26,868 nucleotides of DNA from a virus, in the IMG/VR virus record IMGVR_UViG_3300050821_003628, positions 1 through 26,868 of that record; one strand, written 5' to 3'. Below the pieces are notes generated by a model. That model searched no databases. It was not told where the DNA came from and worked only from the letters and a program-made list of their open reading frames with translations. The translations under genes and the position numbers were made by a program. Below, piece by piece: positions 1-26,868 of the stretch. Within the stretch, counting starts at the first letter, position 1; each line of letters starts with the position of its first letter.

Positions 1-1
1 C

Positions 2-838
2 ATCAAGACTTGGGACACGCTCCAGCGGGATCTAGTCCTCTACGACGAAAAGCAAAAGTGCGTCTCGCTCAACGCCCAGTTCTACACGGGGCCTGAGCTG
101 TACTTGTTCCCTCCGGAGTGGCTTGACCGCGCGCACGAATTGCATGAGAAGCTGCTGAAAGAGCGGCGGGTTAGAGTGGCTAAGGCGATCGGCAACGACC
201 CTGGCGAGGGCGGCGCCAACTCCTCCCAGTGCGCGGTGGACAGCCTTGGGATCATTGAGTTGGAAAGCGAGAAGACACCGCAGACGGATAAGGTGACTAG
301 CCTAGCGATCGCCTTCATGCGGAAGCATCGAGTTAAGCCCGAGAACGTCGCCTTTGACCGTGGCGGTGGCGGCAAGCAACATGCGGACAGGCTCCGGGCG
401 CAGGGGTACAATGTTAGGACAGTGGCCTTCGGGGAGCCGATCAGCGTGGAAATCAAACGAGCCAAGACGCTGTTCCCGGAAAAGCGTGAGGTGCGAGAGG
501 AGCGGTACGCCTACGTCAACCGCCGAGCGCAGATGTTTCACGAGCTGAGCTTGCTCTTGGACCCGGCGCATGGCCACGGCTTCGCGATCCCTGGCCCGCA
601 TCGAGGCGAGGTCTACAAGCGGCTCCGGCACCAGCTATCGAAGTTCCCGAAGCAATACGATGAGAACGGCCGCATCATGCTGCCACCGAAGCACCGAAAG
701 CCGGGCCAGGAGGAGACGAAACAGAAGACGCTGGTGGAGTTGATTGGGTACTCGTGTGATGAGGCAGATTCTTTAGTGCTAAGCGTACACTGCCTCATGC
801 ACAAGCCTAGGATTGCTTGGGCGGGAGCTGGGATATGA
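2..838 (+). CDS. terL: Terminase large subunit, C-terminal nuclease part (5' truncated)
   Basis: The frame is open from base 2 with no start, so the gene begins before the window; 278 residues are present. This is the RNase H-fold nuclease half of a phage terminase, which cuts concatemeric DNA at the portal during packaging. Visible are three acidic positions typical of that fold: D66 in AIGNDPGEGG, D119 in VAFDRGGGG and D256 in CDEADSLVLSV (fragment numbering). The Walker ATPase half lies upstream and is not seen. The TTG at 104 is an internal leucine, not a start, because the upstream codons read as normal protein (YTGPELYLFPPEWL). Family assignment rests on these motifs and on the portal and capsid genes downstream. 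Confidence 0.88.
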   Translation: MKTWDTLQRDLVLYDEKQKCVSLNAQFYTGPELYLFPPEWLDRAHELHEKLLKERRVRVAKAIGNDPGEGGANSSQCAVDSLGIIELESEKTPQTDKVTSLAIAFMRKHRVKPENVAFDRGGGGKQHADRLRAQGYNVRTVAFGEPISVEIKRAKTLFPEKREVREERYAYVNRRAQMFHELSLLLDPAHGHGFAIPGPHRGEVYKRLRHQLSKFPKQYDENGRIMLPPKHRKPGQEETKQKTLVELIGYSCDEADSLVLSVHCLMHKPRIAWAGAGI

Positions 839-1134
839 CACCTAAAGAGAGAGCAGCCGAACTTCTTCTTAAGGAACTTACGTCTGGCTCACCAGAGCAA
901 TGGTATTACATCTCAATGGTACATTGTCCGACGAACAAGTTTGCCGGCGGGTTTGTTGTACCCGGCCACGGACCAACCGACGCTTGGATGAGGTTCCACG
1001 CGCTCAACCTGCACGAGAAGGACTGCGAGACGGGCACGCATGGGCCAATCGACGAAGAGCCATTGACTAGAATACCATTGAGCATGAGACTGCGAAAACT
1101 GTCTAAGGAAGAGGCGGAGAAGCTCGGCAGCTAA
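835..1134 (+). CDS. Small hypothetical protein after TerL
   Basis: 99 residues, function not recognised. The ATG overlaps the terminase stop as ATGA, which indicates translational coupling and is preferred over a TTG 18 bases upstream. The protein has a helical, acidic/basic N terminus (MTPKERAAELLLKEL), a central aromatic and glycine-rich stretch (FAGGFVVPGHGPTDAW) with several histidines and two cysteines (C31, C64), and a charged C terminus (LSKEEAEKLGS). No signal peptide or membrane segment. It is first in a run of small genes that separates terL from the portal gene. Confidence 0.7.
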   Translation: MTPKERAAELLLKELTSGSPEQWYYISMVHCPTNKFAGGFVVPGHGPTDAWMRFHALNLHEKDCETGTHGPIDEEPLTRIPLSMRLRKLSKEEAEKLGS

Positions 1135-1148
1135 CAGGGAGCGGCGGT

Positions 1149-1544
1149 ATGATCGACCTATACGACTTGACGCTAGACGGCAAGAGTAGCGAAGGAGTAA
1201 TCCGGCTGCACGATGATGGAGAAGAAATCACCAACCAGACTGGCGGTCTAGCTTGCAATCACCCGGTTGTGCGAGGGACATTCTACGCTTGCCCGATTCC
1301 GCAGGCGCTTCAAGATCATGCCTATGAATATCGTTGCCAGCCGAGCGACGAGAAGTGGCTTGAGAGGGCAAACGAGATACTCATTGAGGCCGTGACACCT
1401 GCCCCTGACGGTTCCTCTTTACGCTCCGTAATGATGGGAGTTCAGTTGAGCTGTCTAAAGATCGTTGGCGGTGAAGAGGCGTGGCTAGAGGCTGAGGATT
1501 ATGACGGGAACAAGTTTATCCTCACTTGGGAAAACAGCGACTAG
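1149..1544 (+). CDS. Hypothetical acidic protein
   Basis: 131 residues, not recognised. ATG start with GGGAGCGG just upstream. The N terminus MIDLYDLTLDGKSSEG looks beta-rich. The protein is strongly acidic, has three scattered cysteines (around C36, C48 and C63), and ends in EDYDGNKFILTWENSD. No membrane segment. The C-terminal stretch LEAEDYDGNKFILTW resembles a small beta-barrel strand pair, but I cannot name a family. Part of the tight small-gene run after terL. Confidence 0.65.
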   Translation: MIDLYDLTLDGKSSEGVIRLHDDGEEITNQTGGLACNHPVVRGTFYACPIPQALQDHAYEYRCQPSDEKWLERANEILIEAVTPAPDGSSLRSVMMGVQLSCLKIVGGEEAWLEAEDYDGNKFILTWENSD

Positions 1545-1556
1545 GGGGATCTGGCC

Positions 1557-1823
1557 ATGCCCGACCGCGCACAAATCATCCTCATCGCCGGAGGCAACAT
1601 GGGATACCAGACGCCCCGCACGCACAGGCCAGACCGCAAGGACCACATCTGGTATCGGAAGCCCAACGAAGTGCGCCGGACGTTCAAGTGCATCCTGTGC
1701 GGGGCAATTACGCACGACCAGCCGCCGGAGCATCCGACGGACTACAACTGGCGCGCTGAGACGTACGAACCGCTCGACGAGGTGGAGAGGAACCTGGCAC
1801 CGTTTGAGGTAAGCAGGAGGTAG
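1557..1823 (+). CDS. Hypothetical protein with one CxxC knuckle
   Basis: 88 residues, not recognised. The ATG at 1557 follows GGGGGATCTGGCC. The middle contains FKCILCGAITHDQPPEH, a CxxC followed by two histidines, which could bind zinc as a single knuckle; the N-terminal half (TPRTHRPDRKDHIWYRKP) is basic. Two other frames are open here, but this one has the best start, the CxxC motif and spacing (13 bases from the previous stop, 6 to the next start) that fits the run. Role unknown. Confidence 0.55.
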   Translation: MPDRAQIILIAGGNMGYQTPRTHRPDRKDHIWYRKPNEVRRTFKCILCGAITHDQPPEHPTDYNWRAETYEPLDEVERNLAPFEVSRR

Positions 1824-1829
1824 GGGACG

Positions 1830-2105
1830 ATGATCTACACCGTAGGCGAGCATGGCGGAGCCGCTGTGTACGACGCTGAGAATCGCTGTATCGGCGTACT
1901 TGGCATGAGCTTTACAAGCCAATGCAACATCGTGAAGTGCGACACCGAAAGCGGCGAGGTTTACTTCTTTGCAGGCTTCGGTAGGGATGGGGACCCGATG
2001 ACGTTCAAGGCTCCGCTGGTTGTCGAGCCTGCAACGGATTGGGAGGACGATATTCGCAATCCAGGGTATGGTCTGCCCAGGCGACGTGTTGCGAGGATGA
2101 CGTGA
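1830..2105 (+). CDS. Hypothetical protein
   Basis: 91 residues, not recognised. The start at 1830 follows AGGAGGTAGGGGACG, an excellent ribosome binding site. The N-terminal part looks like alternating beta strands (VYDAENRCIGVLGMSF, GEVYFFAGFGRDGDPMTF), the C terminus is basic (GLPRRRVARMT). No transmembrane segment. One base separates its stop from the next ATG, so it is probably translated together with the following gene. Confidence 0.65.
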   Translation: MIYTVGEHGGAAVYDAENRCIGVLGMSFTSQCNIVKCDTESGEVYFFAGFGRDGDPMTFKAPLVVEPATDWEDDIRNPGYGLPRRRVARMT

Positions 2106-2106
2106 G

Positions 2107-2409
2107 ATGATCGACCACCACGGACGGTTGCTTGACCCGATGCTGGAGGCGGAGGACTATCCAATGGAAGTAACGCCGGAGTGCCACGAGATGAGTCTGG
2201 CAGATCGACATATTAAGGGGATTATGGATATCGAGGACAAGCGCGTCCTGGACGCTATCAACCGGCCTATCGAGCCAGGACGGGTTAAGTACGTGCGTAG
2301 CTGGGTACTGCCCAAACCGTGGTGGGTAAGAATCTTGGAACTGCTGAGGCTGCGCCGAGTGGTGTATGAGGTTTCGCACCAGTTCGAGATACAGCCGAAA
2401 GAAGATTAA
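2107..2409 (+). CDS. Hypothetical protein
   Basis: 100 residues, not recognised. Starts one base after the previous stop. The sequence has an acidic N-terminal half and a C-terminal segment WVRILELLRLRRVVYEVSHQF that looks like an amphipathic helix rather than a clear membrane anchor. Residues PGRVKYVRSWVLPKPWW form a Trp-rich stretch before it. No family recognised. Confidence 0.62.
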   Translation: MIDHHGRLLDPMLEAEDYPMEVTPECHEMSLADRHIKGIMDIEDKRVLDAINRPIEPGRVKYVRSWVLPKPWWVRILELLRLRRVVYEVSHQFEIQPKED

Positions 2410-2427
2410 CTTGTAAAAGGGGGATCT

Positions 2428-2673
2428 ATGAGCGCTCACAACGAACTCGGGGCTCTGGCTGAGTCGCTAGGAGTGCCAGCGAGGATCTTTGAGGAACCGA
2501 AGATCCGAGTTCGGCATCGCCACCTAAAGTTTGACCGAGCACGAACGAAACAGCTTGAGCACCGCAGGCAGGTCATAACCGAGCAGGTACTACAGCCGAT
2601 AGTGGACAAGATGGTTGACGATGGCATTCTGCCACCGACTAAGGACGGAAAGCCTCCGAAGATAACCTACTAA
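2428..2673 (+). CDS. Small basic hypothetical protein
   Basis: 81 residues. The ATG follows AAAAGGGGGATCT, a strong ribosome binding site. The middle (RVRHRHLKFDRARTKQLEHRRQ) is strongly basic and helical, followed by QVILQP-like hydrophobic and acidic helix text (VLQPIVDKMVDDGILPP). It may bind nucleic acid or a partner protein, but no named domain is recognised. The stop TAA abuts the ATG of the next gene directly, and the pair together is reminiscent of a two-gene regulatory unit; this is inference only. Confidence 0.65.
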   Translation: MSAHNELGALAESLGVPARIFEEPKIRVRHRHLKFDRARTKQLEHRRQVITEQVLQPIVDKMVDDGILPPTKDGKPPKITY

Positions 2674-2931
2674 ATGACCCCTCAAACCTCCATCCGCCTG
2701 AACCGAAGCACGCACGCTAGGCTGACGGCGATGCGGGACAGATACTTCGCGCTCTACCAGCAGTGCCGGCTGAATCTGCCCGACGACCAGGCGGAGCATT
2801 TGAGTCTTGATTACGTGGTCAATCTACTGATCGATGACAAGCTTTCTCACCGTCGTAGAGCTAGGCGGCAGAGAGCTAAGAGGAAGAAGATTGTCTGTCA
2901 GGAACGGGCCGCGTATACGGAGACGGCGTAG
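2674..2931 (+). CDS. Ribbon-helix-helix-like DNA-binding protein
   Basis: 85 residues starting immediately after the upstream stop. The N terminus TSIRLNRSTHARLTAMRDRY has the pattern of a ribbon-helix-helix domain: a short beta strand with alternating residues (TSIRL), then helix 1, and a second helix LSLDYVVNLLIDDKL after a ~20-residue spacer. The tail (HRRRARRQRAKRKK) is very basic. RHH proteins bind operators as dimers and often control their own operon. I see no obvious operator. The spacer between the helices is longer than in Arc or MetJ, so the call is tentative. Confidence 0.6.
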   Translation: MTPQTSIRLNRSTHARLTAMRDRYFALYQQCRLNLPDDQAEHLSLDYVVNLLIDDKLSHRRRARRQRAKRKKIVCQERAAYTETA

Positions 2932-2948
2932 GAGGGCCGATTGTAACC

Positions 2949-3452
2949 GTGCAAGACATCCGCCCAGACAAACCAGTATTGCCCATCCTGAACATCAACC
3001 TGGACTGGCGCGCCTACTTCCTGCGCTTCTGCGAGGAGCACGGCGACCCGGTGCCATTCGAGGGCCGGCTACTGTTCCCCGATGGCTGGACCTACTCCAA
3101 CTGCCGCTTTGAGGGTCCGGAGTGGCCGCCGCCGACGGACGAGACGGAGCTGAGGCGCATCACGACGTGGTACTGGCGACTGCGGAAGATCACGGTCAGA
3201 GCCGAGGCAGAGCGGATTCTCAACATGGTGAAGTGGATCGACGAGAATCAGCACGGTAGAGGCGCGCCGCTTCAGCACATGGTCCAGTTCGTGGACGATG
3301 AGGGCAGGCTGCGCGGAGAGGCGCGAGACTTGGACCCTACGGCGCTACGCGAGCGGCTGAAGTTTCTGGACGACGACGTGGCGGAGTGCGAGACGAGGAT
3401 CAAGGAGATTGCTGATGGCGAAGTCGCCGTTTCGCAAGGCGATCAGGATTAA
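2949..3452 (+). CDS. Hypothetical protein with C-terminal coiled coil
   Basis: 167 residues from a GTG preceded by GGAGGG twelve bases away; an ATT at 2940 is a less likely alternative. The N-terminal half is beta-rich with many aromatic residues (LDWRAYFLRFCEEHGDPV, RLLFPDGWTYSNCRF). The C-terminal ~60 residues (LRERLKFLDDDVAECETRIKEI) look like an alpha-helical coiled coil. No family recognised. It overlaps the next gene by 38 bases in another frame. Confidence 0.68.
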   Translation: MQDIRPDKPVLPILNINLDWRAYFLRFCEEHGDPVPFEGRLLFPDGWTYSNCRFEGPEWPPPTDETELRRITTWYWRLRKITVRAEAERILNMVKWIDENQHGRGAPLQHMVQFVDDEGRLRGEARDLDPTALRERLKFLDDDVAECETRIKEIADGEVAVSQGDQD

Positions 3453-3666
3453 GGCTGGACTGGGCGAGGAGGAGATGATTGTGAATAGGCTGGTCCAAGC
3501 CATAGAGGTTGGTGTAGTCCAAGATGGCGTATTCTATCCGTTTTTTGAGCTTCTTCGCGGGGAGTACATTCGGTTTAAGGTGTATGCCGATATTGACTCA
3601 GTTGAGGTAAGAGGAACCATGACAGGGGATCTAGGAAGCGAAAGAGGTGATGGTAAGCCGAACTAG
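3415..3666 (+). CDS. Small hypothetical protein before portal
   Basis: 83 residues. The ATG at 3415 is chosen over a TTG at 3409 because AAGGAG lies 8 bases before it. The N terminus MAKSPFRKAIRIKAG is basic; the centre (VVQDGVFYPFFELLRGEYIRFKVY) is hydrophobic and beta-like but not a convincing membrane segment. It overlaps both neighbours (38 bases with the previous gene, about 20 with the portal gene), a packing typical of phage head operons. Function unknown. Confidence 0.62.
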   Translation: MAKSPFRKAIRIKAGLGEEEMIVNRLVQAIEVGVVQDGVFYPFFELLRGEYIRFKVYADIDSVEVRGTMTGDLGSERGDGKPN

Positions 3667-5716
3667 ACTATCCACCAATGGCCACAACGGACGCGGCCTC
3701 TACGCGGGTCTCATGGACCCGCTCACGGCCAACATCGTCGCCAACCAATCCGAGCAAATCACGCTCCTGAACCGGGAAGTGTTCCGCCGCTTCTTTGATC
3801 CGCGCCGGAACATAGACGACGAGTGCGGCTACCCCGACATGGAGACGGGGATAGGCACGACGCTTATCGACCCGGACTACTACCGCCGGCTTTACGACCG
3901 CGAGCCGATCGCCTGCCGCGTGGTGCAATGCCTACCGAAGGAGAGTTGGCAGGTCACGCCGCTGGTGTACGAGGATGAGGACCCCGACAAGATAACACCT
4001 TTCGAGGAGGGATGGGATGGACTCAGCAAGACCCTGCGAGGAGCCCAGTCGTGGTATCAGGATGAAGAGGGCAGTCCAGTATGGGAGCATTTACGAAGAG
4101 CGGACATACTCAGTGGTCTTGGCCACTACGGTGTACTACTCATCGGGATTGACGATGGTCTGGCCTTCGATCAGCCTGCCGAGGGAGTTTCGGCCCTGCG
4201 ACCGACCGGAAACGCCATAGTGGATAAGCTCCGCGCCTCCAAGCCAGGCCCCGAGATAACCACCAACCGCAAGGGCGAGCCGTTCGTTGACATGAACCCC
4301 GACGAGGCGTGGCTGGCCGTGAACGGGATCACCAATCCGAATCGGCCAAGACGCAAGAGACGAAAAGAGGAAGACGACCAGGGCACGTCGGTTGCCGACG
4401 TGGAGGAGCCGACGCTAAACACGTTCAGCAGGTCGACGAACTATCCTGCGTCGGTATCCGACTCGTCGCCTACTGACAACCTCTTCAAGACCTCCGCCGC
4501 CGACTTGGGCAGCGACTTCTCCGACCAGCTAGGCATGCAAGGGACTGATGCCCAGTACACCGGCGTCCAGTTCGGCCCGAGCGAGTACCCGTCTGAGAAA
4601 CCAGCCGGCCAAGAGCGTAAGCTGATCTACCTCCGCGCGTTCGATGAATCACTAGTGCAGGTGGTGCAGTATGAGGCTAATGCACGCAATCCCCGCTTCG
4701 GCATGCCCGTCATATACAGAATTACTCTCAATGATCCTCGTGAGCAGCACAGTGGCATCGGACTGCCTCTGGCTACAGTTCGCGTACATTGGTCAAGAGT
4801 CATTCACTTGGCGGACAATCTTGGTTCCTCTGAAATATTCGGTGTTCCAAGAATGCGGCCAGTGCTTAACCCCCTTCTGGATATTCGTAAAGTACGGGGA
4901 GGAGCTGCTGAGGGATATTGGAAGGCTTGCATCACCGGCATAAGCCTGGAGACTCATCCCGAGCTTGGGGGCGACGTCAATATCCCCAAGCAGAACCTCC
5001 AAGACATGATCGAGAACTACCAGAACGGCCTGCAACGGTTCCTGGTGCTCTCGGGTATGTCGGCCAAGACGATGGCCCCTACCGTCGTTGATCCAACACC
5101 GCATATCAACATCCAGATCGAGGCCATTTGCATTCAGCTTGGCATTCCTGTCCGGGTATTCAAGGGGAGCGAGCGCGGGGAGCTGGCATCCAGCCAAGAC
5201 GACAGTAGTTGGAACGATCGCCTGCGCGAGCGCCAGCGCGGGTACATTACGCCGCGCATCATCGTCCCGTTCGTGGACCGGCTCATCAGCATGGGCGTGC
5301 TGCCGGAGCCGGAAGGGTACTCAGTCGAGTGGCCGGATCTCGATAGCTTGAGCGACAAGGACCGCGCGGGGATCTTCCTCCAGAGGCAGCAGGCGTTCGC
5401 GGCCTATGTCAGTGGGAACGTGGAGACAGTATTGCCCGTCAAGGATATGCTGACACGCGAGGCCGGCTTTGACGAGGAAGAGGCGGATGCCATTACCGAC
5501 GCGGCCAAGGACGCTGAAGACACAATGACCATGCCGCCACCTGGCGAGCTAGGGCACCCGGCCACGCCTAAGCCTCCACCGGCGCCACCGATCATAGCGC
5601 CTGGTGGAATGCCGAAGCCCGGTCAGCCGGCACAGAAGCCTGGAGCGCCACCTCCCGGCGGAGCGAAGGCACCTCCGCCAGCGCCGAAGCCGGGAGCGAA
5701 ACCTAAACTGGAGTAG
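3647..5716 (+). CDS. Portal protein (DUF1073-like)
   Basis: 689 residues. The portal is the dodecameric ring at the capsid vertex through which DNA enters and leaves and on which TerL docks. The sequence fits the DUF1073 portal family: an N-terminal part with LIDPDYYRRLYDREPIACRV, a clip/stem region with WSRVIHLADNL and FGVPRMRPVLNPLLDI, and the marker FKGSERGELASSQDDSSWND followed by RQRGYITPRIIVPFVDRL. Residues ~240-320 form a low-complexity charged insertion. The C terminus (about residues 625-689) is a Pro/Ala/Gly-rich tail, longer than usual. Start is GTG 3647 or the adjoining ATG 3650; spacing to GGAAG favours GTG. Confidence 0.9.
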   Translation: MMVSRTRLSTNGHNGRGLYAGLMDPLTANIVANQSEQITLLNREVFRRFFDPRRNIDDECGYPDMETGIGTTLIDPDYYRRLYDREPIACRVVQCLPKESWQVTPLVYEDEDPDKITPFEEGWDGLSKTLRGAQSWYQDEEGSPVWEHLRRADILSGLGHYGVLLIGIDDGLAFDQPAEGVSALRPTGNAIVDKLRASKPGPEITTNRKGEPFVDMNPDEAWLAVNGITNPNRPRRKRRKEEDDQGTSVADVEEPTLNTFSRSTNYPASVSDSSPTDNLFKTSAADLGSDFSDQLGMQGTDAQYTGVQFGPSEYPSEKPAGQERKLIYLRAFDESLVQVVQYEANARNPRFGMPVIYRITLNDPREQHSGIGLPLATVRVHWSRVIHLADNLGSSEIFGVPRMRPVLNPLLDIRKVRGGAAEGYWKACITGISLETHPELGGDVNIPKQNLQDMIENYQNGLQRFLVLSGMSAKTMAPTVVDPTPHINIQIEAICIQLGIPVRVFKGSERGELASSQDDSSWNDRLRERQRGYITPRIIVPFVDRLISMGVLPEPEGYSVEWPDLDSLSDKDRAGIFLQRQQAFAAYVSGNVETVLPVKDMLTREAGFDEEEADAITDAAKDAEDTMTMPPPGELGHPATPKPPPAPPIIAPGGMPKPGQPAQKPGAPPPGGAKAPPPAPKPGAKPKLE

Positions 5717-5718
5717 CT

Positions 5719-5931
5719 ATGGACTCTGAGACACTAGCGAAAGAACTGCACGGAGCTTACTGCTATGCGTACGAGGGGCCTTGCCGCCAGTGGGACAAAC
5801 TCACGGAGACTGAAAGAGACGTAAGGCGAACGCAGGCGGTATACTTGCTGGGCAGGTTGAATATCTCTCTTCACGACAATCTCTTGCCGAGAGAGACCGT
5901 GGCTGAGGCGGCCAAGAGAGGATTCAGGTGA
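5719..5931 (+). CDS. Small hypothetical protein
   Basis: 70 residues, not recognised. The start lies two bases after the portal stop and uses GGAG from the end of the portal gene. The sequence is helical and charged (MDSETLAKELHGAYCYAY, ETERDVRRTQAVYLLGRL) with two cysteines. No membrane segment. Its stop TGA overlaps the GTG of the next gene (GTGA). Confidence 0.65.
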   Translation: MDSETLAKELHGAYCYAYEGPCRQWDKLTETERDVRRTQAVYLLGRLNISLHDNLLPRETVAEAAKRGFR

Positions 5932-6179
5932 CCATGAATCATGGAGTGAAGAGATGCCTCCAATGTAACGGGGAAGGCTTGGTTAACGACTGGGACGTAC
6001 CGCCTGAGTCCGGTCCTGTGAAAGTTACATGCCCCAGATGCCACGGATACCGAGAGGAGCCTACTGATGCCCAAGTGCAAGATGTGCCCCAAGCCCGGCG
6101 AGTACCACGTCCAGCTACGGGTCTACCACGCGCATCTGCTGGACCCGAACAAAGAACGGCCGGTCTACCTGATGCTTGA
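5928..6179 (+). CDS. Small zinc-ribbon-like protein with out-of-frame tail
   Basis: 83 residues from GTG 5928 (81 from ATG 5934). Two knuckles, CLQCNGEG and CPRCHGY, resemble half of the DnaJ CxxCxGxG zinc module, so one zinc ion is likely bound. After residue ~46 the protein continues for 113 bases inside the next gene in a different frame, and this tail (RVPRPATGLPRASAG) reads like a shadow frame. A TGA overlapping the next ATG (TGATG at 6065) would end the gene neatly if one base were gained or lost nearby. So the true C terminus may be at about 6066. Confidence 0.55.
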   Translation: MTMNHGVKRCLQCNGEGLVNDWDVPPESGPVKVTCPRCHGYREEPTDAQVQDVPQARRVPRPATGLPRASAGPEQRTAGLPDA

Positions 6180-6420
6180 AGCGGTCTGCGCCGACCACCA
6201 GAAAGAGATCAAGCTGGAGTACATCCTGGACAGCATTGACCTACGGAAGCGGATCGAGGCCCAGTTCTTTCTTGGAAAGCCGAAGCCTGATTGGAGGCGG
6301 TCGGAACTGCGGTGGGTGGCGGTCAACAGCGAGGAGGCGCTGGCGGCATTTAGGGGGATCAATCAGAGGCTGAGAGACAATCTTGGCGATATCGAGGAGT
6401 TGCTGAGGAGCAGAATGTGA
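6067..6420 (+). CDS. Hypothetical protein with N-terminal CxxC
   Basis: 117 residues. The N terminus MPKCKMCPKPGEYHVQL and a later C..H pair (AVCADHQKE) could together form one zinc site. The rest is charged and helical (EYILDSIDLRKRIEAQF, ALAAFRGINQRLRDNLGDIEELL). No named family. The start sits in a TGATG context after the zinc-ribbon gene, and its TGA overlaps the GTG of the next gene, so it is coupled to the MuF-region genes. Confidence 0.65.
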   Translation: MPKCKMCPKPGEYHVQLRVYHAHLLDPNKERPVYLMLEAVCADHQKEIKLEYILDSIDLRKRIEAQFFLGKPKPDWRRSELRWVAVNSEEALAAFRGINQRLRDNLGDIEELLRSRM

Positions 6421-7880
6421 AGATCCGACCCAAGAAGCGCCGGCCGACCGCCAACGCCTTCTGTCCTACAGGGCCGGGTGGTGGCGTCGATCCTAGCTGC
6501 TCACCAACCCACGGCGTGAGCCTGCCGGTCAAGAAAGGCAAGATTAACATCGGGCACGCCAAGCAAGCCCTAGAGGAAATGGGATTCAAGCTCGGTTCCG
6601 CAAAGACTACTTTACACGAGGGTCAGTGGACAACCGCGTATGAGATTACCAGGCCAGACGGGTCCACGTTCTCTTCCTCTGCAAAGGCACTAACTGATTT
6701 CGTCTACAAGACCGCCAGGAACCTACGGCCGACCAGAAACCAGTTGACTGTCAATCCGTTTGTTTCAGAAGCGCAAAGAAGAGCATGCTACGCGAAGGGA
6801 GACGATAATTGGGACTGCCACGAATGGAGCGAGAAGACCAAAGGCAAACTCCCCAAGCGCAAGCCGAACCGCATCGCCACGAACAAGCTGAAACTCCGCG
6901 CCAACCGCAAGGGCAAGAAGAAGCCGAGCGTTAAAGCATCACGTCTTGATCCGACCCGCACTGTCACTATGCGCCGGGCGTTCTGCGCCAAGATCAAGAG
7001 GCAGTTCGCACTCCTCAAGGGTCGGATCGTCAAGCTGGTGGTTGACGAGGACGCCTTCGGGCTGAAGGAGCGCGAGCCGTTCTCTCTGAACTACAGCGAG
7101 GACCAGGCCCGCGACGAAAGGGGCAGGTTTGGTGAAGGCGCCGCAACCATCGAGGGCGGCGGCAAGGTATCGTTCTCCTCCGTGCTGACCGGCCTGAAGG
7201 CAGTAGGTGCCTCAGCCTCTCATATCGAGCACCTGGCCAAGTCCTACGCTGCGGATGGCATAGGTAAGGCGGTATCCGCTCTCCCCGATCATCTGCCCCA
7301 AGCGGTGAATGCTACCTACGGCCCGCTGGCCTACGCCGGCAAGATGGGACTATCGGCTGCCTTCGCGGTCTTCACGTCCACGCAGGCGCTAGCTGAGAGG
7401 ACGGCGCGGGAGCGAGGCCATACTCCCGAGCAAGCCAAGCAGCTCCGTGGGGTGCTGTCCAAAATCGACTTGGGCACATTCGAGGCGTTCAAGTTCAGCG
7501 CCATAGCTGGAGTCCACGCGGCCCATCTGCCGGCGCTCGTGACGGGGACGCTGCCCGTGGCCTCGGTGGGCTACTTGGCCTACTCGACGGCCCGCGATCC
7601 ACTGGCCACTATCCGCGCCGCTACAGGGCTCGTCAAAGAGGCTGCCGGCAAGGTCGGCGCCAGCGTCAAGCGATACCTCATCCACAATTCGGAGCAAGAG
7701 AACGCCGCGACCGTGGCCATGGCGCTCGAGGCGCACGGATTTAACGACTGGTACTACGCTCTGCTGTCGGCTGCTCTGGATGAAGTGGGCGGGGTGATGC
7801 AGGCTATCGACTTGGCGCACGAGTTGTATGAGAAGCATCCGACGGCGAAGCTAGTTCTAGAGGAGCCTAAACGTGACTGA
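6417..7880 (+). CDS. MuF-type head protein, N-terminal half, with foreign C-terminal domain
   Basis: 487 residues from GTG. Layout seen: basic start and linker NAFCPTGPGGGVDPSCSP (13-30); a small alpha/beta domain (about 34-105, with YEITRPDGSTF); SEAQRRACYAKG and a lysine-rich stretch (117-172); then RRAFCAKIKRQFALLKG and VVDEDAFGL (186-215), which I recognise as the N-terminal part of MuF/SPP1 gp7-like head morphogenesis proteins; a second linker EDQARDERGRFGEG (228-241); and a C-terminal Ala/Gly-rich helical domain with hydrophobic stretches (about 250-480). The rest of the MuF protein is in the gene at 8156-10120, so this looks like the front of a split gene. MuF proteins are minor head proteins at the portal, ejected or used in assembly. 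Confidence 0.7.
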   Translation: MKIRPKKRRPTANAFCPTGPGGGVDPSCSPTHGVSLPVKKGKINIGHAKQALEEMGFKLGSAKTTLHEGQWTTAYEITRPDGSTFSSSAKALTDFVYKTARNLRPTRNQLTVNPFVSEAQRRACYAKGDDNWDCHEWSEKTKGKLPKRKPNRIATNKLKLRANRKGKKKPSVKASRLDPTRTVTMRRAFCAKIKRQFALLKGRIVKLVVDEDAFGLKEREPFSLNYSEDQARDERGRFGEGAATIEGGGKVSFSSVLTGLKAVGASASHIEHLAKSYAADGIGKAVSALPDHLPQAVNATYGPLAYAGKMGLSAAFAVFTSTQALAERTARERGHTPEQAKQLRGVLSKIDLGTFEAFKFSAIAGVHAAHLPALVTGTLPVASVGYLAYSTARDPLATIRAATGLVKEAAGKVGASVKRYLIHNSEQENAATVAMALEAHGFNDWYYALLSAALDEVGGVMQAIDLAHELYEKHPTAKLVLEEPKRD

Positions 7881-8151
7881 ATACTCAGTCCTTGTGAAGC
7901 ATTCCGGATTCGTTGATCGATTCCTTAAGTCTGACACTCCGCCAGAAAACATCGGAATGAGCATTTGGTGGGCAATCGAAGATAGCGAGATCATTCGGTT
8001 CAGGCGGCGAGAATCAGCGGACAATTGCAAGCGGCGATACGAGCTGCACTTCGCCGCTAAGGGCGAAAAGATATATTCGTTCGTCGTAGTGAAAGTCGTC
8101 ATGCAGCCTAAGTGGATTCAAGTTGATGAGTATGAGCGTATAGAAGGATAG
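7873..8151 (+). CDS. Small hypothetical protein between the two MuF parts
   Basis: 92 residues from GTG, overlapping the previous stop by 8 bases. The protein is beta-rich and basic (DSEIIRFRRRESADNCKRRY, YSFVVVKVVMQPKWIQVDEY). It is more AT-rich in codon choice than its neighbours, for example ATATATTCGTTCGTCGTAGT at its C-terminal part. No family recognised. Its position between two parts of what seems to be one ancestral gene suggests it arrived with the insertion. Confidence 0.65.
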   Translation: MTEYSVLVKHSGFVDRFLKSDTPPENIGMSIWWAIEDSEIIRFRRRESADNCKRRYELHFAAKGEKIYSFVVVKVVMQPKWIQVDEYERIEG

Positions 8152-8155
8152 AACT

Positions 8156-10120
8156 ATGAAGATACGGACTAGGAAGCGGCGGCTGTTGGCCAACTCTTTC
8201 TGCCGCACGGGGGAAGGTGGCGGAGTTGATCCAACGTGTTCGCCGGGTGGAGGAGATCACGACAAGTTGTTGAATCTGTCTGGGCATGTGAGCAAAGGGC
8301 TAGAAGCGTGGGAAAGAGAAAGAGCGACCTCGGAGAATCCGTATAAGCACGTGGAATCGACCGAACTTGTCGCACGCCATGACCTATTCCTGAAGCAATT
8401 GAACATGGCAAAGAGCGATGGCCGAGACGAAGATGCGGCCAAATGGAAAGGGAAAATCGAAAACGCCAGAGAGGAGATAGACTCACGAAAAACGTATTAC
8501 TCTCTGCAACGGCAGAAAAGCGCAATCGATGAGGGGATCAAGACAGGCAAGCTAACGGTTACCGAAGGGGAGATGGCCAAGATACTGTCTTCTAAAGGTG
8601 ACGTGTACCACGACGCTGGCATAAAATCTGAAGGCGGCCGGTATCCCCACGCTCCAGAGCTATTCCGCACAAGCGACCTGTCAGGGGCAAAGATCAGGCA
8701 TTATGTAACTTTGCCGGACGGACGGATTGCCCATCCAGACGAACTTATAGAGGCAAGGCAGCGAGGCAGGCTAGGAATAATCGGCCAAGACGTTAAGTTG
8801 CCGCCACGAGATTGGACTACCAACACAGTCGCCAACACCCGCTGGATGTTCCACGACCCCACCGACAAGGTGAAGGCATTCCAGGCGTGGCTCAAGCGGC
8901 AGACGTTCTCCCTCATCAGCAACGAAACCGAAGAGGAGCGCTGGAAGCGCTACATCCAGGAAGGCTTCGCCAAAGGTGCCGGTAGAGCGTTTGACGACGT
9001 GCGGATGTCGAAGCTTGGCAAGGAGCACCCCGAGCTATTCAGCGCTGAGGCGCAGCAGTCGGTGTCGGACTTCTACCGGGGCACGCGCGAGGAGTTCCTG
9101 CGGTCGTCTTTCGCGCAGCCGGAGTCGATTGAGAAAGTGAGGCTTCTGGCGGATCGGACGTTCGATGAGCTGAAGAACGTAACGGAGGATATGAGCAACC
9201 GCATGAGTCGCAGCCTCACTGACGGGCTTGTGCAGGGGAAGCATCCGCTGGAGATCGCGAAGGACATGAATGAGGAAGTGGACCTGGGTGAGTACCGCGC
9301 GGAGACGGTGGCGCTTACGGAGCTAATCAAGGTTCATGCAGAAGCGCAATTAGATGCGTTTGAACAATTAGGAGTCGAGGAAGTCGGCGCGGCCCTGGAA
9401 TTCGCAACTGCGGATGACGATTCCGTGTGTCCTGAATGCGCTGCATTAGACGGGGTCGTACTCACCGTCGAAGAAGCGCGCGGCATAATTCCCCTGCATC
9501 CCCGAGATCGCTGCTGCTGGCTACCAGCAAACGTTGGTGAAGACGACTCCGACCAAAAGGACACAAAGGCACAAATCGACAAGGCGCTTGAAGAGTCGGG
9601 AGCCGACATTGACGTGGAGATCAGCAGCGACCGGCCAGAGAGCATTCTCAACACCGCCAACGAGCGCGGCAGCTTCTTCGCGGACTGCCCGCGAGACGAG
9701 TTAGGCCATTGTCTACCGGCCGGCGGCTCGTCAGTCGTCAAGGGCGACATCCTTCGGGCCGCTCAAGCGCAAGCGAGGGACAAGGGCAGCGCAATCGCGA
9801 AGCCATCCAAGGAGGATATCCACGCAGCCAACGAACGCATCAACAGTCTTGGAGCCGACAGGTACGAGAGCCAGATCCGTGGCAACTCGACCGACAGGGC
9901 CAACAGCCGCGACCGGCTCTTGAAGGAGTTCGGCGACGGCCACCACTGTCCCTGCATCTACTGCGGTCTGAAGCTCGGCAAGGATACCGTGACTCGGGAC
10001 AAGATAATCACCGCGCGGCAGGGAGGTCGCTATAAGAACGAGAACCTGGTCCCGGCGTGCCTCGCTTGCAATCAGGCTAGAGGCGATACCAAGTGGGAGA
10101 ACATCCGATGGCAGAAGTAA
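8156..10120 (+). CDS. MuF-type head morphogenesis protein with C-terminal HNH nuclease
   Basis: 654 residues. N terminus repeats that of the 6417 gene (MKIRxxKRR, then NSFCRTGEGGGVDPTCSP at 13-30). Residues 33-220 form a charged helical domain of unknown kind. From 227 (NTRWMFHDPTDKVKAF) the MuF protein proper resumes. The MuF domain core is at about 330-458, with VALTELIKVHAEAQLDAFEQLGV, DDDSVCPECAALDG and PLHPRDRCCW. A linker ADCPRDELGHCLPAGG (509-524) leads to an HNH nuclease at 597-645: two CxxC pairs (CPCIYC, CLACN), TRDKI in place of the usual DHI, and NLVPAC. The HNH part may act on DNA or be cargo carried in the head. Confidence 0.85.
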   Translation: MKIRTRKRRLLANSFCRTGEGGGVDPTCSPGGGDHDKLLNLSGHVSKGLEAWERERATSENPYKHVESTELVARHDLFLKQLNMAKSDGRDEDAAKWKGKIENAREEIDSRKTYYSLQRQKSAIDEGIKTGKLTVTEGEMAKILSSKGDVYHDAGIKSEGGRYPHAPELFRTSDLSGAKIRHYVTLPDGRIAHPDELIEARQRGRLGIIGQDVKLPPRDWTTNTVANTRWMFHDPTDKVKAFQAWLKRQTFSLISNETEEERWKRYIQEGFAKGAGRAFDDVRMSKLGKEHPELFSAEAQQSVSDFYRGTREEFLRSSFAQPESIEKVRLLADRTFDELKNVTEDMSNRMSRSLTDGLVQGKHPLEIAKDMNEEVDLGEYRAETVALTELIKVHAEAQLDAFEQLGVEEVGAALEFATADDDSVCPECAALDGVVLTVEEARGIIPLHPRDRCCWLPANVGEDDSDQKDTKAQIDKALEESGADIDVEISSDRPESILNTANERGSFFADCPRDELGHCLPAGGSSVVKGDILRAAQAQARDKGSAIAKPSKEDIHAANERINSLGADRYESQIRGNSTDRANSRDRLLKEFGDGHHCPCIYCGLKLGKDTVTRDKIITARQGGRYKNENLVPACLACNQARGDTKWENIRWQK

Positions 10121-10275
10121 CGGCCATGACGTACAGAGACGACGACAGGGATCTTCCTCCCCGAGAGGCCAGTGGGACCCTGGTAAAGAGGCACGTGCCG
10201 GAGCTTGATTACGATCAGTATTTGGTGGATGGTGTCCCGGTAGACCCGAGCACGATCAAGGAGTCCGCAGATTAG
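10108..10275 (+). CDS. Small hypothetical protein
   Basis: 55 residues. The ATG at 10108 has GGGAGA seven bases before it and lies inside the last codons of the HNH gene; GTG 10093 is a weaker alternative. The protein is acidic (TYRDDDRDLPPREASG, ELDYDQYLVDGVPVDPS) with no membrane segment. Function unknown. Its last codons carry the AAGGAG that probably serves the next gene. Confidence 0.55.
   Translation: MAEVTAMTYRDDDRDLPPREASGTLVKRHVPELDYDQYLVDGVPVDPSTIKESAD
10258..10263 (+). promoter_or_regulatory. Ribosome binding site for a probable ATT start
   Basis: AAGGAG lies 7 bases before ATT 10271. No ATG, GTG or TTG lies at a usable distance, and the winged-helix domain downstream needs residues encoded before the first ATG at 10310. 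Confidence 0.5.
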
Positions 10276-10510
10276 CGCTGCGAACGGATTCACTCCCACC
10301 GAAAAGCTCATGCTCACGTTGCTTCGCGACGGTCGTCTCCACACCAAGGCCGACCTCCACGCCTGCCTACCAGACGACATGGGCCGGCTTATCAACATCC
10401 GCCCGCATCTCTCTAGTATCCGGCGTAAACTCCGCCCCAACGGTGAGACCATCGCAGTGGTAATCATTGATGGGTTCACCTACTACCAGCACGTCAAAGC
10501 GGTTGAGTAG
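10271..10510 (+). CDS. Small winged-helix DNA-binding protein, probable ATT start
   Basis: 79 residues if begun at ATT 10271, 66 from ATG 10310. The sequence follows the OmpR/PhoB-type winged helix: first helix TPTEKLMLTLLRDG, then RLHTKADLHACLP, recognition-helix region IRPHLSSIRRKLRP, and the wing TIAVVIIDGFTYYQHV, which matches the usual G-Y hairpin position. Starting at 10310 would cut helix 1 in half. The frame is open back to 10244 and the only near-cognate start with a ribosome binding site is ATT, overlapping the previous TAG as ATTAG. It has no receiver domain, so it is a stand-alone DNA-binding protein, perhaps a late-gene regulator. Confidence 0.6.
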   Translation: MSAANGFTPTEKLMLTLLRDGRLHTKADLHACLPDDMGRLINIRPHLSSIRRKLRPNGETIAVVIIDGFTYYQHVKAVE

Positions 10511-10593
10511 CCAACTTCTCTCGTCTTAATCCCCGTTAATCTTTACCCGTCTGCTATTTAACCTCGCCTTGCGCCTGGTTACCGTTCCCGTAG

Positions 10594-12768
10594 ATGGAGA
10601 TCTTCTCAGTCAACCTGGCTGGCAAGGTACGGCGCGAGACTCTCAACGGTCGTAGCTTCCTCGTCGCGCCAATGTCGCTGTTGCCGTTGAATGGCGTTTT
10701 GCACGGTAGCCAGGGGCCTCTCTTCTATCCGGAGCGCGAGACCAGGAACACCTACAAAGCGTGGGATTACATGCCTCTAGTTGTGTGGCATCCCACCGAC
10801 TCTCAGGGCAGACACGTCTCCGCCCGCGACCCGGGCATCATCCAGAACTGGGGCATCGGGTTTAACCGCAAGACGCACATCAATGGGCGGATGCAGAGCG
10901 AAGGCTGGTTCGATGAGGAGAAGACCAAGCAGGTTGATAACAAGCTGGTCAAGAGAGGCATCGACCCCATTCACCATCGCTTGCTCAAGAATCTGCCCAT
11001 CGAAATCAGCACCGGACTCTTCACCGACAATGAGCCCGCGCCATCGGGCGCGACTTGGAACGGCGCGCCCTACGAGTTCATCGCTCGCCGGTACGTGCCA
11101 GACCATATCGCAGTTTTGCCGGATCAAAAGGGCGCGTGCTCGATAGCGGACGGGTGCGGGGTCATGGTGAACAGCAGCGGGAGTCGGCCGATACCCAAGA
11201 CTCTCCTTGAGCGCTTCATGGACTGGACAAGTCTTATGCTCAACGCCGGCAAGTACGGCAACCCTCAGCACGCGGAGACAGGAACTTTCATGGAACACGG
11301 GGCCGGAACTGGGAAGGGCGAAGTGCATGACGCCGCTGTGAAGGGTCGAGGCGGGTGGTACGGGGAGGAGCACCCCGAAACACCCCCATCACCAGACGAG
11401 CAGTATGTTCCCGGAAACCCCAAGCCGCCGCAACAGACCCACCACGAGACGGACCTGACGAACGACGAGTGGGACAAGATGAACGAGACCGCTCTGAAGG
11501 GAGGCCGCGCGCGGGACGCGCTAGACGACAACTACGGCGGCATGGCCAGTGAGATGAAGGGCGGCGGCGGGAGCGATATCGGGACGCTGAGTGCACACAA
11601 TCAAGCACCACAAGGAGTGCCAATGGGACCGCCTAGTCAATTCAATCCGGCCCCCTTACCACCGGCGCACGAGGCCAGCAAGCAAGCGGCTGGCGCATCG
11701 CTCATGGCCGAGCATGCCCCGGCGCGCGAGCCCGCGCTAGCAGCGGTGGACTCAAGCAAGGACGGCAACAGCAAGAAGGCCGCCAGCTTCCACACCAAGG
11801 CTGCCGAGGCGCATGAAGGCGCGGCCACGGATGCACGCAAGAATAAGGACCCCAACACGGCGGACCAACACGATAACGCGGCAGCGCTCCACCGCAAGGC
11901 GGCGAGCCTGCATCAAGCGTCGATGATCGGGAATATGAGTGGTGGCGGAGCCCCAATCGAGATCCAACGTAATCAATTCCAGGAACAGGAGACCACCATG
12001 CCTAACTTCGGAACAGTGGGATACAGCAGAGGGCAGGCGCTCCGGCTCCTGACCGCGAACTGCAAATGCGACAAAGACAAGGCCGCTTACAACTCTCTCT
12101 CCGACGACGAACTCAAGCGCCTGCTCGGGGAGATCGCCAAGGCCCCTGTGGGCAATGCGCGTAAGGGTGTAACCGAGGAAGACGACGGCGAGATTGGCCA
12201 GTCCACCGACGACGAGGGCAAGGCCCACAAAAAGATCGAGGACGAGTACGACGATCAGGGCGTGAAGATTGAGACGAAAGCGCTCAAGACGAATCGCGCC
12301 GCCGTCCTCAACAAGTGGATGAACGATCCCAACGTGCCACCGCAGGTCAAGGAAGCGGCAATCGAGAACCTGCGTCACGTCCGTGAGCAGAAGATCAAGC
12401 TCGTTACCAAGCTGATCGCAAACGTCAAGGAGCCAGAGCAACGGCAGGCTGTCGGCAACCGGCTGATGAAGAAGGAACTCTCCGAGTTGCGGGAATTGGT
12501 TAGCCTGATCCCGACCGCCAACGATGAGTACGGCGACTTTGACCGCTTCAGTGAACCAGTGGCCAACTACGGTCTGGCTGCGGGCGGCCCTGGAGTCTAC
12601 GCGCTGACCGAGAACGAGTCCGCGGACGTGCTGCCCCTGACAGCCGAACACACGGGCGGGATCTGCCGGCGGCCAGTCCGCAACAAGGGCAAGAACGAGA
12701 AGGACTCAGCAGGTCATGACGTGGGCGGCGAGGCGGACGAGGACGAGCCGGAGAAAGAGACTGCATGA
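10594..12768 (+). CDS. DUF2213-type prohead protease/scaffold-like protein
   Basis: 724 residues. The first ~190 fit DUF2213: RRETLNGRSFLVAPMSLLPLNGVL, PLVVWHPTD (HP motif, 66-67), PIEISTGLF (135-143), and the marker YVPDHIAVLPDQKGACS with DGCG. This family sits where the capsid maturation protease is encoded and is thought to have that role. Then come a linker GNPQHAETGTFMEHGAGTG (222-240), a Pro/Gly-rich spacer, an Ala/His repeat region (FHTKAAEAHEGAA, ALHRKAASLH) and an acidic helical C terminus like a scaffold. The ATG lacks a good ribosome binding site, but the family start matches. An 83-base gap precedes it. Confidence 0.78.
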   Translation: MEIFSVNLAGKVRRETLNGRSFLVAPMSLLPLNGVLHGSQGPLFYPERETRNTYKAWDYMPLVVWHPTDSQGRHVSARDPGIIQNWGIGFNRKTHINGRMQSEGWFDEEKTKQVDNKLVKRGIDPIHHRLLKNLPIEISTGLFTDNEPAPSGATWNGAPYEFIARRYVPDHIAVLPDQKGACSIADGCGVMVNSSGSRPIPKTLLERFMDWTSLMLNAGKYGNPQHAETGTFMEHGAGTGKGEVHDAAVKGRGGWYGEEHPETPPSPDEQYVPGNPKPPQQTHHETDLTNDEWDKMNETALKGGRARDALDDNYGGMASEMKGGGGSDIGTLSAHNQAPQGVPMGPPSQFNPAPLPPAHEASKQAAGASLMAEHAPAREPALAAVDSSKDGNSKKAASFHTKAAEAHEGAATDARKNKDPNTADQHDNAAALHRKAASLHQASMIGNMSGGGAPIEIQRNQFQEQETTMPNFGTVGYSRGQALRLLTANCKCDKDKAAYNSLSDDELKRLLGEIAKAPVGNARKGVTEEDDGEIGQSTDDEGKAHKKIEDEYDDQGVKIETKALKTNRAAVLNKWMNDPNVPPQVKEAAIENLRHVREQKIKLVTKLIANVKEPEQRQAVGNRLMKKELSELRELVSLIPTANDEYGDFDRFSEPVANYGLAAGGPGVYALTENESADVLPLTAEHTGGICRRPVRNKGKNEKDSAGHDVGGEADEDEPEKETA
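11612..11617 (+). promoter_or_regulatory. Internal ribosome binding site (first)
   Basis: AAGGAG five bases before an in-frame ATG at 11623 inside the DUF2213 gene. Starting there would give a 381-residue C-terminal product without the protease-like domain. Confidence 0.35.
11986..11991 (+). promoter_or_regulatory. Internal ribosome binding site (second)
   Basis: CAGGAG six bases before an in-frame ATG at 11998 inside the DUF2213 gene. It is stronger than anything before the gene's own start. Confidence 0.45.
11998..12768 (+). CDS. Possible nested scaffold product of the DUF2213 gene
   Basis: In-frame internal start giving 256 residues (MPNFGTVGYSRGQALRLL...). The ATG has a well-placed CAGGAG, and the sequence changes character exactly here, from low-complexity linker to a charged helical protein (KEAAIENLRHVREQKIKLVTKL) with an acidic end (GGEADEDEPEKETA). 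In phage lambda the scaffold Nu3 is made from an internal start within the protease gene C; this would be the same arrangement. What is seen is the start signal and domain boundary; the scaffold role is inference. Confidence 0.42.
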   Translation: MPNFGTVGYSRGQALRLLTANCKCDKDKAAYNSLSDDELKRLLGEIAKAPVGNARKGVTEEDDGEIGQSTDDEGKAHKKIEDEYDDQGVKIETKALKTNRAAVLNKWMNDPNVPPQVKEAAIENLRHVREQKIKLVTKLIANVKEPEQRQAVGNRLMKKELSELRELVSLIPTANDEYGDFDRFSEPVANYGLAAGGPGVYALTENESADVLPLTAEHTGGICRRPVRNKGKNEKDSAGHDVGGEADEDEPEKETA

Positions 12769-12774
12769 CCCTTG

Positions 12775-12796
12775 CCTGAGTAGGCTCGGGATTTTT
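12775..12796 (+). terminator. Weak Rho-independent terminator or attenuator
   Basis: CCTGAG and CTCGGG pair over 6 bases (one G-U) around a TAGG loop and are followed by ATTTTT. It lies between the DUF2213 gene and the decoration protein, where partial termination would leave capsid genes to another promoter or to read-through. Confidence 0.4.
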
Positions 12797-12833
12797 CCCA
12801 TACCGAACGGAACAGAGAAGAGGAGTCTTACTT

Positions 12834-13307
12834 ATGGCACATGGCAATCGGATTGTAATCCAGGGCGATCAAGGCAAGGGGAACTACGAGGAAGGAACCA
12901 TCAAGGACACCTCCTCCCCCGGCACCATCATGCAGGTCCAGGCGGCGGCTCTGGACGGTAACCGCCGCTTTAACTGGATCGCAGCCAACAGCGGCACGGA
13001 CGGTCTCAACAAGGCTAGTGCAGTTCTCCGGGAAGACCTGACTCAAGGTCTGCCCATGACCACGGCCTACGTCACCAGCACCCACTGCTTCCTCTACCAC
13101 CCTATTCCGGGTGACGAACTCAATTGCATCCTCGGCGAGGTGGCGGGCACTGGCAACACCTATGCCATTGGAGATATGCTCATGCAGGACGCAGAGACGG
13201 GCTTACTCGTACCTGCCGCCTCTACACCTGGCCAGCCTTGGGCTATTTGCCTTGAGGTGCTGACACAGGTAGCTGCCGCTAACCTGACCTGGGTTAAGAA
13301 ACTGTAA
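12834..13307 (+). CDS. Capsid decoration (head stabilisation) protein
   Basis: 157 residues starting after AGAGGAGTCTTACTT. It is directly upstream of the major capsid gene, where decoration proteins lie. The sequence is beta-rich, with ISPIPGDELNCI-type text (HPIPGDELNCILGEVAGTG), AIGDMLMQDAETGLLVPA and a closing AICLEVLTQVAAANLTWVKKL, a pattern shared by DUF2190-like and related capsid cement proteins that bind outside the HK97-fold lattice. No signal peptide. Role assigned from position and this pattern. Confidence 0.72.
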   Translation: MAHGNRIVIQGDQGKGNYEEGTIKDTSSPGTIMQVQAAALDGNRRFNWIAANSGTDGLNKASAVLREDLTQGLPMTTAYVTSTHCFLYHPIPGDELNCILGEVAGTGNTYAIGDMLMQDAETGLLVPAASTPGQPWAICLEVLTQVAAANLTWVKKL

Positions 13308-13379
13308 CCCCCTCTCGGAAAGGGGAGCATTGTAAGAGGCTTACTACTCAACGGAACCAACAGAGAGGGAGGAAGACAG

Positions 13380-14657
13380 ATGCTAGCCGACGGATTTGTC
13401 GCTAACCCGAAGATGGTTGACCACTTTGGCCCTGCTTGGAGTCGTAACCAGTCGAGCATCTTCAACGGACTACCGCAGGGCGGGAACATGCCGGACCGCA
13501 ATTGGTCCCGACTGCGCCGGCCTTTCCTCGACCGCTGGGGCCGGGCCTGCGTAACCGTGAGCGGTCTCAACGGCGAGTACACCCGCAACGACAGCCACGG
13601 CGGTGAGCCTCGGCCCCTTGTCCGGAGCTATCTCGCTAACGACCTTCGGAACCGTGGATATCAACTGCCGCCGGTGGTGAACGCCACCACGCTGCGCAAG
13701 GAGGACTGGATACAACTCGATAGGCAAATCGTCCGCTCCGCGCGTCAGCGCCTGAAGGCGTGGAACGATCTGCTCCAGGCCAGCGCGTTTGGCGGGTTCA
13801 ACGCGATGGGCAAAATGACATTGGAATACCAAGCCATGTCCGACCCCGGCGAGGCCGTGGTAGACATGGACGCCCGCACTGCCGGTCGGAATGATACGCC
13901 GCTGTTCATCCTCCGCTCGCTGCCCCTGCCGATCACGCACTCTGACTTCGGGTACAGCTCCCGAGAGGAGATGGTGTCCCGTAATAGCAACACCCCGCTC
14001 GATACGGTCATGGGCGAGGCCGCCGGGCGCCGGGTAGGCGAGATGATCGAGGACACACTGATCGGCAACGTGACCGGGATGACATACGCAACTCAGACCG
14101 CAGGGCCGGGCACACACACGGGCACTAGCACGGTTTACGGCTATACCAACTTCCCGCAACGTCTGACCAAGACCAACATCACGGCACCCACGGCCGGTGG
14201 CTGGGTTCCTGACACGGCCCACAACGAGGTGCTGGCCGCTCTGGACCAGATCTACCTGCAAGGGTTCTACGGCCCGTTCGTGATCTACCACTCGACGGAC
14301 TGGACCCAGTACATGAACCGGGTCTACGCGGTCTCCGGCGGCAACAACCCAGGCGAGACGCTGCGGACGATGCTCTTGAAGAACCCGGATATCCTGGACG
14401 TGCGCCGGCTCGACCGCATGCTGGGTGTGGCGGCTACGTGGGCCGGGGTAGCTATCCCAGCCAACCTGTACACCTTTGTCATTGTGCAGATGACCTCCGA
14501 TGTGGCGCAGGCCATCAACGGCATGGACATCACCACGATCCAGTGGGAGCAGAAGGGCGGCCTGGAACTGTGCTTCAAGGTACTTGCGATACAAGTGCCC
14601 CGGCTGCGGTCGGATTATTCTTCGAGGACGGGGATTTTGCACTGCACCACGGCCTAA
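13380..14657 (+). CDS. Major capsid protein (HK97 fold)
   Basis: 425 residues; the ATG follows GAGGGAGGAAG. This forms the capsid lattice. Features typical of this capsid group: an early KEDWIQLDRQIVRSARQRL helix (spine/E-loop side), TPLFILRSLPLPITHSDFGYSSREE in the middle, followed by the helix VMGEAAGRRVGEMIEDTLIGN, then FYGPFVIYHSTDW and the C-terminal strands GLELCFKVLAIQVPRL. There is no long N-terminal scaffolding delta domain, consistent with a separate scaffold. It lies between the decoration gene and small post-capsid genes. Confidence 0.9.
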   Translation: MLADGFVANPKMVDHFGPAWSRNQSSIFNGLPQGGNMPDRNWSRLRRPFLDRWGRACVTVSGLNGEYTRNDSHGGEPRPLVRSYLANDLRNRGYQLPPVVNATTLRKEDWIQLDRQIVRSARQRLKAWNDLLQASAFGGFNAMGKMTLEYQAMSDPGEAVVDMDARTAGRNDTPLFILRSLPLPITHSDFGYSSREEMVSRNSNTPLDTVMGEAAGRRVGEMIEDTLIGNVTGMTYATQTAGPGTHTGTSTVYGYTNFPQRLTKTNITAPTAGGWVPDTAHNEVLAALDQIYLQGFYGPFVIYHSTDWTQYMNRVYAVSGGNNPGETLRTMLLKNPDILDVRRLDRMLGVAATWAGVAIPANLYTFVIVQMTSDVAQAINGMDITTIQWEQKGGLELCFKVLAIQVPRLRSDYSSRTGILHCTTA

Positions 14658-14690
14658 CAGGTGACTTTAACCTCCGAGGGGAGATCAGAC

Positions 14691-15023
14691 ATGGCAGACG
14701 ACAAGACTGTCCAGGCGGCGAAGACGCCGGCGTTCAAGGCGGGTGAGGTAGTGAAACTGACAGACAAGGAGCATCCGCTCTACAAGGAGCTGAACACTAC
14801 CCCGCTGATGGGTGACTGCACGGTCGAGTACAGCAGACTGGTGACGAACGATGCGACGGAGGAGAAGGTGCTCACCTACTCCTGCTTCTCCATCGACGGC
14901 AAGCACTCGTTCAATGCCACGGAGGGGCAGCTGACCGCGATTCCCAAACCCGCACCTCCCACCCCGGTCGTGAAGAAACCGGCGGCGAAGGACCAGGCGA
15001 CGGCTCCTCCGGCCAAGAAGTAA
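14691..15023 (+). CDS. Small post-capsid protein, paralogue 1
   Basis: 110 residues. ATG 14691 is preferred over GTG 14661 because GAGGGGAG lies 7 bases before it. A beta-rich domain (FKAGEVVKLTDKEHPLYKEL, YSCFSIDGKHSF) is followed by a Lys/Pro/Ala-rich disordered tail (PTPVVKKPAAKD). The domain is shared with the next gene (SIDGKHSF). Small proteins here are often decoration or capsid-associated; I cannot specify further. Confidence 0.7.
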   Translation: MADDKTVQAAKTPAFKAGEVVKLTDKEHPLYKELNTTPLMGDCTVEYSRLVTNDATEEKVLTYSCFSIDGKHSFNATEGQLTAIPKPAPPTPVVKKPAAKDQATAPPAKK

Positions 15024-15033
15024 GAGACGGGCG

Positions 15034-15279
15034 ATGGCTAACAAGTTCAAGCCGAGCGACGCGATAAAGCTGGTTGACACCAACCACGCTAAGTATGCGG
15101 ACCTAATCTACGACCACGGAGGGGGTAACCCCGGCTCGCAGGGCCAGTGCTTCGTGGAGAGCGTGTCGGCGAACGGTCTCAAGTACCACTGCATTAGCAT
15201 CGACGGCAAGCACTCGTTCGACGTTAAAGAGGATCAGGCAGCAGTGCCGGTCGTACCGGCAAAGAGGAAGTCCCAGTAG
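15034..15279 (+). CDS. Small post-capsid protein, paralogue 2
   Basis: 81 residues, ATG after AGAGACGGGCG. It aligns along its length with the preceding protein: IKLVDTNHAKYADL with VKLTDKEHPLYKEL, and YHCISIDGKHSF with YSCFSIDGKHSF, so the two are a tandem duplication. A glycine-rich loop (YDHGGGNPGSQG) replaces a shorter loop in the first copy, and the disordered tail is shorter. Function unknown, probably capsid-associated. Confidence 0.7.
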   Translation: MANKFKPSDAIKLVDTNHAKYADLIYDHGGGNPGSQGQCFVESVSANGLKYHCISIDGKHSFDVKEDQAAVPVVPAKRKSQ

Positions 15280-15296
15280 TAACAGGAGCAGCAATC

Positions 15297-15767
15297 ATGG
15301 CGACAGCTATCAAGTCCAAGCGGGTGAAGGAGGAAGGTGGGCTCTTCCGCATCCTGGTTGGCATCCACCTCGGCAAGGGACCGGAGGGGTGCGAGTGCCC
15401 TAACTGCGAGCAGACGGTCGAGATCAAGGGGGTGCCGGTAAGGGGAACCAATCACATCTACCGCGCCCGCAGCCCTCTTGATCCGCCTGAGTACGACGGC
15501 GACCTGATCCAGTCTGACGTGGACATGGAGCAGCGGCACAACCGTGGAGCCGGTAGTCGCAAGTTCGAGAGGGTACACGAAGGACAAGCGGCAGTAGCAC
15601 AACCGCCGGCGCCGTTCCCGCTCGACAAGATGACCATTCCGCAGCTTATCGCCGTGGCCGAGGAAGAGGAGATCGACTTGAAGGGCGCGTCCAAGAAGGA
15701 CGACATCCTCCGCATTCTCAAGACGGCGCAAGCGGCCAAGCCGGTTGCTACGGAACTGGACGAGTAG
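15297..15767 (+). CDS. Post-capsid protein with C-terminal HeH/SAP-like helix pair
   Basis: 156 residues, ATG after CAGGAGCAGCA. The N-terminal part has FRILVGIHLGKGPEG, CECPNCE (possible metal knuckle) and NHIYRARSPLDPPEYDGDLI, then SRKFERVHE; proteins of this pattern are common just downstream of phage capsid genes. The C terminus MTIPQLIAVAEEEEIDLKG plus KKDDILRILK fits the HeH/LEM-like helix-extended loop-helix motif found in many phage head and tail-joint proteins. Soluble; probably a head-associated factor. Confidence 0.68.
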   Translation: MATAIKSKRVKEEGGLFRILVGIHLGKGPEGCECPNCEQTVEIKGVPVRGTNHIYRARSPLDPPEYDGDLIQSDVDMEQRHNRGAGSRKFERVHEGQAAVAQPPAPFPLDKMTIPQLIAVAEEEEIDLKGASKKDDILRILKTAQAAKPVATELDE

Positions 15768-15773
15768 GCACTT

Positions 15774-15845
15774 AGCTCGGTGGAGAAGCAGTATCTCGTC
15801 GCCCTCATAAGGCGAAGGTCGTCAGTGCAATTCTGACCCGAGCGA
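15774..15845 (+). tRNA. Probable tRNA with CAT anticodon (Met or Ile2)
   Basis: A complete cloverleaf can be drawn by eye: acceptor AGCTCGG/CCGAGCG (first pair A-G mismatched, other six paired), D stem GAGA/TCTC, anticodon stem TCGCC/GGCGA with loop CTCATAA (anticodon CAT at 15806-15808), variable AGGTC, T stem GTCAG/CTGAC with loop TGCAATT, discriminator A, no encoded CCA. Odd points are the short 7-base D loop without a GG pair and G instead of T at position 55. It lies in the gap between two genes. It may be a functional phage tRNA or a decaying one. Confidence 0.65.
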
Positions 15846-15875
15846 ATTCGGAACTCACAGTAGAGGAGCCCAGAT

Positions 15876-16478
15876 GTGCCAGATGGAAACCCACGGCACC
15901 TATCGGATAACCCGCAGCGCGATGGTGAGCTTCTTCATCTAAAGGAGTTCCTGCTCGGCATTATGAACGAGCGGGACAAGCAGTATGGGGAAAGAGCGGC
16001 AGCTCAAGACAAGGCGGTCACGGCAGCTCTGGCAGCACAGAAAGAATTGGTAGCGGCGGCGTTCTCGGCATCGCAGACGGCCATCGGGAAGGCGGAACAG
16101 GCTCAGAAAGAGCACGACCTCCGAACTAATGAATTCAGGGGGCAACTATCCGACCAAGCCCAGACGTTCATTCCACGGAAGGAAGTAGAGAACATTATCA
16201 AGAACATGACCGAGACGAACTTGGCGTCAGCAAAGGCCGAGAATGAAAAGCTCAGGACAATGGACGAAAAGTTCACGGCGCTGGGGAAATCAATCGAGGA
16301 GAAGCAGGCTATCCAGAGGAGCAGATCGGACGAGGGCGCTGGGAACCAGGAAGGCAAGAAGCTGGCGTGGGGTGCCGTGATGGGGATAAGCGCCCTTATC
16401 ATCGCACTCGTGGCGGCTATGGCTGCGGTGGCTGCGGTGGTTGTCGCAATCGGGCACGGTGGGTTCAAGGGACCATAA
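15876..16478 (+). CDS. Coiled-coil protein with C-terminal membrane anchor
   Basis: 200 residues from GTG, with AGAGGAG seven bases upstream; this is the first gene of the membrane/secreted cassette. Residues ~15-155 are a long helical, alanine- and charge-rich coiled coil (LLGIMNERDKQYGERAAAQ, AVTAALAAQKELVAAAF). Residues ~163-193 are one hydrophobic membrane segment (LAWGAVMGISALIIALVAAM and more) followed by a short GHGGFKGP tail. Such coil-plus-anchor proteins occur in many phages near capsid or lysis genes without assigned function. It resembles the 16593 gene product in architecture. Confidence 0.72.
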   Translation: MPDGNPRHLSDNPQRDGELLHLKEFLLGIMNERDKQYGERAAAQDKAVTAALAAQKELVAAAFSASQTAIGKAEQAQKEHDLRTNEFRGQLSDQAQTFIPRKEVENIIKNMTETNLASAKAENEKLRTMDEKFTALGKSIEEKQAIQRSRSDEGAGNQEGKKLAWGAVMGISALIIALVAAMAAVAAVVVAIGHGGFKGP

Positions 16479-16480
16479 TC

Positions 16481-16567
16481 ATGCAGACGAAAGAAGTGGT
16501 CTATACGTGCGTGATTACTGCCTCTGGACTGGCCATAGCTACGCTCGCAATCTTCTACAAGCATTGA
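16481..16567 (+). CDS. 28-residue single-pass membrane protein
   Basis: A very short gene, MQTKEVVYTCVITASGLAIA and eight further residues, with ATG two bases after the previous stop and AAGGGA eight bases upstream. Residues ~7-26 are one transmembrane helix with a lysine-rich end on either side. Its size, start signal and location between two membrane-protein genes support it; there is no homologue I can name. It could be a holin-like or regulatory micropeptide. Confidence 0.45.
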   Translation: MQTKEVVYTCVITASGLAIATLAIFYKH

Positions 16568-16592
16568 GACGGATGCAACGCAGCATAATGAC

Positions 16593-16925
16593 ATGCCCAA
16601 TGAATACCCTGGAAGGAACCGCCAACGCCAAGACTCTAAGAGCGACTTGATCTCAGTCCGAGAATACTTAGAGCAGAGAGACGATGCTATCAAGGACAAG
16701 ATCGAGATTCGGCTCAACAACAGCGACAAGGCGCTGGAGTTGCAAAAGAGGCAGACTGACCGAGTAGCGGAGGACGCGGCTAGAAAGTATGAGGAGCTTC
16801 TGAAGTCTCATGTGGCTCTGGCCACGTCGGTAGCGGAGGTCAAGAGTAGGCTGGCGGCGTATGCGGCGGTGCTGGTGATAATTTTCAGCGTGCTGACCAT
16901 CGCCTTGCAGCTCTACAAAAAGTAG
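16593..16925 (+). CDS. Coiled-coil protein with C-terminal membrane anchor
   Basis: 110 residues. The N-terminal ~85 residues are charged and helical (SVREYLEQRDDAIKDKIEIR, ALELQKRQTDRVAEDAARKY) and the last 25 a membrane helix (AYAAVLVIIFSVLTIALQLY) with a KK end, so the coil probably faces the cytoplasm or forms oligomers at the membrane. Ribosome binding site is weak. Architecture repeats that of the 15876 gene, though the sequences are only loosely alike. Antiholin- or spanin-like roles are possible but not shown. Confidence 0.7.
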   Translation: MPNEYPGRNRQRQDSKSDLISVREYLEQRDDAIKDKIEIRLNNSDKALELQKRQTDRVAEDAARKYEELLKSHVALATSVAEVKSRLAAYAAVLVIIFSVLTIALQLYKK

Positions 16926-16933
16926 GGAGACGG

Positions 16934-17188
16934 ATGAAGCCTAGCGTGGCGATGGTCATAGCCTTGCTCGGAGTGTCCACGGTCCTGCTGTTGGAGGTGT
17001 GGAGAGCTAACCAGTTTCGAGACCAGATCCGGGCCGAGGTGGTGGTGCAGGTGAAATCGGCGCGGGCGCAGATGTTGAGGAGCGCGAGGACGGCGGCGGT
17101 GAAGGCGGTTGGGAAAAATCCGTGCAAGTGCACTTGCGAAGAGTGCACCTGTGGGCAAGCGAACGTGGCAACCGTGGTAGAAGAGTAG
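16934..17188 (+). CDS. Membrane-anchored cysteine-cluster protein, copy 1
   Basis: 84 residues; ATG after GGGAGACGG. An N-terminal membrane helix (about 5-22, VAMVIALLGVSTVLLLEV) is followed by a basic helix and a cysteine cluster CKCTCEECTCG (C64, C66, C68, C71, C73), ending NVATVVEE. Five closely spaced cysteines could bind metal or form disulphides outside the membrane. The order TM, linker, Cys cluster, VATxV end is repeated in the 17397 gene, so the two are paralogues. Confidence 0.7.
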   Translation: MKPSVAMVIALLGVSTVLLLEVWRANQFRDQIRAEVVVQVKSARAQMLRSARTAAVKAVGKNPCKCTCEECTCGQANVATVVEE

Positions 17189-17199
17189 AGGGTAGACCA

Positions 17200-17379
17200 A
17201 TGACTAAGGGCCTCCTGTTCTGGATCTTGATGATCCTGTGGCTGATCTTCGGCCTATTTACTACGTGGCCAGCTGGCGGTGGCGCACTAGTGGTCTTCGC
17301 CCCGGTTGGAGGAATGCTGTTGCTGTGGATACTGCTGGCACTTCTCGGCTGGCAGGTGTTCGGCGCTGCGGTGCACTGA
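17200..17379 (+). CDS. 59-residue two-pass membrane protein
   Basis: The ATG at 17200 with GAGGG seven bases upstream is chosen over longer in-frame extension into the previous gene. The product MTKGLLFWILMILWLIFGLF plus a second segment (ALVVFAPVGGMLLLWILLALLG) has two membrane helices joined by a TTWPAGGG turn. It lies between the two cysteine-cluster genes. A small two-helix protein in a phage can be a holin, but many others have this shape. Confidence 0.65.
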   Translation: MTKGLLFWILMILWLIFGLFTTWPAGGGALVVFAPVGGMLLLWILLALLGWQVFGAAVH

Positions 17380-17396
17380 CTTAAGGAGAACCCGAA

Positions 17397-17606
17397 ATGA
17401 AAAATACCTTGCTCAGCTTGGCAATCGGCTTCGGCATTATGCTCCTGACGTTCGCTCTGCGTGACTATCTCCATCGCAACGACCGCCCCAAGCCCATGCC
17501 AGCGGCAGCGGTGAAGGTCGATTGTCCATGCGGTCCCGATTGTGACTGCAAGGATTGCGATTGCGGGAGTCGCAAGATCGGCGTTGCCACATTCGTGAAG
17601 GACTGA
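17397..17606 (+). CDS. Membrane-anchored cysteine-cluster protein, copy 2
   Basis: 69 residues; ATG eight bases after AAGGAG. N-terminal membrane helix (about 4-20), a proline-rich linker (RNDRPKPMPAAAVKVD), then CPCGPDCDCKDCDCG (C43, C45, C49, C51, C54, C56) and the end KIGVATFVKD. It shares architecture and the VATxV end with the 16934 gene. The CPCGPDC unit also appears in the secreted 22440 product. Metal binding or disulphide cross-linking at the cell surface is inferred from cysteine spacing only. Confidence 0.7.
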   Translation: MKNTLLSLAIGFGIMLLTFALRDYLHRNDRPKPMPAAAVKVDCPCGPDCDCKDCDCGSRKIGVATFVKD

Positions 17607-17609
17607 AAC

Positions 17610-17723
17610 ATGCACGGCCTTTTGCTCGACTTCCTTGCGACAAAATGGGGCCGGCGAATCGGCGTCTTCCTGTACGGGCTGTTTATCGCGTTTGATTGGG
17701 AAGTGAGAGAGGCGAAGAGGTAG
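17610..17723 (+). CDS. 37-residue small protein
   Basis: MHGLLLDFLATKWGRRIGVF and 17 more residues (LYGLFIAFDWEVREAKR). Starts three bases after the previous stop with AAGGA about 7 bases upstream and ends two bases before the next ATG. An amphipathic or short membrane-associated helix pair is possible. Supported by tight spacing and start signal; no family known. Confidence 0.5.
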   Translation: MHGLLLDFLATKWGRRIGVFLYGLFIAFDWEVREAKR

Positions 17724-17725
17724 TT

Positions 17726-18064
17726 ATGTCAACCGGATCTCCCGTAGTCGAGACTCCTGCCGATGTCCAGACGTGGATCACGGCTAAGACTGGTGTGTCC
17801 GAGGAGACGTGGTTTACGCTCGGCAAGTTCGCAATGTCGATGATCTTGGCCACTGGAGCCATAAAGCCGGCGGATGCTACTACTCTCTACGGAGCGATTA
17901 CCAACATGGCCGTGGCAGTGGTGGCACTGGTAGCCGGGTCTTGGACAGTCGTGAACTACATAAAGGCACACGTTCCGTCTCGTACTGCCATCAAGCTGGC
18001 AAGCATGGGAGCTAGAGCGGGGGGCACGGATACGACTACTACTACGGAAACTAAACCAACATGA
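17726..18064 (+). CDS. Holin-like two-pass membrane protein
   Basis: 112 residues. ATG 17726 with GAGG five bases before it is preferred over an in-frame start at 17696. Two hydrophobic segments (about 29-45 and 57-79, the second ITNMAVAVVALVAGSWTVVN) are joined by a short polar turn (IKPADATTLYG), with a soluble N terminus and a basic then Thr-rich C terminus. This topology resembles small class II holins, which make holes in the inner membrane at lysis. The stop overlaps the next ATG. The holin assignment is from topology and context, not a signature motif. Confidence 0.6.
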   Translation: MSTGSPVVETPADVQTWITAKTGVSEETWFTLGKFAMSMILATGAIKPADATTLYGAITNMAVAVVALVAGSWTVVNYIKAHVPSRTAIKLASMGARAGGTDTTTTTETKPT

Positions 18065-18351
18065 TGAGCCCTGAGGCTATCGGCATCCTGGCTCTCGACC
18101 CGATCGCGGCTGGCGTGGTGAACGCCATCTTATTGCTTGTGGCACTAGTAGCGTTCGCCGGTCTTGCCGTGGTTTATGATTGGTGGGCCATGAAGCGTTG
18201 GGGCAACACCGGAACCATTAGCGTAGGCATGCGTCGGCTCGGGGCTTTCTCTCCGATGATCCCCTTTCTTATTGGGATTTTCATGGGACTGGTCATTGGC
18301 GTGCTAGCTGGACACTTCTGGTTTTGTTCAGGAGAAGGCAGCGCGTCATAA
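18061..18351 (+). CDS. Two-pass membrane protein
   Basis: 96 residues, ATGATG start overlapping the previous stop (coupled). Membrane helices at about 17-39 (AGVVNAILLLVALVAFAGLA) and 65-88 (PMIPFLIGIFMGLVIGVLAG) flank a basic loop (WWAMKRWGNTGTISVGMRRL). The coupling to the holin-like gene suggests a joint role, for example a holin/antiholin or pinholin pair; this is inference. Confidence 0.65.
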   Translation: MMSPEAIGILALDPIAAGVVNAILLLVALVAFAGLAVVYDWWAMKRWGNTGTISVGMRRLGAFSPMIPFLIGIFMGLVIGVLAGHFWFCSGEGSAS

Positions 18352-18366
18352 GGAGGCAACTTTTTC

Positions 18367-18591
18367 ATGGCACTTGCAGCAACAACCAAGCCCGGCGACA
18401 CGGTAGCGATCTCCTGCTACGTGGATGACGGGGTCGCACCGATCCAGTACGTGATGACGGTTCGGGGAATCGGCGATCCCACGGTCTTCAGCACGACGGT
18501 CTGGTGCGACCACCAGTTAGCCAACGGCCAGCACGAGGAGATGAGCGTCCCGGCCGGCGTTCTGAGCAACTGCAAGGCGAAAACAGCATGA
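18367..18591 (+). CDS. Small soluble beta-rich protein
   Basis: 74 residues with AAGGAGG about ten bases upstream. Strand-like text (GDTVAISCYVDDGVAPIQYV, TVFSTTVWCDHQLANG) and three cysteines (C17, C47, C69) suggest a small beta domain, maybe with one disulphide. No signal peptide, so it is probably cytoplasmic or virion-associated. Not recognised. Its TGA overlaps the ATG of the following interrupted gene. Confidence 0.6.
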   Translation: MALAATTKPGDTVAISCYVDDGVAPIQYVMTVRGIGDPTVFSTTVWCDHQLANGQHEEMSVPAGVLSNCKAKTA

Positions 18592-18887
18592 TCCCTCTTC
18601 TGATCGCGTTGACGGTAAGCGGCTGAGGCAGCGGCGGATGCAGCGTGGGCAGTTCGCCCATGATGATGCCGCAAATGTCGCTGATGCCGCAGATGCAGCA
18701 ACCCCAGGTTGTTGTTGCGCCAGCCGCGGCCGTGAAGCGCTGGGACAAGATGGGGCCGAACCTCTGGTATCTGTATCGCAACGGAGAACTGATCGGCTGC
18801 TACTACGACAATGTTCGTGTGGAACAGAGTTTCTACTGGCGAACAGCCATTGGGGGATGGAGCTATCCGGGGAGGCCACCATGGTGA
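18588..18887 (+). pseudogene. Secreted aromatic-module protein interrupted by an in-frame TGA
   Basis: The ATG at 18588 overlaps the previous stop (ATGA) and encodes MIPLLIALTVSG, a signal-peptide start, then TGA at 18624-18626; the same frame goes on without further stop as GSGGCSVGSSPMMMPQMSL to 18887. The later part holds a Met/Gln/Pro-rich spacer and the aromatic module LWYLYRNGELIGCYYD...FYWRTAIGGWSYPGRPPW (described in pieces). A restart at GTG 18645 has no ribosome binding site and would lose the signal peptide. Options are a nonsense mutation, sequencing error, or TGA read-through. The module is also in the next two secreted genes. Confidence 0.6.
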
Positions 18888-19321
18888 AATACATCGTCTC
18901 GACTTTGGCTTTTTGTTGCTTGGCGATGCAAGGTTTCACGCAGCATCATGGCGGCGGGGGCGGGGGCGGCGGTGCGCCGCATGGCCAAAAGCAAGCTCAA
19001 CCCCAGCGCCAGGAGCATCGCGAGGCGGAACGTCGCGAGCCGGAGAGGAAAGGGCCAGAGCGTCGCGAGCCCGAACACCGAGAACGGGGCGGTCGGGAAT
19101 GGGGAGGCCGCGACTGGGGCGGCTATGGCTACCCCTATTACGGGTACAGTGTCGCTCCGGTCCAGCAATGGCAGCTAGTTTCTCCTGGCTGCTATTACTT
19201 GTACAGCGGGAACATCGTCGTGGCGTGTTGGTTCAGCGATTCAGACGCATACTTTCCATTTACTGGCTATGCGTGGGGGCCGTCTCAAATTCCTCCGTGG
19301 GGCAGAAGGCTGTGGAGATGA
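18881..19321 (+). CDS. Secreted Gly/Arg/Glu-rich protein with aromatic module
   Basis: 146 residues; ATG with GGAGG five bases before it, overlapping the previous gene by 7 bases. Signal peptide MVKYIVSTLAFCCLAMQGFT, then HHGGGGGGGG, a long Arg/Glu/Pro-rich region (about 35-80, many REPE and REWGG units), a Tyr/Gly stretch (GYGYPYYGYS) and the aromatic module at about 96-140 (SPGCYYLYSGNIVVACWF, then TGYAWG and PPW). Probably exported to the envelope or outside. The frame extends upstream to 18638, but no export signal would result, so ATG 18881 is chosen. Confidence 0.68.
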   Translation: MVKYIVSTLAFCCLAMQGFTQHHGGGGGGGGAPHGQKQAQPQRQEHREAERREPERKGPERREPEHRERGGREWGGRDWGGYGYPYYGYSVAPVQQWQLVSPGCYYLYSGNIVVACWFSDSDAYFPFTGYAWGPSQIPPWGRRLWR

Positions 19322-19431
19322 GCTTTTTCACCGCGCTTTTCGTTGTTGTGACGTTGTTCGCTTTGTTCGTCTCTTGGGTCGGGCTTGCTCTGTTTTTCCC
19401 GCTCCCGGTCGTGGACGAGGATGAAGAATGA
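19318..19431 (+). CDS. 37-residue single-pass membrane protein
   Basis: MSFFTALFVVVTLFALFVSW and 17 further residues, ending FPLPVVDEDEE. One membrane helix with an acidic C terminus. Both ends overlap neighbours as ATGA, coupling it to the secreted protein before and the protease after. The start codon is placed directly behind GGAG. No family known; it may assist or regulate the protease. Confidence 0.55.
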   Translation: MSFFTALFVVVTLFALFVSWVGLALFFPLPVVDEDEE

Positions 19432-20306
19432 AACGGGCAGTCGCAATCCTGATTCTCCTCTGTGGCTTTCCCGTCCAAGCCGCGCCTCAGAATGATCCTA
19501 GATGGGACGGCGCTTCTGTCCGCATTCCTTCGCACGGTGTTACGGCAACCGTCATCCACACAGAGCGCGGCCTCACTTACTTACTCGGGTGTTCGCACGC
19601 TTTTGACCCTCGGCCAGTGGAGTGGGAGCAACTCCAAAACGCCAAGGAATGGTGGTACGGCTTCCTAAATGGCGACTTGATCGCCTGCTACAACGGACGC
19701 ACGAAGCAATTTCATTGGAAAGTAGGCAAAGCCTGGACATACGCAATGCCTTTCCCCGCTGGAGGTATTGCTCCGAAGGACATGCTCAAGGAACGCATGC
19801 GCCTCGACTTGCCTACCTACGGGTGGCACGGGATCAGAGTCGGTTATGAGGCGAAGCTTCTTCATCGTGATCCGAAGCTCGACTTGGCCCTGATCCAAAT
19901 AAACGATGGCCCGGCGCCGTACGTCTGCCACGTCGCCGGCAAGAGTTACGTTCCAGGCAAGCACTTCATCTCTGTGGGCTACGACGAAATGAAGACGCCG
20001 GCCAAGCTGTGCCGGGCGACGGTGTTGGGATCGACGGCCGTTGTCAACATCGTCTACCCGCCGCCAGCCCATAGAGGGCCGGTCACCGATCTTGAAACGA
20101 CGTTCACCGTTGAACCGCCGTGGCATGGGAGATCAGGCGGGGCGTTGATCGACACCGACGCCGGTCTCCTAGTGGGAGTGTGCGGCGCTTACGACGGCGA
20201 TACCGAACACGCGAAGGCCGGAGACGCTCGGGGCGGGCCCGGGATCTACACCTCGCACCGAGCGATTCAGCGATTTCTACAGCAATGCGGCTGGCATACG
20301 AAATAA
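19428..20306 (+). CDS. Secreted trypsin-like serine protease with inserted aromatic module
   Basis: 292 residues; start coupled to the previous gene by ATGA. Signal peptide MKRAVAILILLCGFPVQA is followed by a chymotrypsin-fold protease: His57 in LGCSHAF, Asp152 in KLDLALIQI and Ser236 in WHGRSGGALI, with the strand GLLVGVCGAYDG after the serine. Substrate and target are unknown. Between His and Asp, residues ~71-111 (EWWYGFLNGDLIACY...FHWKVGKAW) resemble the aromatic module of the two preceding secreted genes, an unusual insertion in this fold. Several cysteines may form disulphides. A secreted protease is rare in a phage head region. Confidence 0.82.
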   Translation: MKRAVAILILLCGFPVQAAPQNDPRWDGASVRIPSHGVTATVIHTERGLTYLLGCSHAFDPRPVEWEQLQNAKEWWYGFLNGDLIACYNGRTKQFHWKVGKAWTYAMPFPAGGIAPKDMLKERMRLDLPTYGWHGIRVGYEAKLLHRDPKLDLALIQINDGPAPYVCHVAGKSYVPGKHFISVGYDEMKTPAKLCRATVLGSTAVVNIVYPPPAHRGPVTDLETTFTVEPPWHGRSGGALIDTDAGLLVGVCGAYDGDTEHAKAGDARGGPGIYTSHRAIQRFLQQCGWHTK

Positions 20307-20335
20307 CCCCGAACAACTTTTTTTGGAGAACGCAC

Positions 20336-21082
20336 ATGCAAAGGATCTTGACTCTAGGACTGCTTCTGGCGGCCGGCGGAATCGCCGCCGCCCAGCAGCC
20401 TGCTCCGCCACGCTCGTATTACATTCCACACGCGCCCCCGCAGGGCCATGCAATGGCTCTGGCGCTGCCTCAGACAGCCAAGCAGGCGCAATCCTACGCG
20501 ACCTATCTCGCGCCGGCGCGCCGGCCAATGCCGGCGGTCCACGAAAGCCGCTCTTTCGGAACAGCGACGGCCAGCAAGACGAAATGGCCGCCTGTTGGAG
20601 CCGGCACAGTTACTTGTGATGGAAGCGGGGCAGCTCCTTCGCCACCGCCTGTCCCTCCGCCAGCTGGAGCAACCCCTCCGCCCCCGCCTCCTCCGCCAGC
20701 CGGTTGCACAGGAGGGCAAGGTGGAAGCGGGACGACAATCACCGTTCCCGCGAATCACTTTCCGTTGACAATTATTGTCGGACCACCTGATACAGCGCCT
20801 TCGCCGCCTCCCGCCACTAATCCGACTCCGGTCCCCGTGCCGCCGCCAGGGGCAGGACCGACACCGGCCCCAGGGGCTCTGCCAGCAACAGAGCAGCCCC
20901 CTAACCCGCCTTCTCCGGGGCCGGGCACCAATCCGCCCGCGACGGCTCCGGTGCCTCCGCCTTCTTCACAGACGGCACCTCCATCTAGTGCAAGTGGGCC
21001 ATCGGCGGCCGGGCCTCCGCCCGTTCGTTGGACTCCGAAAAATCCGCCCGTGCGCTGGTCGCCTCCGCACAAGTGGCGATGA
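20336..21082 (+). CDS. Secreted proline-rich protein
   Basis: 248 residues. ATG 20336 lies behind TTGGAGAACGC and gives a clean signal peptide (MQRILTLGLLLAAGGIAAAQ); the frame upstream overlaps the protease gene and is not used. The mature part has two cysteines in a region with GAGTVTCDGSG, a poly-proline run (ATPPPPPPPPAG), a short beta-like segment (TTITVPANHFPLTIIVG) and a long Pro/Ala/Thr-rich tail ending PPVRWTPKNPPVRWSPPHKW. Extended proline-rich chains suit spanning the periplasm or cell wall. No enzyme motif. Confidence 0.68.
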   Translation: MQRILTLGLLLAAGGIAAAQQPAPPRSYYIPHAPPQGHAMALALPQTAKQAQSYATYLAPARRPMPAVHESRSFGTATASKTKWPPVGAGTVTCDGSGAAPSPPPVPPPAGATPPPPPPPPAGCTGGQGGSGTTITVPANHFPLTIIVGPPDTAPSPPPATNPTPVPVPPPGAGPTPAPGALPATEQPPNPPSPGPGTNPPATAPVPPPSSQTAPPSSASGPSAAGPPPVRWTPKNPPVRWSPPHKWR

Positions 21083-21243
21083 GGATGGGGGAACCGATGA
21101 GCGATTTTTTATCGTTGGCTTTCCTTTGTCCGTTGCTGATCGGTCTCATGATCGGCCTGATGATCGGGCGCATAATCGGACACATGGAAGGATTCAAAGA
21201 GGGCGAACGTTGGGGAATGAACACTTTTACTCACCGCCGATGA
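21079..21243 (+). CDS. 54-residue single-pass membrane protein with GLMIG repeats
   Basis: The ATG at 21079 overlaps the previous stop (ATGA); ATG 21097, behind GGGGGAA, is an equally good start and gives 48 residues. The membrane helix AFLCPLLIGLMIGLMIGRII contains the doubled GLMIG, a glycine spacing typical of helices that pack against each other; the end is HMEGFKEGERWGMNTFTHRR. Function unknown. Confidence 0.55.
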   Translation: MRMGEPMSDFLSLAFLCPLLIGLMIGLMIGRIIGHMEGFKEGERWGMNTFTHRR

Positions 21244-21262
21244 AGCAAAAGGAGAATTCAAC

Positions 21263-22087
21263 ATGAGGACTTGGATCATTGGGGCCTGCCTCTGGGGTAT
21301 GGCGCTTGAGAGTGCAGAGGCACAGGCCCCGCCACGACCGCAGACCGTCCAATACCAGAAGGTCCAGACCGGCTTCCTGGTGGACATGATTGTCGGCGGA
21401 GAAATCAGGAAACACGAGGAGAAGGAACGGCTGGAGCGTCGTCTTGAACGCGCCGAAGATCGCATCGAACGGCTAGAAGCGACTCTTAAACTGCCGCCTA
21501 TGCCGACTGGCGCGCAGGCGCCTCCGATTGTGCAGCACTTCTACGGCGTGGGGGCAACTCCATCGGCGCCTGCCCCTGCTCCCGTTCAGCCGATCATTAT
21601 CGGCGGGGGAAGCCCGACGCCGGCAATGCCCGGAATGGGAGGTATGGGAGCTGGACTCGGCGGAATGGCTGCCAGTCCGTGGGACATGCCACGGCTGCCT
21701 TTCCCGTACAGTCCGCCGGCAGCTGGGCCACCTCCATATTCCCCGCCTGCCGCTGGACCGCCGCCCTACTCACCGCCTGCAGCTGGTGGCATGGTGCCAG
21801 TGAGCCCGCCTGCCACTGGTGGGCCGCCGCCTGGCGCAATGACGCCGCCTGCGTCCGGACCGCCTGGACAGTCGAGGATGGCTTCAGTCCCTCGTCCCAC
21901 TGGATACGCGACCTACGTTCGCATTCATAGGCCGCAACAGTGGGTGATCCCGCGATCGCCGCACAGCTACGGTTTGCCTTTGCCGGGGTCGAAAGAAGGT
22001 TGCCATCCCCAATACGCTGTCGCTCGGAAGCCTCAGCCTCAAGCGACGGCTCATTACGCTGGGACACCCGCCGTTTATCACAAGTAA
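21263..22087 (+). CDS. Secreted coiled-coil and proline-repeat protein
   Basis: 274 residues; AAAAGGAG before ATG. Signal peptide MRTWIIGACLWGMALESAEA, a short linker, then a charged coiled coil at about 46-76 (RKHEEKERLERRLERAEDRI) which should oligomerise, a Gly/Met-rich stretch (GMGGMGAGLGGM), about three copies of the ten-residue unit YSPPAAGPPP (149-178), further PPA/PPG repeats and a basic C-terminal region (HRPQQWVIPRSPHSYG). Looks like an extracellular fibrous protein. No enzyme motif. Confidence 0.7.
   Translation: MRTWIIGACLWGMALESAEAQAPPRPQTVQYQKVQTGFLVDMIVGGEIRKHEEKERLERRLERAEDRIERLEATLKLPPMPTGAQAPPIVQHFYGVGATPSAPAPAPVQPIIIGGGSPTPAMPGMGGMGAGLGGMAASPWDMPRLPFPYSPPAAGPPPYSPPAAGPPPYSPPAAGGMVPVSPPATGGPPPGAMTPPASGPPGQSRMASVPRPTGYATYVRIHRPQQWVIPRSPHSYGLPLPGSKEGCHPQYAVARKPQPQATAHYAGTPAVYHK
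21707..21796 (+). repeat. 30-base coding tandem repeat (YSPPAAGPPP)
   Basis: Two full units of 30 bases and a third that diverges after YSPPAAG. The units differ at many third positions while the peptide is the same (TACAGTCCG, TATTCCCCG, TACTCACCG), so the repeat is kept at the protein level rather than being a recent DNA slippage product. Confidence 0.75.
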
Positions 22088-22130
22088 AAGAAGAGGACTA
22101 ACCCGCTAAACAAGTAGCAAAGGAATCAGC

Positions 22131-22391
22131 ATGAATCCTCAGTTTCAGAACCTAGCCTTGGCCCAGCAGATCGCCGCCACGCTGACACAAGCGGCCTGCG
22201 CCAGGCTCGGCGCCGCCGGAGTGCCGGTTGATCCGACCTTGGCTGCCGAGAAGGGCGTCGTTTTCGAGACGGCGACCGTTTTCAAAATGATGCTCAAGTT
22301 CGTCATGGAGGGAGATCACCTCGGCGACACGAGCGCCGCAGCCTGGGCAACCGGCTTCCCGCAAGGCGGAGCCCCGACTCCAGCAGGTTAG
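22131..22391 (+). CDS. Small hypothetical protein
   Basis: 86 residues, ATG about 8 bases after AAAGGAA. Helical, alanine-rich and mostly soluble (LALAQQIAATLTQAACARLG, VFKMMLKFVMEGDHLG), no signal peptide, one cysteine. It stands out among the secreted proteins around it and resembles small cytoplasmic or virion proteins. Function not recognised. Confidence 0.6.
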   Translation: MNPQFQNLALAQQIAATLTQAACARLGAAGVPVDPTLAAEKGVVFETATVFKMMLKFVMEGDHLGDTSAAAWATGFPQGGAPTPAG

Positions 22392-22439
22392 GCGAAAAAC
22401 CACAATCGGTAAGCGAAAACCATTCTCACGGAGGCTCCC

Positions 22440-22706
22440 ATGTTCACGGCTGTTCTCTTCACGGCGCTCTTTGTGGGCGATGTATCCGTTCAGGTGGGCG
22501 CTTCGGCCCCGGCTCCGTACGGCTGCTACTGTGCGCCCGGCTGCCCTTGCGGGCCTGACTGTCCGTGTGGCTGCTATCCATGCTATGGGCACGTTGGCGT
22601 CTACGTTGCTCCGTACCGGCCGTTCGTCAACGTTGCGGCCTTTCGTGCTCCGCGCGAGCGACACGAGGAAACGGTCAAGTTTCACTGGAAGTATCACAGG
22701 CGGTAG
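22440..22706 (+). CDS. Secreted cysteine-rich protein (CPCGPDCPCG)
   Basis: 88 residues; GGAGG five bases before ATG. An export signal MFTAVLFTALFVGDVSVQVG is followed by CYCAPGCPCGPDCPCGCYPC (C29 to C48, eight cysteines in 20 residues), then a Tyr/Val/Arg region ending RERHEETVKFHWKYHRR. The cluster shares CPCGPDC with the 17397 membrane protein. Metal binding or disulphide cross-linking in the envelope is possible. Proteins with this motif are familiar to me from Planctomycetes, so it may mimic a host envelope component. Confidence 0.7.
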   Translation: MFTAVLFTALFVGDVSVQVGASAPAPYGCYCAPGCPCGPDCPCGCYPCYGHVGVYVAPYRPFVNVAAFRAPRERHEETVKFHWKYHRR

Positions 22707-22738
22707 GCCCTTCGACGGCAAACGAGGAGATCGGAAAC

Positions 22739-23020
22739 ATGGCAAAGATAGTGCAGTTCAATGCCGAGGGCGGGATCTCGCCGTTCTCAACCTCGGTGAC
22801 GGCCTTCGGAAATGTCCTGGTCCAGAATAACGATACCGCCGTTCATTCGGTAGTCTGGGATGCCGGCTCCCCTGCGAGCCTTCTGGACTCTCCGGCCAAC
22901 GGGCAGGACATAGCTCCCGGTTGCTACGTGGACTTCAGCTTGGCAGGGCTGCCACAAGGGACGTTCACTTTCCATGATGGCCACAACGATCAGAACACCG
23001 GGCAGATCGTTGTGACGTGA
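22739..23020 (+). CDS. Cupredoxin-like beta protein without copper ligands
   Basis: 93 residues from ATG 22739 (behind CGAGGAGATCGG); an in-frame extension to 22565 overlaps the previous gene and is rejected. The pattern NDTAVHSVVWDAG, IAPGCYVDFSLAGLPQGTFTFHDG and GQIVV fits the strand order of a plastocyanin-like fold. The usual C-x-H-x-M copper loop is absent (FHDGHNDQNTG), so it probably does not bind type 1 copper. No signal peptide, so it may be a virion surface or cytoplasmic protein. Confidence 0.55.
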   Translation: MAKIVQFNAEGGISPFSTSVTAFGNVLVQNNDTAVHSVVWDAGSPASLLDSPANGQDIAPGCYVDFSLAGLPQGTFTFHDGHNDQNTGQIVVT

Positions 23021-23027
23021 AAGATTA

Positions 23028-23972
23028 ATGCGAAATATCCTGCTGATAAACCAGTCCACCGTAATCAGCGCCAGCGAACTGGCTGCCGCCGCGACCGCGT
23101 TTCAAATTCAGGTCAAGTTGCACTTTGCCCCCCTTTGGGCAATCGATCCCAACAGCCTAAGAGTCTGGTACGCGAATCAGCCCTACGCCGGTTATGACTG
23201 GCTTTTCCTTCTCGACAACACCGACCAGGCCAACGCGCTGGGATACCACACCGTTCTCTCCGGCGGTCAAGTTGGCGGCTTTGTTTTCGCCAAAACAGAC
23301 CAAGCGGCTGGCGTTCCGTGGACGGTGACGCTGAGCCACGAGGGGCTTGAGATGCTCGCCAACCCCTACGTTGATCTCATGGCTTACGGCTCGTATCTCG
23401 GCAACGCGGCGCTTCGGCCGTTGGAAGTGGGCGACCCCACAGAGAGCGCCACTTACAAAATAAACGGCCTAGACTTCAGTAACTTTGTAACTCCCAATTG
23501 GTTTCACAGCGGCGCCCCTGGACCATACGACTACTTGCGACGGATCGGCGCGCCCCTTCAGCTTGACAGCGGCGGGTATATGTCCATCGCCACAACTCTC
23601 GGCCAGTGGACCGAAGTTTTTGGCGAGAAGCTTGCGCCCGGCACTGGCAAGGAGGCGAGGGCGGGCGCATACTCAAGACTCCGTCGGCCCCAGACATCCA
23701 AGCCGCCGGTCGGTAACTTCGGCTCCGTAGACAGCAACCTCAGCTACATCATCAAGCTCTTGGGGAAGCAGGCTGCTCTGATAACCGATCAGACGGCGGC
23801 AATCTCCCAGCAGACGCAGACCCTCAACCAACAATCACAAGCGATCGCGGCTATAGCGGCCTCGATAAGCGACCCAAACAACGACCCGCAAACTCTTGTG
23901 GATCTGGCTAGCAAGCTCAAGGGATCTAACGATCCACTTGCTCAGTCAGTAGCAGCCAGCCAACCAAAGTAA
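23028..23972 (+). CDS. Metallopeptidase-like protein (HExxE) with C-terminal coiled coil
   Basis: 314 residues. The N-terminal ~200 residues contain TLSHEGLEMLANPYVDL (H104, E105, E108), PLEVGDP (E133, D136) and YKINGLDFSNFVTPNWF, the pattern of a group of uncharacterised bacterial and phage proteins with SHExLEMxxDP and ExxDP motifs. A zinc site from H104, E108 and E133 or D136 is plausible but unproven; it is not the usual HExxH. Residues ~230-290 (GKQAALITDQTAAISQQTQT) are a Gln/Ala-rich coiled coil. No signal peptide. Could be a virion-associated protease. Confidence 0.62.
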   Translation: MRNILLINQSTVISASELAAAATAFQIQVKLHFAPLWAIDPNSLRVWYANQPYAGYDWLFLLDNTDQANALGYHTVLSGGQVGGFVFAKTDQAAGVPWTVTLSHEGLEMLANPYVDLMAYGSYLGNAALRPLEVGDPTESATYKINGLDFSNFVTPNWFHSGAPGPYDYLRRIGAPLQLDSGGYMSIATTLGQWTEVFGEKLAPGTGKEARAGAYSRLRRPQTSKPPVGNFGSVDSNLSYIIKLLGKQAALITDQTAAISQQTQTLNQQSQAIAAIAASISDPNNDPQTLVDLASKLKGSNDPLAQSVAASQPK

Positions 23973-23984
23973 GGAGGTTTACAC

Positions 23985-24227
23985 ATGGACCCTCTCCAAG
24001 CACTCATCGACCAGGTGGCGGTTAATACCTCTGTCGAAGGTTCCGCCAAGGTCCTTATTGACGGGTTCGCGGCTCGCTTGGCAGCAGCAGGCACCGACCC
24101 GACCAAGCTGGCGCAACTTCGGGCCGACATCAAGGGTGCCGATGACGCCCTAGCCGCGTCGGTTGCCGCCAACACGCCTGCAGCTCCCATAACTGCCCCG
24201 ACTGCCGCGGCGAAGAAGAAGCCCTGA
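23985..24227 (+). CDS. Small helical protein
   Basis: 80 residues with AAGGAGG eight bases before ATG, the strongest ribosome binding site in the area, so probably made in quantity. Helical and Ala-rich (LQALIDQVAVNTSVEGSAKV, LAQLRADIKGADDALAASV) with a disordered basic end (TAPTAAAKKKP). Resembles small coiled-coil phage proteins encoded near holins or tail genes; it also echoes the C terminus of the preceding protein (SNDPLAQSVAAS vs ADDALAASVAAN). Confidence 0.65.
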   Translation: MDPLQALIDQVAVNTSVEGSAKVLIDGFAARLAAAGTDPTKLAQLRADIKGADDALAASVAANTPAAPITAPTAAAKKKP

Positions 24228-24240
24228 AGTGGTTCCGTGA

Positions 24241-24348
24241 GTGATCCGCCTTCTCGACTCCACCGCTGTTCAGGTGGTTTTGCTGATCCTCTTCGCCATG
24301 ATCGGCCTGATGTTCCTGGGCGCTATGATTCCGGCGGAGAAACCGTAG
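24241..24348 (+). CDS. 35-residue single-pass membrane protein
   Basis: GTG start directly after an in-frame TGA; product MIRLLDSTAVQVVLLILFAM then IGLMFLGAMIPAEKP. One clear membrane helix. The ribosome binding site is weak (GAAGTGG). Longer overlapping frames here lack protein character. It is the last gene of the membrane/secreted cassette. Confidence 0.48.
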   Translation: MIRLLDSTAVQVVLLILFAMIGLMFLGAMIPAEKP

Positions 24349-24353
24349 CAACC

Positions 24354-24438
24354 GAGCGGGGTGGCCTGGCTGTTGCTGGTCAGAGGGTTGCACTGGGGCT
24401 TAGATCCCCCCTCATGCTTCTCCGACGCCACCCCGCTC
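24354..24438 (+). ncRNA. Long structured inverted repeat between genes
   Basis: GAGCGGGGTGGC (24354-24365) pairs perfectly over 12 bases with GCCACCCCGCTC (24427-24438). Inside are nested pairings GAGGG/CCCTC (24383-24387 with 24409-24413) and a GGGG/CCCC mini-hairpin that competes for some of the same bases. It fills most of the 115-base gap before the connector genes and is followed by TATATCTTTC, not a real U tract. It could be an RNA processing site, attenuator or small RNA. Confidence 0.45.
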
Positions 24439-24463
24439 TATATCTTTCTGATGGAAAGCGACC

Positions 24464-24892
24464 ATGAGCCGCACAACTCCAGGGCAGGTGCAGACGCTCC
24501 TTGCCGGCGACTACGACGGCGCTACGGATCTCCAACAGCATTGCGATAGCGCCTCGGCCACAGTAGACGATCTAGTCCAACAGGCCAGTACCGTCAGGGG
24601 CGTCAGTATGCTAGCAAGTCGGCTGGAACTGATTGAGAGGAACCTAGCGGCGCATGACTACGTGATGACCGACCAGACGTACCAGAGCAAGACCACACAG
24701 GGCGCGTCGGCACAGTTTCAAGGCAAGACGGATATGTACCTCGAAGGGTCAAAGTACGGCATGAAGGCGATGCGGCTAGATACCAGCGGGTGCCTACAGG
24801 CGCTTTATGCGGACACAAAGCGGAAAGTGTGTCAGGGCTTTTGGCTTGGAAAGCCCCCGAGCCAGCAGATCGACTACAAGGACCGCGACTAA
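24464..24892 (+). CDS. Head-tail adaptor (DUF4054-like)
   Basis: 142 residues. Begins SRTTPGQVQTLLAGDYDGAT, then SRLELIERNLAAHDYVMTDQ, YQSKTTQGASAQFQGKT and GFWLGKPPSQQIDYKDRD. This pattern is that of head-completion/adaptor proteins (gp6/gp15-like) which bind under the portal ring and start the connector. No membrane part. It marks the return to structural genes after the cassette; connector genes follow. Confidence 0.78.
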   Translation: MSRTTPGQVQTLLAGDYDGATDLQQHCDSASATVDDLVQQASTVRGVSMLASRLELIERNLAAHDYVMTDQTYQSKTTQGASAQFQGKTDMYLEGSKYGMKAMRLDTSGCLQALYADTKRKVCQGFWLGKPPSQQIDYKDRD

Positions 24893-24902
24893 GGAACAGA
24901 GT

Positions 24903-25337
24903 ATGACGCATCACCCCATAGATGGCTACCTCGTGTATGGTTGGCCAGAGTTTCACGCTCTGGCGCAAAAATTGGGAGTGGTGGACAAGATCAGAGACAA
25001 TGACTTAACGCACCGAGATCGCAGGGATGTTTTCTCACTCACATTGAGGATCGGCGAGCTACCAGAGATTGAGCATCGCGGAACGAAACTTGTCCCTGGG
25101 TGTCTGGATGACGGGTACGGAGTCTATCACTGGCCAGAGTTCCAGGCGTTCTGCAAGAGAGCAAGAATCGCCTACGATCTGTTGACCGTAGAGATCTCCA
25201 TTAGGTTTGGAGACGGCGAGCCGTTAACAATCTTCCAGAGCTACAAGGGACTGGTCGATAGCGCTGACATCTGTGAGGATGGTAACGACGAGCCAAGCAT
25301 CATAGAGACGGGCATCCCTCAGCAGAGCGAGGAATAA
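24903..25337 (+). CDS. Internally duplicated hypothetical protein in connector region
   Basis: 144 residues from ATG 24903 (AAGGAACAGAGT before it); an in-frame extension upstream is rejected because it lies in the previous gene. Two similar halves are visible: GYLVYGWPEFHALAQKLGV...LTLRIGELPEIEHRG and GYGVYHWPEFQAFCKRARI...ISIRFGDGEPLTIFQ, about 75 residues apart. Acidic C-terminal tail. No family recognised, and it is not usual in this connector position, so it is likely an added gene. Confidence 0.65.
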   Translation: MTHHPIDGYLVYGWPEFHALAQKLGVVDKIRDNDLTHRDRRDVFSLTLRIGELPEIEHRGTKLVPGCLDDGYGVYHWPEFQAFCKRARIAYDLLTVEISIRFGDGEPLTIFQSYKGLVDSADICEDGNDEPSIIETGIPQQSEE

Positions 25338-25339
25338 GT

Positions 25340-25759
25340 GTGCCGGCCCCAGAGGTTCACGATCTGTTCGTTCCCGGAGGGCAGACGGCGGTATTGCTCC
25401 CGGTTCTGCTGGTGGAGGGAATACCGCTAACCAATTCCTACGGCGAGGCAGAAATAGGACCACCACAGCAGATACCCGTACGGTGGAAGTGGTGCAAGAG
25501 GCAGGTGACGACCAGAGACGGAGAGGTAGTGAACATCGACGCGGATGTTGTGGTTGGGTTGACGATCCTGCCAGGTAGTCTCATGTGGCTGGGTAAGCTA
25601 TCCGACTTTCTAGGCACTGGATCATCGCACACGAACAAAGAGCCGGAGCTGATGGAGGTGGTTGAAACCCCTTACACGCCGGACGTCAAGATGCGAGTGG
25701 CGAGACGTACTGTCAGTCTCAAGAGGTACAGGGGCACCAAGGCGCAGGCTTACACGTAA
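25340..25759 (+). CDS. Head-tail stopper-like protein
   Basis: 139 residues from GTG 25340, two bases after the previous stop (GTG 25338 lies in another frame). Beta-rich: VRWKWCKRQVTTRDGEVVNI, ADVVVGLTILPGSLMWLGKL, and PDVKMRVARRTVSLKRYRG. The DGE... GS.MW.G pattern and position between the adaptor and gp10-like genes fit a stopper/closure protein that holds DNA in the head and links to the tail. Moderately sure, mainly from order. Confidence 0.62.
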   Translation: MPAPEVHDLFVPGGQTAVLLPVLLVEGIPLTNSYGEAEIGPPQQIPVRWKWCKRQVTTRDGEVVNIDADVVVGLTILPGSLMWLGKLSDFLGTGSSHTNKEPELMEVVETPYTPDVKMRVARRTVSLKRYRGTKAQAYT

Positions 25760-26161
25760 ATGGCCGAGATACAGAAATTACAAAGCCTGGTGTCCAAGCT
25801 GCGAGCCAGAGCAGCGCAAGCCCGAAAGGATAGCGACGCCAATATCGTCGTTGGGTTCACCGCAGCAGCCGCGCTTTACGTCCACGAGAACACTGAGGAG
25901 AAGCTGAAGGGCGATCCGCGACCTAGCGGACTTGGGGTCTACTGGGGGCCGCATGGCCAGAGCAAGTTCCTGGAGGGTCCGGCCAGGCAGATGAACAACG
26001 ATGGCACCTTCAGCCGGATTGTGGTAACGGCGATGCGAGCGGGCAAGACACTGGCGCAGGCACTGCTCTTGTGTGGACTGAGGCTAGAGAGGGAGAGCCA
26101 GGAGCGAGTGCCGGTTGAGTACGGGAATCTGAGAGCATCGGCGTTCACAAGAGTGGAGTAG
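25760..26161 (+). CDS. HK97 gp10-like tail/neck protein
   Basis: 133 residues, starting directly after the previous stop. The pattern AAALYVHENTEEK, then KFLEGPARQM, VPVEYGNLRASAF near the end is that of the HK97 gp10-like/neck family, which joins the connector to the tail tube (VPVxxGxLRxSxF is a family marker). Helix AMRAGKTLAQALLLCGLRLE precedes it. Order after the stopper gene agrees. Confidence 0.75.
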   Translation: MAEIQKLQSLVSKLRARAAQARKDSDANIVVGFTAAAALYVHENTEEKLKGDPRPSGLGVYWGPHGQSKFLEGPARQMNNDGTFSRIVVTAMRAGKTLAQALLLCGLRLERESQERVPVEYGNLRASAFTRVE

Positions 26162-26165
26162 CTGG

Positions 26166-26868
26166 TTGGCGTACTCCAAGATATTCGCTGTTACATCGGA
26201 CGGCAACATAACGCTGCCTTCCGACTGGAATAACGCCGACAACAAATGTGAGGGAGTTGGTCCTGGTGGTGCAGGCGGTGCCGGGCTCAGTGCAAGAGGG
26301 GCGCCGGGTGGTGGGTCAGGGGCATACACCTTCGTAGTAAACGCCAACCTAGGTATGGCGGGGCAGACGTGTGCGGTGACTATGGCCGCCACTGAAGATA
26401 CCACACTAGCAGACCACTCAGGAACCAACGTACTGACCGTGAAGCAAGGAATCGACGGGACTAGCACAACGCCTGGCACCGGAGGTCAGGCGGCTTCTTG
26501 CGTGCCATCTGCCGGGGCCTTTAGCGGCGCGTCGGGTGGAGCCAGACCAGGAGTTGGGGTTACTGGTGGATCTGGCGGAGCGGGGGCGGCAGGGCCGACT
26601 GGAGCTGGTAATGCCGGGGTCTTGGCAACAACTGGTACTGGTGGTGCTGGCGGACGAGCGGACGATGCGGTCGGAGCAGCTGGTGGAGCGGCAGATAATA
26701 ACGGAGTTGCCGGCACCACATGGACGACCAACACTACCGTCACTGGAGGTGCTGCTACCGGAACCTATGGACCAGCAGGTGGCGGTGGGGGGGGCAGTAC
26801 TGCTTCTCCTGGGCAGCCTACTGGTGCCCCAAACTATGGAGCAGGTGGGGGCGGGGGCGGAAGCACTA
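26166..26868 (+). CDS. Glycine-rich tail or fibre protein (3' truncated)
   Basis: Open to the window end, at least 234 residues. TTG 26166 is the best start, with GGAG seven bases upstream; there is no earlier ATG in frame. The N terminus LAYSKIFAVTSDGNITLPSD has the look of a virion protein, followed by Gly/Ala/Thr repeats (GPGGAGGAGLSARGAPGGG, GGSGGAGAAGPTGAGNAG, GGGGGGST) with short conserved breaks (CAVTMAATEDT, GTTWTTNTTVTGG). Glycine-rich phage adhesins of this type form sandwich domains that bind host receptors. It has no export signal. Confidence 0.65.
   Translation, partial: MAYSKIFAVTSDGNITLPSDWNNADNKCEGVGPGGAGGAGLSARGAPGGGSGAYTFVVNANLGMAGQTCAVTMAATEDTTLADHSGTNVLTVKQGIDGTSTTPGTGGQAASCVPSAGAFSGASGGARPGVGVTGGSGGAGAAGPTGAGNAGVLATTGTGGAGGRADDAVGAAGGAADNNGVAGTTWTTNTTVTGGAATGTYGPAGGGGGGSTASPGQPTGAPNYGAGGGGGGST

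What the first reader, a model, noticed from the sequence alone, without database searches (positions are those of the whole stretch)
6417..10120. A MuF head protein split over two genes with foreign sequence in between
The 6417 gene ends its MuF-like part with RRAFCAKIKRQFALLKG and VVDEDAFGL; the 8156 gene resumes with NTRWMFHDPTDKVKAF, the next part of such proteins in the relatives I know. Between them are a helical domain, a separate gene (7873-8151) and a second domain. The two genes begin with nearly the same ~30 residues, as if the front was copied. Each junction has a short linker tag. MuF proteins in other phages carry toxins and nucleases; here the C-terminal part is an HNH nuclease. 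A split, re-duplicated carrier with two cargo domains would be new to me.
Basis: partly seen in the sequence, partly recalled or inferred. Interest (0 to 1): 0.75.

Follow-up and report, generated by a model that had tools for sequence, protein, structure and literature searches.

The report
Head protein gene split by cassette
In this uncultured phage the gene for a MuF head protein, which is one unbroken gene in all 42 relatives checked, has been cut in two at a loop where related phages insert extra cargo domains, each usually led by a short conserved protein tag.

Summary
Gene 6417-7880 carries the N-terminal helix of a MuF head protein; gene 8156-10120 carries the MuF core plus a C-terminal HNH domain. 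In Hardycor1 and 41 viral contigs checked, helix and core lie in one ORF. A minimal 312-aa relative has about 12 residues between them. In the closest relative (72-kb contig) the same helix, the same helical domain and the same core form one uninterrupted protein. Only the window is split.

The loop between helix 1 and helix 2 is a cargo-insertion hotspot (276-1040 aa in the window's clade: pyrophosphatase, C39-like peptidase, helical domain). Cargo is usually preceded by short tags, chiefly FCxTGxGGGxDxxC. This tag is widespread in IMG/VR (at least 120 stretches), but I found it in no GTDB genome, no close match among 50,697 named phages, and not in the paper library.

The split comes from a ~970-bp block of atypical composition (about 7849-8821) that supplies a stop, a 92-aa gene and a new MuF-type start with its own tag and domain. 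The "copied front" is not a recent in-place copy. Most likely both halves still function and load two cargo sets. That, and any processing role for the tags, is inferred.

The parts
6417..6458 (+). P0001 res 1-14, basic MuF-type start (VKIRPKKRRPTANA)
   Evidence: 12/14 identical to the start of the undivided MuF of L004 (MKVRPKKRRPTANA)
6459..6500 (+). FCPTGPGGGVDPSC tag, first copy (P0001 res 15-28)
   Evidence: Tag search: 197 tags in 120 IMG/VR stretches; absent from this place in L004
6507..6731 (+). Small cargo domain of P0001 (about res 31-105)
   Evidence: phmmer E 1e-7 to 1e-6 to domains in other loci fetched with the FC tag, L017, L029, L116, L120, L125
6741..6932 (+). NPFVSEAQRR module and basic stretch (P0001 res 109-172)
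   Evidence: Also at the MuF N-terminus in L129, L131, L013, L024 and in the protease gene of L127
6933..7076 (+). MuF N-terminal helix (P0001 res 173-220, DPTRTVTMRRAFCAKIKRQFALLKGRIVKLVVDEDAFGL)
   Evidence: Same ORF as the core in all relatives; 96% to L004, dN/dS 0.058; profile match
7101..7133 (+). DQARDERGRFG tag before the helical cargo
   Evidence: DQPRDEHGRWG at the same place in L004, DQPRDAHGRFG in L161
7134..7838 (+). Helical cargo domain (P0001 res 240-474)
   Evidence: Cargo at the same MuF hotspot in L129, L130, L133, L136, L161; portal C-terminal cargo in L162
7849..8821 (.). Inserted block of atypical composition that breaks the gene (replaces about 80 bp of the undivided form)
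   Evidence: blastn homology to L004 stops at 7848 and resumes at 8833; GC3 0.55 against 0.70-0.82 in most neighbouring segments
7873..8151 (+). 92-aa gene P0003, unknown
   Evidence: ORF with SD (GAGGAG) and 8-base overlap with the end of P0001; no relatives found
8156..8239 (+). P0002 res 1-28, second MuF-type start plus FCRTGEGGGVDPTC tag
   Evidence: 22/35 identical to the P0001 start; MKIRTRKR shared with the L161 MuF start
8246..8821 (+). Unknown domain of P0002 (res 31-222)
   Evidence: No Pfam match and no viral relative
8822..9547 (+). MuF core (P0002 res 223-464)
   Evidence: Pfam PF04233, TIGR01641, PHROG 758/115; 31 relatives
9683..9727 (+). DCPRDELGHCLPAGG tag before the HNH domain
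   Evidence: Same tag (DCPRDDHGHCLPSG) before the HNH domain in L134
9953..10087 (+). HNH nuclease cargo at the C-terminus of P0002
   Evidence: PF01844, PF14279; 51% to the C-terminus of the undivided L134 MuF

Best explanation
This is one MuF portal-associated head protein that acts as a cargo carrier and has been divided into two genes. In the ancestor a flexible loop between helix 1 and helix 2 held inserted cargo. In the window lineage a block, probably from a related phage (a small gene plus the 5' part of another MuF gene with tag and domain), recombined into that loop. It ended the first protein with a stop and restarted the second with its own Shine-Dalgarno sequence, start, tag and cargo, in frame with the MuF core. 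SHOWN: homology to one undivided protein, position of the break, atypical composition of the block, intact translation signals, and strong conservation of the helix and of the first half of the core. INFERRED: both proteins are made; the helix in P0001 docks on the core in P0002 (or binds the portal itself), so both enter the head and two cargo sets (tagged small domain and helical domain; unknown domain and HNH nuclease) are delivered with the DNA.
For: Helix and core in one ORF in Hardycor1 and 41 viral contigs; undivided L004 protein with the same cargo; minimal 312-aa L128 MuF with a ~12-aa linker; AF2 model of L128 (pLDDT 79, pTM 0.76) with helix 17-44 at high confidence, disordered loop 55-64, helix 68-85, matching viral minor capsid/head proteins by fold. 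Hotspot cargo of 276-1040 aa in seven relatives. Break at 7848/8833, GC3 0.55 in the block, dN/dS 0.058 for the helix. Start signals. MuF proteins bind the portal at 1-2 copies per capsid in SPP1 (PMC5576092).
Against: Only one split instance is known, from an uncultured contig, so an assembly join or a dying gene is not fully excluded. The invariant Cys of the HPNCRC motif is changed here (HPRDRCC). dN/dS is pairwise and cannot date selection to after the split. P0003 and the P0002 N-domain have no relatives, so the donor is not identified. Packaging was not tested.
Confidence: 0.72

Rival explanations
1. The split is a recent recombination accident: only P0002 (the core) still works as MuF, and P0001 is a leftover or free-standing effector protein whose MuF helix no longer matters.
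For: Single instance; the inserted block has no relatives; the core has an odd HPRDRCC motif.
Against: The P0001 helix is 96% identical to L004 with 14.5 synonymous and 3.5 nonsynonymous changes, and the whole gene is open with start signals. P0001 also kept and gained cargo modules.
Confidence: 0.25
2. The halves are rejoined: a split intein, an intron or a frameshift makes one full protein.
For: MuF cores of relatives often carry inteins, so trans-splicing had to be considered.
Against: No Hint/intein match in P0001 or P0002 at E<=1. P0001 is homologous to the undivided protein until about 13 residues before its end, leaving no room for an N-intein. No Rfam intron match. The three ORFs are in three different frames with their own starts.
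Confidence: 0.03
3. Assembly chimera: two MuF genes of different phages were joined by the assembler.
For: Composition changes at the block; the source is metagenomic; a second stretch (P0002 res 351-498) also looks imported.
Against: Both flanks match the same relative in order over the whole region; translational signals and an 8-base gene overlap sit at the joints; the core continues in frame.
Confidence: 0.06

Closest known systems
MuF superfamily head proteins (PF04233; SPP1 gp7, Mu gpF) and MuF polymorphic toxins (PMC5576092)
   Same: MuF core, in the head gene cluster downstream of the portal gene; extra effector-like domains
   Different: Here and in the window's clade cargo sits inside MuF, between helix 1 and the core, as well as C-terminal; and the protein is split over two genes
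Polyvalent proteins (Iyer et al. 2017, PMC5512222)
   Same: Virion-linked multidomain proteins including MuF and portal fusions; shared domains such as InPase (L129) and ART-PolyVal (L109)
   Different: The passages consulted describe no conserved Cys-Gly tag between modules; there the expected separation is by built-in peptidases
Fractured genes with split inteins (Dassa et al. 2009, from memory)
   Same: A gene broken in two with another gene between
   Different: No intein halves in the window; the break is not spliced
Halorubrum phage Hardycor1 MuF (MT152698)
   Same: Named phage with both parts in one 656-aa protein
   Different: Short linker of about 28 residues, no tag, no split

Membership tests
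MuF superfamily (PF04233/TIGR01641) | Profile match above curated cut-off | tested here: met
   P0002: 41.4 bits against 29.6; 53.5 against 39.65
MuF superfamily (PF04233/TIGR01641) | Gene near portal in the head cluster | tested here: met
   Portal 3647-5716 upstream, protease/scaffold-like gene 10594 and DUF6260-type capsid gene 13380 downstream
MuF superfamily (PF04233/TIGR01641) | Helix 1 and core in one polypeptide | tested here: not met
   Split in the window, single ORF in all relatives. The claim made is therefore 'split MuF carrier'
MuF superfamily (PF04233/TIGR01641) | Conserved CxxC...HPxCRC motif | tested here: inconclusive
   CPEC kept; HPNCRC reads HPRDRCC
Polyvalent proteins | Two or more effector-type domains fused in a virion protein | tested here: met
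   P0002 has MuF + unknown domain + HNH; P0001 has small domain + MuF helix + helical domain
Polyvalent proteins | Packaged in the head and injected | not testable with these tools
   Needs virion proteomics
Split-intein fractured genes | Intein halves at the break | tested here: not met
   No Hint/intein match in P0001 or P0002

The most novel reading that the evidence does not exclude
The FCxTGxGGGxDxxC tag (with the DQPRDxxGRF, DCPRDxxGHCLPxG and GGPGSGxPGPCP types) is a general module mark for virion-carried cargo, recognised by the phage's own head machinery, most likely as a processing site. MuF carriers would then be cut at the loop anyway, and the window's two genes are a pre-cut version of the mature carrier.
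Probability: 0.2. Interest if true: 0.82.

Novelty: new variant of a known kind. Interest (0 to 1): 0.6.

Why it matters
MuF proteins are known as carriers of C-terminal toxins. Here a whole clade uses an internal loop of MuF as a loading dock, filled with modules marked by short conserved tags not found in the sequence collections of named phages and cellular genomes, or in the papers searched. The split shows the loop tolerates even a complete break, which makes the dock directly testable. If the tags prove to be a loading or processing code, they give a simple sequence handle for finding virion-injected effectors in uncultured phages.

Tried and rejected
Split intein, intron and frameshift rejoining. 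Recent in-place copy of the front (rejected: dS 1.9 over 30 codons). DNA-level function of the tag, such as a recombination site (151 distinct DNA versions with free third positions). A relative or donor for P0003 and for P0002 res 31-222 (none). PDB sequence and fold searches gave no MuF structure. First AF2 run with 14 sequences was poor (pLDDT 54); 29 sequences gave pLDDT 79. The genome-contig search with the core found no relative and with the tag found no match, so the host is unknown. L144 has its core broken at another place (inside the core, likely sequence error or intein remnant) and is not a split of this kind.

Full report
OBSERVATION. The window is an IMG/VR virus record. Gene 6417-7880 (P0001, 487 aa), gene 7873-8151 (P0003, 92 aa) and gene 8156-10120 (P0002, 654 aa) are intact, overlap or abut, and each has a Shine-Dalgarno-like sequence (GAGGAG, GAGGAG, GAAGG) at the usual distance. 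P0002 is a MuF protein with an HNH domain at its end. P0001 has no Pfam match, but PHROG 758, a head morphogenesis family, fits P0001 res 164-226 on profile positions 13-78 (weak, E=0.022) and P0002 res 223-465 on positions 67-297.

ONE PROTEIN IN RELATIVES. In named phages the best hit is the 656-aa MuF of Halorubrum phage Hardycor1. It matches the P0001 helix at 5541-5666 and the P0002 core at 5775-6506 of the same gene. In the closest viral contig (3300031753_000004, locus L004) one ORF holds, in order, the MuF start MKVRPKKRRPTANA, the basic stretch, the helix, an InPase domain, the DQPRDEHGRWG tag, the same helical domain at 86-88%, and the MuF core. A minimal relative (L128) is a 312-aa protein with only about 12 residues between EDxFGL and the WRF helix. 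A search with the core alone found 31 contigs; in all of them the helix lies in the same ORF. L161 and nine further contigs fetched by the tag (L013, L015, L020, L024, L034 and its duplicates, L050, L067, L074, L075) also have both in one ORF. L068 and L081 are the L134 and L131 contigs again. The window is the only split case. Because the search used the core and not the helix, this count is not biased towards undivided forms.

THE HOTSPOT. Between helix and core the distant relatives have 1-28 residues. The window's own clade has 446 (L129), 276 (L130), 495 (L131), 1040 (L132), 873 (L133), 690 (L134) and 277 (L136) residues. Inserted there are an InPase domain (PF18823), a C39-like peptidase (PF13529, several contigs), a stretch that reads by eye like a NUDIX domain in L013, and the same helical domain as in P0001 in five relatives. 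The AF2 model of the minimal MuF (29 sequences, mean pLDDT 79, pTM 0.76) shows helix 17-44, an unstructured loop with residues 55-64 below pLDDT 50, and helix 68-85. Fold search finds viral minor capsid and head morphogenesis proteins; the first, A0A7T0LYF4, is 656 aa long like the Hardycor1 MuF. The hotspot is therefore a flexible loop after a well-placed helix.

THE SPLIT. DNA homology to L004 ends at 7848 and resumes at 8833; about 80 bp in L004 correspond to about 985 bp here. The new stretch has GC3 of 0.55 (P0003 0.554; P0002 res 31-222 0.552) against 0.68-0.82 in most flanking segments. It supplies the stop of P0001, the 92-aa gene, and a new start with tag and domain. The new start resembles MuF starts: MKIRTRKRR here, MKIRTRKRKK in the undivided L161 MuF. 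It shares 22 of 35 residues with the start of P0001 but is saturated at synonymous sites (dS 1.9, against about 0.7 between the window and L004), so it is not a recent in-place copy. The simplest account is recombination at the hotspot with the upstream gene and the 5' part of a related phage's MuF gene. The donor was not found. The P0001 helix (dN/dS 0.058), the helical domain (0.076) and the first half of the core (0.108) are strongly conserved; this is a pairwise figure and cannot date selection to after the split.

THE TAGS. I found no exact match in 84,980 bacterial and archaeal genomes, no close match in 50,697 named phages and no mention in the papers searched. DNA versions vary freely at third positions (151 distinct sequences), so the motif is kept at protein level. 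In MuF proteins it lies in the hotspot or after the core, never inside the helix or core. It also follows the portal domain (L012), the S78 prohead protease domain (L010) and the DUF2213-like protease domain (L043), and precedes ART-PolyVal (L109). Other tags play the same part: DQPRDxxGRF, DCPRDxxGHCLPxG, GGPGSGxPGPCP. Most tag-bearing proteins (136 of 151 ORFs) were not assigned to a family by the local profiles, so 'mark of cargo on inner head proteins' is a generalisation from the assigned ones. A processing or loading role is inference.

MECHANISM. [quoted passage not shown] The best account is a two-piece carrier: P0001 brings the anchoring helix with its cargo, P0002 the core with its cargo, assembling in trans. 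Shown: common origin, place of break, imported block, intact signals. Inferred: production, assembly, packaging, delivery.

VERDICT. A confirmed, unusual variant of a known family. The split itself is a single case. The internal cargo dock and its tags are recurrent and more interesting than the split.

Noticed in passing
L129:8838-9848 (-), L131:8652-9422 (-), L075:6178-6918 (-), L150:6308-7117 (-): Inteins in the MuF core of relatives contain a long ORF on the opposite strand that looks like a homing endonuclease (zinc-ribbon + DUF559/MTES_1575 in L129, E 1e-10; HTH plus a weakly matched REase-like part in the other three), while the sense frame stays open as the intein. Two different insertion sites are used. 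A short literature search found no report of antisense endonucleases inside inteins. This may be more novel than the finding itself.
   Followed up: partly
window 9206-9650 (P0002 res 351-498): This stretch is synonymous-saturated against L004, with low GC3 (0.53) over its central part, so it seems separately imported. It covers both intein sites seen in relatives; the second reads HPRDRCC instead of HPNCRC, which removes the Cys next to the intein site and could make the gene intein-proof.
   Followed up: partly
L166:1-9186 (+): MuF-core polyvalent protein of at least 3061 aa (open at the contig end) with three FC tags and the helical domain.
   Followed up: no
window 10594-12768: Protease/scaffold-like gene (PHROG 760 part at res 3-199, similar to L043's protease domain that is followed by an FC tag) has a tag-like NPQHAETGTFMEHGAG after that domain and Ala/His-rich repeats.
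   Followed up: no
window 19428-20306: Trypsin-like peptidase (PF13365, E 2e-9) with what looks like a signal peptide, in a phage late region.
   Followed up: no
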